Below, in pieces: positions 1 to 64,000 of a DNA stretch of 64,000 nt. The notes under the pieces are model-generated. The model did no database searches and had not been told where the DNA came from. It worked only from the letters and a program-made list of their open reading frames with translations. The DNA is from Aurantiochytrium sp. KH105 (Eukaryota > Sar > Bigyra > Thraustochytrida > Thraustochytriidae), in assembly GCA_003116975.1 (NCBI GenBank), contig BGKB01000108.1:170666-234665 (forward strand), read 5' to 3'. Every line of letters begins with the position of its first letter. The stretch's first letter is position 1. The translations under genes and the position numbers were made by a program.

Positions 1-164
1 ACACTGCTCTGCAACGTCTCAAGGAGCAGGGAGCCTACTTGACGACCTCGGAGACGGTTCTCTTTGACATTATGCGTGACTCATCGCACCCGAACTTTCG
101 TCAAATCAGCAAGCTCATCAAGGAACACAACCAGAAGCTTGCCAAGCTCCAGTCCACGCTCTAA
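1..164 (+). CDS. Isochorismatase-domain (ISOC-type) protein, C-terminal end only
   Basis: The window opens inside a reading frame (codons start at base 3) that runs 53 codons to a TAA at 162-164. The visible protein reads ALQRLKEQGAYLTTSE, then VLFDIMRDSSHPNFRQISKL, then LIKEHN. From family knowledge this matches the C-terminal end of ISOC1/ISOC2-type isochorismatase-fold hydrolases, where a helix with 'GA[FY]L[ST]TSE' is followed by a 'HP.F..I.KLIKE' end. The catalytic Asp/Lys/Cys residues would lie upstream of the window and cannot be assessed. These proteins are small and their cellular substrates are poorly defined, so no reaction is assigned. The family call is fairly secure from the motif alone; gene length and start are unknown. 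Confidence 0.72.
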   Translation, partial: TALQRLKEQGAYLTTSETVLFDIMRDSSHPNFRQISKLIKEHNQKLAKLQSTL

Positions 165-544
165 GTCAGCTTGCCTGACCAACATTTTTTTTAATCAGTA
201 CGAGTTCAACTGCTCTTGCTCATGGCCACATGTCTCGCTTTCTCTGTCAATCTCATGATAGTGCTATCTCGCCTTGGATGAATGGAACCTCGTCTCTTAC
301 GTGAATTTGATCTTGATGCAGACCGCGATGGACATCATCTTGCGGGAAACGTCACTCTTTCATGATGTGCACAGTTTGCGCCTCCACCGTCTTCTTGTCG
401 TTCGTTTAGAACGGATTGCTCCGAGTCGCTTCAGCGATGTTCACGAAAAAATCACGAAAGGAGCGATTGCTTATATGAGGTCAAGAAAAATAATTTAAAC
501 GAGCTCCGCACTCTCCTGTTGTCGTTGTTGTCTATTTTCTCCAT
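165..544. other. Intergenic stretch, no gene seen
   Basis: 380 bases between the ISOC-type gene and the end of the DUF707 gene (tail to tail). It contains a short T run near 186-193. The only frame of note (274-498) opens on a non-ATG codon and resembles no family. I see no RNA gene or clear terminator. Confidence 0.6.
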
Positions 545-1526
545 CTAACCTTGTTCCTCATCGCGCTTTGCGGGCTCGTCTTTAGGATCACCATTGTGAT
601 CTTCGCCCTTAGGATCACCATTATGATCCTCGTCTTTGCGAGACTCTTCTCGTGAACTCTGACGATCCGATGCGGATGCAGAGGAAGATGACTTGGCGGC
701 ATTCTTGTCGGGAACCTCCTCAAAGGTTCTCTTTCGAAAATCGCGAAAGTTGAAGCGGCGCTGCAGGTCAAAGTATTCCCGTTGTGGATCAATCTTGAAA
801 CGATGATAAAATGACGACTGAACGCCAAATGCCTGTTGTGGGCGTGTGTGCTCGACGGGCGTGGCGTCAATGACACCAATGCCTTGAAAGTTTAGCATCG
901 TAGGCCACAACATATCGAGCCCCCAACCGGACTTGGCATCATCACTGTCAAAGGTGTGCTGCACATACTCGAGAGCATCGACTCTGAAAAAAGGACACAT
1001 GATCTCGACAAAGTTCGAGTAGTGCAAAAGAACGCCTTCTCGGCGCTTGATGATCTTTCTGTACTGTGGCTGAATGTTTACGTCCAGCAGCGCCGGCTGT
1101 CCCATGAGAAGATCGTCATCTTGAGCTATTCGGAACATGCGCAAGATATCAATAGGGTCTATGCGCAGATCATCGTCGGGCATCCATATATAGGCATACT
1201 TGCGCCACGAGCACTCTTTGAGCGCGCGTCGCATGAGTTGCCACTTGGGGCCTTCGCTTTGCAAAAAGTATTTCGCCTGCCCGCGGTATTTTGCGGCCGT
1301 CTCGTCGTTGGTTCCGTAGTAAACAATGCAGAGATCAAAACGCCCGTCCTCGTTCCAAGGTTTTGCTTTGTCATGTAGCGAGCCGTCGCCGGCGGCGAGA
1401 ATGACAAGGAACCTGTCGCGCACCCTGTCCAGCTCACGCCCGGGCCACATCCAGCGGGCGTGTCTTCGAGCGGGTGCGCGCGCCGGTTGAGGCCCGCGCG
1501 GAGGACCTCGGCCTTGGTGAGGTTGA

Positions 1527-1571
<45 letters not shown>

Positions 1572-1819
1572 TGCTGCTGTCTTTTAAGGCGGTTCTTGGC
1601 GCCACCACGACCACCGCGTCTTCGTCGCTTAGCGGCTGGACGGTCCCCACCGTGAGAGGCATCGTCGCGTCCGCTCCGGTCACGCTCTACAACGTCCTTG
1701 TCGTCGCCATCCTCTGCATGGTGTCGCCGCTTACGCGACGCTTCGTCTCCTCCGCGCTCGCGCTCGGGCTTGCGTTCATCGCCGCCCACGTGCACGTTGA
1801 GCAAGGCCTCAAAGTCCAT
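545..1819 (-). CDS. DUF707 (putative glycosyltransferase-like) protein with charged, polyQ-containing N-terminus
   Basis: 424 codons if translation starts at the ATG at 1819. The frame stays open to an ATG at 2041, but the extra 74 residues look non-conserved. The first ~130 residues are low complexity: Arg/Asp/Glu rich, a basic RRRRGGRGG patch, then a glutamine tract at about residues 81-97 encoded by CAG/CAA repeats. The core from about residue 130 shows the DUF707 (PF05212) signature: FLVILAAGDGSLHD, DLCIVYYGTN, a YFLQSEGPKWQLMRRAL block, YAYIWMPDDDL, a QPALLDV segment, FVEIMCPFFR, SGWGLDMLWP and VIDATPVEHTRP. The DDDL acidic cluster and the order of these blocks resemble nucleotide-sugar-dependent glycosyltransferases, but the activity is inference. 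The C-terminal ~55 residues are Ser/Lys/Asp/Glu rich and include a repeated GDPKGEDHN unit. No signal peptide or membrane helix is obvious with this start. Confidence 0.85.
1529..1580. repeat. CTG/CAG trinucleotide tract (polyQ coding on minus strand)
   Basis: A near-pure GCT/CTG run with one or two TTG interruptions. On the minus strand it codes the glutamine tract of the DUF707 gene. Such tracts vary in length between alleles. Confidence 0.85.
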
Positions 1820-2348
1820 GGTCGCGGCCAATGCTACGACGATGGAGATTTGGTTTGGTGATGACCACCGTATTGGCCACCGTTCATACATAAACCACCA
1901 GTATTGTGTCGGGGTCACGGGCGATTCAACGAGTGCGTGCGCGGAGTTTCGCGAACGACAGCATCTTCTGCAAGAACTTGCTGGTGTGCGATGTCGAAAA
2001 GGCGACAAGAATTTGGATTTATCGGTGACGTTGTGAGTCATTCAAGTTGCTCAGATCCCGCACGCTCAGAATACGGACCTTGCGGAGTAGAGTCGTCTAG
2101 TTGCTATGAGCGAGAGCAATGGTGCATACGGGAGAAGAGATCGGAGAGGGTGGAAAGAATCTAAGTTGTTTCAACGAATTGAAAAGGCGATAAGCATTGC
2201 GCATCCCTGCAGACACGAAACACCCCCTGGCAAGTGCGCAAGAGGTCAATTTGCAGCTATGGACGCAGCCAACGCGGCTTACTTGCTTGCATGCTCGCTC
2301 GATTGCTTGCTTGCATGCTTGCTCGCTCGCTCGCTCGCTAGATGCATT
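1820..2348. other. Upstream region of DUF707 gene; contains GCTT/GCTC tetramer repeats
   Basis: 529 bases between two minus-strand genes. A GCTT/GCTC tetramer-rich stretch lies at about 2281-2341 just past the end of the RING/B-box gene. No RNA gene is recognisable. Short frames here have no family features. Confidence 0.55.
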
Positions 2349-3749
2349 TTACTGAATAAAGCAGCCGTACTCTGCACCGTCGGCGTTGTTGTTGCCAGTG
2401 ACGTTACGGAGAATGTTCTTTTGATCATCGTTGGCCGAATAAGAGGCGAGGACGTCGGCGTCGACCTGACCCGAGGCGATCTCCTCGACCAATGAGGCAT
2501 CGGCCACAGAGGCGTAGGCGGAGACAAGGTTGGGAATCTTGTCCGAGAGAATGACAGGAAGCTGGGCGTCGACGGCCGGCTCGTGGTCCGGCTCACCCGA
2601 AGAGGACCCAGCGGAAGGATTCGTCGAGGGCACGTTGCAAATGGCATTGACCTGCTCCTGGAGCACATAGGTGAGGTAGATGACCTCGAGATCGTTACTG
2701 TGCTTGAGCACGAGGTTGACGTTGGCGACACTGTCCTCGATGCGTGCCTTTTCTGTGTCAATGGCGTTCACCTGGTAGTTGAGGACCTTTTCTTTGGAGT
2801 CGTGAAGAGCCTGGAGGGCCTGGAGAGTTTCCTGCTCGCGCTGGTCAAGGGCCTTGCGGATTTCGGCAAAGTTTGCCGAGACGGCAGCCTTTTGCTCGGC
2901 GAGGGTCTCGTGGAGCTCCTTGAGAACGGTCTCGTTTTGCTTCCGTCCCTCAATAAGCGAGGCGCGCTGCAAAAGGGCCTCGCTGACGCCGTGCTCGACC
3001 TCCTTTTGGCGCTCGGCGCGCACGTCCGTGACGAGGGCATAGTCCTTGCCCTTGAACTCGCCCTTGAGTAGGCAGACTTGGCAGCAGCCAAGTTCTTCCT
3101 CGGTGCAAAAGTACTCGATGTCATTGATCGGGTGGCTCTCGCACTTGGGCGCTGCCGTCATTTCGCTGTGAGTAAGAGGCTCGGGCGAGTGGTCGCGAAA
3201 GATGGGCGCGGCGTGGGTCACGTCCCAACACGCTTTGCACGTGTAGGCGTCGCAGACTGTGCAGCGGTACTCGCTGGCAGACTGTTCGCAGTTCTGGCAG
3301 AGAATCTTGGAGTCGTGGAGCAGCTTGACGATACGGGCCATGCGATCGTTGGGGAAGGGCTCGGCAAAGTGCTCGGAGCTGGCGAGATGGAGCTTGTCCT
3401 TGCAGGTGGGGCACTGCACGGGCTTTTGCTTCTTTTTCTTTGGGCGCGGGGGCGCGTCTCCGTTGGCCTGATCGCCATCCTCGTCCTCGTCGTCATCTTC
3501 ATCTTCGTACACGACCTGTCCGAGCGGGCGCCCGTTGTAGGTCTCCAAGCACTTTTTGCAAAAGGTATGCAGGCACGGAAGGGTCACCGGCTCTGTAAAA
3601 TAGGTGTCGCAGACTTGGCACGTCAGGCTTGACAGGGGCGGCAAGGCGTCCTGGGCGTCGTGGGAGGTCTGGCTCGCGGGCGCCGCCACGGCGGGCTCGG
3701 ACCCGTTGGCCAAAGTGCTCGGCATCGTTTCCGTCTCGGCAGTGGCCAT
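2349..3749 (-). CDS. TRIM-like RING finger / B-box / coiled-coil protein (probable E3 ubiquitin ligase)
   Basis: 466 codons from the ATG at 3749; the frame two codons earlier opens on TTG. A RING finger begins at about residue 44 (CQVC, then PCLHTFCKKC, closing with CPTC). An acidic then basic, low-complexity loop of ~35 residues is inserted before the last Cys pair. Two B-box-like zinc sites follow: CQNCEQSASEYRCTVCDAYT with a following CKACWDVTH, then a second beginning CESHPI and including YFCTEEELGCCQVC. Next comes a long Gln/Glu/Lys-rich coiled coil (about residues 235-340) of the B-box C-terminal type. The tail of about 100 residues matches no TRIM C-terminal domain that I recognise. 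RING/B-box/coiled-coil order is the TRIM plan, and RING proteins of this type usually recruit an E2. The substrate is unknown. It is head to head with lumazine synthase, 907 bases away. Confidence 0.85.
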   Translation of the reverse strand: MATAETETMPSTLANGSEPAVAAPASQTSHDAQDALPPLSSLTCQVCDTYFTEPVTLPCLHTFCKKCLETYNGRPLGQVVYEDEDDDEDEDGDQANGDAPPRPKKKKQKPVQCPTCKDKLHLASSEHFAEPFPNDRMARIVKLLHDSKILCQNCEQSASEYRCTVCDAYTCKACWDVTHAAPIFRDHSPEPLTHSEMTAAPKCESHPINDIEYFCTEEELGCCQVCLLKGEFKGKDYALVTDVRAERQKEVEHGVSEALLQRASLIEGRKQNETVLKELHETLAEQKAAVSANFAEIRKALDQREQETLQALQALHDSKEKVLNYQVNAIDTEKARIEDSVANVNLVLKHSNDLEVIYLTYVLQEQVNAICNVPSTNPSAGSSSGEPDHEPAVDAQLPVILSDKIPNLVSAYASVADASLVEEIASGQVDADVLASYSANDDQKNILRNVTGNNNADGAEYGCFIQ

Positions 3750-4656
3750 CGTCAAAGCAAAAACCTAGCTTGTCTTCTCGACTCTCTCCCGCACAAGCAC
3801 TGCTTCGTGCCTTGCGACTGCAGGTCTCGCGTCCCCTGTCGTCGATGCGCGTCCCTCTATCGCGCGTGTCGAATTGTTTGTTTGTTTCTTTGTCTGTTTC
3901 CTCGTGTGTCTGTCTCGGTCGTTGCCGATGGCGGGTATTGCCTGCGCTGCTCTGCTTGGTCGGCTCGAAATCTTCGCGGCCACCATGCTGTCGCTTTAGC
4001 GCACTTGTGAGGGGCATTAGCCGACTTGGCGCCCGCATAACTCACTTGGATTCCCCCTTGGGGTCACTTTACTTGTGCGGCCGGGGCGCATACTTCACTT
4101 GTGCGGCACATGCTCTACTTGAGCGGTGCATACTGTAGTTGCGCGCGCGGCCTATTCTCCACTTTGAGACGCCACCTTTGTTCCCCTTTACAATAATAAT
4201 GGTCCACTTGTATGATGCGAATCGCTCGCTCGCCCTGTCTAGCTAGCTAGCTAGCTCTTGCGAGCATTCCCGAGGACGCTACTGGCGCCGCGCGAGCAGC
4301 TGCTCCCGGCGACAGGGGTCGCGTCCCGACAGTCGCGCTTGCCGGTATTTCGCCCGCGCCTCCATGCAGGTTCTTGGCGACATTTGCGAGAGTCCGCCTG
4401 AACTTGTGCCGCGGGAAATGTGATCTTCTTGCAGTGTCTGGTCTTTCTATCTCTCCCGCCTTGTTGTCGCGTCGCCCTTGCGAAGCCCGGCCTTCCAGCG
4501 GCGCAGACCTGGATCACAGCGCGTACGGAAAGCTTGCCAAGAGCACAGACGCAAAGCGGGGAGGCAGCGCGCGCGGCAAAGCTTGAAGCCACTCTCGCGA
4601 CACAGACGAAGGTCGAGCCGAGGAAAGCAAAGCAAAGCAAAGCAAAGCAAAGCATC
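3750..4656. promoter_or_regulatory. Shared divergent upstream region with repeated ACTTGTGCGG-type elements
   Basis: 907 bases between the starts of the RING/B-box gene (-) and lumazine synthase (+). Between 4003 and 4210 the plus strand carries ACTTG cores at 4003, 4024, 4044, 4071, 4097 and 4117, with variants AGTTG at 4137 and ACTTT at 4161 and another core at 4206. Four of them continue as ACTTGTGCGG, ACTTGAGCGG or close forms. Spacing is 20-27 bases. A further ACTTGTGCC abuts an E2F-like GCGGGAAA at 4411-4418. A (CTAG)n palindromic run lies at about 4238-4257. The same element, read as GCGCAAGTG, recurs upstream of CCT5 and the bZIP gene. Function is inferred from position only. Confidence 0.5.
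4624..4654. repeat. (AAAGC)n pentanucleotide repeat immediately before the lumazine synthase start
   Basis: About six AAAGC units end three bases before the ATG at 4657. They probably lie in the 5' untranslated leader. The five-base unit is not compatible with codon-length expansion, so it marks non-coding leader sequence. Confidence 0.8.
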
Positions 4657-5160
4657 ATGTCGGTGGTAAAGGGCCTCAAGGCCGCGGCGGAGCCCGTGTC
4701 TGGCGCCGGCCTGCGCGTGGGCATTTGCTACACGCGATGGAACGATGAGGTGATCGAGGGACTGCGGTCCGGATGCGTGGCCGAGCTCAAGAAGATGGGC
4801 GTCGAGGACATTGTCGAGAAGCAGGTGGCGGGCGCTTACGAGCTCCCCTTTGCGGCCAAGTGCATGATTGCCAGCACCGAGGTTGACGCCGTGGTCTGCA
4901 TTGGTTGCCTCATCAAGGGCTCCACGATGCACTTTGAGTACATTTGCGAAGCTACCTCGCAAGGTATCATGCGCGTGGGTCTCGACACTGGCGTGCCTGT
5001 GATCTTTGGCGTGTTGACCTGCCTTACGGACGAGCAGGCACTCTACCGTGCTGGTCTCACCGAGGATGGCGGCCATAACCATGGTCCCGAGTGGGCGACC
5101 ACGGCTGTGGAGATGGCCATTATGGGCAAGGAGAGCGGCGTCCGCACCAAGAAGGCATGA
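4657..5160 (+). CDS. RIB4: 6,7-dimethyl-8-ribityllumazine synthase (riboflavin biosynthesis)
   Basis: 167 codons, the normal family length. The enzyme condenses 5-amino-6-ribitylamino-uracil with 3,4-dihydroxy-2-butanone 4-phosphate to make the direct precursor of riboflavin. Visible motifs in order: YTRWNDEVIEGL (substrate loop near residue 25), GAYELPF (the PGSFELP loop), GCLIKGSTMHFEYICEAT with the conserved His that acts in catalysis, GVLTCLTDEQALYRAG with the phosphate-binding Arg region, and GHNHGPEWATTAVEM near the end. The NHG form in the last motif is also known from fungal RIB4 proteins. The start at 4657 gives a normal N-terminus; the frame is open upstream but starts there on non-conserved sequence. 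No organelle-targeting extension is evident with this start. It is head to head with the RING/B-box gene and 215 bases tail to tail from the ORAI-like gene. Confidence 0.95.
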   Translation: MSVVKGLKAAAEPVSGAGLRVGICYTRWNDEVIEGLRSGCVAELKKMGVEDIVEKQVAGAYELPFAAKCMIASTEVDAVVCIGCLIKGSTMHFEYICEATSQGIMRVGLDTGVPVIFGVLTCLTDEQALYRAGLTEDGGHNHGPEWATTAVEMAIMGKESGVRTKKA

Positions 5161-5375
5161 GTTTCCTTCTCTCATGTTGCTTCGTCCTGATGTGTAGCAC
5201 TTCATGAAGAGCAAACAGCTTGAAAACCATACTCGTCTTCTCTTGCCTTGCTTTTCTTTTCTTGCTTTGTCTTGTCGTGTGCTGTCTTGAACTTGGTCTT
5301 GGTCTTGGTCTTGTCTCCTTGCTTGCTGAATGGATGCCCGAATTGGGAAAAGCTTGATGGCACCACCACGACGCG

Positions 5376-6230
5376 TTAGACGTTAGTTGCGAGCCGGGAA
5401 GAGGCTGGCTGCGTGCTACGAGAGTATGGGGTAGCCGTAGAACGTGCAGCGCCCTCTAAGTCATCGGCTCCTCCCATTTCATTGCCCATCGTCATGTCGT
5501 GGAGGAAGTCATCGTGATCTTCATGCTGCAAGCGGCCACTTCCCGATGCAGCGGCGCCGGCCTCGTGCAATGTCCGGCCGCGATGGGAGCCTTGGTGCTG
5601 AGAATTGATACGGCGTTGTGAAGCCTCACTGGGCATGTGCTCAACGTTAAATGTGGCCTGCTCGGCGAGGTAGCTGCCCCATTTGAGATGAATCGAAAGC
5701 CAGTACATGATCGCCACGGCGCAAATGACTGTAATGAGCCCAGCAATGGGGAGATACTCGAAAAAGAGGACCCAGCCCGCCAGCGCAAGGTTGAGCATGA
5801 ACATGGGCACGCCAATGGTGAAGAACCAAAAGGCGCGCATCCAATCTTCTTCGCAGCGCAAGACCCAAAACTGCTGAAAGGGCATTTTAGCGCGTTCGAG
5901 ATCAAATGCCTTGAGCACGCCTACGAGCATGAGGGTGCAAATGACAAAGGAAAGACTCATGATGCAGACTGTAATGGCCGTCGAGAGGGCCCAGAGACCA
6001 ATGAGGACCGCGGGCACATCGTTGGATGGAATGTTGAGTTCGATGAGGACCACCACGCTAAAACCGGCGATAAGCGCGGCAAGGTTTGCGATAGACCGCA
6101 GCTGCTCTACCTTTTCGTCAATCTGTCTGCGCAGGATCTCCAGCTTGCGGTACTTGATCTCCTCCTCGCGCCATTTGGTGGCGAGATGGACGTCGGCCAG
6201 GGCCAAGCCGGCGTTGAAGAGCTCCGCCAT
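5376..6230 (-). CDS. ORAI: ORAI-type store-operated calcium channel homologue
   Basis: 284 codons from ATG 6230. Four hydrophobic segments fit the ORAI/CRAC layout: TM1 about residues 49-67, TM2 about 74-105, TM3 about 135-160, TM4 about 163-185. TM1 reads NLAALIAGFSVVVLIELNIP, which aligns directly with ORAI1 TM1. Glu64 sits at the selectivity-filter Glu106 position, Val60 at Val102, Phe57 at Phe99 and Gly56 at Gly98. The position of the basic gate residue Arg91 is Asn49, and Arg83 aligns with Val41, so the cytosolic basic plug of animal ORAI is weakened. A charged helix (residues 20-45) precedes TM1 as in the ORAI N-terminal extension. The C-terminal ~95 residues are His/Gly/Ser rich without a clear STIM-binding coiled coil. 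No STIM gene lies in the window. The call rests on the TM1 pattern and topology. Confidence 0.82.
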   Translation of the reverse strand: MAELFNAGLALADVHLATKWREEEIKYRKLEILRRQIDEKVEQLRSIANLAALIAGFSVVVLIELNIPSNDVPAVLIGLWALSTAITVCIMSLSFVICTLMLVGVLKAFDLERAKMPFQQFWVLRCEEDWMRAFWFFTIGVPMFMLNLALAGWVLFFEYLPIAGLITVICAVAIMYWLSIHLKWGSYLAEQATFNVEHMPSEASQRRINSQHQGSHRGRTLHEAGAAASGSGRLQHEDHDDFLHDMTMGNEMGGADDLEGAARSTATPYSRSTQPASSRLATNV

Positions 6231-6873
6231 CTCGTTTGTTGTTGTTGTTGTTGTTCTTTGTCGAGCTCGGCGGGTCTTGCGCGCGGGGGCAAGCGAGGGA
6301 GCGGACGCGTGGACACGGCTTCGTGCGTCGGGCTATACTGCGTTAGTAAGCTTTTCTTTGACTGCATGCAAGTTGCCAAGAGGCCGAGCTCTTTTTCCCC
6401 TTTTACTTACTGGCGGAATACTTTTAAGGTCTTTACGACAATTGGGTGCCCTCTTTTGCATCTGAGGATGCGAGGAGGAGCACGACAGAAAATAACGACC
6501 ACAAAAGACTTGATCATGAGAGAATGCAACGTACGACCTGAGCTAGCAGAAGTGCAGCTGTCAGAAATCAGAGGTCTCTTTGCGCGACTCTACTAATTTG
6601 TTCAAGTAGATACGAAGTGATCGCGTTGAAGAGATGAAGTTGTTTGACTCCTAATTTGAAGATGAAGCCAGTAGTCTCTACTTGCATGATATCAGTATCG
6701 AGCAGCGTCATGGCGCGACCGTGGTCTTTATTTTTGGAATATCCTTGCGTAAAAAGGAAAAAAGCAGAGGAAAGGGACGTACTCCGAGCCGAGGATCGCG
6801 ATTTTCAAAGTAGTCTCTGAGCAGCAGCGACAGGTCATTGACTCATACTTTCAGTGCTGCACACGGAAGAGGG

Positions 6874-6904
<31 letters not shown>

Positions 6905-7313
6905 CTGAAAAAGAACAACCCCCAAAGTACGTTCATCCATGAGTGCCCGGAAATTCTCCATTTACGTGCGGTGAAAATCGAAAGCGGCAGGAAGGTCTGG
7001 CTTAGCAGCTCCATCAAAGTCATCTGTAGCTGTCTTGGAACGCGCAATGACCTGAATGCTGCTTTAAAATGATTCTGTGCAGGGCAACGCAACGCAATAG
7101 CTCTAAATGCTCATAGCAAAGCTCACTCTTGCCATGAATGCCAGTTTTCGTGCTTCTTGTAAAAAAGACATACTTTCACCAACGTTACGCAATGTACTTT
7201 TGGTGTCGTCTGAACGAACAAAAAGCTATGAGCAAGTGAGGATTCATTACGTAGGATGGTGTTCATCAATACGGAGCAAGTTACGTTGTGTTGCTGACAA
7301 CCTGCAACGGCAG
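6231..7313. other. Gene-free, comparatively AT-rich stretch
   Basis: Begins with a (GTT)n run at 6238-6254 just upstream of the ORAI start (on its minus-strand leader). From about 6600 the base composition becomes visibly more AT-rich than neighbouring intergenic DNA. A T26 tract lies at 6879-6904. No protein family or RNA gene is recognisable in any frame. Confidence 0.6.
6879..6904. repeat. T26 homopolymer (A26 on minus strand)
   Basis: An uninterrupted run of about 26 T. On the minus strand it is a poly(A) run downstream of the AT-richer segment with the tandem duplication, so it could be the tail of an old retrocopy or a plain slippage tract. Confidence 0.9.
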
Positions 7314-7600
7314 TAACACAAGCATAGGCTTTTCTTTTCTGACATTTGGTGAAAGTCGATGAATGTCTTATGTAGCCGCGTAGATTCCAGGAGAACTCGC
7401 ATTTTCTAGTAATGGCAGGAATTCGAGTAAACGCTCTGATTTTACAAGTTCTGAGAGCTCTTTGCTCGTACAAGTCCGTTCTCGATCAGGCGTGTTTGCG
7501 CAAGTGCCATCATTGCAGAGATTTTTTGCAAAGGAACACAAGACGTGTCTCGATGAGCTTATTGAATTACTTCGAGGAGAACGTTGTGCTCGGCAGAGCG
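7314..7600. repeat. Tandem duplication, copy 1
   Basis: 287 bases starting TAACACAAGCATAGGC and ending GTGCTCGGCAGAG plus one base. It is repeated directly at 7601-7899 with roughly 90% identity by eye. The main difference is a 12-base block present only in copy 2. Each copy holds a short open frame on the plus strand starting at an ATG (7412 here) and TTTGCGCAAGTGCC. No known protein is recognised. Confidence 0.85.
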
Positions 7601-7899
7601 TAACACAAGCATAGGCTTTTCTTTTCTGACATTTGGTGAAAGTCAATGAATGTCTTGTGCAGCCGCGTCGATTCCAGATTTTTAGGGAGGAGAACCCGCA
7701 TTTTCTAGTAATGGCAAGAATTCGAGTAAATGCTCTGATTTTACAAGTCCTGAGAGCTCTTTGCTCATATAAGTCCATTTTCGATCAGGCGTATTTGCGC
7801 AAGTGCCAAAATTGCAGGGATTTCTTCCAAAGGATCACAAGACGTGTCTCGATGAGCTTATTGAATGACTCTGGGGAGAACGTTGTGCTCGGCAGAGCT
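7601..7899. repeat. Tandem duplication, copy 2
   Basis: 299 bases directly abutting copy 1. Relative to copy 1 it carries scattered substitutions, mostly transitions, and a 12-base insertion near 7677-7688. Its plus-strand frame starts at ATG 7711. The frame stays open in both copies, but the protein resembles nothing I know and may be chance. Confidence 0.85.
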
Positions 7900-9792
7900 C
7901 AAGAGTAGGATTGACGTCACGCACTATGGACGATGCGGAATCAAGAGGAAAAGAAGAGGCGGAGGTTGTTCGTTTCCTCCCAGAGGCACTCGATGGCCCC
8001 TTGCAGCCAGCATCCCAGCCGTTGCAGCTCCGTTCGTTGCGAGAAGAATGTTGCAACGACAATTCCATGCCAATTTCCCCAGACGCGCAGGACGCGGGGG
8101 CGTCGTGGTCGGCCGGCGAAAACGTGACGTGCTCGAGCCGCTCGGACAGGCCCTGGACTCAAAATAAGGCGCGTGCCACGGGATTTGACAGTTATGGGTC
8201 ATTCATTCAAGATCAACGCCGTGCTGTGCTCGTTCGCGCGGCCCCAGCAACGGCAAGCAGCCCGCACACCACCTCGACAGACGTTGCGGGGCGTGTAATG
8301 CAAGGCAACGCGAGGTAACGCGAGGTAACGCAGGAGCGAGGGTGCCTGGCCGCTTGCGCGTCACGCCACGCCACGGCCCATGATCAACGGGTTTTTCCCG
8401 CCCGCCATGCCCGATTCGAGTTCACAGGTTGGACAAGATCTTCTGTCTCCACGGAATGGATGCCCAAGCGAAGACGGAGCCTGGACGGATGTTAGTTATT
8501 TCCCGCGCGGCGTCCTCTTTCATGTAAGACAAAACCTGGCGCAAGAAGCAAGCAAGTAAACAAGCAAGCAAGCAAGCAAGCCTTGGCGAGCGTGTCTTTC
8601 CTTTCTTTCACGCGCCGCTCGTCGCGTCCCTTTTCCAAGTTATGTCAAGTTGTATGCCTGCCCCGATGGACGGCGACCGTCGCTCGCCGCGCCGGCCGGC
8701 CGGCAGGCAGGCAGGCTGGCAAGACGGACGGCGGCGGGCGGCGGAGGGTCGAACGCGCGGCGCGTCGGCCCGCGGCCAGCGGAGGCAGCAACGCCGCGCG
8801 GGTCGCAGCGAATCGAGTGCGCTCTGCGGCGAGGCCTGCTTCGCAACTAGGCCTCCCGCCGCTCGCAGGAAGTAGCTTAGCTACTCTACTACACCAGCCA
8901 GGCATCCCGGCCTGACGCACAACGTCTCGTCTTTCTTGCCGCTCCCTTGAGCTGCTCTTTCTCTGCCCGCGACTGCCCATCGACAGAGCCTCGCTCGGCA
9001 TGCCAGCCCGCACGGTTTTCGTCTGGACTGACAGTGAGGTGGTTTGGCGAGCTTTTTGTTTTGAGCTCGGTCTGAGCTCGTTTTTAGGTCGAGCGACGTA
9101 GGATCGAGCGGTTCGACTCGTGTCGTCGGTCCAGACGCTGTCTCTGCGCGCGTGCCGCTCGGACCGCGTCGCGTTCCGGGGGTTCTCGCAGAGAAGGGGA
9201 AGGGAGGGGAGGAGAAAGGCGGTTCTCGCGGCGTGCGGGACGGTACAGACAGCTGCAGCTGCTGCTGCAGCTGCAGTAGGCGCGTGGAGATATTTTATGG
9301 TCTTCTGCTATCCAAAATCTAACTGCACTGCCTGCCTCATGTTGGCTGCTGCTGACTGGTGGTTGGATTTCTTTTCCCGCTCGCGAGCCTGCACGTGCGC
9401 GCAGCGAGGACCCCCAGCGCGGCAACTTCACTGTCCCCCAGCCGCCGATGATAGATGGAGGGATGGAGACTCGTGACACGATTCTCCGGCCGGTCGATCT
9501 CGATCCGCTTTCTCGCCTTGCTTGCGAGTCCATCTCCAACCGCCCGACAGACCTGGCCGACGGGTCGAACGGCCGCCCCGACCAGCCGCGAGTATCGGCC
9601 TACGCGGAGAAGCTCTCGCCGTCTGGCTTTCACTTCGCCGCGCTGCACGCGCCCCCTCCCCTCCGCCCGTGCCGCAGCCGCTTCTCCAACTCAAAGATCA
9701 AGATTCCGAATTCGAATGTTTTCGAACTTCGAACTCGAACTTCGAACTCGAGCAGAATCCGAGTCCATTTTCGCTCGCCCTCGATGCCTGCC

Positions 9793-9821
9793 TGCGATGC
9801 GATGCGATGCGATGCGATGCG
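9793..9821. repeat. (GCGAT)n pentanucleotide repeat
   Basis: About five GCGAT units in gene-free DNA, one of several pentanucleotide runs in the window. Confidence 0.8.
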
Positions 9822-10747
9822 AGTCGCGGCTCCTCCCTCCGCGTCTGTCCCCCTGGAAATCGCCATCCAATCGAGCGGCGGCGGCCGCGCTGTCTCGCCG
9901 CCTTCGCCTTCATCTTCAAGTTCAACTTCGCCTTCAAGTTCGTCACGGGCCCACTTGTCTGCCTCTCCAAGTCTCCGTCTGTTTGTCTGTCTGCTCGTCT
10001 GTCTGCACCTCGTCTGTCCGCCTCGCTCTTCCTTTGAAACCCCACCAGCTAGCTGCCTGCTGTGCTGCTGCGGCTGCGGCTGAGGTGGATAAGACGCGAG
10101 GATCGCAGCGACCAACTCGAACCGGGCCGGGGCGGACGCCTCGCCTCGCCTCGTGCGGCGTAGGAGACCCCCCAAAGGCGCGCGGAGGCGGCCGGCGCGC
10201 CTTCCCCCCCGGGAAATGATCGCGCCTGGCTAGTGGCGAGCGCGCTAAGATCATCCATGCGAAAGCGAAACCGAAAGCGGAGAAGCACGGGACACACACC
10301 TTGTCTCCCTTGCTCGCTCGCTCGCTCGCGCGGCCACACCAAAAGTGCGCCCACAGGTACGCATGGAGCCGCGCACTGGAGAATACCTCCCTCTCCCGCA
10401 GTATCCCTCGCTGCCTCTGGGGACCAGCACCTCCTTCCGAGGTGCTGCTCGGAAGCGGGGACGGTTATTTTCTTCGCGGGCTTTCAGTGGAGGAAGTGGG
10501 GACGCTTGCGCCGAGTACCGCTGGAAGCGCGAGCCTGGTCTGAGAGGCTGGTGCGTCCCCGCGGGCGCAGAGGGGCCTGAAGACAGCAAGGGGAGGAATA
10601 CGCGGGGGGGAAAGATGGGGGAGTAGGGGGTAGGGTTCCCCCACAGACCGCGCGTCTCCAGCCAGGTCGCGGCCCGACCTGGCTGCCTCTTTGCGACCGT
10701 TGACTCTTGCGGTCGCCGCAGCCACGTGCCTCCTGCCGCGTACGTCC

Positions 10748-10804
10748 TGGCTGGTTGGCTGGCTGGCTGGCTGTCTGGCTGGCTGTCTGGCTGGCTGTCT
10801 GGCT
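10748..10804. repeat. (GGCT)n with GTCT interruptions
   Basis: Tetramer repeat GGCTGGCT with a regular GTCT unit every third repeat, giving a 12-base higher-order unit in its second half. Confidence 0.8.
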
Positions 10805-10920
10805 TTTCATCGCGAGATTGCATTTTTTGTCTCTGCCTGGCTGCTCGATGACGGAAATCGGTCTGCGCTGCTGTTCGTCTGTCTGCGCAAGCGCACGCGA
10901 ACCTATAACTTGCTTTCGTT

Positions 10921-10999
10921 GCTCATTTCTTTTTCCTTTTTCTTTTCTTTTCTTTTCTTTTCTTATCTTTTTTCTTTCTTTCCTTTTTCTTCTTCTTTC
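10921..10999. repeat. Long pyrimidine tract (TTTTC-rich)
   Basis: About 80 bases almost entirely C/T, with TTTTC and TTTC units. It ends about 25 bases before a pair of ACTTGCGC elements at 11023 and 11044. Confidence 0.85.
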
Positions 11000-11701
11000 T
11001 ATTTGGTTGGTTCATTCGTGGCACTTGCGCCCGGGTTTCGCCGACTTGCGCGATGAGCGAAAGCCCCATTTGTCCCTTCCGCCCGCGCGCGCGCATCTTC
11101 CTCTCATTTCTTTGCGATTTCTTCAGCCGCGAGAAGAGGCCCCGGGCTCGCGGGCCGCGCTGCAACCGACATCCATCTACGGCGAGCGTGCGCCTGAAAA
11201 CCTTGGTCTGCTCGGCTCGCAGCCGCGAGGTCTGCTTGGCTGCCTGCAGCCAGCCAGGTGCTTGTCGGAAAGGAAAAGACATTGATTGCATGGCGCGAAC
11301 CATGTGGCAATACGAATGCATGGCACGACTTCTTTGCGAGGGAGGGGGGGCAGGAGTGACTGCTCTTGCGAGCAAACAATCGAGTCGCCCGCTCGTCTCG
11401 CCGGACGCCCAGCTGCGCCGTGGCCGAGAAGACCAAAATCAAGACCCGGGGCCGAGCCCAGGTTCTCGCGCGAGCCAGGACACGAAGCCGTCCTGCCCTG
11501 CGCAGGAGTGGGTGGCAGGGGATGTGACATTTCAAAACGATCGACAATGGTGACGATGAAGGAGAAGATGAAAGGAGGGGTGTGCGGCGGCGACCCTCAC
11601 GTGTGTATATATACACATCTTGCGCCGCGACAAAGATTCTGCAGGCAGAACGTGTTGGCAGGCGGCCGAGAACGCCAGGGCTTGCGGCTCGGGCGCGAGA
11701 G

Positions 11702-11733
11702 GCCAAGCCAAGCCAAGCCAAGCCAAGCGAAGC
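11702..11733. repeat. (CCAAG)n pentanucleotide repeat
   Basis: Five to six CCAAG units. A shorter relative of the same unit occurs at about 14560-14575. Confidence 0.8.
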
Positions 11734-12020
11734 GGCTGCCTGCGAGTTGATTTGGACTCGATTGGTTTGTGTCGAATGGACGAGGCGAGTCGCAGTCGCG
11801 CGTGCGTGGGAAAAAGGAGCGAGGACAACAAAAGCAAAAGAAAAGAAAAAGCAAAAGAAAGAAAAGGAAGAAAAGGGGGAAAAAGGGAAAGCGGCGCCGC
11901 GCAGACAAATCTCCGCCTGCGACACGAGCCGCCAACGCCGCGCGGCTCTGCCTCGCCGCGGCGGAAACTCGCCAGCGGCCTCCCGCGCACGCTCGAGAGC
12001 GACCTGCGCTGTCTGCGCCT

Positions 12021-12074
12021 ACGTGCGTGCGTGCGTGTGAGCGAGCGTGCGTGCGTGCGTGCGTGCGTGCGCGC
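12021..12074. repeat. (GCGT)n tetranucleotide repeat
   Basis: GCGT units interrupted once by GTGAGCGAGC. A similar (GTGC)n run recurs at 52870-52896 and 55330-55362. Confidence 0.85.
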
Positions 12075-13893
12075 CTTTTTCCCCTCCCCGGCTCGCTCGC
12101 TGCCTGGCTGGGCATCATCGACGCGTCGAGTCGCGGCGCGCCCTTCCTTTCTTCCTTTCTTTCCTTGTTTCTCCTTTCTTTTTCCTTTCCGAGTCCTCCC
12201 TTTTTTCAAACGGCTTCGAAAAAATCGCATGGCCAGCCTTGCTTCATCATGGCGTTGCAGCCCAGCAGCATTCTATTCAGCCGCCCAGGCGCTCCGACGA
12301 TTTCAACCGCAGCGCGCCTCGCGGCCCTGCCGCGGCAATCGATCCATCAATCCATCGTTCCATCGATTGATCGATCGAACGAGCAGAACCAGGCTCCGCC
12401 TCGCCTGCCCAGATTTGGCAAAAAATAGCAATAAAGAAAAATGGAATGGCCTAAAATAAATTACAAATGAGAATGAATCAGGGAAGGCAGGCTTCTCCCG
12501 CCCCGTTCTCCCTGCGTGCCTTGCCCGGCCAGCATCATAAGCAAGTATAAGCATGTTGGTCGCAGCCGCGGGTTCTCGTCCGCCTTTCGACCCGTGGAAA
12601 CTCGAGTATACCGCTGCGCTAGACACGCCGGGTGCGTGAGTGTCTGGCAGGGGAGAAAGGAAAGAAAAGAAGAAAGAAAAGAAAATAAAAGAATAAAGAA
12701 AAACCTGGGCGCGCCTCGCCGCCGCTTGGGCCGGCCATCTTTCCGCGCCTGGACACCCCGCCGCCCCCCGCCGCCTCCGCACACGGACGCGCGCGGGGCG
12801 GGCGGCCAGGGCACGCGCGGCCGCGAGACCACGCGAGGCGGGCGGCGGCGGCGCGGCCAGGGGGCAGCGGGCCGGGCGGGCCTGCGCACGGGGTGGAAGC
12901 GGCGGCGCTGGAGCAGGCGAGCGAGCAGGCGATTGATTGTTTGATTGATTGATTGCCTGCCTGCCTGCCTGATTGATCGATCGCCTGCGTGCGGCTTGTT
13001 CGCCCGCACCAAACCTGGAACCCCGGACGCGACGTCGCGTGCAGGGTCGCCCGCTTTCTCGTGCCGTGCCTCGCCTCGCCTCGCCTCGACCCGCGCGGAG
13101 AGGACGCGCGAGCGGAGCGAGACCTCGCAGCGCGAGCCGCCCCGGCGAGGAGACAAACCAAACGAGGGAGCAGAGCTGAGCAGAGCAGAGCAGCGCCTTT
13201 CTGCTTGCCCCGGCTTGCCTTGCAAAGCAAAGCAAAGCAGGGAAAAAAGAAGGGAGAAAAAGAAAAGAAAGAAAAGAAAAAGGTGTCAGGAACCCGGCGT
13301 GCAAATTGCGTTGCGCACACTTCGCCGTTAGCGTGCACGGTATTATCGGTAGCCTGGCCGGCGCGTGCCCTCCCTCGCGAGGAGCTAGCTCGTGCCCATT
13401 CGCGTCATTCGCGTTGTCTGCCCCGCGTCCGCCTTCCTTCGCGTTCGCGTTCGCGCCGAGCCAGCGTCCGGCGGGGGAGCATCGTCTGCGGTCTCGTCTC
13501 GACGACCCCGCGAGCCGACCGACGCTGCGTCGCGTTCGCGATCTCGCGGCAGCGGTCTCTTGGCGCCCTTACCACAGCGCGTTCGTTCATCAGTCGTCAG
13601 TCCTCCTCGCGAGCTTCCTTTCCTGGAGGGAGCCCCAGCCCAGCGAGCCCAGCGCGGAAGACGATAAGACAACACAACAGACCCGGACGCTTCGCAGCGG
13701 CCACGGAGTTTCTTTCTTGCCTGCGCGAGAGGGCACAGCACAGCGCACGAGAAGAAAGGCAGAGCAGCGCAAGGCAGAGCGAGAGCTAAACCTGGCTAGC
13801 TCGCGCGCGAGCGAGCGAAGTCCAGGTCGAACTCGAGGACGGCTGCGCGACCGCACGCGCCGCGGCGAGGTGGCCAGCGCGCGAAGCCGCCAG

Positions 13894-13954
<61 letters not shown>
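13894..13954. repeat. (GCTT)n tetranucleotide repeat
   Basis: About fifteen perfect GCTT units, the longest pure tetramer array in the window. Confidence 0.92.
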
Positions 13955-13955
<1 letters not shown>

Positions 13956-14971
13956 CGATTGGCGGACGGGGAGGTGAGGTAGCCGCAGCAGCAGCTGGAG
14001 CTAGCTAGCTAGCTAGCCCCCCGCTGCAGGATCGAAGACCTGCTCGCGCGTGCGGCCAGGAGAACGAAAGCGGGCTCCTTGCTCGCTCTGTCTGCATAGT
14101 ATCCTGGGCGCACGCGCCGCGGGGAGCCGGGGCGAGCGACGCCGCGCGTGCCTCCGGTGCGTGGTTGCCGGCCCGGCCTTGCGAGCGAGGCGCGGCGGGA
14201 AACTCACGAGTGCCGGCCAGCGAGCCGAGCCAGGGCGCACGCAAGGCAAGGCAAGCACGCACCCTAGCGAGGGAGAGAAGGGAACGAGCGGGCGAGCGGC
14301 CAGCCCCCGGTCGGGCGTAAGCCTCTCTCCCTCTCTCACTCTGCGCGACGGCGAGGAAAACACCGTGCCTGTGTCCGCGCCGCCGGAGACAGAGACGGAG
14401 ACGGAGATAGACTGCGGCCCTGCGATCCATCGATCGAGCAAGCAAGCAAGCAAACATACTTCAATCCAGCCAGCCAGCCATTCGTGGCCCTGTGCACAAT
14501 CAAATCGATTGATCGATTCACCTCGACGACGACGTCCTCGGCCGCGACGAGCCGAGCCTAGCCAAGCCAAGCCAAATCAAGCCCACCCGAGTGAAGCCCA
14601 AAGCTCGCCGAGGGCCCGTGACGCTGGCTTGGTCTGCGCCAAGAACGCGACGACTCCGCCCGCGTGCCTACCTGCCTGCCTGACTGACTGAGCCCGCGGG
14701 TTCGTTCGCGCCTGCCGCCGCCACCTGCGAAGCAGCTGCTGCTGCTGCTGTTCCTACTCCTTTTGTTTCCTGTCCTGCCCTTGTGCCTTCCAAGGCTTGC
14801 CTCCGGTGGGGGGCGGCGGCGAGAAGTCTTCCGACGGGGTGTGACCCGGCGCCCGCGAGCGTCGTGCAGAAAAGCAAGTAAGCAAGCCCCGAACAAAGCC
14901 AGCCAGGCCGCGAGCGAGCGTGGATTGGACGGTTTGTGCCGCGTGAGCATACCTGCATCAGGAGCGGTGCA

Positions 14972-15089
14972 GATTAATTGATTGATCGATTGTTTGATCG
15001 ATTGATTGATCGATTGTTTGATCGATTGATTGATCGATTGATTGATCGATTGATTGATTGATTGATTGATTGGTCAATCAATCGATCGC
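14972..15089. repeat. GATT/GATC tetramer array with terminal inverted repeat
   Basis: About 118 bases built from ATTG, ATCG and TTTG tetramers, including a higher-order pattern that alternates GATTGATTGATC and GATTGTTTGATC. At the right end GATTGATTG is followed after two bases by CAATCAATC, so a hairpin can form. Confidence 0.85.
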
Positions 15090-15333
15090 GACACCGCGGG
15101 TTGCCGAGCTCCCCGGCGCAGCTTCCACGCACGCCAATCGAGTCACAAGTCGAGCCGAGTCGAGCGTGTTTTCGTTCAGATCGCCAACCACCCAAGCCAA
15201 CCCTAGCCAAGCTGTTCGGGCACGACGCGATAAAAGAGCCACGCACCCATCATTGGACCCGAGGAGGTGGCCTGGCATTGATCGCCATCGCCTGTGCGCC
15301 GGGGCAAGTAGACGCAAAAGCAAAACCATTCGG

Positions 15334-16866
15334 ATGCTCATTCCCTCGGCCGCCGACATGGACGACCTGACTAGCCTCGCGGGTGTCTCAGACGCCAGCT
15401 GGCCGAGCTCGCCAGGGTCTCTACAAACTATCGGTGGTGTGACGGTCGATACCATTGAAGAGGAACAGAGGCCCGAAGACGCCGTCAAGGTGACACGGAG
15501 AACCGCAGCAAAGGGCATCGGCCTTCGCGCCAGGCGCCCCTTTACGCCTTACGAGGTCGTCTTTGCAGAGTCGCCCCTCCTTGAATTCCGCCGCGACGAA
15601 GACATCGACCGTGCCGTCTATCATGACCTCCCCGACGAGGCGCGTCGCGCCTTTTTCAGGCTCAAAGACTCGTGCAGCAGCTCCAACCTCCTGGAGCGAA
15701 CGCCCAGTGACATGAGCACCAAGAGCCGAACCGAGCACGGTGATGACGACGCCTCAAGCCACCGCCGTCGCCGCTCTTCCTGTGACGATAAGTCGGACCG
15801 CGGCAGCACCACGTCATCCTCTGCGAGGCGAAAACTCGTGAAAAGTGCATCCTCCTCGTCGCTCTCTTCGGCGTCAAATAACGCCTCGTCCTCCAAAAAG
15901 AGGAACAGCCAGAAAATTACCAAAACCAAGGAGAACTTGGCAATCAACGACGAGGCCAACACTGCGATCGACAAGCCCGACGCCGTCGGCCGCCTTCGCA
16001 GCGACAGCCAACGCAGTTGCATCAGTTCGTCTGCGTGCTCGCGCCGCTCCTCGCGCACCTCGGCGCTCTCAAGTAGCGGCGAGGGCTCTGCAGCAAGCGA
16101 AGAAGACGTCAGCCCCTCTGACATGCAGCAGCATCAGCAGCAGCAGCCTGTTGCAGCATCGCGCAGGAACCCCAAGGCCTGTGCGGGCACCTCAGACTCC
16201 GGCGATGTGAAATCTGAAAAAACTCCCATGGGCGTCTGTGAAACCAACGCCATTTGCCTTGGCGGTGATTACTTTGCCGTGCTCAAATACGGAGCGCGCA
16301 TCAATCATTCGTGCGCACCCAATTTGAGCTACCGTTTCGAAGAAAGAGAACACTCGCGTCAGGTCGTCTTCTATGCTCTTCGCCACATTGAAAAGGGCGA
16401 GGAACTCTACCTTTCCTACGTGGATCAGTCGCTCCCGCGTGACGCGCGCAGGGCTCTGCTCTTCGAGCGCTATCGCTTCAAATGCAAATGCGAGTCATGC
16501 TCGCTGAAAAACGACGAGCTTGAAATGGCAGAGGCCAGACGAGAAAATCTCGCTGCAATGGACAATAAGATTTACGAGGCCATCGAAACCGAGGACTTCG
16601 ACAATGCCTTAGAGATCGTTGATCGGCGACTTGATCTCTTGAAGGAGGAACCTGGTCTTCAAACGCCGCTCCTCATGCTTCGGACCGAATTCGATGCTTT
16701 GCGTATTTGCGAGAAAATGACCAACATTGATGGAATGACTCGCTGGATTTGCGCCGCCACCGAGCATGCAAGAATTGCTCATGGCGAGGCTTCACTCATT
16801 TACGCAGAGCTTTGCCACAAAACGCGTGACATTCAGTTGCTCGAGCATATCGACAATTTTCATTGA
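15334..16866 (+). CDS. SET-domain protein (SMYD-like split SET, probable protein lysine methyltransferase)
   Basis: 510 codons from ATG 15334; an ATG at 15358 is an alternative. The open frame upstream starts on TTG inside the tetramer array and is not taken. The SET N-part is near residues 52-70 (GIGLRARRPFTPYEVVFAES), the usual 'G.GL.A.R....GEV'. It is followed by a ~210-residue Ser/Arg/Lys/Asp-rich low-complexity insertion. The catalytic core then follows: TNAICL, FAVLKYGARINHSCAPN with the NHSC motif, VVFYALRHIEKGEELYLSYVD with the EEL..SY motif, and a post-SET CKCESC zinc-ligand cluster. The C-terminal ~110 residues look helical, like the SMYD tail. No MYND finger is visible; a MYND normally sits inside the split, where this protein has disorder. 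Methyl acceptor and localisation are unknown. Confidence 0.85.
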   Translation: MLIPSAADMDDLTSLAGVSDASWPSSPGSLQTIGGVTVDTIEEEQRPEDAVKVTRRTAAKGIGLRARRPFTPYEVVFAESPLLEFRRDEDIDRAVYHDLPDEARRAFFRLKDSCSSSNLLERTPSDMSTKSRTEHGDDDASSHRRRRSSCDDKSDRGSTTSSSARRKLVKSASSSSLSSASNNASSSKKRNSQKITKTKENLAINDEANTAIDKPDAVGRLRSDSQRSCISSSACSRRSSRTSALSSSGEGSAASEEDVSPSDMQQHQQQQPVAASRRNPKACAGTSDSGDVKSEKTPMGVCETNAICLGGDYFAVLKYGARINHSCAPNLSYRFEEREHSRQVVFYALRHIEKGEELYLSYVDQSLPRDARRALLFERYRFKCKCESCSLKNDELEMAEARRENLAAMDNKIYEAIETEDFDNALEIVDRRLDLLKEEPGLQTPLLMLRTEFDALRICEKMTNIDGMTRWICAATEHARIAHGEASLIYAELCHKTRDIQLLEHIDNFH

Positions 16867-17448
16867 GGATAAATATTCTCAAATGGAGCTCAGAGTCAAG
16901 TCAAGTCGAGTCCAGTCGTTTCTAGCATACTTTTCAGGCTCGCGCACACCTTTCAGCACATCGTCCCCGTACATACAAATATATATATAGAGAGAGAGAG
17001 ACAGACAGAGAATAAAGTAGCGCCAACGTCCAGCCCAACAATCAATTAAAGTGGGCTCCGTTCATTGGCATGGCGCGCAATCACATTGTATAAATTCTGA
17101 TATCAATTTTACCCAACTGTTTTTATTCAGTGAAGGCAACAAAAGAAAGTTCCCTCGACCAAGAAGACACAGTAATCAAAAACATACTCCGCCCACGAGC
17201 CTGCGCGCGCGCCTGCTTGCCGTTGGTGGCTGGAAAGCGATCAGATTAGGTCATTGATTGCTCATTGCTTTCTTGGCTGCAGACAAGGCTAGCAAACCAG
17301 CAGAGAACACGAGTCTTGGATTCGTTCGTGTGCGCCAAGTACTAATCCCAAGGCTTGGACGCCCGACACCACTCCAACAAGTGAGGTACCTAAAACAGAA
17401 AAAGTCAAGGTGGATAAAATTGATCGATCTGTCTCTGACTGTTGGTTT
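16867..17448. other. Convergent 3' region between SET and ataxin-2 genes
   Basis: 582 bases. It contains a TA/GA dinucleotide run at about 16978-17010 followed by AATAAA at 17011-17016, 145 bases after the SET stop. That may be a poly(A) signal, but the signal used by this organism is not known to me. No gene recognised. Confidence 0.45.
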
Positions 17449-19161
17449 TTATTGTTGTTGTGGCTGCTGCTGTTGTTGTTGGTGCTGCTGCTGCTGCTGC
17501 TGCGCTCCAGAGCCGCCCTGTCCTGGCGCGTACGACATCGGAGGTGCTCCACCGGAATAGTAACCCATCTGGGGCTGGCCGTAGTGACCAGGGTACATTC
17601 CCGGCGCGCCCATTGGCATACCCGGATACATCATTTGCGGCGGATACCCGTAACCCGGGTTCATTGGCATGTAGCCACCTTGCGGCATCCCGTACGGCAT
17701 TCCACCTTGCGCACCTTGCGGCCCGCCATATCCCCCATCTGCCATTGTCTGCGCTGGCTGCGAAGGTGTGAACTCCTTGGCATTGGCATTGGGCCGCCAC
17801 TCCTTGGCAGCAGAGTTCAGACCCTTCTTTACCTCCTCTTTGGAGGTCTTTTCTCCTCCAGCCGCCTTGCTGGCCTCGGTCTGCTTCTTTTGTTTGTCCG
17901 CACCTGCTTCGCCACCACTGCTCGTCCCACTCTTTTTCGTCTTGAGCGTCTCTGAGAATTGCTTCAACCCGTCAATCTCGCGCTGACGATCGCTCATGCG
18001 CTTCTCTTCAGCTGCAGACGGGCTCGCCTTGGCCGTATCTGCCTTGGCCGAATCGGGTTTGGCAGCTTTAACCTTGGCTGCCTCAGGCTTGGCTGCCGCA
18101 GTCTTGGCGGACTCCTTTTTGCCGCCCTTGGCGGTCTCCGTCTTGGTCGCCTTGGCTGCCTTGGCAGTTTCTGCCTCAGTGTCCTCAGTACCAGGCGCAT
18201 CCTTGGCAGAAGTATTGGCAGCCGCCGGGTCCTCCTTGGCATCCTGCGTCTGGGATCCACGCACGCGGGCAGCCCAGCTCATGGCACCGCCGGTGCTCGC
18301 CTTGGGCGCCTCAGGAGCAGCCTGTGCGGCGGCGACGGCGGCCTTGGGGGTCGCGTCACCTTGTGCTTTGCCACTAGCCTCCGGGGTGCCACGACGATGC
18401 GGAGGCTGATAAGCATTCTCGTTCCGCGTGACTGATGAGTAGCGCGATTCCTCATCCAGGTCCTCTTCGCCAGACGGAGCAAGGCCGCGCTCCTCGCGTA
18501 CATGAAAGTTGCTCGACGACTGCGATTCGATCGACCGTGCAAGGCGGTTCGCGCGCCGTCGCTCAGACTCGCTAATCTTGCCCTTGTCCAGCTCAGTTGT
18601 GTAGAGGTTTTCGTTGTAGGTCGATTTGACGCCAAACTTTTCTTCATTGACCTTGAATTGGTCCCAGCTCCCTGCCGGACCGCCGCTCTCCAATGAAGCG
18701 CCCTTGAGCGAGTCCGCGTTGCCGCCCGAAACGGGCGGGCTCGCAAGCCAGGCGGCGGATTGAAGTTTGCGCTCCGCACCGCTCGCGCGGGCACCGCTGC
18801 TAATGTCAGTGTCCGTGCGAAAGCCGCCGCTGCCCTGGTCCTTTTCATGTTGCGTCTCACGCTTCACGGCCTTCACCATGCCGCCTGCGTCCGCGGCAAA
18901 AATGCTCTCGATATCCTTCCACATAATATTCACCGGCGTCGCGGACGTCGGGCCCGCGGATTCGCCCTTGGTGCCCGCGTACTGAAGCGTGACCCCTTCG
19001 AGTGTGGATCCGGCATCGCCGGGATCGTTTTTAGCGCCAACAAGAACGCCCTTGACTACGCTTCCGTCCGTCTTGGTCACTTCCACCGTCTGGCCCATGA
19101 GGAAGCCGAGCGCGAACGCTACGCGGTCCTTCGAGCTCCTGCCCGACGCATTGCCGTTCAT
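17449..19161 (-). CDS. ATXN2: Ataxin-2 / Pbp1 orthologue
   Basis: 570 codons from ATG 19161; the frame 11 codons further upstream opens on GTG. Residues ~10-92 form the Lsm-like domain (FLMGQTVEVTKTDGSVVKG, then NIMWKDIESIF). Residues ~165-215 are the LsmAD domain, with WDQFKVNEEKFGVKSTYNEN and YTTELDK, the most diagnostic block of the ataxin-2 family. A long Ala/Lys/Thr/Glu-rich linker with many KAAK/ETAK units follows. A PAM2-like motif near residues 447-467 (NANAKEFTPS) would bind the MLLE domain of poly(A)-binding protein. The C-terminus is Gly/Pro/Met/Tyr rich and ends in a glutamine tract. Known role: RNA-binding, stress-granule and translation regulator acting with poly(A)-binding protein in the cytoplasm. 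Domain order is complete. Confidence 0.95.
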   Translation of the reverse strand: MNGNASGRSSKDRVAFALGFLMGQTVEVTKTDGSVVKGVLVGAKNDPGDAGSTLEGVTLQYAGTKGESAGPTSATPVNIMWKDIESIFAADAGGMVKAVKRETQHEKDQGSGGFRTDTDISSGARASGAERKLQSAAWLASPPVSGGNADSLKGASLESGGPAGSWDQFKVNEEKFGVKSTYNENLYTTELDKGKISESERRRANRLARSIESQSSSNFHVREERGLAPSGEEDLDEESRYSSVTRNENAYQPPHRRGTPEASGKAQGDATPKAAVAAAQAAPEAPKASTGGAMSWAARVRGSQTQDAKEDPAAANTSAKDAPGTEDTEAETAKAAKATKTETAKGGKKESAKTAAAKPEAAKVKAAKPDSAKADTAKASPSAAEEKRMSDRQREIDGLKQFSETLKTKKSGTSSGGEAGADKQKKQTEASKAAGGEKTSKEEVKKGLNSAAKEWRPNANAKEFTPSQPAQTMADGGYGGPQGAQGGMPYGMPQGGYMPMNPGYGYPPQMMYPGMPMGAPGMYPGHYGQPQMGYYSGGAPPMSYAPGQGGSGAQQQQQQHQQQQQQPQQQ

Positions 19162-20041
19162 ATTTGCTCGCTTTTGGTCAAAGTCGCCGTTCACGGGCGC
19201 AAAGACGGGAGACTTGGTTTCTTAGCCTCGCTCGCCTCGGAAACGAGCGCGTACACAAGCTTGAAGTCGAGTAGCAGCCTTGCGTTCGCTGCGTTCGCTG
19301 CGAGAGAGCTATCCACAAACAAGGAGCTCGTGAGAATTATCGACGGCGAAACTCTACGTGAATGAATGAATGCGTGAGCAATTCCTGTTCCTCTACGTCT
19401 CAACGCGCTTCGTTTCTGCGATAACCCCCCCCCCCAAATAAAAGCCGTACTTTGCGCCACGACGCTCAACGCCCTGTCTCGCCTCGTTGCGCTCCGCCGC
19501 GTCGGGCTGCACGCGCGCAGCCGCAGCCCTCGCCGCGCCGCGCCGCGCTGCTGCTTTTCTAGGCGCGACCTCGTGCTCTTCCGCTCGTCCGGCCGCTCGC
19601 TCGCTCGAGCTCGCGTGGGCGCGGGCAGGGGCGCGCGCCGCTTCCCTCTCTCGCCCGCTCGCACGCACGCTCGCGCGCGCTCGCCCGCACGCACGCGCAC
19701 GCTCGCTCGCTCGCTCGCTCGCTGGCTGCTCGGGCGACGCGGGCACAGGCGCAGGCAAAGCCAGACTGCTTTTTGCAGTCGTGGATGCCTCGAAGATAGG
19801 GGAGATAGACCTCAGGATCGCAGAGATTATGCATGGCTGGCACCACGGGAGAGCATGGATGACCAGAGCTCACGACCTTTGCGCTCTTCCGCAACATGAC
19901 CGAGGTCGTCGGGCTGATGGTGTCATGAATCGGCAACAAACTGAACCAGCGTCGGGGTCATTGTGCAATTCGTCAAAATAGGCCTACTGGTTTTTATATG
20001 GCAGAAGAGGGTGGGTGTGCAGTGCGTGCAGTGCTTGCGAG
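19162..20041. other. Upstream region of ataxin-2; repeats, no gene recognised
   Basis: 880 bases. It includes a C-run at about 19425-19435 followed by AAATAAAAG, and a GCTCGC/GCGCAC-rich stretch at 19590-19730. Frames on both strands are Ala/Arg/Ser rich from the repeats. No RNA gene seen. Confidence 0.5.
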
Positions 20042-20926
20042 CTACGAGTCCACGGAGACGCGCACGGAGGAAGCGCGAAGACGCCGACGCAATGTGAACG
20101 ATGACCCAAATTTGACTAAATCGCACCAAATAGGTACACCATTGGGAACACGGCGAAACGTATTGAGTAACTTCATCATCTGCAGCGCAATGTTTTTTTG
20201 TTTTTTTACGAATGTGAGACGCGGAACAACACAATCGGGGAGAACAGGACATCGAGTGAACTTACATTGCAACAGTGGCCAACGACGACGAGGCGCTCGT
20301 CCGGAAGAGCATGGATGATCTTTTTGAGACGTGCTATCTGTGCATCCGACTTTATGGGCTCGAAGCTGTGCCGCTCATCATGATATACACACCATTTGCA
20401 GAAACACTCTACATTGTTAGCTTGCGTTCGCGCGAGAAAACAAAATGCTCGATTGAAAAGGAATGGATCACTTCACGTACCTGGAAGACCACCACTGTGT
20501 CCCGTAATTGGCTTCATAGTTTTTGATGAGTGTAAAATCGACATCGGCAAATTTCGACAATTGTTTCAGGTCTGCGTCCTGACAGAGATCCTCGTGTGGC
20601 CTTCCCGTGTTCTCATAACCTGACATTTTTTTTCTCAATGCAAATTCAGCAAGTTCAGGGACAACGATGATCTTGCACGGGTGTCCTTCGAATATGATGC
20701 AGGCAGTCTCAAGCGCACGTGATAGCGGAGAACAGAGCACGGTTTGCACACTTTTGAAGCGTGCGTCGCGTTTGATTTTCTCGCCAAGCTTTCGCATTTT
20801 CAGCACCCCTTCTTTCGAGAGCTTAGCGTCTACCAGCGCGAACGAGGTGCGCCGATCGCCCGAGCTCGCTTCTTGCGCCTGTGACTTTGCATGGCGAATC
20901 AGCACCACTTCCTTTTTCCGCGTCAT
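20042..20926 (-). CDS. Histidine phosphatase superfamily (phosphoglycerate-mutase-like) protein, three exons
   Basis: Exons on the minus strand are 20926-20481, 20365-20266 and 20179-20042, giving 227 codons. Intron 1 (20480-20366, 115 bases) starts GTACGTG and ends CACAG in phase 2. Intron 2 (20265-20180, 86 bases) starts GTAAGTT and ends CTGCAG in phase 0. Splicing joins one frame that otherwise stops four codons after the first donor. The N-terminus has the catalytic RHG-type motif LIRHAKS (His12), then CSPLSRALETA, then PELAEF. Exon 2 supplies VVVGH (His179), the second catalytic His, which the unspliced frame lacks. Exon 3 continues KLLNTF and VPNGVPI. These proteins use the first His as nucleophile for phosphoryl transfer; the substrate is unknown. 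Start chosen as the only in-frame ATG before the motif. Confidence 0.82.
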
Positions 20927-22086
20927 CTCCACGCTGATGACCCCCCTTCTCGTCGACAGGGCTGCCTCGACGCACAACACAAACGACGTTTTGTATCTCG
21001 AGACGAGAGAATCCGCGCGCCGTCGCTACCCCTCAAGGCTGTCTCGAGCCCTGCCTCGGTCTGCGCCATTGCCGAAGCGTGGCGACTTCGCGCGCCCTCA
21101 GCCTGAGAGCGGCCAGTCCTCTCCTGGCCGCAAGCGCATGCCACGTTTTGCGTTGCGCAGCTCCGCGCCGTCTTCCCTCTCGACTCCCTTCTGCGCCCCT
21201 CCCAACCGACGGGTAGCATATTACCCGCGCAGCCCAAAGGGGCACCTTGCAAGTCCCCAAGTCCCTGGATAACCCCCTCCACGCAAATTGACCTCGCCAA
21301 GCTCCGCAGCGCGAGGGCGCACAGCGTACGTTGCGCGCCCGTTAGCAGCTCCTTTTTCGAGAAGGTCCCTCGCTCCCTCCCTCCCGCTGCGCGTTGCGCC
21401 CCGCCGCGTCTGCGCGCGAAAGCCGCGCGGCGGCCGGCGCGCTCGCGGCCGCGGCGCGGGCCCCCGCACGGCGCGCGCAGGCGCCGCGTGCGCGGGGGGC
21501 GGCCGGCCGCGAGCCGTGGCCGCGCGGCAGCTTTCTTGCTCTCTTTTTCGTTCATTCTTTCTTTCTTTCTTTCTTTCTTTCTTTTCTCTCCTCTAACCGT
21601 GGGGCGCGCCCGGCACCCTGCGAGCACTTGCGAGGCGCGGCGCGAAGTGGGCTATAGCGGCGGCGCAAGTGAGGAATGGCGGCGGCGCAAGTGCAGAATG
21701 GGAGGCGCGGCGGGGCGGGGCGCGGCGCCGCGCAGACAGACCAAGATCAGGCGCGAGCTCCAGCGCTCGTCCGTTCGCACGCACGCAGACAGACAGACGC
21801 TCGCACGCGCAGCGCAGACACGCACGCGCAGCAGGCCCGGCGCCGCGCGCACGCTCGCTCGCCCGCCCGCTCCCGCTCTCGCACCCGCGCGGTCGGCCAG
21901 CCAGCCAGCCAGCGCCGGGATCGAAGATCGGCGGTTGCCCTTGCTTGTGCGACGCGGCGAACGGTCGGTCGCGAAAGGCGCGAGGAGACGGCCCTCGGCG
22001 GCGCGGAGGAGGAGCAGCGCAGGCGCAAGCGGCAGCGGTAGCGGTAGCAGCGCGGCGGGAAGCAGAAGAAGAGAAGGAGGAGGAAA
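20927..22086. promoter_or_regulatory. Divergent upstream region with GCGCAAGTG elements at 22-base spacing
   Basis: 1160 bases between the histidine phosphatase (-) and CCT5 (+). Elements reading GCGCGAAGTGG, GCGGCGCAAGTGAGG and GCGGCGCAAGTGCAG place their AAGT ends at 21648, 21670 and 21692, exactly 22 bases apart. An opposite-strand copy (ACTTGCGAGG) begins at 21627. They lie about 395-440 bases before the CCT5 ATG. A (TTTC)n tract covers about 21557-21585. The rest is GC-rich with no recognisable gene. Confidence 0.5.
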
Positions 22087-23694
22087 ATGAGCGTCGTCTT
22101 CGATGAGTTCGGGCGACCGTTTATCGTGATGCGCGAGCAGGAGCAGCGCCAGCGTCTCAAGGGCCTCGATGCCCAAAAGGCCAACATCCTGGCGGCGCGG
22201 ACCGTGGCGGGTCTGCTGCGGTCCTCGCTTGGCCCCAAGGGCATGGACAAAATGATGGTCTCCCCCGACGGCGATGTGACCATCACCAACGATGGCGCAA
22301 CCATCCTCAACAAAATGGAGGTCGAGCACCAGGTCGCCCGTCTCATGGTAGAGCTCTCGCAGTCCCAGGACAACGAGATTGGCGACGGCACCACGGGCGT
22401 CGTCGTTCTGGCCGGCGCGCTCCTCGAGCAGGCCAACAGACTCCTCGACGAGGGCATCCACGCCGTCCGCATCTGCGAGGGCTTCGAGAAGGCCTGCGAG
22501 GTGGCCGTGGCACAGCTCGAAAAGATTAGCGACACGGTCGAATTCTCCAAGGACAACATCGAACCTCTCATCCGCACCGCCTCCACCACTCTCAGCTCCA
22601 AGATCGTCCACCGCTACAAGGCCAAGATGGCCAAGATTGCCGTCGACGCTGTTCTCTCGGTTGCCGACCTTGACCGCAAGGACGTCAACTTTGATCTTAT
22701 CAAGATGGAAGGCAAGGTTGGAGGCACTTTGGAAGACACCGAGCTCGTCAACGGCGTCATCCTCGACAAGGATTGGGCCCACCCTCAGATGCCCAAGGAG
22801 GTCAACGACGCCAAGATCCTCCTCCTCACTTGCCCCTTTGAGGCCCCCAAGCCCAAGACCAAGCACAAGCTCGATATCAAGTCTGCCGACGCCTACCGCG
22901 CTCTCTACGAGCAGGAACAAAAGTACTACAGAGACATGGTCAAGATGTGCAAGGACTCGGGTGCCAATACCGTCTTTTGCCAGTGGGGTATGGAGGACGA
23001 TAGTCTTGGTGTCCTTGTCCAGGAGAAGCTGCCCGCTGTGCGCTGGGTCGGCGGTGTCGAGGTCGAGCTTCTCGCCATGGCAACCGGCGCGCGTATTGTG
23101 CCCCGCTTCGAGGAGATTACCCCGGAGAAGCTCGGTCGCGCGGGCAAGGTGCGCGAGGTTCAGTTTGGTACCACAAAGGAGCGCATGATGTACATCGAGG
23201 ACTGCCAGAACGCAAAGACCGTCACCGTTTTTGTGCGTGGCGGCAACAAGATGGTCGTCGACGAGGGCAAGCGCTCTCTCCATGATGCCATGTGCGTCAC
23301 TCGCAACCTTATCAAGGACAACCGCATCGTCTATGGTGGTGGTTCCGCCGAAGTCGCGTGCTCTCTTGCCATTTCTGACTATGCCAACACCATTACTGGC
23401 ATCGAGCAGTACGCTATCCGCGCCTTTGCTGACGCTCTCGACGATGTGCCCATGGCGCTCGCCGAGAACTCGGGTCTCCCGCCCATCACCATGCTGTCCA
23501 ATATCAAGGCGCGCCAGGTCGCGGAGGAGAACCCCTTTATCGGTATTGACGCCATGGGCAACCAGGAGGCCAACATGAAGAGCGCGCTCGTCTTCGAGAC
23601 CCTCGCCGGAAAGATCTCCCAGATCCAGATGGCCAATCAGCTCGCCAAGCTTATTCTCCGTGTCGATGACGTCTTGGCCAGCGCCGGTCAGTAA
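22087..23694 (+). CDS. CCT5: T-complex protein 1 subunit epsilon (CCT5), cytosolic chaperonin
   Basis: 535 codons, the expected length for a CCT subunit. The protein is one of eight subunits of the TRiC/CCT ring that folds actin, tubulin and other proteins with ATP. Visible landmarks: [20 protein letters not shown] (TCP-1 signature 1) near residues 39-58, [20 protein letters not shown] (signature 2), and the ATP-site block [20 protein letters not shown] (signature 3) near residues 97-116. Near the end is the CCT-typical [17 protein letters not shown] with the apical-to-equatorial return. The N-terminal [14 protein letters not shown] and the later [13 protein letters not shown] fit epsilon rather than other subunits. 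Codon use is strongly GC3, as expected for a highly expressed gene. The start follows a GGAGGAAA leader. Confidence 0.97.
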
Positions 23695-24396
23695 TTCTAA
23701 GCGTATCGTATACCTATACCCCGCACGAATGTGTTCTTTCTTTCTCTCTTTCCTTCTACCTTTCTTTCTTTTTGGCTTGCCGCAATTTCTTGTAGCAATG
23801 AGGGCGTCTCCTTTCTTCCTTGGTTCGTGTCCTCGTAACCCCGGAAGCTTGCACTTGCAAACCTCTTGACGAGGAAGGTACTTATCGTTCCGTTCTTCGC
23901 GGGCTGCAATACCGCTGCCGCCGTCATGCAGTTGTTATTTACTGTTATTCCATCAAAACGTGCTTGCACTGATGGCTGGCTGGTCACGCGTGACCGACAA
24001 AGGATGCCTTCGTGGACACCTTAAATTTTGAAGTACGTATACCAATCCTTCGCAAACACCTCACCCCCTTTTGCCCTCGCGCCGGCGGCGCGACGGTGCG
24101 CCAGGCCAGATCGAAAGGGGAAAGGGACAACCAGCTGCTCCTATCTCTCCCTTCCCTTTCTAGCGTGCGTTCTTGCGACACGCCGCGCGTATGCGCCCAC
24201 ACGGAGTTCGCCAAGCCCGCCTCGCAGCACCAGGAGCCCAGCTCTCCGCTCTCATCGATCTTTTCTCTCCCCTCGCCTTTTTCTTCGTTCTCGTCCCTTC
24301 ACGCCACAGCCGCTACCTCGCTTCGCTTCTTCGATTCGTTTCGCTTGCCCTCGCCCGCCCGCCCTCGCGCCCTCGCGCGCTCTCCTCGCCGCCGTC
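23695..24396. other. Intergenic region between CCT5 and the Roco gene
   Basis: 702 bases between two plus-strand genes. It contains a CTTTC-rich pyrimidine tract at 23726-23770. The frame of the next gene is open upstream to a TTG at 24028, but that part is Pro/Arg/Ser rich and looks like leader sequence. No other gene recognised. Confidence 0.5.
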
Positions 24397-27300
24397 ATGG
24401 GCCGCATCCTGGGCACCGTGGACTGCGTCGCGCAGTCCGCCGACCTTGTGCTGGCGGCCACAAGCGGCGACGGCTACTTGCGCGTGTGGAGCAAGGAGGA
24501 AGGCGCCCTCGTCTTGGAGATGAAGACGCCCAACAACATGCCGGCCAATACAGTGGCCGTGCAGGACAATCTGGCCGCCGTGGGGACTCTCGCAGGCGGC
24601 CTGTTTCTCATTGACCTGGGCACCTCCTCCGTCCTGCACGCCCTGGTGGGCCACACCGACCATGTCAACAGCGTCATCCTCGACGGCAACCAGATCATCT
24701 CCGGATCCGAGGACCAGACTATTCGTGTTTGGGACAGAATCAGCGGCCGAGAGATCTTGACGATCGACGCTCAGGTGGAAGTCAAGGCCCTTGCCGCCCA
24801 CAAGAAATTGCTCGTGGTTGCGTCGCAGGACAACATCGTGCGCGTCTTCGACCGGGCCACCCGTCACCGACGACCACGCCGCGTCCTCAGGCAGGCGACA
24901 GGCAAGGTCACAGCGGTCGCGATTGACGCGCAGCGTATGGCGAGCGGGTCGTACGACAGAAAGGTGAGGGTCTACGCCGTGCCCTCCTTCAGGCTCGTCC
25001 GCGTGCTCAAAGCGGACGGCATTGTGACCTGTGTCGCGCTCGAGGGAGACCGCATCGTGAGCGCGTCGTTTCCCACGATCACAGTCTGGGATGCGCGCAA
25101 CGGAGACACGCTGCACGTCCTGCAAGGACACTCGAGCATTGTATGGACGGTCTCTCTTTTGGGCCCGGACGTCGTGAGCGGATCTGGGAACTCCGCTGGA
25201 TCTGCTGACATCAGCGTGCGTGTCTGGGATGCGGAGACGGGCGCCTTGACGCGCGTGCTAAACGGCACGGAGGCCGTGCGGCCCATCGAGGAAGTGCTCG
25301 GCGCCGCGACGGGAGCCGCGGCTTCTGCGGCGGCGGAGAAGGTGCTCAAGGCGGCGCTGGCGAACGGAGACCCCGCAGAACTGGGCCGCTGCAAGCTCAT
25401 GATAGTCGGCCAGTGCGCCGCCGGCAAGACGTCCACCGTGCGCTCGCTGCTGGGCATGGCGCCCGTTGAAGAACACATCTCGACGGTGGGCGTCGAGCTC
25501 AAGCGTACCGATGCAGAGTCGTGGGAAGAGATCAAGGACCTTGACAGCGGATTTGAACGCCAGGTGTATCGCGTGGCAGCGCTGCGCATGGCCGTGCAGG
25601 AGCAAGCTGCGAGCAAAACACCGCAATCCACTCCCATGCGTATTTGCCGCAAGGCATCGAATCTCGTCTTTGGACGCCGACGTTCCTCTGCCGCGCGGCC
25701 TTTCGTTGCAGAGGTGCAGGTGGAGCTGGTGCCTGAGGCCGAGGTGGCGCAGCGGTTCGAATATGCGGAGATCGAGGATATGGCCGGCAAGACGCAGTCG
25801 GACCAGAAGATCTACTTTACAATCTGGGACTTTGCGGGCCAGGACGTCTTTTACGCGCTGCACCACATTTTCCTCACGCGCGAGGGCGGCGTCTTCATGG
25901 TCGTCTTCGACATGCAAGAACTTCTTAGCAAGCAAGAGCGAGCCGTGGAGTACCTTTCCTTTTGGCTCAACTCGGTCAAGCTACGTGCGCCAACTGCACC
26001 CATTATTCTGGTGGGCACGCACTATGACGAGGCGTCCGTTGACCTCAACGAGGTGGAGGAGATACTCATCGGACAACTGTCTGTTGACGAAAACGAAAAC
26101 ATCGTTCCAAACTCGAGAGCAAGCCTGAATTTCTTTCCTATCGACAACATGAGCTCTGAGCCAGATCGTGCCTCAGAATTGCGCGTTGCGGTCGAAGCAA
26201 GCGCTTCGTCGCTCGAGTCCGGCTCGCGAAAGATCTCCCTGCGGTGGCTCAAGGTGTTGGACGACCTGCTAATGCTCGACTGCGACCATGTGCCTTTCAA
26301 GGCAGCGCAAGAACTCGCAACCAAGTATCACGTCGGTGAACAGACCGATGAGCTCTTAAGCTTCTTCCATGAACTCGGCATGCTCGTCCATCTCCGCGCA
26401 ACAGATGTCTTGTATGACAATGTCGTCCTGAATCCGCAGTGGCTCCTGAACAAACTTTCGCGCGTGATTGCGGACGACATCCATGTCGACCAGATACGGT
26501 ACGACCATGAACTTCAAAACGCTGGTCTAGAAAAAGACTTTGAGTGGCTGCGCAAATGCGGTATCGCCACGCTCAGTCTGCTGAGGTTTCTATGGAATGA
26601 TGAAGAAGTCGACTTCCTCGTGGACTTCATGCGCGGCGCCATGCTACTGTCAGATTGGGCGTTTCCGGAAGAGAGCCTCACATCGGGCCGCCAAAGCGAA
26701 CCGCTCTATTTGGTGAGTAGTTTACTCAAAGATTCAACAAGCGCTGAGCTTGACGCAGAGATTGCTGATATGGACATCGGTTTGACATGCGTTTTGGACT
26801 TTTCCAAATTCTTTCTCCCGGATGGCGTCTTTGCGCGCCTGCTCTCACTTTGCGTTCAGTACAGTGGAAATTTTGGGGCCATTTCGCGCGCCCCTCAGCT
26901 CGCGGGAAACCAGGCGATCGTTCACTTTAATTTTTCTGATTTTGCGCTCAAGCAGACCAAAAATAAGATCTGGATTCGTATCGAGCGGAAATCCAGAAAG
27001 CCCGCGAGCACGCTTAAGACACTGGTGGGCATGTTCCGAGGCGCACGGAACGCGATCTTTCGTGATTTGCCTTGGGAGCTTCTTCTTCAGTCACCTAAGG
27101 ACGCGTCTGCATTGTGTGCGTACGATGAGGTGGCTCGGGCGCGTACATCCGGCGCAGATTCCGTCTTATCCACGAGCAAGAGAATTACAAGTGTAGCAGA
27201 CTTTGACCCTTTTTTCCACGACGGCTCGCTGGAAGAAGACGAAAAAGGCACCGAGACTGTTGAGCAGGCCACTGCAGCGGATTTTGATCCGTTCCGCCAA

Positions 27301-27885
27301 GATGACTCGCTGAAAGAAGACGAAACAGACACCGAGACTGTCGAGCAGGCAAGTGTAGCAGACTTTGACCCACATTTCCAAGATGGTTTGCTGCAAGAAG
27401 ACGAAAACGACACCGGTACTGTCGAGCAGGTTTCACTCCAGGTTTTGCCAGCGGGTCTCGAATATCATGTCTACTTGAGCCACCGACAGAGGAACGCCCG
27501 TGAAACATGCAATCTCATTGCAGATAAACTCGAAAGTCGAGGGCTTAAGGTCTGGTATGATCGAGAAAGTAGAGGCGACCTAGCAAAGGAAGTCATGCGT
27601 CGCGGCATTCGCGCGTCAAAGTGTTACCTTCTTTTTCTCTCCAAGTCCGTATTCATGGGCGCGGTGCTCATGGAGCTCGAGATAGCGCTGCAGGAAAAAA
27701 AGCCTGTTTTGCTTGTGCACGAGAACGATCCAGATCGAGCTGGCTTCGTCACCTTTACAAGTTACATTGAGTCGGCACCGAAGGATGCCAAGCATCTCTT
27801 ACGCGAGTCGGAGTCCATACCTTTCCAGCGTCGTCTGACGGAACACTTTTACGAACAGCTCATTGCACGAATTAACGCCAGCTAA
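24397..27885 (+). CDS. WD40 - Roc - COR - TIR protein (Roco-family GTPase with C-terminal TIR domain)
   Basis: 1162 codons from ATG 24397. Residues ~1-300 hold about seven WD40-type blades, for example GHTDHVNSVILDGNQIISGS followed by EDQTIRVWD. A Roc GTPase follows: P-loop GQCAAGKT at 338-345, WDFAGQ (switch II) at 477-482, and GTHYD, a variant of the base-contacting NKxD, at 540-544. A COR-like region runs to about 920, with VVLNPQWLLNKLSRVI as a clear COR block. Three 27-residue acidic repeats occupy 933-1013. Residues ~1022-1162 form a TIR domain: YHVYLSHRQRN, RGLKVWYDRES, YLLFLSKSVF and LMELEIALQEKKPV. Glu1093 sits where NAD-cleaving TIRs keep their catalytic Glu, but the Trp usually four residues before it is Ala. 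Roco proteins are intracellular GTP-regulated switches; the receptor-like reading is inference. No introns are needed. Confidence 0.88.
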   Translation: MGRILGTVDCVAQSADLVLAATSGDGYLRVWSKEEGALVLEMKTPNNMPANTVAVQDNLAAVGTLAGGLFLIDLGTSSVLHALVGHTDHVNSVILDGNQIISGSEDQTIRVWDRISGREILTIDAQVEVKALAAHKKLLVVASQDNIVRVFDRATRHRRPRRVLRQATGKVTAVAIDAQRMASGSYDRKVRVYAVPSFRLVRVLKADGIVTCVALEGDRIVSASFPTITVWDARNGDTLHVLQGHSSIVWTVSLLGPDVVSGSGNSAGSADISVRVWDAETGALTRVLNGTEAVRPIEEVLGAATGAAASAAAEKVLKAALANGDPAELGRCKLMIVGQCAAGKTSTVRSLLGMAPVEEHISTVGVELKRTDAESWEEIKDLDSGFERQVYRVAALRMAVQEQAASKTPQSTPMRICRKASNLVFGRRRSSAARPFVAEVQVELVPEAEVAQRFEYAEIEDMAGKTQSDQKIYFTIWDFAGQDVFYALHHIFLTREGGVFMVVFDMQELLSKQERAVEYLSFWLNSVKLRAPTAPIILVGTHYDEASVDLNEVEEILIGQLSVDENENIVPNSRASLNFFPIDNMSSEPDRASELRVAVEASASSLESGSRKISLRWLKVLDDLLMLDCDHVPFKAAQELATKYHVGEQTDELLSFFHELGMLVHLRATDVLYDNVVLNPQWLLNKLSRVIADDIHVDQIRYDHELQNAGLEKDFEWLRKCGIATLSLLRFLWNDEEVDFLVDFMRGAMLLSDWAFPEESLTSGRQSEPLYLVSSLLKDSTSAELDAEIADMDIGLTCVLDFSKFFLPDGVFARLLSLCVQYSGNFGAISRAPQLAGNQAIVHFNFSDFALKQTKNKIWIRIERKSRKPASTLKTLVGMFRGARNAIFRDLPWELLLQSPKDASALCAYDEVARARTSGADSVLSTSKRITSVADFDPFFHDGSLEEDEKGTETVEQATAADFDPFRQDDSLKEDETDTETVEQASVADFDPHFQDGLLQEDENDTGTVEQVSLQVLPAGLEYHVYLSHRQRNARETCNLIADKLESRGLKVWYDRESRGDLAKEVMRRGIRASKCYLLFLSKSVFMGAVLMELEIALQEKKPVLLVHENDPDRAGFVTFTSYIESAPKDAKHLLRESESIPFQRRLTEHFYEQLIARINAS
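27193..27435 (+). repeat. Three in-frame 81-base repeats inside the Roco-TIR gene
   Basis: Three consecutive 27-codon units beginning [VA]ADFDP and ending ETVEQ[AV][TS] (third unit GTVEQ), at 27193-27273, 27274-27354 and 27355-27435. They link the COR and TIR regions and are rich in Asp/Glu. Confidence 0.9.
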
Positions 27886-28323
27886 ATCAGATTATCGTTT
27901 GTAATCTCTGGAAACTCATCGTTTGTAATCTCTGTTTCAAGTATGAGCAACTATTTGGGTAGGCTACGCAAGAACTTGAGCAGGCTAACAAGCAAGCACT
28001 TGCGCAAGCTAAAATGTCGTCAGCGCGGAAGCGGAAGTTGGTTGTCTGTACCTGTGAGGCGCCGGAGCAGATGATTGTTTGCTTGTCTTAGATTTTGCGT
28101 ACGTGCGTAAGTGCGTGTGCAAGTGCACAAGTGCAAGCATGGAAAGCATGCATGAGTGCGATCGAGCCTAGATGCATTTGTCCTTGCGTGTGGCATTTTA
28201 GTATTTATCGCGCGAGCCAGAAACATGTTGATATCAAGGTTAGTCATTGTCAAAGTCGATGGTCATCAACTGTCTTGTCTGATTAGGTTCTAAAAGAGGG
28301 AGAGAAAAGGAAAACAGATGTTT
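27886..28323. other. Convergent 3' region with clustered CAAGT/ACTTG elements
   Basis: 438 bases between the Roco-TIR and epimerase genes. ATCGTTTGTAATCTCTG occurs twice in a row at about 27894-27935. A palindromic ACTTGCGCAAG lies at 27998-28008 and an AAGTGC cluster at 28109-28136 (TAAGTGC, CAAGTGC, CAAGTGC). No gene recognised. Confidence 0.5.
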
Positions 28324-29226
28324 TCACATCTTTGAGAAGGTGACACGTTGCGTGAGCACCCAGGTAGCGTTTGGCTCACAGGTCTCGTAGCGCGAGACAC
28401 AGCCGGGCTCGAGGCACATCATGGTATGAAACTCCTCGTCGCCGAAGTCGCCCATTCCCTTGGACTTTTCCGTCCAAGGGTTCCAAAGGACTGCATCGCA
28501 AGGCTTAATGTCCGTACCGTCCTCACCAGTACTGAGGCTCAGTTCGATACTGATTTTCTTGGATTTTCCGTCAAGAATTTCGATTGGGCCCTTGGCATCA
28601 GTATAGATGCGATCGGTTTCCGCCTCGAAAGTGATCGGATCGTTTTCCTCCGTGAACGTGTTGCTCTCACGGAGCTGATCCACGTACGAGAGACCCTTCA
28701 GCCCCACCACTTGGACCTGCGAGATGTCCTCGATCAGGTAGTACGTGTGCAAGAGAGCTTGGAACTTGAAGGCCTCCTCGCCCACGTTCACGACGTGCAT
28801 GCTCGTCTGCAGCTTGGAGGCGCCAAAGACAATGTTGTGCACAAGCTTGAATTTGAAGGGCCAAATTTTCAGCGTCTCCTCATTGCTCTCCAGCACGAAA
28901 GCGACCGTGACGATGCCGTCCTGTTCCGTGGGCGTGTCTTCAAGAAGCCACTCGGACGTGCGCGCAAAGCCGTGCTTGGGCAGCTCGCCGCCGCCAAACT
29001 GGGGAAACACCAGCGGCACGCCGCCTCGCACAGGCTTGCTGCGATCGGTGTGTCCCTCTTCTGACGCAAAGAGCTTCTCCTCGCCGTCTGCGTCCTTGTA
29101 GGAGTACAGCGTGCCACCAAACTTGGTGACGCGAATGGACGCGCCGCATTCGTCGCTCGTTACCTCGAGCGCCTCCAGCGAGCCGCCGTGCTTGCCCTCC
29201 AGCAGCACGTCCTTTTGCGTGACCAT
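28324..29226 (-). CDS. Glucose-6-phosphate 1-epimerase-like (D-hexose-6-phosphate mutarotase)
   Basis: 300 codons from ATG 29226. The fold is aldose 1-epimerase: early GASIRVTKFGGTLYSYKD, RGGVPLVFPQFGGGELPKHG with FAR, FQALLHTYYLIEDISQVQV (the conserved second His in LHTYY), VLWNPWTEKSKGM and CLEPGCVSRYE with the conserved Glu acting as general base. RGGxPxVFPQFG and LHTYxxxxDI are characteristic of the yeast YMR099C-type hexose-6-phosphate mutarotases rather than galactose mutarotases. The expected reaction is interconversion of the alpha and beta anomers of glucose 6-phosphate in the cytosol. The family's usual length is about 290-310, so the gene is complete. Upstream open frame (to 29271) adds 15 residues of no clear value. 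It is head to head with the PP2C-CCCH gene. Confidence 0.9.
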   Translation of the reverse strand: MVTQKDVLLEGKHGGSLEALEVTSDECGASIRVTKFGGTLYSYKDADGEEKLFASEEGHTDRSKPVRGGVPLVFPQFGGGELPKHGFARTSEWLLEDTPTEQDGIVTVAFVLESNEETLKIWPFKFKLVHNIVFGASKLQTSMHVVNVGEEAFKFQALLHTYYLIEDISQVQVVGLKGLSYVDQLRESNTFTEENDPITFEAETDRIYTDAKGPIEILDGKSKKISIELSLSTGEDGTDIKPCDAVLWNPWTEKSKGMGDFGDEEFHTMMCLEPGCVSRYETCEPNATWVLTQRVTFSKM

Positions 29227-30022
29227 CTTGCCCAAGCCTCTTCTTGTGCTGCCTGCTCCTCCTTCTTTCACGATCCTTGCCTGCCCGTCTGGATGTCGGT
29301 CTGCTTCGCGTATCCTTTTGAGTCAGTCGAATCTGGTTTGCCTCGGTCTCGCGCTGCGATCGACGCTCTCGCTCCTCGTGCTCATGCTCATGCTCATCCT
29401 CCTCCTCATCAAGATCCTCCTCATGCTCCTTCCTCTTCAGCGGAGAGCTTCGCGTCACCTTTCGATCTTTTGCATCCTGCGCAACCCCGAACTACCTCAC
29501 CACATTCGCTCCGAACGTTACAAACGTGCCATACGATGGTAGCTGTAAGAAGATGGTTCCTTATTGTTCTTTGACCGCGTGCAAGCCTGCGGCGGGTGGT
29601 TCCTGTCTGTTCGATGACACGCGCGGGGCGGGCGGCAGCTGCTTTTCTTTGAGTTTGAATTCAAATTCAAATTCCATTCAAATAATACAAATTCAAATTT
29701 CGCGATCCTCTCTCTCTCTGTCTCTGTCTCTCTCTCGGCTGTGCGCGCGAACAGCGACAGTCGCGCAACGCGAGACCGAGACGACGCGAGACCGACGCGA
29801 GACGCGCGACCTCGGAGGCCTGGGACGCGCGCGGACGCGCAGGGAAGCGAAGAATCGCACGCGCGCGAGCGGCGGCAGCGCCCTACCCCCCCCCCCCCCC
29901 TCGGCGTGGTCGGTGGGCTGCGCTGAGCTGAGCCGAGCCGAGCCGAGCCGAGCCGAGCCGAGTTGAGCCGAGGCGACGCGCGTCAACCTAAATAAAGGCC
30001 ACGCGCCGAGGAGGCGGACACG
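29227..30022. promoter_or_regulatory. Divergent upstream region with (GAGCC)n leader repeat
   Basis: 796 bases between the epimerase (-) and PP2C-CCCH (+) genes. It contains a GAATTCAAATT-rich stretch at 29652-29699, (TCTCTG)n at about 29707-29735, a C-run at about 29886-29900, and (GAGCC)n at 29924-29971. A TATA-like CTAAATAAAGG at 29988-29998 lies 25-35 bases before the ATG. Promoter assignment is by position only. Confidence 0.45.
29924..29971. repeat. (GAGCC)n pentanucleotide repeat in the PP2C-CCCH leader
   Basis: About nine GAGCC/GAGCT units ending about 50 bases before the ATG. It is comparable to the AAAGC run before lumazine synthase. Confidence 0.85.
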
Positions 30023-32356
30023 ATGGAGGAAGAGGGCAAGGGCGTCGAGGAGTTCGCTCCCGTCGTGAGATTTTACAAGCAAAAGAAAAAGCTCAAGGAT
30101 GAAGACTTTGAGTGTGTGGATAATGGGCTGCACGCCTTGGGCCGCGAGTTTGACGTCTTTGGCGTCTTTGACGGCCACGGCGGTCCCGACGCAGCGCAAC
30201 TCGCCTCGCAAAAGTTCTGCAGGACGCTGGTGGAAACTCTCCAGCGCGCAGATAAAGCCGACGCTGACGCAGAAAACGGGACCGGGTGGGAGCAGCGTGT
30301 GCTGCCGCAAGCGCTCATCGATACCTTCGAGCTGCTCGACACCGAATGCACAAAGGAGTTCAAAACCTCGGGTACCACGGCTACTGTCATGGTCGTAACG
30401 CGCTCGCCCAGGATACAAAGCGACGGCTGGGCACTTGCAACGATTGCAAATGTTGGTGACTCCCATGCCCACGCGGAAATCGCTGGGTCGATCGTGCAAC
30501 TTTCTGCAGATCATCGTCTGGACAACAATGAGGCCGAGCGCGAGCGTGTCACCCGGGAGGGGGGCGAGATTGCCCGCTGCTCCGGCGTCGTGGACGATGA
30601 CAAAGCCGACGACCCGCTGCGGCTGTGGCCTGGAGGGCTCATGATGAGCCGTACCATCGGTGACCCCGACGCCAAACAGGCCCTTGCCACCCCCGAAATC
30701 ACGAATCTGCTTGTGCGACTGCTCGATGCCGACGAAGAGTCTCCCGTTCCTATACGTGCACTTCTCGCCTCTGACGGACTCTGGGATGCTGTCACACCCA
30801 AGCAAGCGTTCTCCATTGTGCGTAACCGCAACCCGCAAGCTGCCTCGCAGACGCTCATTCAGACCGCCGTGCGCAATGCAGGCAAGGATCGCGACGACAT
30901 TACTCTTGTGCTCGTCGACATGGCCGCCGAAGAGGACCATTTTGCTTACGGCAATCGTCGCCGACTCTCTTCCGTTGCTTCGGCGCGCTCGCACAACCCA
31001 CCCGTGGCCGCGGCCCTTCCGGGGTCAGCTGCCGCTTCCTTGCGTCTCTTTCATTGCTGGGATCCACTTGCAGCCGACGCGCCGCATGAGGAAATCGCAA
31101 GTGCCGAGTCTGCTCTCGCTGCCGAGCACGAGGCCCGTGAGGAAACCTTGCGCGAGGCCCGCGAAGAGCGCGCTCGTGTGGAAGCCGCGCTTCGTGAGAG
31201 CATGCAGGACGAAGAGGCCGTGGCAGCAAGACGCGCTGCCGAAGAAGCAGCTGCCGAAGAACTTGAAAACGAAGGCGAATGGGAACCTGTGAAACGCAAT
31301 CCCCGACGCAGCGACCGCGCGATCTCGGAACCAGACGGTGAAGGTTCCAACCAGGATGAAAACAGCGCAGATGGCGACGCTACCAATCAAAATGCTGAGA
31401 CAACCGATCAGGCCGTCACAAAGAAAAAGGCAGGAACCAAGGGAAAGAAAAAGGACGCTACCAATGACCGTTCCGCCAATGCTTCCAAGGATGGGCGCAA
31501 GCTTTGCTTTTCCTTCAAGAAGTCTGGCCAATGCTCTCGCGGTGATCGCTGTCGGTACCTGCACACCGTACCCGAAACTGGGTCGGTTGCCGAAGATGTG
31601 TCCTCGGAAACAAATGAGGGCACTGGCTCAAAGAGTGCCGAAGTGTGCCGTGCTTTCCAGCGCCGATCCGGCTGTCCTCGTGGCAATCACTGCAAGTATC
31701 TCCATGTGCGCAAGGAGACCGCCGCGCCGAAAGACAAGGCCGGCAAGGAAGGAGAAATGTCGTTGACGGAAAACGAGGAGACGACCAATTCTCTCGCGAC
31801 CGAGGTGACGGAGGATACTGCTGCTTTTGCCAAAGCCGACAAGGAGAACAGCGCCATCGCTTCCCAGGCTGAAGTGGGAAACTGGGCTGACGAGGTGGAG
31901 GTTCCAATGGCTGGCGAGGCTTTGGCTCTCAGTGGGAGCAAATCAGGTTCTCTTTCCAAAACGTCTGCACCAGAGGATGGCGCCAAGCCAGCTTCTCGCA
32001 AGTCCAGCAATGCCAGAACCAGCAAAAAGTCCGACGAGCCGAGGCCGTGCTTCTCCTTCCAGCGCGATGGGGCATGTCGCTTCGGGGACAAGTGCAAGTT
32101 TTCCCATGCCACTACCTTCAAGGCTACCAACAAGCAGTCGTCTGCTTCTGGCTCGGAGCCTGACAAATTAGGAGGAAGACGGCCTCGTGGCAATGGGTCC
32201 CGAGGCAAAGCCAACAAGACAACTTTGCCAGCAGCAGAGGGCAACGCGGACAACGAGGCACCTCGTGTGTTTGATGGACCGAAAAAGTGCTTTGCTTTTG
32301 AACGCAAGGGCACGTGCAAGTTTGGCGACACATGCAAGTTCGCGCATGCTCGTTGA
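30023..32356 (+). CDS. PP2C-type protein phosphatase fused to four CCCH zinc fingers
   Basis: 777 codons. The N-terminal ~290 residues are a PPM/PP2C domain: FDGHGG with metal-binding Asp50, SGTTATVMVV, ANVGDSHAH, LSADHRLDN, GGLMMSRTIGD, ASDGLWDAV with Asp251, and DRDDITLVL with Asp292. All the metal-coordinating Asp positions of the family are present, so catalysis of Ser/Thr dephosphorylation is expected. A charged helix rich in Glu/Ala/Arg (about 355-430) and Asp/Asn/Lys linkers follow. Then come four C-x8-C-x5-C-x3-H fingers starting at Cys495, Cys542, Cys676 and Cys756, the last ending two residues before the stop. Such fingers usually bind RNA. The combination is in one uninterrupted frame. 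A phosphatase targeted to RNA or mRNPs is inference. Confidence 0.9.
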   Translation: MEEEGKGVEEFAPVVRFYKQKKKLKDEDFECVDNGLHALGREFDVFGVFDGHGGPDAAQLASQKFCRTLVETLQRADKADADAENGTGWEQRVLPQALIDTFELLDTECTKEFKTSGTTATVMVVTRSPRIQSDGWALATIANVGDSHAHAEIAGSIVQLSADHRLDNNEAERERVTREGGEIARCSGVVDDDKADDPLRLWPGGLMMSRTIGDPDAKQALATPEITNLLVRLLDADEESPVPIRALLASDGLWDAVTPKQAFSIVRNRNPQAASQTLIQTAVRNAGKDRDDITLVLVDMAAEEDHFAYGNRRRLSSVASARSHNPPVAAALPGSAAASLRLFHCWDPLAADAPHEEIASAESALAAEHEAREETLREAREERARVEAALRESMQDEEAVAARRAAEEAAAEELENEGEWEPVKRNPRRSDRAISEPDGEGSNQDENSADGDATNQNAETTDQAVTKKKAGTKGKKKDATNDRSANASKDGRKLCFSFKKSGQCSRGDRCRYLHTVPETGSVAEDVSSETNEGTGSKSAEVCRAFQRRSGCPRGNHCKYLHVRKETAAPKDKAGKEGEMSLTENEETTNSLATEVTEDTAAFAKADKENSAIASQAEVGNWADEVEVPMAGEALALSGSKSGSLSKTSAPEDGAKPASRKSSNARTSKKSDEPRPCFSFQRDGACRFGDKCKFSHATTFKATNKQSSASGSEPDKLGGRRPRGNGSRGKANKTTLPAAEGNADNEAPRVFDGPKKCFAFERKGTCKFGDTCKFAHAR

Positions 32357-32489
32357 AAGGGTGGGTGGTCTGCGACTCAAATGGCAAACTGTATTATCAT
32401 CCCATCTATTTTCTTTGTTTCTTCTTCCAATGGGGTCTTTCTTGCACGTACAACACGGAGAGAGGGGGAGACGTGGTCGGTTGCACCGA

Positions 32490-35400
32490 TCATACAATGT
32501 GCAAGACGTGCTGAAATGGAGTTGTGGCCTTGCGCAAGAGGATGAGGTCGGCCTTGAGCTCCTCGAGATCAGAGCGAAGACGCTCATTCTGGTCGCGAAG
32601 TTCCTGATTCTCCTTCTTAATTCCTTGCTGCGCCATGTCGACGAGCTCCAAAAAGTCTGGATTGAGCGAACCTCGAGGCGTGCGCAAGGCGCCAGAAAGA
32701 TTCCAGCCGCCGGATATGCGTTTCGCGCTGCGGTACCGCTGACGGGCCTTGGCGCCCGTCTCGGTAGGCGTCTTGAGCGGGGGCATGTTCTTCGAGCTGC
32801 CAGCATCAATAGCAAGGCCAGGCTTCTTGCCGCGAAGATTAGAATCCTTGCTTGGCTTGCTAGGGCCCGAAGGCGGAGCCCCATGATGCTGTGCTGACTG
32901 GCTAAAGACTTCTGCAGCCTCTTCGCGTGAGACTTTGCCTTCCTTGAGCGCCTCGCGGCGTTTTTGTTCGGCTTCCTCGCGGGCTTTGCGCTCCGCAGCC
33001 TCGCGAGCCTTTCGCTCTGCGGCACGCTTGGCCTCGAGTCGTTTCTCGATGCGCTTGGAAATGACCAGCCGGAAGAGGAACGATCGCACAGCGGCTTGCG
33101 CAACGCGAGCCGCATTTCCTCTCGCGCGAGAGGCCTTGAGAACCGCGAGAAACTTGTTGCAAGCAATGACCTTGGCCGCACAACGCCGCCAGCGAAGACG
33201 CGCATAGTATAGCTTAAAGCGACGTCCAACCTCAATCTTTTCCTCGCTCTCTTTGCCCTCGTCTTGCGCCCACGCCGCGGCCTCCTTCATGATACGGTCC
33301 AAAAGGTCAATCATGCCTGATGAAAAGAAGACGCGCGAGAGACCGAGACGATAGGCTTCCTGCGGGACCTTGAAGGCCCAGAACAAGGCGCACACAAAGG
33401 TTCGCCCATTCTGCTTGTTGCCGTTCTCGTTTGCTCGCTGCCATACTTGCAGGGCATCCGGCGGGAGCGCAGTCTGGTATGCAGACACAATCGAGTCGTA
33501 CTCGATGCGTGTGGGGAACCCACTCTTAAGCACGGCGGCGGTCTGCGGGATGCTCAGACACTTGAGCTGCTCCGCCACGTACTGATTGTTGAACCAATTT
33601 GTACCCGGCGCGTACTTCATCTCCGGGTTCGGCTTGACGCAGCGAATGAAACTGCACTTGGTGGACTCCAGAGTGTCCACGAGGCCACGGATCTGACGAC
33701 CAAAGTTTGCCACGACAGTCTTCTTCGCCTTGGAAGAGCCACTGTCCGCGCAACGCTCGAACGCAGAGCATACCACCGAGTTGGATGCGACGCGCATGAG
33801 AGCATGCATCTTGGCAGGAATACGGTCATTGTTCTTTTCCACGAAATCGCCCACCGTGTACTCGACGACGCCGGCATAGTGCGACACGAGAAATTTCTTT
33901 GCCAGATCCTTGGGGTGCGGCTTGGGGAAGCTCTTTTCCTTACTAAAGCACTGGTGCAGCCGGCGGTTCATCTTGTCATCGGATGGCTTCGGGGCACGAG
34001 ATTCAGAGTCGATTTCCATCAGGAGACCGGCGGTGCCCGGCTTGCCCTCAAACAGGTCCAGGCACGCGCCATCGTCTGCGGGGCACGCAAAAGGCTCGCC
34101 TGCGAGAATGAGGCCTTCTTGCTTGTACAGGTCCGCCTCGGCAACAAAGACCTGGTAGTTAAAGGTGGACTGCAGCGACTCGTTCGTGTAGTTGATGAGC
34201 AGTTGCTCAAAGCCGTTCTTGGCAAAAGACTCAAAACCGAAAATGTCCAGCACTCCGATGAAGGGAATCTCCTCCAGCGGGGTGTCCGCAGTGTACGAGC
34301 TCATCAGGACCGCGTTGATCTCATGCACGAGCCAGTCAAAGATGATTCCATACGTCCACTTGGCCAGAGCGTCGCGTCCGTACTGCGCCGAGGTGGTGTC
34401 GAGTCGCGACTTGATAACCTCGAGCCCGGCCTTGACCTCCTTCTCAAGCAAGAGCGTCAACAGATCAGCCTCGTTGACGCCCAAAAGGCTGGCAGACTTG
34501 TGCAGAGCTGCTTTGCCGTCATCGGCCACGCGCGCCGCGTCGTCGGAGGTGGCCTCGTCATTTACAAAGCTGATGTTGCCAAGGTGAAGGATACCGCCCA
34601 CCACCGAGAGGAGCTCGTCGATTTCGGTTGGGGTCTTGCCAATGTCCGCCAAGGCCTGCAGGAGGAATCCAAAGTTGCGCTTGTCCTTTTCGAGGATCTG
34701 CGGCTCAAAGTACCGTTCGTTCGAGACCGTCATCGTTTTGGTCATTCCCCCCTTCGAAGGCGCAGAGGATGGCGCAGCACCTGCGCCGCGACGGCCACGG
34801 GCGCGCCCGCCGGCACCACCCACACTTTTTCCAGCAGCTGCACCGGCACTTGCATTAGTACTTTGCGCGAGCATTCCGGGTGTCAGGTAGCGGAACTTGC
34901 GCGCGTCTTGTACCTTGGCAGGCAGCTCGAGTCTCTTGCGCAGCGCGTCGTCAGCACCGTTGATGAGCTGATAAAAGACGTGAAAGTTGCGCTCGCCATT
35001 ACTGTGGTTCACCACGCGGGACTTCTCCAAAAGGTAGGTCTCGGCCGTGGCGCCGACGAGGTCCCATGAACGACCCCGGCCGCGTTCCTGCGAGCTTTGC
35101 AGAAAGTGCAACTTGGAAAACTTGCCAAAGCGAGACGAGTTGTGGTTGCAGACCGTCGAGGCGTTTCCGAACCCTTCAAGAATTGGGCCAACACCCGCAA
35201 GCTGCACGTCAAGCTTCGAGTTGCCAGACTCATTGCTGCACGTGCGGGTGACGAGATGACTCAGCACTCGCTTGCCGGCCTCTGTCTTTCCAGACCCACT
35301 CTCGCCACTGATGACCACGGATTGGTTCACGACGAGTTCAATGTCGCCCATGCTGCTCACGTCCTGACCAGCACGCGACATGATCTCGAGCTGCCGCGTG

Positions 35401-35846
35401 ACTTGCATCTTTCGCTCGTACGAAAAGGTCATGTTCTTGAAGGCGTTTTCGGAGATGGAGTACGGGTGGGGCACGTCGGCTGGAAGGACCTTGTTTGGCC
35501 CAACATCCGGGTCGCGCACGGCGTGCAGCGGATTCACGCTCACGAGAACCGAGCCCATCATGGTGTAGGGAAGGTCCTTCTCGCTCCGGACCTTGAGATT
35601 GTGCAAGATTCCTGCATCGTTGATGTGATACAAGGAGGTCATGTCGGGCACAACGCGCGGGTTGGTGAGCTGAAGGTCGTCAATGGAAAGCTGTAGCTTT
35701 GGGCCCGAGGATGCCTTGACTGTGCAGGTCTTCGCTTCATCATCCATGCTCAGCACCTTGGCCAGCTCGTACACTTCTCGCTCATTGCCCTTGCACGCGG
35801 GAATCCAGACATCGCTCTCGACGCGGACGCGAAGGGCGTCGCTCAT
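32490..35846 (-). CDS. Myosin heavy chain (unconventional, short tail)
   Basis: 1118 codons, single frame. An SH3-like N-terminus (VWIPACKGNEREVYELAKVL) precedes the motor. Motor landmarks: MTSLYHINDAGILHNLKVR, P-loop GESGSGKTE at 181-189, switch I NHNSSRFGKF near 233, switch II DIFGFESFAKNGFEQLLINY, and the actin-binding and SH1 area with FIRCVKPNPE. A Gly/Arg/Ala/Ser-rich insertion of ~40 residues after YLTPGMLAQS is unusual for a motor. After the converter come one or two IQ-like segments (RLRWRRCAAKVIACNKF, then ARVAQAAVRSFLFRLVISKR). A short Ala/Glu/Lys/Arg helix follows, then disorder, then a C-terminal coiled coil (NQELRDQNERLRSDLEELKA). No FYVE, MyTH4 or other cargo domain is visible. 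The motor class cannot be assigned by eye. Its end is 133 bases from the PP2C-CCCH end. Confidence 0.95.
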   Translation of the reverse strand: MSDALRVRVESDVWIPACKGNEREVYELAKVLSMDDEAKTCTVKASSGPKLQLSIDDLQLTNPRVVPDMTSLYHINDAGILHNLKVRSEKDLPYTMMGSVLVSVNPLHAVRDPDVGPNKVLPADVPHPYSISENAFKNMTFSYERKMQVTRQLEIMSRAGQDVSSMGDIELVVNQSVVISGESGSGKTEAGKRVLSHLVTRTCSNESGNSKLDVQLAGVGPILEGFGNASTVCNHNSSRFGKFSKLHFLQSSQERGRGRSWDLVGATAETYLLEKSRVVNHSNGERNFHVFYQLINGADDALRKRLELPAKVQDARKFRYLTPGMLAQSTNASAGAAAGKSVGGAGGRARGRRGAGAAPSSAPSKGGMTKTMTVSNERYFEPQILEKDKRNFGFLLQALADIGKTPTEIDELLSVVGGILHLGNISFVNDEATSDDAARVADDGKAALHKSASLLGVNEADLLTLLLEKEVKAGLEVIKSRLDTTSAQYGRDALAKWTYGIIFDWLVHEINAVLMSSYTADTPLEEIPFIGVLDIFGFESFAKNGFEQLLINYTNESLQSTFNYQVFVAEADLYKQEGLILAGEPFACPADDGACLDLFEGKPGTAGLLMEIDSESRAPKPSDDKMNRRLHQCFSKEKSFPKPHPKDLAKKFLVSHYAGVVEYTVGDFVEKNNDRIPAKMHALMRVASNSVVCSAFERCADSGSSKAKKTVVANFGRQIRGLVDTLESTKCSFIRCVKPNPEMKYAPGTNWFNNQYVAEQLKCLSIPQTAAVLKSGFPTRIEYDSIVSAYQTALPPDALQVWQRANENGNKQNGRTFVCALFWAFKVPQEAYRLGLSRVFFSSGMIDLLDRIMKEAAAWAQDEGKESEEKIEVGRRFKLYYARLRWRRCAAKVIACNKFLAVLKASRARGNAARVAQAAVRSFLFRLVISKRIEKRLEAKRAAERKAREAAERKAREEAEQKRREALKEGKVSREEAAEVFSQSAQHHGAPPSGPSKPSKDSNLRGKKPGLAIDAGSSKNMPPLKTPTETGAKARQRYRSAKRISGGWNLSGALRTPRGSLNPDFLELVDMAQQGIKKENQELRDQNERLRSDLEELKADLILLRKATTPFQHVLHIV

Positions 35847-37410
35847 CGTTCTCTTCGACCCTGTAGATCGCGTAATCGAGGCCTCCTTCGAAACTCCGCG
35901 CCCAAGAGCGCGCCGCGCTTTAGAAGATTTGTTCGCACCTAATTCGTACCTTGCTCCAACGGAGCACCTTTTCCCGGCCTTGCCGACAAAGCGGAACTGT
36001 TCTTGGCGCGCAGAGGCGCCCTAGGTGGGTGAGACAGTCAAAGGGAAGATAGGGGATGGATTCCCTTTCTTTCCCCGCCTGGGCCCTGAGGAAACTCGGT
36101 CTTCAGCACTTGGCCAGAGCCTCGGAGACATACAGTGCGGAGGAAGTCGGGGATACTCAGTCGCTGCGGTCGGCATGCAGTGCAATCACCGAGTTTGTCT
36201 CCTCCCATTCCACGTTTTTTACATTTTCTACTTACTTGACGTGCCCGATTCGAGTCGTGTGGCCGGTGGCTCGGAATCCTCGGATGTTTCGGCCTCGCTG
36301 ACTGACCGACCGTCCTCGCACATGGGTCAACTGTTCGTCTATGCTCTGATCAAGATCACACGAGTGCTGTTCATCTTCCGCTTGTGGAAAACATGGGGAG
36401 TGCTGGGGTCCTGCGACTGCACGTGCAAAGGCAAAGCGTGCTAGAAAGACAAGTGGGCCAAGCTTTGCGCGTTGGAAGCACGATGGTCCCGAACTGCACG
36501 CGTGTCCCGAGGCGACAACGCGGGCATACCGCAAGCCGCCTACGCATGATGTGGCGTTCTGATTGACGTCCCTGCGTCGGCCTTGTATCGACCTGACGCA
36601 ATACGCTGCTTGCTAGGACCCTTCTTTTTTTCTTTTCTTTTCCGTGCTCTGCACATGCTTGCAAGAAAGAAAATTGCCCGCCTTGGGGCTTGCGGTCCTC
36701 CGTCTGCTGGGGCACGCCGGATGACCGCCCAACATTGGCGAGTGAGGAGACGATGCCCAATCGACCGCTTGCGTGGGCTGGCTGGTCGTTGGGCGAATGG
36801 GCGGTCAATTGTGCGCGCGTCCCTCTTCGTCGGTCAGACGTTTGCGAGCAAGATATTTACAAAACTTCGCCACGCCCAAAATCAATGGTTCCAGGGATTG
36901 CGAATCAAAAGCACGAACTCCTCTGCAAAGCGTTCGCTTCGAAAAGGTGCCAAGAACACGCGCCAGTTGCTCCGCATACTGCCCGTCAAGAAGAGGTTGG
37001 CTTCTCAACTTGAACTGATTAAAGCTTCGAAGAAGAAGGAGAAGTTCGACACTGCCCGTAACGGTTCTGTATCAGTCAGTCACTGTCAGTCCGAGTCACT
37101 CTATAAGAATGAGGCCCGCGCGGAAGAAGGTCATGAAGGCACGGTCGCGGCCAGGTCTGCGTCGCGGAAGATGCATCGCGCGCGCGAACCTCTCGCGCAG
37201 GGCCGTGGCCATCGAGAATGTGACCCTTCGAGTCTTGACCCTCGTGTGGAAACACCAATGGCGAGGGATGCACGCGAGTCGTCGTCCTCGACGACAGCGA
37301 CCAAACTGCGCGGCCATGCGGGCCCAGGGCCGAGACCGAAACCGAGACCAAGACCCGGGTCCAGGTCTGGGGCGTCTGCGCGAGACCGCGTGCGAGGTCG
37401 AAGTGCAGAC
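35847..37410. other. Divergent region between myosin and F-box genes
   Basis: About 1.56 kb. The F-box frame stays open upstream to 36583 (TTG), with in-frame ATGs at 36655, 36721 and 37258, so part of this may be coding. The sequence there is basic and low complexity and not family-like. A C/T-rich tract lies at 36622-36640, and CTCTATAAGAATG at 37099-37111 resembles a TATA box. No RNA gene recognised. Confidence 0.4.
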
Positions 37411-38805
37411 ATGAGTCGCATCTCAAAACTAGCGCAACCTCGAAGACGCATCACTCGACGGTCGCTCTTGGAGCTCTTACCCGTTGCGCACGTGTCCTTT
37501 CACATTTTCTCGTACCTCGACACGGCCAGCCTTGCGTCCATAAGCGCAGGGTGCCGAGACCTCTACGGGCTAGCGAGCAGCGACATTGTCTGGAGAGACC
37601 GGGTCAGCGCAGGTCACAATGCCGGGACCATGGCGAGCTCACTAAAGTCTCAGTTTGTGCAGCGTCGGCGCGAGCTCGTCGCGCGCCGATCCGCAAAACT
37701 CAAGGAGACCTTTCGCCGCATCCAGGAGCGATCCGGCGTCGAAACTTGTCTCTCCCGCACGATTGAGCGTCTAGAGGTATCCCTCACTGTGTCAATCAAC
37801 GGCGCTGTCTGCGACCTCCTGGCGTTTCGCAAGCGCACGCAGCAGGGACGAAAAGAGCAATTCCGCGCGCTAGGCGCGGCGCCGGCGCCCAATCTCGCAA
37901 CGGGCGCTCTTCGCTTTGACCAGGCTGCTGTTCTTAAACTTGCTGTGCCGCCAAACTTGTCCGAAGATCAGTTAGCATCGCTTGAGGTGACGTGCACGAC
38001 CAAGCTCAAGTCGTGTGGGACAACGCGGGTCCTTGCATGGAGCAAGAACCATGGCACTGCCCCTGAACGTCTCGGGAGTACAGGGTTCTCACAGATTAGC
38101 CTCGGTCGAAGCGCGGTACTCTTTGGTTCTCTCGACCAAGCGATGGGGCCAAGACGCGGGGTAGCGCTTCTCGTCGTCAGTGTGCACCATCTTGATGTGC
38201 TGGCAGCGCTCGGTATTGCTGGTACGATGCATGAACCCATTACTGATGATCTCGACCGTAATTATGGAATGCATGGATACACTGGCGCCTTCACAATCAG
38301 AAGTCTTGGACAAACGTGGTGGTCGAGTAGCTTTGGCGATCTCGACTCGCGCTCGAGCATCGCGGGCGGCGGCGAATTTGCACGTTTTCCTGTGCTCGAC
38401 GCGGAGCATTGTGAGGGAGACGTCACGCGCCGCATTGAGTTCAAAGTGCCTGGCCGAGGACGCGATGGCGAGACGGAGAGACCGTCATTGTACTTTCGAA
38501 CCGAGACCTTTTCAGGGTGCCTTGATGGTTACGTTGTTGTCGACATGACGCTCTGGGACGAACATCGTGAAGCGTTTTGGGCTTTTACGCGCGTGCTCCC
38601 TATCCAGATCGTGGATGCCGAACGGTCTCAAGCCTTCAACTTTAACGACGGTGTTCATGGGAATGGCTTTGAAGTCGTACATGAGGACCAAGAGAAGGGA
38701 CGACTTCGCATCGGAATTGCCCCAATGCACGATCGCGCAACGGTGGTCAAGGAAATGGACTTTGCGCTTCGCACTCGCGCAATCTCCAGTTGGTTTGGAA
38801 TGTAG
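37411..38805 (+). CDS. F-box protein, function of C-terminal region unknown
   Basis: 464 codons from ATG 37411, chosen because it precedes the recognisable domain by ~15 residues. An ATG at 37258 and others upstream are possible. The F-box lies at about residues 17-60: LLELLPVAHVSFHIFSYLDT, ASLASISAGCRDLYGLASSD and IVWRDRV. This is the helix pattern that binds Skp1 in SCF ubiquitin ligases. A basic helix (QRRRELVARRSAKLKETFRR) follows. The remaining ~330 residues form a probably globular, beta-rich region with WDEHREAFWAFTRVLPIQIV-like strands. I do not recognise a WD40, LRR or Kelch substrate module in it. Convergent with the E2 gene only 90 bases away, which is suggestive given the shared ubiquitin theme but not evidence of joint function. 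Confidence 0.7.
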   Translation: MSRISKLAQPRRRITRRSLLELLPVAHVSFHIFSYLDTASLASISAGCRDLYGLASSDIVWRDRVSAGHNAGTMASSLKSQFVQRRRELVARRSAKLKETFRRIQERSGVETCLSRTIERLEVSLTVSINGAVCDLLAFRKRTQQGRKEQFRALGAAPAPNLATGALRFDQAAVLKLAVPPNLSEDQLASLEVTCTTKLKSCGTTRVLAWSKNHGTAPERLGSTGFSQISLGRSAVLFGSLDQAMGPRRGVALLVVSVHHLDVLAALGIAGTMHEPITDDLDRNYGMHGYTGAFTIRSLGQTWWSSSFGDLDSRSSIAGGGEFARFPVLDAEHCEGDVTRRIEFKVPGRGRDGETERPSLYFRTETFSGCLDGYVVVDMTLWDEHREAFWAFTRVLPIQIVDAERSQAFNFNDGVHGNGFEVVHEDQEKGRLRIGIAPMHDRATVVKEMDFALRTRAISSWFGM

Positions 38806-38895
38806 CAAAGAGAAAAAAAAAAAGCGAAATCAGTCTGTCAAAGTAGCAAAATTGTGGCTTCTTTGTTTGTTTTGTTTTCTGTTCAGACGAAATTA

Positions 38896-40074
38896 TCACG
38901 CGGCATCTTGCTTGCGGCGTTTTCCCGTCTGCTCGATGTGTACAATCTGGTCCGGGCGCGGACTTGCCATAGCTGATGATGCAGAATTTGGCGAGGTCAA
39001 CACTGGGGCGCTTCCGCGTACTTCTTCAGACGACAAGGAGGCGTCAGAGGACCGCTTGCGTTTCATCGCAACCATACTTTCTGATGAGGGCGTCTTTTCC
39101 ATGTTTACTGTTGAGGTGGTAGTTTCTTCGACGTCGATGTTTTCTTCAGTCTTCGACTCTTCAGACGAACTACTGCGCTGTGACGGTGCTCCGTTCGCGT
39201 TGGCACTGCCGTGGCCGTGGCCGTTGCCGTCTGAACCGTTTGCAACTTTGCTAAATCGTTCGTCCACGCTTCGCGTTCCTGCTCCATGATCCGTCTCATC
39301 ATCGTCACCATCTTCTTCAACATCATCTCCCTCGCGCATGGTCCACGCCGCGGCATCTTCATCGTCAGAATAAACGTATTCGACTTCTGCCTCCGAGTCT
39401 TCGGCAGCAGCCGCGGTCGCGGGACCATTGTTGTTTTCTTGCTGATTCGCGCCAGCAGCTTGCGAAGACTTGGACGACGAAGACGAAGATGAGGATGAAG
39501 AAGAAGCTGGCGCAGCTTCTGAATTAAGGTGAGCAACAACAGGCGCGATAAAATCCCGAGGTACAGATTTTCGCGATTCGCGTGCGAGCTCTTCGCATTT
39601 TAAATCGAAAAGTGGGCGGTTCACGACCCAGAGCTGCGCCGCATACTGATTTGCCGGGTCATTTACATTTGGATCAGACAGAAGCGATACAACAGAAAGA
39701 AGAGCCTGCTCAGCACCAAGCACGGGCCGCCAGTACTCGCTAAAATTGGCGCCAAGCTCGCCTCGAGGTGGGCATTGCAAGGTGCTGATGCAGACCTTGC
39801 CATCGCGGTAAATATTGGGATGATACATTTTGCACGAGAACTGGATGGAAGGCGGCTCCATCGGATATGAGTCAGGAAACCGCATCACTGCGCGATAAAT
39901 GCCGTTCTGGTACGCGGTCCCTGGAGGACCAATAATGAAGACGTCCCATGCCGTCACATCATTATTCACGCAATCATGGACCTGAAAGTAATTGGACCGA
40001 GGTTTTCGTCGAAGATTGTAAAACTCGCGGCTTACCAGCGTATCTGGGCGTCTCTTCGAAGGCTTATGTGCCAT
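38896..40074 (-). CDS. Ubiquitin-conjugating enzyme E2, CDC34/UBE2R-like, with acidic tail
   Basis: 392 codons from ATG 40074. The frame remains open upstream to 41202 but is GC-repeat derived. The UBC fold covers residues ~10-180. Landmarks are IIGPPGTAYQNGIYRAVMRF, PMEPPSIQF, HPN at 85-87 and the active-site Cys95 in GKVCISTL. The active site is followed by a ~12-residue insertion (CPPRGELGANFSEYWRPV), the hallmark of the UBE2R/UBE2G group, then LLSDPNVNDPANQYAA. The tail of ~200 residues is Ser then Asp/Glu rich (EVEYVYSDDEDAAAW, DDVEEDGDDDETD), like the acidic tail that binds the cullin basic canyon in CDC34. It probably works with SCF-type ligases and makes Lys48 chains. The acidic tail is longer than in animal CDC34. 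Confidence 0.92.
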   Translation of the reverse strand: MAHKPSKRRPDTLVSREFYNLRRKPRSNYFQVHDCVNNDVTAWDVFIIGPPGTAYQNGIYRAVMRFPDSYPMEPPSIQFSCKMYHPNIYRDGKVCISTLQCPPRGELGANFSEYWRPVLGAEQALLSVVSLLSDPNVNDPANQYAAQLWVVNRPLFDLKCEELARESRKSVPRDFIAPVVAHLNSEAAPASSSSSSSSSSSKSSQAAGANQQENNNGPATAAAAEDSEAEVEYVYSDDEDAAAWTMREGDDVEEDGDDDETDHGAGTRSVDERFSKVANGSDGNGHGHGSANANGAPSQRSSSSEESKTEENIDVEETTTSTVNMEKTPSSESMVAMKRKRSSDASLSSEEVRGSAPVLTSPNSASSAMASPRPDQIVHIEQTGKRRKQDAA

Positions 40075-41347
40075 TCTTGTGTGCCGGTCTGTGTCGCCCT
40101 TTGCAGCTCGCGAAAAGGGCAAACGAGGCCAACTTGCTTGCTCAACTCCGCGCCCCGCGTCCGGCCGCAAAGCAAAAGTAGCAGCACCAGCAGCACCAGC
40201 GCCAGCACCAGCGCCAGCGGCGGCGGCTGCGCGCGGCCGGGGCCAGGAGCAAGACGCCGCGGGGCGGCGCGACTGTTGAGGCCCGGCGCCGGGCTTGGCG
40301 TCCGTCCTCCGGGTCAAGCAGAACGACGCGCACGCTCGCGCACGCTCGCGCGCTCGCGCGCACGCACGCTCGCGGTCCGCCGCGGCGCCGCGAGGCAGAC
40401 AGACCGCGGGCGGGGCGCGCGGGGCCGCTGCCGAGCCGGGGTCCTCGCGCAGTCGCTCGGGCACGCCGGGCTCGCGCGAGACGGAAAGGGGTTTGGAGCG
40501 CCGGACGGCCTGGCCTCGCCTCGCCGGGCCTGGCGCGCCGGAACCGAACGCGCTGGCCGCCCCCGGGCCCCACTGGCACGCCGCGGAGGCAGTGGTGACC
40601 CCAGTGCTGCTGGGCTTTCGGGCGCGCCGGAAAGGGGCTTCGGGGGGGGGGGAAGCAAGGCACCACTGGAGATGTCGCGGGGGAGGGAAGTGTAGAGGAG
40701 GGAGGGGGAGGTTTGAACGGCGGAAGCTGCTGTGGGACGCGTGAACATGAAGAGTCGACGAGCAAGGCGTCGGCGCGTGCGCGTGCTGAGGAATGGAGAA
40801 AGTCTCCGGACGGTCACGAAGTAGGAGAGATTGGGGGAGGGAGGGAGGGAGAGAGGGAGGGAGGGAGGGAGAGAGGGAGGGAGGGAGGAAAGGGGAGGGG
40901 GGGGTGTAGCGGGGGGATGCATGGGTCAATCTCGAGCTTGGCGTAAAAGTTTGACTGGACATTATGTGCCGACACAAACAATGTAAATGAAGCTGTGTTT
41001 GGCCCAGTGTTTCCATTTTATCATACTTCTTTTCGCGATTTCTTTTTCCCTTTCTCGAAGTGCAGACGAATTTACAGGTAGTATCGACCGCCATGACGAA
41101 TGAAGTGCCACAGAGTATGGTAAACATGTACGGAAGTGTCATCGAGCAAGATCTATTTTCAGTGCAATCAGGCTTGAAGGAATGAATTGCGAGAGGTTTC
41201 ATTTTAATTGTTGGGGCAACTGCGACATCGTCAGATTCTATGCTTTACAATTTTTTGAGATTTTTCTGTTTTAGTGGTAATCAGTGAGAGAGGATAGCCC
41301 GCCCTTGCTTGAAATTACAGACTCCATTCACATTGAGATGAATGACT
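40075..41347. other. Upstream region of the E2 gene; G-rich repeat and GC-rich DNA
   Basis: 1273 bases. CAGCAC/CAGCGC units lie at 40180-40222 and a (CGCACGCT)n stretch at about 40325-40372. A purine-only GGGA/GAGA array lies at 40831-40910 with many G3-G4 runs. From 40920 to 41340 the DNA becomes AT-richer and holds the 3' side of the next gene. No RNA or protein gene recognised. Confidence 0.5.
40831..40919. repeat. (GGGA)n purine array with G-quadruplex potential
   Basis: Units of GGGAGGGAGGGAGAGA repeated several times, continuing into G-runs of 4-8. Many G3+ runs with 1-base loops could form quadruplexes on the plus strand. Confidence 0.8.
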
Positions 41348-42376
41348 CTACTCTTCCTTACTCGCCGCTGCATCTTGCTTGACATCCGCATCCCCAGCCA
41401 AAGTGTCACTCGACTGTGCGTCAGCCTTCTTGCTTTCTTTCTTGACATCATTGCTGGACTTTTGCTCGACCACACCAGATTTCGTTTCCTGAGCGTCATC
41501 ACTCTCTTGCTCGGCTCGGCGTTTCGCTTCAATCTTCGCTGCAACTCGGGCACGGGCAGACTGTCGAAGATGAAGAGGCAACTTTGGCATCCCGGATTTC
41601 ACGTCTGCAACTGGCTTACGCACACCGCCTCCTGCGGGAAGAATGGGTCCGTCGCCATATTTTACGCGTGGCCCTGCAGCCTTCCATGCCCTGGCGTCTT
41701 CAAGAGGCACCTGTCTTACTTTATCAAGACGTATTCTTGCGAGCTTTTCTTGCGCGCGACTTTGCAATTGCGCGTGTGTTGGGAGTTTAGACTCTCGAAT
41801 TCTCTTTTGCATGAGTGCTGCTGCGCTCTGTCGTTTATTTGCATCTGCGAACATCGCCCCCTCGCTAGCACTCTTCGATAGACCGGGTAATAAAACATCA
41901 ATAGACTGGCCGCACGCAGAAAAGCTGTGCCCTGAAGGCCTCGCATGCGCTTTGAACGTTGTCTTCGGTTCTTTCTTCTTAGCCATGCGCTCTTTTCCAT
42001 GAGGGTCACTGTGCTTGAATTCCTCCTCGTTGCGAAAATGAGTAGCACTTTGATCGTCTTGCAAGTCCTCCGCAGCTTGTCGTATCTGCTTGGCAAGATA
42101 TGATTCAAAATGCGTGGTAAGATTCTGAGCATCTTCGAAAACCCACCACTTTGCCGGGTCGTCTCCCAGGGCAGTGAGATTCAAGTCGTCGCTTTCGTCA
42201 TCGTCATCGTCGCTGCTTCCGGGCTCATCCTCGCTTGCACGCTTCTCTTCGTCCCGAAAGGAATAATCATCACCGCGGTGCCATGCCTTTTCTCTTTCCT
42301 GCAGCCTGTCCAAAGTTTCTGACCTCGGGTCTGCGAAGGCTCGCGCGCCAGCAGCGTCTAGACCCTTCCCGCTCAT
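41348..42376 (-). CDS. Hypothetical acidic/basic, helix-rich protein
   Basis: 342 codons from ATG 42376. The frame continues upstream through the divergent region and antisense to the VAT-1-like gene, so the longer version is not accepted. The N-terminal ~60 residues include an Asp/Ser run (SSDDDDDESDDLN). The middle contains KKKEPKTTFKAHARPSG and long Lys/Arg/Gln/Ala helices (SAAALMQKRIRESK, LQSRAQEKLARIRLDKVRQV). The tail is Lys/Asp/Ser/Glu rich and probably disordered. The 'TFKA..RP' plus basic helix layout faintly recalls TPX2 or FAM161-type microtubule proteins, but the match is too weak to name it. Divergent from the VAT-1-like gene by 654 bases. Confidence 0.65.
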   Translation of the reverse strand: MSGKGLDAAGARAFADPRSETLDRLQEREKAWHRGDDYSFRDEEKRASEDEPGSSDDDDDESDDLNLTALGDDPAKWWVFEDAQNLTTHFESYLAKQIRQAAEDLQDDQSATHFRNEEEFKHSDPHGKERMAKKKEPKTTFKAHARPSGHSFSACGQSIDVLLPGLSKSASEGAMFADANKRQSAAALMQKRIRESKLPTHAQLQSRAQEKLARIRLDKVRQVPLEDARAWKAAGPRVKYGDGPILPAGGGVRKPVADVKSGMPKLPLHLRQSARARVAAKIEAKRRAEQESDDAQETKSGVVEQKSSNDVKKESKKADAQSSDTLAGDADVKQDAAASKEE

Positions 42377-43030
42377 GTCGTTTCGACCTCCCGAAGTTCC
42401 GGCCCAGCAGAGACCCGAAGCTCGATGCGCCGCGGTGCGCGTATCATGTCTCCTGCTGCTGCTCTTCTCCTCTCTCCTTCCCTCGCACAGGCCGTGGCGG
42501 CGGCTTAAAGCTGGCGTATGTATGAGTTCGCCTTGCTCAGCCCTCTGCTCCTTGTTGATCTGGACTCGAGCGATGGTCACACAACGGATACTAAACCTAG
42601 AATTCGAGCCAAGCTGTGTGTAATCAATCCACCAATCCTTGCGTCCCACTTGGTCAAGATTTCCTCCCAGACGTGCGCCAAGGCCGACCGCGCCGCACTG
42701 CCGCCGCCTCCACGCTCTGCTACTGCTCCGCTCTCGCGGCACGCGGGAGAAAACGGCCCTCACCGCCGGCCGGCAGGGGCGCGTGGTTGCGGTTGGTCGC
42801 GAGCTCGACTTGACCGCGAGGACACGCGCACGACCGACGACATCGCACCGCACGTGCCGAGCGGTAGGTACAAGCAAAACCAAAACCGGGGAGCTCGTGC
42901 CTGCTTGGGCCTGCTTTTTCGTGACCCCCTCGCAGACCGGAAACTGCGCGCGGGCCGTCTTTGTCGTGAGCGTCGAAGACTCGCGCGAGGGACGGACCGC
43001 ACCCGAGGGTGAGCGCGCGAAAGCAGAAAC
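42377..43030. other. Divergent upstream region, no distinct elements seen
   Basis: 654 bases between two divergent genes. Moderately GC-rich. No simple-sequence array, RNA gene or GCGCAAGTG cluster was noticed. Confidence 0.5.
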
Positions 43031-44290
43031 ATGCTCGTCAAGATGAGCGATGCGAACGCCCATGGCGGCGACCTCTTCGCCGAGGACAACGACCTGTCGC
43101 GACAGCACTGGGTGCTGCCGGCCAAAGGGGGAGACATTGCGGCACTTAAAGTTGAGCACGTAGCCGCCATGGAGGAACCTGTGCATGGCGAACTGACGGT
43201 GCGCATCGAGGCGATTGGGCTCAACTTTGCGGACATCTTCACGGGCCTCGGGCTGTACTCGCCTGTGCAAAGCGGCGAAATCAAGGGCAGATTCGTTCCC
43301 GGGCTCGAATTCGCCGGAGTTGTCGAGCGCATTGGTAGCCCCGAGAACAGCAAGTGCCCCGACACTCTCCAGGGCGAGGAACAACTCAAACACGGCCACC
43401 AGTTGGTCCAGCTCTCGGAGCAGGTGTGGAAGATCGCACGCTCCGAAGCATCTCGCTTCAAGGTCGGAGACCGCGTCATGGGCGCGACTCGCTTCGGTGC
43501 CTACGCAACGCGCATCAATGTCCCTGCCCATCAGGTTCGCCGCGTCCCTGACGGCTGGACCTTCCAGCAGGCGGCAGCCTTTCCCGTGCAGAGCCTGACG
43601 GCCTACTATGCGCTCAAGGAACTCGGCGGGCTCCGCGCCGGCAAAGTCGTTCTTGTACACTCTGCTGCAGGAGGCTGCGGCATGCAAGCTCTTGAGATCT
43701 GCCAGCGCTACGGGACATACGTCATCGGGACTGTTGGGTCGGAAAGCAAGGTGGCTGGCCTGTTGGACAGGTTTCCGTCCCTTGACGCGCGACAAATCAT
43801 CGTGCGCGACCCGACTCCCTCTGGCTTTGCAAAGCAGCTCGACACCGCCCTTCAATACCTCCAAAAGTGCCGCAATGCCAACGCCAGTGGCATTGACATT
43901 GTGCTGGATGCCGTCATGGGCCCGTATTTTGAACCGGCCTTTAAACTTCTCAAGCCGACGGGCCGCTATATTGTCTTTGGTGCGGCGTCCATGACCCCGC
44001 CCTCGGACAACCTTGGCGTTTCAGACTGGCTGCGCCTCGCGTGGCAGTACATTCAACGCCCCAAGGTTGATCCCTTTGATATGATTTCCTCCAACAGAAG
44101 CGTCATGGGCTTCAATCTGATTCACTGCCTCAACGATGCCGAGACGCTCATGAGCCTATTTGAGGAGATCGAGGGTCTCGACCTTCCGCCGCCTCACGTC
44201 GGCCGTGAGTTCAAATTCCACGAGCTCGTGACGGCCATGCGTTGCTTCCGTTCTGGCAACACCTCGGGCAAGGTTGTGCTCACTTGCTGA
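43031..44290 (+). CDS. Medium-chain quinone oxidoreductase, VAT-1-like
   Basis: 419 codons from ATG 43031; a second ATG at 43043 is equally possible. The N-terminal GroES-like domain has IEAIGLNFADIFTGLGLY, FVPGLEFAGVVERIG, FKVGDRVMGATRFGAYA and FPVQSLTAYYAL. The NAD(P)-binding Rossmann region has VVLVHSAAGGCGMQALEIC, the AxGGxG form used by zinc-free quinone reductases. DIVLDAVMGPYFEPAFKLLK with GRYIVFGAASM, and IQRPKVDPFDMISSNRSVMG with NLIH, are typical of the VAT-1 subgroup. It ends RSGNTSGKVVLTC. No zinc ligands are present. The likely reaction is NADPH-dependent reduction of a quinone or enone; in animals VAT-1 associates with membranes of vesicles and mitochondria. A short insertion between 'GVVERIG' and 'FKVGDRV' (about 45 residues) is longer than usual. 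Confidence 0.9.
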   Translation: MLVKMSDANAHGGDLFAEDNDLSRQHWVLPAKGGDIAALKVEHVAAMEEPVHGELTVRIEAIGLNFADIFTGLGLYSPVQSGEIKGRFVPGLEFAGVVERIGSPENSKCPDTLQGEEQLKHGHQLVQLSEQVWKIARSEASRFKVGDRVMGATRFGAYATRINVPAHQVRRVPDGWTFQQAAAFPVQSLTAYYALKELGGLRAGKVVLVHSAAGGCGMQALEICQRYGTYVIGTVGSESKVAGLLDRFPSLDARQIIVRDPTPSGFAKQLDTALQYLQKCRNANASGIDIVLDAVMGPYFEPAFKLLKPTGRYIVFGAASMTPPSDNLGVSDWLRLAWQYIQRPKVDPFDMISSNRSVMGFNLIHCLNDAETLMSLFEEIEGLDLPPPHVGREFKFHELVTAMRCFRSGNTSGKVVLTC

Positions 44291-44481
44291 AACCCCTACC
44301 GTACCACTCCATTTCTTGTTTTCCGAAGAAGAAGAACAAGAAGGAGAAGAAGAAGACTGGGAATGGGAAGTATTAAAATGATGATTAGGTCCAAGTCACC
44401 ACGAGAAAATAAAGATGACTTTCGTCCGAGTTGCTATGCGTATACAACGCTTGTTTTCTTTCGCAGACAATACACTGTTTT

Positions 44482-45759
44482 TCATGAAAAGTCAAGAAGA
44501 CTTCCAGCTTCATCTTGGTCATTCCGAGCGGTGGTACCTGCCGCAGGCAAAGCGTCGTGAGAATCCGAGCCTTTCGCGTCGTCCTTCTCGTCGACGCTAT
44601 CGTCGTCATCGTCGTCATTGCTGTTTTCGCTCCTGCTCTCGTTGTCTTTCACATCTTCGTCTTCGAACTGCCCAATAAGGTCTGCGTCTTGCGGGGCCTC
44701 ACTTTCTTCTTCCGCACGGGTGATGCGATAACCGCACTTCCAACAAAAGTTGGCACCCGTAGGCCCTCGCACTCGACAAGACGGACACTTGGGCTTCCCG
44801 CGCGGCCGAATGCCCCACATGGAGCCAGACCCGGTGCTACTTTGTTTGGAGCGCAAACTATGGCGCTTCACTAGACGACGTACAATTTCAGTAGGTTCAA
44901 AAACAATCCGAACAGGCCGGCCGGCATCTCGAACAATAGCTGCGATTTGAGCAAAGTCGAGCTGTCGACAGTCGTGTACTTTCCACTGCTGCGCACCACT
45001 ATCGCTGAGGTCTTCAGAACTAGCCGATGCTGAGTCGTCACCAGAAACCTTGCGTCGAGACTTGACCTCGAGCAATCGGTCACCAAGTGAAATAGGCCGG
45101 AGCACTTCAGAGTCACCTCCGTTCATAAATTGTGAGACAACCACAAGACCACGCACATGGCCAATGTTGAGGCCTAGAAATTTTTGAGGAAATTCGACCT
45201 CATAGGGCTCACCGCGGACCTCGAGCTCGCCGTCATCGCCAAGGCGCGAGAAAATCGTTTCGCTGTCCTTGGACGGGAATTTAGGGATAATAAGCGGCTG
45301 GAAGTCCACAGTCATGGGCCTCGATGCAATAGAAATAAGTCGGAGAAGCTCCTTCATGGTCAAGTTGAGGCACGACCTTCCAGCGATGGCAACGACTTGG
45401 TGGCCTACCTCGACGAGGCCGCTGCGCCTCGCCTGACCGGGACTTCCGTCGGGACAATCCTCGAGCGCAGTCACAAGGACACGGGGACCAACGTCTGCGA
45501 GCTGTAAGCCGAGTGGTCCTCGATCAAACTCGACACGGATGACCTTGCCGCAGGCTTGCATGAGTGGCTCTCGCTTTATGAGAGACGCAACCTGGATCTG
45601 TGTCTTGAGCGACATTTGCGTCAGAGGTTTGTTGATCACTTGAAACTCCTCATCATTGCGCTGCATAGACGGCGGCTGCTGCTGCTGCTGCTGCCTCTTG
45701 AGCCTGCGCGCGCCCTCGTCCTCCTCGTCACTGCTGTACGTGAGCCGTGTGGTCTCCAT
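44482..45759 (-). CDS. Protein with two PDZ-like domains and a C-terminal zinc ribbon
   Basis: 425 codons from ATG 45759. After a polar N-terminus with a short Gln run, a PDZ-like domain spans about residues 70-155: FDRGPLGLQLADVGPRVLVT with GLVEVGHQVVAIAGRSC and MKELLRLI. A second PDZ-like domain is near 180-290: FPQKFLGLNIGHVRGLVVVS with ISLGDRLLEVK, interrupted by a Ser-rich loop, then LDFAQIAAIVRDA. A zinc ribbon CPSC and CWKC, 13 residues apart between the Cys pairs, lies at about 320-345. The tail is Asp/Glu/Ser rich. The GLGL-type carboxylate loops are replaced by GPLGLQL and FLGLNI, which keep the hydrophobic pattern. It is likely a scaffold protein; partners are unknown. Convergent with the VAT-1-like gene (191 bases). 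Confidence 0.75.
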   Translation of the reverse strand: METTRLTYSSDEEDEGARRLKRQQQQQQPPSMQRNDEEFQVINKPLTQMSLKTQIQVASLIKREPLMQACGKVIRVEFDRGPLGLQLADVGPRVLVTALEDCPDGSPGQARRSGLVEVGHQVVAIAGRSCLNLTMKELLRLISIASRPMTVDFQPLIIPKFPSKDSETIFSRLGDDGELEVRGEPYEVEFPQKFLGLNIGHVRGLVVVSQFMNGGDSEVLRPISLGDRLLEVKSRRKVSGDDSASASSEDLSDSGAQQWKVHDCRQLDFAQIAAIVRDAGRPVRIVFEPTEIVRRLVKRHSLRSKQSSTGSGSMWGIRPRGKPKCPSCRVRGPTGANFCWKCGYRITRAEEESEAPQDADLIGQFEDEDVKDNESRSENSNDDDDDDSVDEKDDAKGSDSHDALPAAGTTARNDQDEAGSLLDFS

Positions 45760-46125
45760 CTTGGCCTCGCCCGCTTGCCGCCTCTGGCGCCGTCTCTATG
45801 GGCGCAGAGCAGCGCAGCGAAGCTTTCGCGCGGACGCGCGAGCTAGCGGTACGCGTCTGCCTGCGCTTTCGCCTTCGCGCTCCCGCCTTCGAGCTCTTCT
45901 CCGCGTCCGCCAGCTTCGTTTTCTAGGATTGCCTTGCTTTGCTTTGGGGAGTTTTTTTTTTCGGGGTCACGTGGAGACACGTCCCAGGAGACGTTTGTGT
46001 TTGTATACCAGCATGTGCGTCGAGCACCGGGCCCGGGAGCTTGCCTGCCTGAGTGTGACTGCTTGAACAGAAACCGTGTTTGGACCTTCATTCGTGCACA
46101 GCATATCAAATTGAAAAATACTTGC
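45760..46125. other. Intergenic, no gene recognised
   Basis: 366 bases between the PDZ gene start and the end of the first transporter. It holds a T9 run near 45952. Nothing else identified. Confidence 0.5.
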
Positions 46126-48933
46126 TTACAACGCATCGTTAACGGAAGTGGTAATCTTGGACTCCAAGGCCGTCACCTTGGGCGGAGGCTGCGGCCCAAA
46201 CTTCATGAGAAGCGCAGGGAGCACCGTGTTGCTTGCGACGAGGGAAAAGATGATCACCTGAAGAAGAAACTTGCCAAAAAGTCCCAGATACTGGATCTCG
46301 CACAGAGTCAAGGCAATTGCCGCCGTCGTGGAGGAAATTGCGCCGAATAAAACGCTCACACTAATGCGCGTGAACGCAACACGCGTCCTCAACAGGCTCG
46401 TTGCCACCATGTCTCCGTCTGCCGCCTTGTAAAAGTCTCCAATCATGCAATTCTCGGGCGTCACCTCTGCGATGAGCCAGGCGTGCTCGGGTTCGTATTC
46501 AACATAAGCAATGGCAAAATGCAAAGTAAAGTCGAACGAGAGACCGACGAGCGCGGTGATGCTAATGGCCTCCATGAAGCCAATCTCGCCCAGCGTAAGC
46601 TGCATGACACCGAGCACTAACGCGGTGATCACTACAATGTTGAGCGTTGCAAGAACGCTGACGCGGAGATTTCGTGTCATGGCGAGAAGACAAACAAAGC
46701 CAAAGCCGACGCCTGCACAAAGGCCAATTATCGCTGTTTGAACAAGCACCTCTTGCATAGCAAAAATAGTGAAATAGTCCGACACGAGCAAAGCAGTCCC
46801 CACCGAATCAGGTCCGTCCTTGAAACGTTCCGTCAATCCGTTCGCCAGAGCCTCGAACCCGTTCATCTTATCGCCCAGTGAAGCGCTCTGCGGGACGGCA
46901 AGCACGGTCGTCATTGTCATAAACTTGACCGGATCAGGCACCACAGTGCCATCGGTAGGTGTGAGACCAATCAGCACACTCGCAAAGTCTTCCGCGCTTT
47001 CATCGCCGCTTGCGAACCATTGCTCGAGCAAATTGCGCGCATCCGTTTCCGTCGCGACGGGAAAAGTTTCGTTCTGCGCTTCAAGCCAGTCGCTCCAGTC
47101 CAGAACCCAGCACGACACGCTCGGCTCGCCCGCTGTAGGAGTGCGCACATAGCTCGGGCGATTCGTGCTATTTTCGTCGCCGTAGTCGGTGCAGAGGTCG
47201 TAGAGGGCTTGTTGTGCATCGGGCTGAAGAGGCGCGAAGCCGTCGCTGTATGAAAGGGCGCCCACATCGAGTGGGTCGAAAGGCGAAGTCCCAGAGCGAT
47301 CAATCAATTCAAGGCCAAAGGACACAACAACTGTAAAGAAGGCGCCCGCTGAAAAGACAAACTCTTCGATCTTCAAACCATTGACGATGGTAAGAGGATG
47401 GTCCTCATCAAAGATGTCCTCAATGCGCTTCGTCCCGGGCTCGAAACGAGTCGCAAAAGACCCAAAGGTGACGGTGAGGGCAAGGCCAACAATGAGAATT
47501 GGCCAGCGCGCGCGCCAAATGAAGGGAATCCAACGATCACGAAAGAAAAGTTCCACAAGCCCCAGCACAGGATCCTCGTCACTCTCGTCGGAAGTTGACG
47601 AAGAGTCCTGCGTGCGTCGCAGACATTGAGTTGGCTTGCACGACTTGACGTGACGATAGTGCACGACCACGAGGCATGGGAAGATGGTGATCACCATGAC
47701 AAAGTTGACGACAATGAGCAGACCGGCAAACATGCCAAAGTCTTTAATGTTCGGGATCGAGCTCAGTGCCGTCACTGCAAAGGCCACGAATGTCGTGAGA
47801 CTTGTCACCAGCATAGCCCCGGCTGCTTTGCGGAACGCCCAATCCATCCGATCAATCAAAACATCTGGATTGTCGGATTTGACAGCAAATACAACGGCGC
47901 TCTGGCGAAATGCGTCCCAAAAGATGAAAATATCGTCGGTACCAATACCAAGGACGAGAAATATTGCCAGCGTCTGGAGCGTGCCAAAGTGCTCAATGCC
48001 AAAGACGAAGCGGTAGATAAAGTACGTCGTGGGAAATGAAAGAATAATCTGAAGAAGAGACAAAGATCCCAAAAAGAGCGACCTCGTGTGGAAGCAAAGC
48101 ATGAGGAAGACGATTGCAATAGCAAGGCCAGCATAGGCGGCGTCCCGTACGATCGTGTCGAATGCGTAAAAGTTCGTAATGTCCTGAAAGTCAAAATAAA
48201 AGACCATTGCCTCGTTCTGCTCTCGCAGGGGATCAAGATAGTTGATTGAGACATCCTCCACCGTTTCCTGAATGATTGCCGCCTGCTCGCTCGCACGGTC
48301 TTGCGTCCCGTTGTATCCTTCCAACGGAAGCCCAAAGCGGATGCGAGAGCGCATCATGGGCATCACCACCGTCGACGGATCCTCGGCTTCGATATCAAAG
48401 CCTGAGCTCACAAAAAAGCTCGTGGACTCAATATCGTCCAGCAGAGCGGTCGCAAAGGCAACGCGGTCGTAGTCGGACTGGTTCTCAGGGAGGTAAGATG
48501 TTGCGGAATACGGCTCGAGACATTCACCCGTTGCATTGGACAAGAGGCAGATCTGTTGAATTGCCTCATGAGCGAGGACTTCCTCTTGCAAATCGCGAAT
48601 GTAGTATAGGTCATCTGGATTTGCGAGGAAGTCCGCGGTCGAGCGCCTTGAAACCCAGTAGAGATCGAGATAGTTCTCGGATACTTCGGTCCGCGTGGGT
48701 GCGTTGGCGGCGGCAGAGTTTGCTGCAGTGATCTCAGACAAGGCGGTCGAATACGCATCATAGGCGCGCGAGGAGTAGCTCGACTTGACAGACCAGCCAG
48801 CTGTGTCGTTGAGCTCCAAAAAGTTCACCGCGACGGCCGTGAAGATCACGGGCAAAAGCGAGGCGAAAAGGAGCAGTACACGAGGGTACCGGACCACGAC
48901 GGTCATGGCGCCTTTCGTTGTTGGCCACCGCAT
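46126..48933 (-). CDS. RND/Dispatched-Patched-like transporter, paralogue 1
   Basis: 935 codons from ATG 48933. The layout is the RND 12-helix plan: TM1 (about residues 17-36), a large luminal loop, and a sterol-sensing-domain-like block of five helices (about 265-430). A second large loop and the last six helices follow (about 735-920). TM4 carries FLVLGIGTDDIFIFWDAFRQ, where the GxGTDD acidic pair corresponds to the proton- or sodium-relay Asp residues of Dispatched and Patched. TM10 carries ITALVGLSFDFTLHFAIAYV, the matching GLSxD motif. Both acidic motifs are intact, so ion-driven transport is plausible. Substrates of this family are sterols or lipids in known members; no Hedgehog-like ligand is implied here. 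The neighbour at 49934 is a close tandem paralogue. Confidence 0.9.
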   Translation of the reverse strand: MRWPTTKGAMTVVVRYPRVLLLFASLLPVIFTAVAVNFLELNDTAGWSVKSSYSSRAYDAYSTALSEITAANSAAANAPTRTEVSENYLDLYWVSRRSTADFLANPDDLYYIRDLQEEVLAHEAIQQICLLSNATGECLEPYSATSYLPENQSDYDRVAFATALLDDIESTSFFVSSGFDIEAEDPSTVVMPMMRSRIRFGLPLEGYNGTQDRASEQAAIIQETVEDVSINYLDPLREQNEAMVFYFDFQDITNFYAFDTIVRDAAYAGLAIAIVFLMLCFHTRSLFLGSLSLLQIILSFPTTYFIYRFVFGIEHFGTLQTLAIFLVLGIGTDDIFIFWDAFRQSAVVFAVKSDNPDVLIDRMDWAFRKAAGAMLVTSLTTFVAFAVTALSSIPNIKDFGMFAGLLIVVNFVMVITIFPCLVVVHYRHVKSCKPTQCLRRTQDSSSTSDESDEDPVLGLVELFFRDRWIPFIWRARWPILIVGLALTVTFGSFATRFEPGTKRIEDIFDEDHPLTIVNGLKIEEFVFSAGAFFTVVVSFGLELIDRSGTSPFDPLDVGALSYSDGFAPLQPDAQQALYDLCTDYGDENSTNRPSYVRTPTAGEPSVSCWVLDWSDWLEAQNETFPVATETDARNLLEQWFASGDESAEDFASVLIGLTPTDGTVVPDPVKFMTMTTVLAVPQSASLGDKMNGFEALANGLTERFKDGPDSVGTALLVSDYFTIFAMQEVLVQTAIIGLCAGVGFGFVCLLAMTRNLRVSVLATLNIVVITALVLGVMQLTLGEIGFMEAISITALVGLSFDFTLHFAIAYVEYEPEHAWLIAEVTPENCMIGDFYKAADGDMVATSLLRTRVAFTRISVSVLFGAISSTTAAIALTLCEIQYLGLFGKFLLQVIIFSLVASNTVLPALLMKFGPQPPPKVTALESKITTSVNDAL

Positions 48934-49933
48934 TTTCAGACTGCGGGTCCAGCCTTTCGACGCGCGCGCAAGAGAGAGACAGAGAGCGCGGAGAGCGAGG
49001 TCCTTCTCTCGCCACCGCTGCTTGTCCAGACGTCTGCTGCCGGTCCTGCTCCTCGCACTGCCTGTTGCTGTCGCGGCCGCTCCCCGCCTTATTACAGGCA
49101 GCGAGGCCTAAAACAGGATTGGTGCGGCACGTGCTTGCTGCTTCTGGCTGCACGTGGTGACTGCAGTCCGAAAAAAAGAAAAAGAAAAAGGTGTGTGCAC
49201 CGCTTTCATGAACGGAATTTTTGGCTGCTAGCACCGCCGGACGACGTGGAGCGAGCCAAGCACCTTGGACGGCGCTCGCTCAAAAAGTCTCTACGCGCAG
49301 CTACGCGCGCACCTTTGCGAGGTGGACCGCGAGCAAGTTCTGCGATGTTGAGATAATGGCGATCTCCTCGCTGCGAACATTCGGGTTTTGTTGCTGGCTT
49401 GGTGCTGCAGCTGCACCTGGCTGCTGACGCTGCTGCGGAAGTTACCATTGTCGTCCCAGTCGACAAGACGGACAGAGGTGGACCTCTACGAGCACGAGGT
49501 AAAGTCTAGCATAGCCCAGCTGTGTCCAGCGTGAACGCGCTCCTCCGTACGAAAAGCTGTCACGGTCAGAGAGAGAGAAGAGGCAGCAGACCCGCGATTT
49601 TTCGCAGGGAAGGCAAAAATTGAATGTACTACGAACTTACAAGTTGAACTTGTAGGTACAACTAATTATACCCAAGGCTGGGCAATAAAGTCCAGGCCAA
49701 TGCTGTTCATGGCTCGCTGGACTGAGGCCTACTGTTTGCAGCGCTTTACTAATTTTTAATTCGCAGCGGCAAGAACAACAGCAACACGAACAACAACGAT
49801 GACGACGAATACTACTTACAATCCTGGAACAAATGTATTGACGTAGTAGCCAGCCTGTCTGCGAGATGGCCTGAGCTATGTAGTGAATCTCTCCGTGGGG
49901 CTCAGTGAGCAAGGAAGAATAAACACGGACGCC
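48934..49933. other. Intergenic between the tandem transporters
   Basis: About 1 kb. A small near-perfect inverted repeat ACTTACAAGTT/AACTTGTAGGT lies at 49635-49657. The 3' part is AT-richer. A pseudogene relic of the transporter was looked for and not seen. No gene recognised. Confidence 0.5.
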
Positions 49934-52711
49934 TCACGGTTCCTGCAATGCGACAACCTCTGTCGCCTTAGGTGGAGCTTGAGGCCCAAACTTCATGAGC
50001 AGCGCAGGAAGCACTGTGTTACTTGCAACGAGCGAGAATATGATCACCTGGAGAAGAAAGTTGCCAAAAAGCCCCAAGTACTGAATCTCGCACAGCGTCA
50101 ACGCGATGGCCGCCGTCGTGGACGAAATCGCCCCAAATAAGACGCTCACGCTGATTCGCGTGAAGGCAACGCGCGTCCGCAAAAGACTCGTGGCCACCAT
50201 TGTGCCGTCATCTGCCTCGTAAAAGTCACCTGGCAGGCAATCTTCGGGGGTCACGCCGGCAATAAGCAAGGCATGCTCGGGCTCGTACTCAACGTAAGCA
50301 ATGGCAAAGTGCAAGGTAAAGTCAAACGAAAGTCCAACGAGCGCGGTGATGCTGATGGCCTCCATGAAGCCAATTTCGCCAAGCGTGAGCTGCATGACAC
50401 CGAGCACCAATGCGGTGACGACCAGAATGTTCAAGGCAGCCAACACGCTCACGCGAAGGTTTCGAGTCATGACGAGAAGACATAGAAATCCAAATCCAAT
50501 ACCTGCGCAAAGACCAATGATGGCCGTTCGCACGAGGACTTCTTGCATGGCAAAGACAACGAAATAGTCGGAAACAACGAGCCCTGTGCCAATCGACGCA
50601 GGGCCGTCTCGAAAGCGATCGGTGAGCCCACTCGCTAGGGACTCAAACCCATTCATCTTCTCGCCCAGTGAAGCGCTCTGCGGCACGGCGAGTACAACCG
50701 TCATGGTCATGAACTCGACTGGATTTGGCACCACGTTGTCGCCGCCTGGCGCCAAACCGACGAGCACGTTCGAAAACTCCTCGGCATTTTCGTCGTCGCT
50801 GTCAAACCATTGCTCGAGTAGATTGCGCGCATCCTCCTCTGTGGGCACGGGGAAGGTCTGGTTTTGCGATTCGAGCCAATTTCTCCAGGCCAAAATCCAA
50901 CACGTGACGCTCGGCTCCCCCACCGTTGGGGTGCGCACGTAGTCCGGGCGATTCGTGCTATTTTCGTCACCATAATCGCTGCAGAGGTCGAACAAGGCCT
51001 GCTGCGCGTCGGTTTGAAAGGGTGCAAAACCCTCACTGTACGAAAGCGTGCCGTAGTCGCTGGGGTCAAAGGGTGAGGTCCCCGCGCGATCAATCAGTTC
51101 AAGGCCCAGAGTTACCGTGGCTGTGAAGAATGCGTTCGAGGAAAAGACAAACTCCTCGATTTTCAGTGCATTGACAATAGTGAGCGGATGATCCGCATCA
51201 AAGATGTCCTCAATGCGTTTCGTTCCGGTCGTAAACCTTGAAGCGAGCGAGCCAAACGACACCGTGAGGGCCAGACCGACAAACAAAATGGGCCAGCGCG
51301 CGCGCCAGACAAGTGGGATCCAACGATCGCGGAAGAAGGTTTCCACCAGTCCCAGTCTCGCTTGTTCACCTTTTGCTTCGGAAGCAGATGCTCCTCTCGA
51401 TCTGCACAGGCAACGAATTGGCTTGATGTAGCGCATGTGAATGATCACGAGGCAAGGGAATATGGTGATGACCATGAAAAAATTGAGCACAATGAGCAGT
51501 GCCGCAAACATGCCAAAGTCCTTGATGTTCGGAATCGGGCTTAGCGCAGTAACAAAGAATGCCACAAAGGTGGTCAGACTCGTCACAAGCATCGCTCCGG
51601 CCGCCTTGCGAAAAGCCCAGTCGAGACGATCGACCAAAACGTCCGGGCTATCAGCCTTGGCCGCAAATACGACGGCGCTCTGTCGAAAGGCGTCCCAAAA
51701 GATGAAGATGTCGTCGGTGCCGATGCCCAAGACGAGAAAGATCGCCAGAGACTGAAGCGTACCAAAATGCTCGATGCCAACGATGAAGCGATATGCAAAG
51801 TACGCCGTAGGGAACGAGAGTAAAATCTGCAAGAGAGACGTGAAGCCGAGAAAAACCGACCTCGTGTGGAAGCACAACATGGTAAACACAAAGGCTCCGG
51901 CAGCGCCAGCATACACAGCATCGCTCACGATGGTTGTGTCGACATAGTAGTTGGTGATGTCGGAAAAGTCAAAGTACAGAATGAGCGCATCGTTTTGCGT
52001 GCGCAGAGGGTTCAAATAGTCGATTGCAACATTCTGAATTGCCTCCTGAATAATGTCAGACTGCTCGCTGGCGCGGTCCTGCGCGCTGTCATAACCCTCC
52101 AGAGGAAGTCCGAACTGCAGACGCGAGCGTAGCATAGGCATCACCACTAAAGAAGGGTCCGTGGCGGTAATGTCGAAGGCAGAGCTTACAAAGAAACTGG
52201 TGTCGTCAATGTCGCTTAGCAAATCACTTGCAAAAGTATTACGGTCGTAGTCTGCTTGGAGCTCTGGCAGAAAGGAAGTAGCCGAGTACGCTCCGACACA
52301 TTGGCCAGTGGAATTGGACAAGAGGCAGACTCGCTGAATGGCATCTTGCGCGATGACCTCTTCTTCGAATGCACGAATGTAGTAGAGATCCTCCGGGTGG
52401 TTGAGAAAATCCGCGGGGCTGCGACTCGACACCCAATAGAGATCTAGATAGTTGCTCGAGGCCTCTGTGCGCGTCGGGGCCATGGCTGCCTCGGAATTGG
52501 CTGCTTCAATCTCTGCGTTGGCTACGATGTAGGCATCGTACGCGCGTGATGAGTAGCTCGACTTGACCGACCATCCCTGCTGGTCATTGAGCTCAAGTTG
52601 CGTGACGCCAATGGCCGAGAAGACTAGCGGGAGTACAAGCGCAGCAAGGAAGACAAGACAAGGCCGCTGGACCACGACACTCATGGCGCCTCGGCTCGTT
52701 GGCTTCCACAT
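49934..52711 (-). CDS. RND/Dispatched-Patched-like transporter, paralogue 2
   Basis: 925 codons from ATG 52711, which matches the start of paralogue 1 (MWKPTSRGAMSVVV against MRWPTTKGAMTVVV). The frame is open to 52861, but the extra Leu run is a translated CAG repeat opening on TTG. Topology and motifs are the same as in paralogue 1: GIGTDDIFIFWDAFRQS and GLSFDFTLHFAIAYVEY are identical. The two proteins are colinear throughout, and the ends differ most. They probably arose by tandem duplication followed by divergence. A TATA-like TATAAA on the minus strand at 53070-53065 is about 355 bases upstream of the ATG and could belong to this gene. Function as for paralogue 1. Confidence 0.9.
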   Translation of the reverse strand: MWKPTSRGAMSVVVQRPCLVFLAALVLPLVFSAIGVTQLELNDQQGWSVKSSYSSRAYDAYIVANAEIEAANSEAAMAPTRTEASSNYLDLYWVSSRSPADFLNHPEDLYYIRAFEEEVIAQDAIQRVCLLSNSTGQCVGAYSATSFLPELQADYDRNTFASDLLSDIDDTSFFVSSAFDITATDPSLVVMPMLRSRLQFGLPLEGYDSAQDRASEQSDIIQEAIQNVAIDYLNPLRTQNDALILYFDFSDITNYYVDTTIVSDAVYAGAAGAFVFTMLCFHTRSVFLGFTSLLQILLSFPTAYFAYRFIVGIEHFGTLQSLAIFLVLGIGTDDIFIFWDAFRQSAVVFAAKADSPDVLVDRLDWAFRKAAGAMLVTSLTTFVAFFVTALSPIPNIKDFGMFAALLIVLNFFMVITIFPCLVIIHMRYIKPIRCLCRSRGASASEAKGEQARLGLVETFFRDRWIPLVWRARWPILFVGLALTVSFGSLASRFTTGTKRIEDIFDADHPLTIVNALKIEEFVFSSNAFFTATVTLGLELIDRAGTSPFDPSDYGTLSYSEGFAPFQTDAQQALFDLCSDYGDENSTNRPDYVRTPTVGEPSVTCWILAWRNWLESQNQTFPVPTEEDARNLLEQWFDSDDENAEEFSNVLVGLAPGGDNVVPNPVEFMTMTVVLAVPQSASLGEKMNGFESLASGLTDRFRDGPASIGTGLVVSDYFVVFAMQEVLVRTAIIGLCAGIGFGFLCLLVMTRNLRVSVLAALNILVVTALVLGVMQLTLGEIGFMEAISITALVGLSFDFTLHFAIAYVEYEPEHALLIAGVTPEDCLPGDFYEADDGTMVATSLLRTRVAFTRISVSVLFGAISSTTAAIALTLCEIQYLGLFGNFLLQVIIFSLVASNTVLPALLMKFGPQAPPKATEVVALQEP

Positions 52712-52794
52712 CTTGCTCTTTTCACGCTCGCCTCCTCTCTCTCGCGCGTGGCAGCCGCCTCTTCGTCTTGCTTTGCCTTCGCTTGGCACGTCCT

Positions 52795-52829
<35 letters not shown>

Positions 52830-53567
52830 GCAGCAGGGCCAATGAAGCTTGTCTGTCTCAAGGTCCCTATGTGCGTGCGTGCGTGCGTGCGTGCGTGTTA
52901 TCAAGCGAGCACGCAAGAAAGCACGCAACTCCCGGCACGACAAAAAATGACGCGAGCACGAAGGAAGGAAAGAAGGAAGGAGGGGACCTCACCGACGGGT
53001 CCCGGGGTCCCGGTTCGCCTTGGCCGCTCCGTGAGTCACCTTCTACCGCCCTCTCGATCTGCGATTTATAGCAGTGACAGCTCGAGATGACAAGTATAGC
53101 TGCAGCTGATTGGCCTTCTTCTGCCACCGAGGCCAGTCGCAGTCGCCGCAGCCGCCGTCACGTAAGTGGGAGCAGTTCATTCCATTCCACCGCGACTTAC
53201 TTATGCTTTGCGTCATTGACACGTGCTCACACACGCACACACTATCGTCCTTTGTGTGCGCGCACCCCACTGAGAACGGGAGAACGAGGGTACGCGAACG
53301 GGGGCCAGACAAGCCCCGCTCGGCGTTTTGGCGAGGTCCGAGATGCGCTACAAGAGATGATTTGCGGTCGGCCAGCCAGCCAGCTGGCGGGCGGGCGGGC
53401 GGGCGGGAAAAGGCTGGCAGCCAGCCAGACAGAAAGGCAGAACCTCAACAGCTCTCGGATCTCGAATTGACTGGCATGTGGCTAGTCAAGATAAGACAAG
53501 ACAAGGCGACAAGAAGACCAACCAAGCAGGCAAACAACTTGAAGTGAACAGACAGACGACGGACAGC
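52712..53567. promoter_or_regulatory. Divergent upstream region with CAG and GTGC repeats
   Basis: 856 bases between paralogue 2 (-) and the flavin monooxygenase (+). It contains (CAG)n at 52795-52828, (GTGC)n at 52870-52896, a minus-strand TATAAA at 53065-53070 and (GGGC)n at 53389-53408. The FMO frame is open from a GTG at 53478 but its first ATG is 53568. Confidence 0.45.
52795..52828. repeat. (CAG)n trinucleotide repeat
   Basis: About eleven CAG units in the transporter 2 leader. On the minus strand they translate as a Leu run only in a non-ATG extension, so they are probably untranslated. Confidence 0.88.
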
Positions 53568-55235
53568 ATGACGCTCGCAGGTTGTCGCAAACTGGGTCAT
53601 GTGGCGGTGGTCGGAGCCGGCATGACGGGTCTCAAGGCGATCAAAGAGCTCCGCGCAGCTGGAATCAAGGTCACCGCCTTTGAGCTCAGCAATGATATCG
53701 GTGGCATCTGGCGCTTTACCGAAGAAGAGTCGCTCTCAAGTGTCTATCGCTCGACGCGTATCAACACAATTCGCGCAACGAATGCCTTTGGAGACTTTCC
53801 CGTGCCAGAGGACCGCGGCTATCAAGTCAACATGACCCACCAAGACATGATGGGCTACTTTCGCGATTATGCGAAGGAGTTTAACCTGCTGGAGAACATT
53901 CGCTTCGAGACGCGCGTGACGCGTGTTGAACCTTGCGAGGATCCTGGTAAGAACGGAACTTCGTGGCGGCTGCGTTTTCACGGCCCGGACAACGAGGCCG
54001 AGGAGGGCGTCTTTGACGGCGTCGTTATTTGTTCCGGACATCACTCGACACCGCACATGCCCTCGTTCAAGGGCATGGAGTCCTTTCCTGGCAAGCTTAT
54101 GCATTCGCACTCGTACAAGGACAATACCCCTTTTGAAGGGAAGCGCTGCGTTGTGGTTGGCATTGGCAACAGCGGCAGCGACATTGTAACAGAGGTGAGC
54201 AAGGTGGCCAAAGAAACGATTTTGGTCGCGCGCCGCGGTACCTGGATGGTGAAAAACTCGCTGCATGACCCCAACGCAAATGCAGTATCCCGACTCGAAC
54301 AAAACGTGCTGGGTCGTCTTCCCAAACACGTCGGCGCCGATCTTGCCGAGGAGGGCCTCGCGGACTCTCGCGCGAAACTGGAAAAGGCAGGCTTGGCGCC
54401 GACCTTTCGTTTCAACGAGGGTCATCCAACCATCACGGGCAACTGTGCCGACAACGATTTCCTCAAGCAGCTGGATGCTGGCAAGATTTCGGGCCGTCGC
54501 GGCATCGAGCACTTTGACGGCAGCACGGTCCACTTCACAGACGGATCACAGGTCGAAGCTGATGCCGTCATCATGTGCACTGGGTACGAGATTGGGTATC
54601 CTTTCCTTGACAGTGATGTTCTCGAAGTTCGTCCTGATCGCCACCTGGACCTCTACAAGTACATGTTCCCCGTAGGACCCCGCGAGGTGAACAACATCGC
54701 TTTCGTTGGCGTGGTGCAGCAGATCGGCGCCATGTCCATGATCTGCGATGTTCAATCTCGCGTCGTGGCGCGCTACATGGCCGGCGAGCTTGCTTTGCCC
54801 TCCCGCCAGAAGATGAAACAAGACATTGAGGCGAAGCGTGCCTTTAATGCCGAGTGGTATTACGACGCGCCGCGACACTCGGTGGAGGTGTCTGTGCGTC
54901 CTTACTTGGACGAGATTGGCGAGATGATAAGCGCTACGCCCACTTTTGGGCGCATTCTCCTTCGCGCGCCCTGGCTTCTCGGGCTCGTGTACTCGACGCC
55001 GACCTGTGGTGGTCACTATCGTCTCGTGGGATATGGCGCTGATGTCAAGCGCGCACGGTACAATATGACCAAGGAGTACAACGTGTGTTATGGCCACATG
55101 GCCAACCGTCGCTCCTGGAGCGGGTATTTGGAGCACAAACTCAAGGTCTATGGCGTGCTCTTGCCTATGGCCATCTTTTACCAGCTCAAGTCATTGCTCA
55201 CGACGGGCAAAACCTTCTTTTTCGCTTGGGAGTAG
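53568..55235 (+). CDS. Flavin-containing monooxygenase (FMO family)
   Basis: 555 codons from ATG 53568. The FAD-binding motif VVGAGMTG is at about residues 15-21. ELSNDIGGIWRFTEEE is the second FAD block. The FMO signature FxGxxxHxxxY is intact as FPGKLMHSHSY at residues 173-183. The NADPH-binding GIGNSGSD follows about 20 residues later. Later come VEADAVIMCTGYEIGYPFL, the FMO 'ATGY' type block, and FPVGPREVNNIAFVG. The enzyme uses NADPH and oxygen to oxidise soft nucleophiles such as amines or sulphides, usually on the ER. The C-terminal end has a moderately hydrophobic stretch (YGVLLPMAIFYQLKSL) that could be a membrane contact, as in animal FMOs. Length is close to animal FMOs (about 530). 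Confidence 0.94.
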   Translation: MTLAGCRKLGHVAVVGAGMTGLKAIKELRAAGIKVTAFELSNDIGGIWRFTEEESLSSVYRSTRINTIRATNAFGDFPVPEDRGYQVNMTHQDMMGYFRDYAKEFNLLENIRFETRVTRVEPCEDPGKNGTSWRLRFHGPDNEAEEGVFDGVVICSGHHSTPHMPSFKGMESFPGKLMHSHSYKDNTPFEGKRCVVVGIGNSGSDIVTEVSKVAKETILVARRGTWMVKNSLHDPNANAVSRLEQNVLGRLPKHVGADLAEEGLADSRAKLEKAGLAPTFRFNEGHPTITGNCADNDFLKQLDAGKISGRRGIEHFDGSTVHFTDGSQVEADAVIMCTGYEIGYPFLDSDVLEVRPDRHLDLYKYMFPVGPREVNNIAFVGVVQQIGAMSMICDVQSRVVARYMAGELALPSRQKMKQDIEAKRAFNAEWYYDAPRHSVEVSVRPYLDEIGEMISATPTFGRILLRAPWLLGLVYSTPTCGGHYRLVGYGADVKRARYNMTKEYNVCYGHMANRRSWSGYLEHKLKVYGVLLPMAIFYQLKSLLTTGKTFFFAWE

Positions 55236-55959
55236 GCCAAGCTAGGCTAAATCGTAACTAAATCACCATCGTCTGCCAATCGGTCCAATAGCCCTAGTAC
55301 CCCTCAGTCATTGCGCGCGCGTGTGAGAGTGCGTGCGCGCGTGCGTGCGTGCGTGCGTGCGCGTGGCATTCTTCTTGTCCAAGGTTTTGAGCGCTGTTAG
55401 GGGAGAAGGGACACCGAGCGTGAAGTAGGAGCGGCGCAAGTGGCGGGTTTCTCCGCGCAAGTCGAAAGTTTGCTCCGCGCAAGTGTAGTTTCCCGCGCCG
55501 CAAGGTCTATCCTCCAGTGTCCCCCACACAAAATATACAACTTAGCCTACCTTGCAGAAAGAGGCCTTCAACAGAACCAAAAAGTCGACTAAAATCTGCC
55601 TGCACAGTCAACAAAAGCAATAAAAATCCAACCAAGCCCGGCCGCCTCTTCGCTGGAACCAGCGTGCCNCGCGCCCGCGTGCCCGGCCCCCGCCCGCCCC
55701 GCGCGCAGAGGCGGCCGAGTCGGAGAAGGAGCGCAAGCTCGGCGGGATCCGCGAGAGCGACGAAGAAGAAGAAGGCGGGAGATCGCGAACGCGAAGGGGC
55801 GAGGCACGAGCCCGCGCGGAAAGAAGCGAGCGCGGGAAGAGCCCCGCCGTCGCCGCAGCCACCACCGCCTCCGCTCGCGTCTTCGCTTGCCCTCTCCCCT
55901 CCCCCTCCCCCAGCCTCCCCGCCCCCCGCCCTTCGGTCGTGCGCGCGGCGCCCGTCGAG
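55236..55959. promoter_or_regulatory. Upstream region of the bZIP gene with GCGCAAGTG elements and an E2F-like site
   Basis: 724 bases. GCGCAAGTGG, GCGCAAGTCG and GCGCAAGTGT have AAGT ends at 55441, 55462 and 55484, then GCCGCAAGG ends at 55505, a spacing of 21, 22 and 21 bases. An E2F-like TTTCCCGCGCC at 55489-55499 lies between the last two. A (GTGC)n run covers about 55330-55362. A single N is at 55669. These are 455-520 bases before the bZIP ATG. Function is inferred from position and repetition. Confidence 0.55.
55669..55669. other. Ambiguous base N
   Basis: One undetermined base in the bZIP leader. The flanks share only a short GCGTGCC string, so the cause is unclear. Confidence 0.95.
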
Positions 55960-57042
55960 ATGGCGCACCGCCAGGTCGCGCAGGAGTACGCGGCCATGGC
56001 GCCCGGACCTGCGAACGTGGGCGGCGCCTTTATGGCGCCGGCGCCCGTCACCGGCACCGGCATGCCGAGCATGGCCGGCATGCCGGGGAGCGACGACTCG
56101 CTGGATATCTTCGACATGAAGATGGAGGGATACGACAGCGTCTTTCTCAATGATGGCCTCGACGAGATCGACCAGGACCAGTCGCTGACGGCCGACGAGC
56201 GCCAGAAGAAGCGCGAGGAGAGGCTCGAACGCAATCGCGAGATCGCGCGCAACTGCCGCAAGCGCAAGCGCGAGCGCGTCGAGGCCCTTGTGGAGGAGGT
56301 CACAAGTCTGCGCGAGACGAACCGCAAGCTCGAACTGCAGCTAAAGATGCTCATGAACAAGCTCGGCGAGGCCACGAGCGGACGCGGAAATCGCGGAAAG
56401 GTCGACGAGGAGCGCCGGCTGAACGAGGTCACCTCGATGAACCAGATGCTCGAGCAAAAGTGCAGCGACGAGGACGTGCTGAGGCGTCTCCAGCATTACA
56501 CCGAAATCTACTCGGACTGCGGCGAGGAGCGCAAGAAGCTCGTCAAGGTCCACATCAACCAGCTCGAACAGCTCTTGCTACCCACGCAAATCAGCAAAAT
56601 GCTCCTCTGGATCCTCAAGCAGGACGAGGAGTTCTACTCGGACGAGAACCCGAACAGCATGTGGAGTGTGCTGTGTAAAGAGCTCCAAATCGACGAAATG
56701 CAAAAGAGCGAGCTCAAGGCCCAGCGCGGCCAGCTCGGAACGCAGAATGCCTCGATGAAGCGCTGCCTCCTATCGCTGCAAAAGTTCGAAAAGGACGTTG
56801 AGCGCAACATGTACAATCGCCAGGCGCAAATGGACAAGATTCTCAAGATTATCACCCCCAAGCAGATTGTCAAGTTTCTGCAGTGGGTTGAGGACAACCA
56901 GGCTTGCGTGCACATGCTCGACGGCCTCTGGACCTTTAATAAGAAGCGTCAGGACGAAATTATGCAGGAGATTTCCAAGCCCCCTCCTCAATCGCCTTTC
57001 CAGGACGAGGGCTCGCCGCGTCCCAAGGCCCAGGCGCAGTAG
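55960..57042 (+). CDS. bZIP transcription factor
   Basis: 360 codons from ATG 55960; the frame opens seven codons earlier on GTG. The N-terminal ~80 residues are Met/Pro/Gly/Ala rich and then acidic (DDSLDIFDMKMEG, EIDQDQ), an activation-type segment. The basic region at about 90-110, KREERLERNREIARNCRKRK, has the N-x7-R spacing of bZIPs (Asn and Arg in NREIARNCR). It is followed by a leucine zipper (VEEVTSLRETNRKLELQLKM) of about four heptads. The remaining ~200 residues form a helical domain with EIYSDCGEERKKLVKVHINQ and ITPKQIVKFLQWVEDNQAC, loosely like the C-terminal DOG1-type region of TGA factors. It should bind DNA as a dimer. Upstream the gene carries the spaced GCGCAAGTG elements. 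No intron needed. Confidence 0.9.
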   Translation: MAHRQVAQEYAAMAPGPANVGGAFMAPAPVTGTGMPSMAGMPGSDDSLDIFDMKMEGYDSVFLNDGLDEIDQDQSLTADERQKKREERLERNREIARNCRKRKRERVEALVEEVTSLRETNRKLELQLKMLMNKLGEATSGRGNRGKVDEERRLNEVTSMNQMLEQKCSDEDVLRRLQHYTEIYSDCGEERKKLVKVHINQLEQLLLPTQISKMLLWILKQDEEFYSDENPNSMWSVLCKELQIDEMQKSELKAQRGQLGTQNASMKRCLLSLQKFEKDVERNMYNRQAQMDKILKIITPKQIVKFLQWVEDNQACVHMLDGLWTFNKKRQDEIMQEISKPPPQSPFQDEGSPRPKAQAQ

Positions 57043-57329
57043 GAGTACTGCGATACTTCTTTATCTGCTTTCTCTTTTGCCCCCCCCCCCCCCCCCCCCC
57101 TCCTCATTTCAACGTCTTACACACTCACACTTGCACTCACACCCACACACACACGCGCGCTCGCGCCCACGCTTCTTTGCGTGATCCATGCACGAGGACT
57201 CAAATCGGACGCGTCAAACCCTTGCTTGCCCACATCGCTCTTTTATTTCTCTTCTTACAGCGTAGCGTGGCTTTGCAATAACCCTCATAAATTATTGGTT
57301 TTCACCCTCTTCTTCTTCTTCTTCTTCCG

Positions 57330-57362
<33 letters not shown>

Positions 57363-57418
57363 TCATCGTCATCATTCAAATTCGTTCCAAGCTCTTTATT
57401 GTAAATCTTAGCTTGGGG
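57043..57418. other. Convergent 3' region with homopolymer and trinucleotide tracts
   Basis: 376 bases. It contains a C21 run at 57080-57100, a CACACA stretch near 57120-57160, and (CTT)n then (CGT)n at 57308-57376. It separates the bZIP and helicase genes. No gene recognised. Confidence 0.6.
57080..57100. repeat. C21 homopolymer
   Basis: An uninterrupted run of about 21 C, followed by T. Such runs are prone to sequencing-length error. Confidence 0.9.
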
Positions 57419-60400
57419 TTACCTATTTCCGCGACCTCCTCGGCCTCGACCTCGTTCTCCCCCGCGCTGAGCCTGGCCCTGGCCCTGGCCTTGGCTTTGG
57501 CCACGACCTCGCCCGCGCCCTCGACCTGGTCCTTGCTGCCCTTGACCACGCCCGCGCCCACGGCCGCGACCACCACTTCCCGCACTCGCACCTCCTCGCG
57601 GTGCGTAATGACCATTACTGGAATTTTGCTGAGGTCCGCCGCCTCGGCCACCGCGGAAACCGTTGCCACCACGTCCGCGCCCGCGACCGCGTCCACGCCC
57701 ACCTTGCACACCATTTGCGCCGAGCTGGGACGAGTCGAGTTTCTGACCTGTTCGCTCCGTAGCAATGAGGCGCAAGAGCGCTCCCGCTGCGGCAGTCTCG
57801 TCCTCCGAGAACTTTTTCCCGTCCACAAGGCTCCGTGCAAAGAGAATCTCCAGACGGTCGCGCAACACTGCTACCTGCAGAGCGGAAGCGTCATTCGCAG
57901 CGCAAAGCTCGACCCATTCATTTAAATGTACGCGCGTTGTCCCGTCCTCGGCCGTGTCGAGCGTGTACACGCCCCTGAAGAGAGCCACAAGAACAGGAAG
58001 AACTCGCGAACAGCCGCGAATGCTGCAAAAATGGCGTGAACGTGTCATCTCGTCGAATACGACCCAAACGTGGGCATTCGGGGCCTCACTCACCTCGAGC
58101 CTGAGCACCGAGCTTTTGTGCGGCAAAATCTTCTTTTCCGGACCCGAGCGTAACGACTTGCTCCCAGGAAGTTGAAGCGCTACATTGGGGAAGGTCCCAA
58201 TGCTGGCCAGTATTTCAATGAGGGTTGCGGTCGAGACGGCCTCTTGGCGAAAGTCAATGACGGGCATTCTCGGCAAGAGGCTCATGATCTGGCGACGCGT
58301 TTGAACTACCGTGTTCATGATGGACGGCGACAAAAAGTATTGCCCGCATGCCGACCGACCCATGCGCGAATACTCTTCGTACGCACGAAAACACGCCACG
58401 TGGTCTCCGTCTTCGCCCCCCGTAAGACGATGGCGACTCGTCTCAAATCGCTTGCGGTCTGCGGCTGTCAGCGGAATCACAAAGGGATCTCGGCCCGTTG
58501 CAAAAAATGCTGCAAGTGTCACCGCTTGCTCCTTGACACCTATCATTGTGCCGATGAGCACCATCTTGCCCAGACGCGGGTCAAGAGGAAGGCGCGCCAG
58601 AGCGTGGCCTAGAGGAGTCAGTTTCTCGTCTGTGCCAATGGCACCTAGCTCAAAAAGCAGATTGAGAGCGTTGCGCACAGAAATATCCTGCGGCGCGTCT
58701 GGGGCGCGACCTAGAAAGTTGCGAACGAAGACTCGTTTGTTCGCCATGGACGCCACAGAAAACGTGCGTTTCTCTAACAAGACGCAGCTCTGCAGGCAAA
58801 CCTCCTCCAGAGCGGTGCGCTGCATCTCAGGCGCTTCCTCCTCCAGCATGGCATCGTAACGTGTGCGCGAGTACATGCGGAAGCAGATGCCAGAGCGAAC
58901 GCGTCCGGCGCGCCCGCTGCGCTGAATCGCGTTAGCCTTGGCAATGATGCCGTTGGTCAGACTCGACACCTTGGTGTGCGGGTCATAGCGCTTCGTCTTG
59001 GAGGTGCCGAGATCGATGACGTATACGACATCGTCAATGGTCACCGAGGTCTCGGCAATATTCGTAGAGCAAATAATCTTGCGCACGCCTCGTGGGGCGC
59101 GCTTGAATACCTGTCGTTGACTCGCTGGTGTCACGCCCGAATGCAAAGGGAGGACCAAGAAGCGAGATTCGTCGCCGAAAAGGGGATGATCTTGTAGTGC
59201 ATCGCAAAGCTTGGCAATCTCGTCCCAGCCAGAGAGAAAGATGAGCACAGATCCCTTGTCTGCGAGACGACCAAAACCAGCGTCCACAGACTTTCGCTTT
59301 CGCCCGACGAATCGCGAAAGGTCGTCATGCGACTGCTCTATTTGCTGGAGAACCTCGACGACCAAGTCGATGTCGAGCTGCGTATCGTCGTCGAGGCCGG
59401 TGAGCTGACGCGCATACTGATATTGATCAAGCACAATTTGGGCGTCCGTTGCTTTCATGCTCTCGCTTGCATCCATGTCCTCACCGCCTTCGTCAATGTC
59501 GTCGACTGCCACAGCACCATTCGCCGCCAAGGGCGCATCTAACGGTTTGTCGGCTGCACCGATGCCGTATCCAAGCAAGAGGCCCTCGTTCTCATGTTCG
59601 TCATCGTCGTCATCCTCGTCCATGCCATCGTCTTCAAGATCATTTGAGTTTCCTGGATCCCCGTCATTGACATCATCATCATCATCATCATCATCGTCCG
59701 CTTGATTCCAAGCGGACTCCCATGTGGCCACAATCTCGTTGCTGCCGTCCTCGCCATTCGCAATGTCATTGTCCTCGCCAACATCCCATGCGCTGGCAGG
59801 CTGCGTGGCAGGTCCTGTGCAAAAGGCTGCATGCGCGCCAAACTCGCCAGGCGATGAAAATTGGGCCTCACACAGCTGGCACACAAACTCTTCGGGTTCG
59901 ACAAAGCTCTCGACGGGCTCAGCCGTACCATTGTCCACGCCAAAGTCGAGATCTTCACCTCTGCGTCCACTCGCGTCATTTTCGCCCACCCCGGCGCTAC
60001 TTCGGTCCGCAATGGAGGCGAGCGCGTTGGCAATTCGCTTATTGCGCTCCATGAGACGGTCGACATAGTTTGTGCGGGAAAGAACATCCTCGAGAAAGAG
60101 CTTGTGAACGCTAAAAAGCTTACCAGGCACCTTAACGTACTGACAGGTGAGGGGATAATGCGTGTTGCTAAAGTATTGCAAGAAGGAATTAACTTGCATC
60201 GTGGCGCTCATGAGAACAAGCTTAAGTTTCGTTTGGCCCGGGGAGGAAGAAGAAGAGGCTTTCTTTTGCTGGAGCAAGAGCTCGCGCACAATCATGAGCA
60301 AGAAGTCAGAGTTGATGTCACGCTCGTGCACTTCGTCAATGACGAGATGCGTGACGCGCTCAAGCGCCTTGGGACTATGCGCAAGCTCTCGGAGGAGCAC

Positions 60401-61303
60401 GCCTGTGGTGCAGTACAGCAATCGTGTCTGCTCGGATCGCTTGCGTTCCAGACGCACGCTGTAGCCCACTACGTCTCCAACGTCCCCAGTGCCATTTTCT
60501 GACGCGACGCGATCGGCCAGCGCTACAGCAGACAAACGTCGCGGCTGCGTACAGACAATGTTGAACTGACGACTTTGCATTTCCATGAGGTACTGTGGAA
60601 TTTGCGTACTCTTGCCGCAGCCAGTCTCGCCGGTAATCACCGTCACATCGCACGCCTCAACAGCGCGCAGAATTTCGTCCCGTTTGGCCCATACCGGGAG
60701 CTGCCGTCGCGCCTGGCCCACGTGCGTGAAGTGTTCGTCCCAGGTGGTGGTGCTCGCCGACGTTGGCAAGGGCGCTGGCTCAATGTAGCGTGCGGGCGCG
60801 GGGCGGCCTCCGTTCTGGGCGTCTTTTTCGCTATCCTCGTAGTCTTCATCCGCGGGGAAAAGCGTGTCTTCCTCCTGCCAAGAGCGCGCGCGTGCATTTT
60901 GCTCTTCGCTCTTGGAGATGGGAAATTTTGTGAAAAAGTCCGCCAGGAGTTTCTCGCTGGGCCTCCCGAGATCCAGACGCGGGACTTCCTCATCTGCGTT
61001 CTTGGAGACAACCTTGCGACTCACCGTGAGGTACCTGTCGTCTCCCTTTCCGCGGGACTTGGACGCGAGGCCCTCCTTTTTGCAGACCTCGTGGACGTAT
61101 CTGCGCTCGGTGTTGTTCAAGGAGCTCGGAAACCTGAACTCTGCCTCACCGGACCTCTTGAAGTCCTCAATCACCCTGTCGATGCGGATCTTGTACGACT
61201 CGTCCACGAAGTTGATGGGCGCCTTGCCCTTGCCGCGCGTCGGCACCTTCGCGGCGCCGCCGGCCCCCTCGGCGCCGCTCTGCGTCCCCTTCTTCTTGGC
61301 CAT
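57419..61303 (-). CDS. R3H-domain DEVH-box RNA helicase with C2H2 finger insertion and RGG tail
   Basis: 1294 codons from ATG 61303. The frame is open for 256 more codons but that part spans the assembly N and is repeat-derived. An R3H-like domain at residues ~30-95 binds single-stranded nucleic acid (YKIRIDRVIEDFKRSGEAEF, then TERRYVHEVCKKEGL). The helicase starts with Walker A GETGCGKST near 225-233. Motif II is IDEVHERD near 322, and SATMQ is motif III. Between the two RecA lobes sits a large insertion. It holds a C2H2 finger (CQLCEAQFSSPGEFGAHAAF then C) near 466-495 and a Asp/Glu-rich tract near 515-580. The second lobe has LIFLSGWDEIAK, STNIAETSVTIDDVVYVID and AIQRSGRAGR. HA2 and OB domains follow. 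The last ~100 residues are GRG/RGG repeats. The order resembles YTHDC2/DHX36-type helicases without a YTH domain. Confidence 0.92.
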   Translation of the reverse strand: MAKKKGTQSGAEGAGGAAKVPTRGKGKAPINFVDESYKIRIDRVIEDFKRSGEAEFRFPSSLNNTERRYVHEVCKKEGLASKSRGKGDDRYLTVSRKVVSKNADEEVPRLDLGRPSEKLLADFFTKFPISKSEEQNARARSWQEEDTLFPADEDYEDSEKDAQNGGRPAPARYIEPAPLPTSASTTTWDEHFTHVGQARRQLPVWAKRDEILRAVEACDVTVITGETGCGKSTQIPQYLMEMQSRQFNIVCTQPRRLSAVALADRVASENGTGDVGDVVGYSVRLERKRSEQTRLLYCTTGVLLRELAHSPKALERVTHLVIDEVHERDINSDFLLMIVRELLLQQKKASSSSSPGQTKLKLVLMSATMQVNSFLQYFSNTHYPLTCQYVKVPGKLFSVHKLFLEDVLSRTNYVDRLMERNKRIANALASIADRSSAGVGENDASGRRGEDLDFGVDNGTAEPVESFVEPEEFVCQLCEAQFSSPGEFGAHAAFCTGPATQPASAWDVGEDNDIANGEDGSNEIVATWESAWNQADDDDDDDDDVNDGDPGNSNDLEDDGMDEDDDDDEHENEGLLLGYGIGAADKPLDAPLAANGAVAVDDIDEGGEDMDASESMKATDAQIVLDQYQYARQLTGLDDDTQLDIDLVVEVLQQIEQSHDDLSRFVGRKRKSVDAGFGRLADKGSVLIFLSGWDEIAKLCDALQDHPLFGDESRFLVLPLHSGVTPASQRQVFKRAPRGVRKIICSTNIAETSVTIDDVVYVIDLGTSKTKRYDPHTKVSSLTNGIIAKANAIQRSGRAGRVRSGICFRMYSRTRYDAMLEEEAPEMQRTALEEVCLQSCVLLEKRTFSVASMANKRVFVRNFLGRAPDAPQDISVRNALNLLFELGAIGTDEKLTPLGHALARLPLDPRLGKMVLIGTMIGVKEQAVTLAAFFATGRDPFVIPLTAADRKRFETSRHRLTGGEDGDHVACFRAYEEYSRMGRSACGQYFLSPSIMNTVVQTRRQIMSLLPRMPVIDFRQEAVSTATLIEILASIGTFPNVALQLPGSKSLRSGPEKKILPHKSSVLRLEVSEAPNAHVWVVFDEMTRSRHFCSIRGCSRVLPVLVALFRGVYTLDTAEDGTTRVHLNEWVELCAANDASALQVAVLRDRLEILFARSLVDGKKFSEDETAAAGALLRLIATERTGQKLDSSQLGANGVQGGRGRGRGRGRGGNGFRGGRGGGPQQNSSNGHYAPRGGASAGSGGRGRGRGRGQGQQGPGRGRGRGRGQSQGQGQGQAQRGGERGRGRGGRGNR

Positions 61304-61617
61304 GGCCGCCGTTCGCGGCGCCTCCTGCTCCTGCTCCTGCGCCGCCCCGTCTCCCGACCCCGCCCCGCCGCGCGGCTCGCGCGGCTCGCGCGGGCGGCCG
61401 GTGCGCAGGCGCTCGCCCCGCGCGCGGCAGCTGCTCCGCGCGGCTGCGGTCTGCGGGCGCGGCCGAGGCGCAGGCGAAGGCGGCATGGANGCGCGCGGCA
61501 GCTGCTCCGCGCGGCTGCGGTCTGCGGGCGCGGCCGAGGCGCAGGCGAAGGCGGCATGGATGCCGCGCTCGCTCGAGTCGAACGACCGCCTTGAATGAGG
61601 ATCCTCGGCCGCCGTGG
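61304..61617. other. Divergent upstream region containing an N and a 70-base duplication
   Basis: 314 bases between the helicase (-) and the J-protein (+). Bases 61420-61489 and 61491-61560 are identical copies separated by a single N at 61490, which looks like two contig ends joined without collapsing their overlap. Confidence 0.8.
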
Positions 61618-62717
61618 ATGAAGCCGCGCTCGGAGAAGCAGCAGCAGCAGCAGCAGAAGCAGCAGCAGAGGCGGAACGGGGAGGCGGCGATAGCGGCGGC
61701 GATAGCGGCGGCGGGGGCCGGCGCAGGCGCGATGGAGGCCCCGTCGGCGGCAGGGCCGCGGCCCGCGTCGCAGCGGTCGGTGGACTCCGAGGTGGCGCGG
61801 GAGGCCGTCGTCGAGAGCATTCTGGCCGCCGACTCGCTGTACGAGGTGCTGCAGGTGACCCGGGCCGAGGCGCAGTCGAACCGCGTGCTGCGCAAGGCGT
61901 ACCTGAAGCGCAGCATGGAGTGCCACCCGGACAAAACCTCGCACCCGCGCGCCACGGAGGCGTTCCAAGTACGTAAGAACTCGAAACCTTGATGAAAAGC
62001 ACGTGTCGAAGCCACCTACCTCTCCATTCAAGAAACGAAGCGTTACTAACTGCTTGTGCACTGACGAGCACAGAGGGTCGCAGAAGCCTACGATACGTTG
62101 GGAGATAGTCTCAAGCGCGCGCAGTATGATGCGCGCGAACAGACGAGCTCACCGTATAACTTTCGTCAGCATGGGGACACGGTCGTCATGGAAATGTCCG
62201 CCGATCAGGCCTTTGCAATGTTCGCACAAGCCATGAACCAGGTACGTGCGCAGATGGGCATGGCGTCGCATCGCTCTGGCTGTTTGTGACCGAATGACTC
62301 ACTCATCGCTCCATCTTGCTTACATTTTGTGATTTCGACCCCCAGTATGCCGAAGAGCACGGCATTGAGCATGAACGGCAGACGACAATTTTCGATCATC
62401 TTGCATCAGCCTTTCTATATGTGGACGGTTGGATCAATCCACAACACCACAACCCAACACCTGCCCCTGGGTCGCAACGTCAATCCGATGGCTCGCAGCG
62501 GAGTGCCGCGAGCGGCGGTCCTGGCGTGGGATCGAATCCTGGGCCAGAAGAAGAGGCCCCGCCAGAGACGCGGTTGCAGGCATGGGCGCGGAGTCTCGCC
62601 ACCATGGGATCTATAGTGTCTACCGCAAGTCAAATTATTCGCGTCCAGCGTGAGCGCGAGCGCCAGGAGGAGGAAGAAAGTACTCGTCGTCAAGGAGACG
62701 GACCTTCAAGGGCTTAG
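61618..62717 (+). CDS. J-domain (DnaJ/Hsp40) protein, three exons
   Basis: Exons are 61618-61968, 62074-62241 and 62346-62717, giving 296 codons. Intron 1 (105 bases) is GTACGTAAG...CACAG. Intron 2 (104 bases) is GTACGTGCG...CCCCAG. Both are in phase 0. Splicing restores the J domain: DSLYEVLQVTRAEAQSNRVL, then RKAYLKRSMECHPDKTSHP with the HPD that stimulates Hsp70 ATPase, then across the junction EAFQ/RVAEAYDTLGD with the LKRAQYDAR helix IV. The N-terminus has a Gln run from CAG repeats and an Ala-rich segment; the ATG at 61732 is an alternative start. After the J domain are MEMSADQAFAMFAQAMNQ, then a Glu/Arg-rich C-terminus (RERERQEEEESTRR). There is no Gly/Phe or zinc region, so it is a class C J-protein. 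The Hsp70 partner and client are unknown. Confidence 0.88.
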
Positions 62718-63310
62718 TAAGCAGACACACGGTCGCAGTCAATCTGGCAAGCAGCTGCAGAGGGCGGGATCACTCAGCAAGTGGATCCGCCTCACATGTA
62801 TAAATAGATCATTGCGGTCAATGTCTTTCACCGATGTTAAGATTTTCGTTTTCTATTCATAAGCCGGGCTTGCGAACAAACCGTGCGAACAAACCGCCAA
62901 AAAGGAAAGAAAGAAAGAAAGAAAAGAAAGAAAGAAAGAAAAAGGAAGCTTGAGTCAGCCGAACTTCCGGATCCTAGAAAATTACGGCTTCTATCTCGAA
63001 AAATCTCGAATGTTTGAGAAAAATCTCGAATATTCCAGACTTTTCTGGAACATTCGAGAAAATTCTTCCCGAAAGGTCGCCTCCAAGTGGTCCGCGCAAT
63101 GGTCAAGCAAATCCGAAACTCGCCGACTTAGCTCGAGAGATCAGCCAAGAGCGACCAAAGAAACCCACATCACCAACCAGCAAACCAGCAAACCAGCAAT
63201 CGAGCAAGCGACCAAGCAACAGCAACTGCAACGAGGGTATAGTCTGACAAACTTTCGGACGGCGGACGAAGCAGAAAGAGAGAGAGAGAGCCCCAAGGAA
63301 AGAGAGCAAG
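62718..63310. other. Intergenic, AT-richer, with GAAA repeat
   Basis: 593 bases with a (GAAA)n purine tract at about 62900-62945, three copies of a TCTCGAATGTT/TCTCGAATATT-like string near 62997-63065, and repeated CAGCAAACCAGCAA near 63178-63200. No gene recognised. Confidence 0.5.
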
Positions 63311-63931
63311 ATGGCAGTTCATTTTGGACCCGAACTTCCACCCAAGATGGCATCGCAGCGCGCCGCTGCAGCTGACCTTGGCTCTACCAAGAAGGCGGCC
63401 GAGCCGATCCCCCAAGAAGACCCAGACGTAGTCATGAGCGACTCCGAGTATGACCAGAATATCGACCACCAGCACCACGACGACGAGCATGGAGTTGCCA
63501 GCAACAGCGATGAGGAGATCTCGGACTTCGGCGAGGAGGAAGGCGAGCCCCTTGCCGACATCCCTGAGGCGGAGCTGGTGATTCTCGGAGGCAGCATCAG
63601 CGCTCGGGCTGCTGCAGACGTGGCGCTGCTGTATGGTCTCGAAGTGCTGGACGACGCGTCACGCGAGGCCACCGTGGATGCGGTGCGCAAGGGCCTCGCG
63701 CGTCAACAGTCCGCTTTTCTTGTCTACACTCGTAACGTGAGCGAGAGTTCGCGCAAATTGCGCGGCGTAGCAGGGCGTATGCCTGTGTTCTACGTCGGCG
63801 ACGCCTTCACATCAGACCCGAGCAATGGAGCGGGCGACATTTGTCTCGTGCGCGCGTCAGGCAAGGATGCCGACGCCACCATTCAGTTCGCGCTCAACAA
63901 CCGCCACCTCGACATGCTCGAGGTGCGCTGA
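63311..63931 (+). CDS. Hypothetical protein with acidic N-terminal half
   Basis: 206 codons from ATG 63311. Residues ~33-85 are strongly acidic and His rich (DVVMSDSEYDQNIDHQHHDD, EEISDFGEEEGE). The C-terminal half looks globular with alternating hydrophobics (ELVILGGSISARAAADVALL, SAFLVYTRNV, GDICLVRASG). I do not recognise the family. An acidic tail next to a small fold is common in histone- or ribosome-interacting proteins, but nothing here supports a specific role. It sits on the same strand as the J-protein, 593 bases downstream of it. Confidence 0.65.
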   Translation: MAVHFGPELPPKMASQRAAAADLGSTKKAAEPIPQEDPDVVMSDSEYDQNIDHQHHDDEHGVASNSDEEISDFGEEEGEPLADIPEAELVILGGSISARAAADVALLYGLEVLDDASREATVDAVRKGLARQQSAFLVYTRNVSESSRKLRGVAGRMPVFYVGDAFTSDPSNGAGDICLVRASGKDADATIQFALNNRHLDMLEVR

Positions 63932-64000
63932 TTGAAGATAGGTCTCTCGCGATACTATTGTTGCTAGATGTATTATTATGAAGATTGAATGATGTGTAAA

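Follow-up and report, generated by a model that had tools for sequence, protein, structure and literature searches.

Self/non-self receptors of fungi, plants and animals vary from copy to copy mainly at the binding face of the sensor. The HNWD proteins of Podospora anserina (HET-D, HET-E and HET-R) have HET as their N-terminal effector, NACHT as the switch and, at the C-terminus, WD40 with nearly identical repeats, as described in the accessible parts of two reports (PMC12222747; PMC4986451). Brown algae encode 9-47 LRR-ROCO genes per species, and other SAR species, including Schizochytrium aggregatum, have at most four ROCO copies, according to the available sections of one study (PMC11378527). 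The same sections already place N-terminal WD40 repeats on ROCO proteins. TIR and Roc-COR share one protein, as they do at the locus described here, in the TPR-ROCO-TIR protein of Chondrus crispus (PMC11378527) and in ROCO proteins with a TIR from Aplysia (PMC9334734). Both the pairing of ROCO with TIR and the N-terminal WD40 on ROCO are known from print; in the available text of these two papers, a WD40 sensor and a diversified family are not described for the Chondrus and Aplysia proteins. None of the open PMC papers listed for these domains names a WD40-Roc-COR-TIR family, which does not prove its absence elsewhere, and no relevant report on a TIR, ROCO or NLR protein from thraustochytrids or other labyrinthulomycetes was found there.

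A WD40-Roc-COR-TIR gene in Aurantiochytrium

The window is a stretch of 64,000 nucleotides from contig BGKB01000108.1 of Aurantiochytrium sp. KH105. Genes resembling PUFA synthases, which score under the cut-off of that family, agree indirectly with a labyrinthulomycete genome. On its forward (+) strand, to which all features below belong, the frame at 24397..27885 is open throughout, starts at the first in-frame ATG past the upstream stop and encodes 1162 amino acids with no need of an intron. The initial annotation had read it as a single frame joining WD40 blades, a Roc GTPase, a COR-like region and a C-terminal TIR, and had proposed checking the last three by profile. Pfam finds all four in the whole protein, each above its cut-off: WD40 (PF00400, 1.1e-19, 70.4 bits, cut-off 27), Roc (PF08477, 9.8e-20, 71.4 bits, cut-off 27), COR-A (PF16095, 4.9e-11, 43.1 bits, cut-off 35.3) and TIR_2 (PF13676, 5e-12, 46.8 bits, cut-off 28). 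Two separate genes or a chance join are very unlikely, because at each of the other 39 places scored in this genome an N-terminal match is accompanied, within one open frame, by a match to the TIR part. The low dN/dS of the Roc, COR and TIR codons (0.19-0.30) also speaks against a chance frame. In the full-length AF2 model (overall pLDDT 55.2, pTM 0.37), the WD40 part is usable, the TIR moderate, and Roc-COR largely below pLDDT 50. An acidic linker with 2.5 copies of an 81-bp tandem repeat (27225..27430) is found in the window copy alone.

The Roc region (residues 325-600, 25369..26196) is matched by PF08477 and, among PDB chains, by LRRK2 Roc (1.2e-14). Both align solely on either side of a family-specific insertion of about 90-100 residues that lies after switch I and before switch II (about residues 370-465, 25504..25791) and is shared by the aligned copies. 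The P-loop GQCAAGKT (residues 338-345, 25408..25431) and the switch II motif WDFAGQ (residues 477-482, 25825..25842) are intact, as first annotated. Lys344 and Thr345 of the former and the Asp and Gln of the latter are kept in 36/36 copies; the motif reads WDYAGQ in the other 27 of 28 copies examined, a comparison made on 28 rows before later alignments of 36. COR-A (residues 616-703, 26242..26505) is followed by the remaining COR to about residue 900 (27096). Each of the 12 members scanned has a Roc match and, at E 0.01, a COR-A directly C-terminal to it; COR-B matches in 0/12, which was weighed against the main reading given below. With a Roc and an adjoining COR, the protein belongs by sequence among Roco proteins, with putative GTP binding and COR dimerisation. 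A plain Roco kinase was rejected, as no kinase is among the families listed (the best 25 of 39 matches for the whole protein, and those for its pieces).

The TIR domain (residues 1022-1162, 27460..27882; PF13676) is predicted by AF2 with pLDDT 88 and pTM 0.85. The comparison with SARM1 suggested at the outset bears the assignment out: Foldseek matches the model to SARM1 (6o0u, TM 0.69/0.75) and AbTir. PF01582 scores 22.8 bits on the TIR piece alone, above its cut-off of 21.3, and 19.6 bits, under that cut-off, within the 838-residue Roc-COR-TIR piece. PADLOC returns three weak matches, two of them at residues 1002-1086 around the TIR start (PDC-S66 and ThsB). The family shares with SARM1, AbTir and other NADase TIRs (PDB 6o0u, 7uxu and others) the TIR fold and the conserved Glu, at 14-20% identity in the structural matches. 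As initially noted, Glu1093 (27673..27675) aligns with the Glu of AbTir, and Ala1089 (27661..27663) stands where AbTir and PdTIR have Trp. The Glu at this position is the catalytic residue of NADase TIRs.

Whether this TIR is an NADase is uncertain, because the Trp near the Glu is Ala in 28/36 copies; the remaining copies have Glu, Lys, Asn or Thr, and none of the 36 has Trp four residues before the Glu. Such replacement would suit a TIR that acts as a scaffold, signalling through TIR-TIR contacts or recruiting another effector, and the TIRs of TLR1, TLR2 and MyD88 match the predicted fold as well. Against a scaffold, which is possible but doubtful, the Glu is invariant in 36/36 copies and in 32/32 rows of an alignment with eight other TIR proteins of the same genome, and NADase TIRs are the best structural and profile matches.

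Variation on the propeller and across the family

At least 40 near-full-length WD40-Roc-COR-TIR copies with the same domain order lie on many contigs of this genome, a count based on scoring 40 of 531 candidates. One (L024) has an in-frame TAG and was left out of all alignments; 36 copies were aligned. COR-A matches occur at 124 places in the genome; 91 of them are followed by a TIR on the same strand, 86 of them by one in the same open frame.

The N-terminal WD40 region (residues 1-292, 24397..25272; Pfam and AF2) is the proposed sensor. Its model over residues 1-288 has 28 strands (between residues 7 and 288), four per blade in seven blades, with pLDDT blocks mostly 80-96. The framework is near-constant between copies, and within a given protein the seven blades are unlike one another. 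Variation is concentrated at 21 top-face codons (24415..25206), three in each blade by published position definitions (PMC3419727): R1-2 (residues 7, 49, 89, 128, 170, 209 and 248), R1 (9, 51, 91, 130, 172, 211 and 250) and D-1 (24, 65, 105, 144, 186, 225 and 270). Ranked by variability across 36 copies, all 21 fall within the top 28 of the 292 WD40 columns, with a mean entropy of 2.86 bits versus 0.46. The positions were assigned after the entropy list had been seen, which was weighed against the main reading, but by the published rule. When the register is shifted by 1-12 residues, entropy does not exceed 1.52 bits, and at fixed offsets from the blade anchor entropy reaches 3.02 bits at -7, 2.67 at -23, 2.35 at -21, 2.07 at -24 and 2.00 at -5, and no more than 1.06 elsewhere.

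By the NG86 counting method, dN/dS is 2.20 at these hot codons (bootstrap 1.64-3.08) versus 0.69 in the remaining WD40 codons (0.54-0.83), and outside the propeller 0.30 in Roc, 0.19 in COR and 0.19 in TIR. The pS at the hot codons is itself elevated (0.27 versus 0.09), which was also weighed against the main reading. The hot sites are rich in Tyr (10.7 versus 0.8%), Trp (9.2 versus 1.6%) and Asn (9.9 versus 2.5%). In TIR-NACHT-WD40 proteins of the same genome, the WD40 repeats vary at the same positions (15 repeats).

Variation at set codons in a near-constant framework recalls diversity-generating retroelements (DGRs), which in bacteria are reported, in the portion of the source available, to diversify putative sensors (PMC10907252). 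A DGR-like hypermutation is nevertheless a highly improbable source of these codons: their third positions keep the base preference of the framework (C+G 0.83 versus 0.89), and changes are spread over every position of the codon instead of being confined to one base. It was rejected as the main source of variation on the third-position preference, a weak test.

Identity between the window gene and its homologous-contig counterpart is 70-71%, in a setting of neighbouring coding DNA that is 94-100% identical. The assembly apparently contains two haplotypes. Of 11 syntenic pairs, nine matched on both flanks; for the other two, L010/L012 and L019/L027, the match was confined to the upstream flank. 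In 7/9 of the both-flank pairs, 23-33 nonsynonymous changes separate the partners in the 21 hot codons; the exceptions, L014/L016 and L036/L038, have 0 and 4 and count against the main reading. These differences bear on whether the family could be one of housekeeping adaptors, for example for FBXW7-type substrate recognition, whose copies would serve different cellular partners through subfunctionalisation and not conflict. FBXW7 is among the solved chains closest to the propeller, and its top face reads phosphopeptides (PMC3419727). An adaptor family is unlikely all the same, because counterparts of a locus with a single fixed partner would not come to differ at nearly all contact codons, as they do in these seven pairs, and a TIR effector would be unusual for such adaptors.

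Allorecognition is in keeping with the wholesale difference of counterparts on homologous contigs. Here self proteins would be compared between individuals or cells, and mismatched partners killed or blocked, as with HET-D/E in Podospora, in place of pathogen defence. The parallel with HNWD is close, in that HNWD proteins combine a NACHT switch with a HET effector related to TIR and have WD40 codons under diversifying selection, but the copies found here far outnumber the three HNWD genes that the available part of that work names (PMC12222747), and allorecognition is proposed only tentatively.

The sensor, switch and effector modules have different histories. Pairwise distances correlate at 0.34-0.74 between blades, at 0.01-0.13 between blades and Roc2/COR, and at 0.01-0.29 between blades and TIR. 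One copy lacking its first 75 residues (L031) was kept in the 36-row entropy and left out of the 595 pairs and the distance correlations. At columns that are otherwise constant, 29 and 25 changes are private to the window copy and L034, respectively, versus 0-8 in the others; the window copy, with L034 the most aberrant member, may for this reason be partly degenerate.

Repeated genes are prone to misassembly and the assembly seems to hold both haplotypes, so collapsed or chimeric copies, or a chance fusion of frames, might be suspected. The chance of such an artefact is next to negligible, as errors would not cluster at 21 structurally defined codons; the 40 or more same-order copies, spread over many contigs, also have open frames and purifying selection outside the hot codons.

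Outside this genome, when prokaryotes were scanned with the family's Roc-COR-TIR alignment, 62 pattern matches and one weak relative came up, the latter in a stretch of a Helarchaeota MAG (28% identity over 78 residues). Viral contigs gave 66 pattern matches and no relatives, and plasmids one weak GTPase match, in Spirosoma. These scans, of prokaryotic, viral and plasmid sequences, reach close relatives only.

A candidate recognition repertoire

The window gene probably belongs to a large family of intracellular recognition receptors that is diversifying fast. Binding of a ligand, switching under GTP control, activity of the TIR and the biological outcome are inferred as follows. The top face of the WD40 propeller, the sensor, would bind a ligand, such as a product of a virus or parasite, or a self protein that is altered or differs among individuals. 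Binding would be passed on to the Roc-COR GTPase, a switch that normally keeps the protein off, and switching would free or assemble the C-terminal TIR. The TIR might then cleave NAD+ or make a nucleotide signal, leading to cell defence or death. On this scheme, the 21 named residues are predicted to set specificity for the ligand, and Glu1093 the output.

The NLR-like reading of the initial annotation is supported. The large family, the variation focused on the ligand-binding face of the propeller and the exchange of modules favour it indirectly. Membership of the NLR/STAND class was rejected: the switch is a Roc, and neither NACHT nor NB-ARC is among the families listed (the best 25 of 39 whole-protein matches, the pieces and 12 members). 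The protein would thus work like an NLR and is not one by membership.

It is somewhat likelier than the contrary that a unicellular eukaryote here maintains a repertoire for immunity or allorecognition that is NLR-like and built on a Roco switch, with dozens of WD40-Roc-COR-TIR receptors per genome, 21 near-randomised contact residues on the propeller, a near-total difference between haplotypes, and reshuffled sensor, switch and effector modules. If true, this would be a new receptor class with the propeller as a diversified binding scaffold. It suggests that single-celled eukaryotes can maintain large, fast-changing receptor repertoires, a kind generally associated with plants, animals and fungi, and that a Roco GTPase can take the place of a STAND ATPase as the switch of such receptors. 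Roco proteins, the family of LRRK2, would gain an immune context with the effector on the same chain.

Comparison with described systems

LRRK2 and other Roco kinases share the Roc-COR core and intact GTP-binding motifs with the window protein, which differs from the kinases described in the available part of PMC6337361 by its N-terminal WD40, its Roc insertion and the lack of kinase and LRR. The TIR effector and WD40 sensor recur in the TIR-NACHT-WD40 proteins of the same genome and in the TIR-[NB-ARC]-WD40 proteins of amphioxus; there, as far as the source available goes, the switch is a STAND ATPase and not Roc-COR, and the TIR is N-terminal (PMC2575513).

The brown-algal LRR-ROCO candidate immune receptors are likewise stramenopile ROCO families with repeat sensors, with sites under positive selection at the face that meets the ligand and a proposed reshuffling. 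Their sensor is LRR, not WD40, they have no TIR, and each LRR is its own exon, whereas the window gene is one frame; LRR-ROC-COR is said, in the sections available, to be the sole arrangement in brown algae (PMC11378527).

With HNWD the family shares a WD40 sensor in which a few diversifying codons on the interaction surface stand in a near-constant framework, a nucleotide-binding switch, a TIR-related effector and exchange among family members, as far as the accessible parts of the sources describe (PMC12222747; PMC4986451). As in HNWD, diversifying selection here falls on a few codons of each repeat, at the interaction face. The HNWD trait of repeats more than 80% identical within a gene is absent, as the blades of the window protein differ and no tandem repeat of WD40 size was found in its gene. 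The order WD40-Roc-COR-TIR, the Roco GTPase switch and dissimilar blades, each near-constant between copies, also set the family apart from HNWD. The best reading, by analogy, is a recognition repertoire of NLR-like character that uses a Roco switch, comparable to fungal HET-D/E and to the brown-algal LRR-ROCO candidates, and it would unite these two separate lines of work.

Domain composition of the protein and its putative TIR activity

The initial annotation described one uninterrupted frame joining WD40 blades, a Roc GTPase, a COR-like region and a C-terminal TIR, and all four are borne out by Pfam domains over curated cut-offs, the COR part being COR-A. Counted from its first ATG, the frame (24397-27885, +) has 1162 codons before the stop. 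The WD40 propeller occupies residues 1-292, Roc has its best-matching part at 453-544, COR-A covers 616-703 and TIR_2 covers 1025-1110. Roc is interrupted between its P-loop half and its WDFAGQ half by an insertion of ~90-100 residues, on both sides of which Pfam profiles and LRRK2 Roc align. A profile scan of 12 family members found no COR-B. In a full-length AlphaFold2 model the propeller is good (28 strands, seven blades), the TIR moderate and Roc-COR poor. An 81-bp tandem repeat of 2.5 copies (27225-27430) lies within the acidic linker of this copy and makes its protein ~60 residues longer than most copies.

The TIR fold was recovered by structure prediction, as the earlier reading had anticipated. 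An AlphaFold2 model of the domain, based on an alignment of 32 own-genome rows (pLDDT 88.0, pTM 0.85), retrieved SARM1 as its first Foldseek match (E 2.0e-6; 6o0u TM 0.69/0.75) and AbTir as its third. Likewise, a profile from these 32 rows matched AbTIR (6.1e-12), Roq1 (4e-10) and SARM1 (1e-8). Glu1093, originally placed at the position used by NADase TIRs, indeed aligns with AbTir's Glu in the profile alignment, and the reported replacement of the nearby Trp by Ala is correct and recurs in 28 of 36 copies. The Glu, invariant across aligned copies, speaks for enzymatic activity, which stays putative given the absent Trp.

A large family within one genome

The surrounding assembly comprises 76.03 Mb in 367 contigs. 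A protein search of this genome scored 40 of 531 candidates. Each of these 40 aligns over the greater part of the protein, with 67-76% identity (100% for the gene itself). In every one of the other 39, the TIR match shares the open frame, which in a single case (L024) contains an in-frame TAG. Thirty-seven copies were fetched (L009-L045) and 36 aligned; median pairwise identity among 35 aligned copies is 75.0% (65.2-98.0). Genome-wide, COR-A gave 124 matches (116 over cut-off) and TIR_2 gave 258 candidates, of which 150 were scored, all over cut-off. A same-strand TIR lies ≤2.2 kb downstream of 91 COR-A matches, sharing one open frame in 86, and 47 of these 86 frames are ≥1130 aa long, a length that matches the WD40-Roc-COR-TIR family. 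Such a partner is lacking for 33 COR-A matches and for 59 of the 150 scored TIR matches, the latter pointing to a large and varied TIR set.

Other proteins of this genome include two of Roc-COR-TIR type (L047, L048), with no WD40 among the Pfam families listed for the fetched frames, and two ANK-TIR proteins (L005, L052). L051 (contig C26), which combines LRR, Roc and COR in ≥1910 aa, is closer to the common Roco layout. In two further proteins (L046+L054 on C51; L050+L055 on C32), an N-terminal TIR precedes an NPHP3_N/NACHT-type NTPase and numerous WD40 repeats, which is an NLR-like build. Elsewhere in the window, two similar tandem frames of 935 and 925 aa (46126-48933 and 49934-52711, both -) have by eye a Patched/RND-type membrane-protein look.

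PUFA-synthase-like genes (PfaA model, below cut-off) occur in near-identical pairs on contigs C72/C155, C290/C61 and C27/C56, and the gene's neighbours are likewise paired on different contigs. The assembly therefore seems to contain two haplotypes of a thraustochytrid-like organism, so per-haplotype family counts may be about half of those listed.

Divergence between paired contigs, module exchange and variation on the propeller face

Contig C44 has the same neighbours as the locus. Coding DNA upstream (22897-23696) is 97-100% identical per 100 bp and downstream (28297-28896) 94-100% identical, whereas the receptor between these flanks, L034, is only 70-71% identical in protein; clearly different receptors thus occupy one place on two contigs. 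The closest relative of the gene is instead L011 (75.3%). Both the gene and L034 are outliers in the family: at columns that are constant in the rest, they have 29 and 25 changes, respectively, that no other copy has (0-8 private changes in the others). Among nine pairs sharing both flanks, seven differ by 23-33 nonsynonymous changes across 21 top-face ("hot") codons, the exceptions being L014/L016 (0) and L036/L038 (4).

Pairwise distances correlate between blades (0.34-0.74) and within modules (Roc2-CORa, 0.93; the two TIR halves, 0.91), but only at 0.01-0.13 between blades and COR or Roc2 (the second Roc half), and at 0.01-0.29 between blades and TIR. For instance, L025 and L041 have six of seven hot triplets in common and nearly the same TIR, with a COR distance of 0.31, and L010 and L013 are ~90% identical in WD40 and Roc-COR and 68% in TIR. 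Across all pairs, synonymous divergence of the WD40 framework (0.12) is far under that of COR (0.55) and TIR (0.61), which may reflect homogenisation of the framework through exchange. Upstream flanks common to L010, L011, L012 and L013 on four contigs (89-94% identical) suggest that some loci were duplicated as segments.

The hot codons encode positions R1-2, R1 and D-1 of each blade, described as top-face contact hot spots of WD40 proteins (PMC3419727). Among 36 copies, all 21 are in the top 28 when the 292 WD40 columns are ranked by variability, with a mean entropy of 2.86 bits versus 0.46 in the remaining columns; sliding the register by 1-12 residues gives ≤1.52. As the positions were assigned after the variable-site list had been seen, variation was also scored at fixed offsets from a conserved anchor of each consensus blade, giving 3.02 (-7), 2.67 (-23), 2.35 (-21), 2.07 (-24) and 2.00 bits (-5), and ≤1.06 at the remaining offsets from -35 to +6. 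In 15 pattern-fitting repeats of the TIR-NACHT-WD40 proteins (11 from L054, four from L055), the most variable offsets, -23, -7, -24 and -21, mark the same top face.

By NG86 counting in 11 pairs with shared flanks, dN/dS is 2.20 at hot codons (bootstrap 1.64-3.08), 0.69 (0.54-0.83) in the rest of the propeller, 0.30 in Roc and 0.19 in both COR and TIR; across all 595 pairs the hot-codon value is 2.87. pS is also higher at hot codons (0.27 versus 0.09), an increase that replacement of entire codons would explain in part. The residues abundant at these positions are Tyr, Trp, Asn and Arg, and 548 of the 595 pairs have none of the seven hot triplets in common.

Proposed mechanism and known systems

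From the observed architecture, conserved motifs, focused diversification and module exchange, we infer the biochemistry of a receptor. Most likely, the propeller would recognise a ligand, the Roc-COR switch would pass this recognition on, and the TIR would use NAD+ or produce a nucleotide signal, with the cell protected or killed as a result. The role would be pathogen defence or allorecognition.

As far as literature searches reach, three features are new: the domain order WD40-Roc-COR-TIR, the expanded family with this order in a single-celled eukaryote, and the pairing of a Roco switch with propeller-face hypervariability. ROCO and TIR are combined in proteins on record from a red alga (PMC11378527) and a mollusc (PMC9334734). 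For candidate LRR-ROCO receptors, sites under selection are described on the concave surface (PMC11378527), and prokaryotic conflict systems include AP-GTPase/COR proteins bearing rapidly evolving LRRs (PMC8195603). HET-NACHT-WD40 receptors are reported to have diversifying codons (PMC12222747), and by analogy with the HNWD proteins of Podospora anserina, allorecognition would be the reading with the closest precedent.
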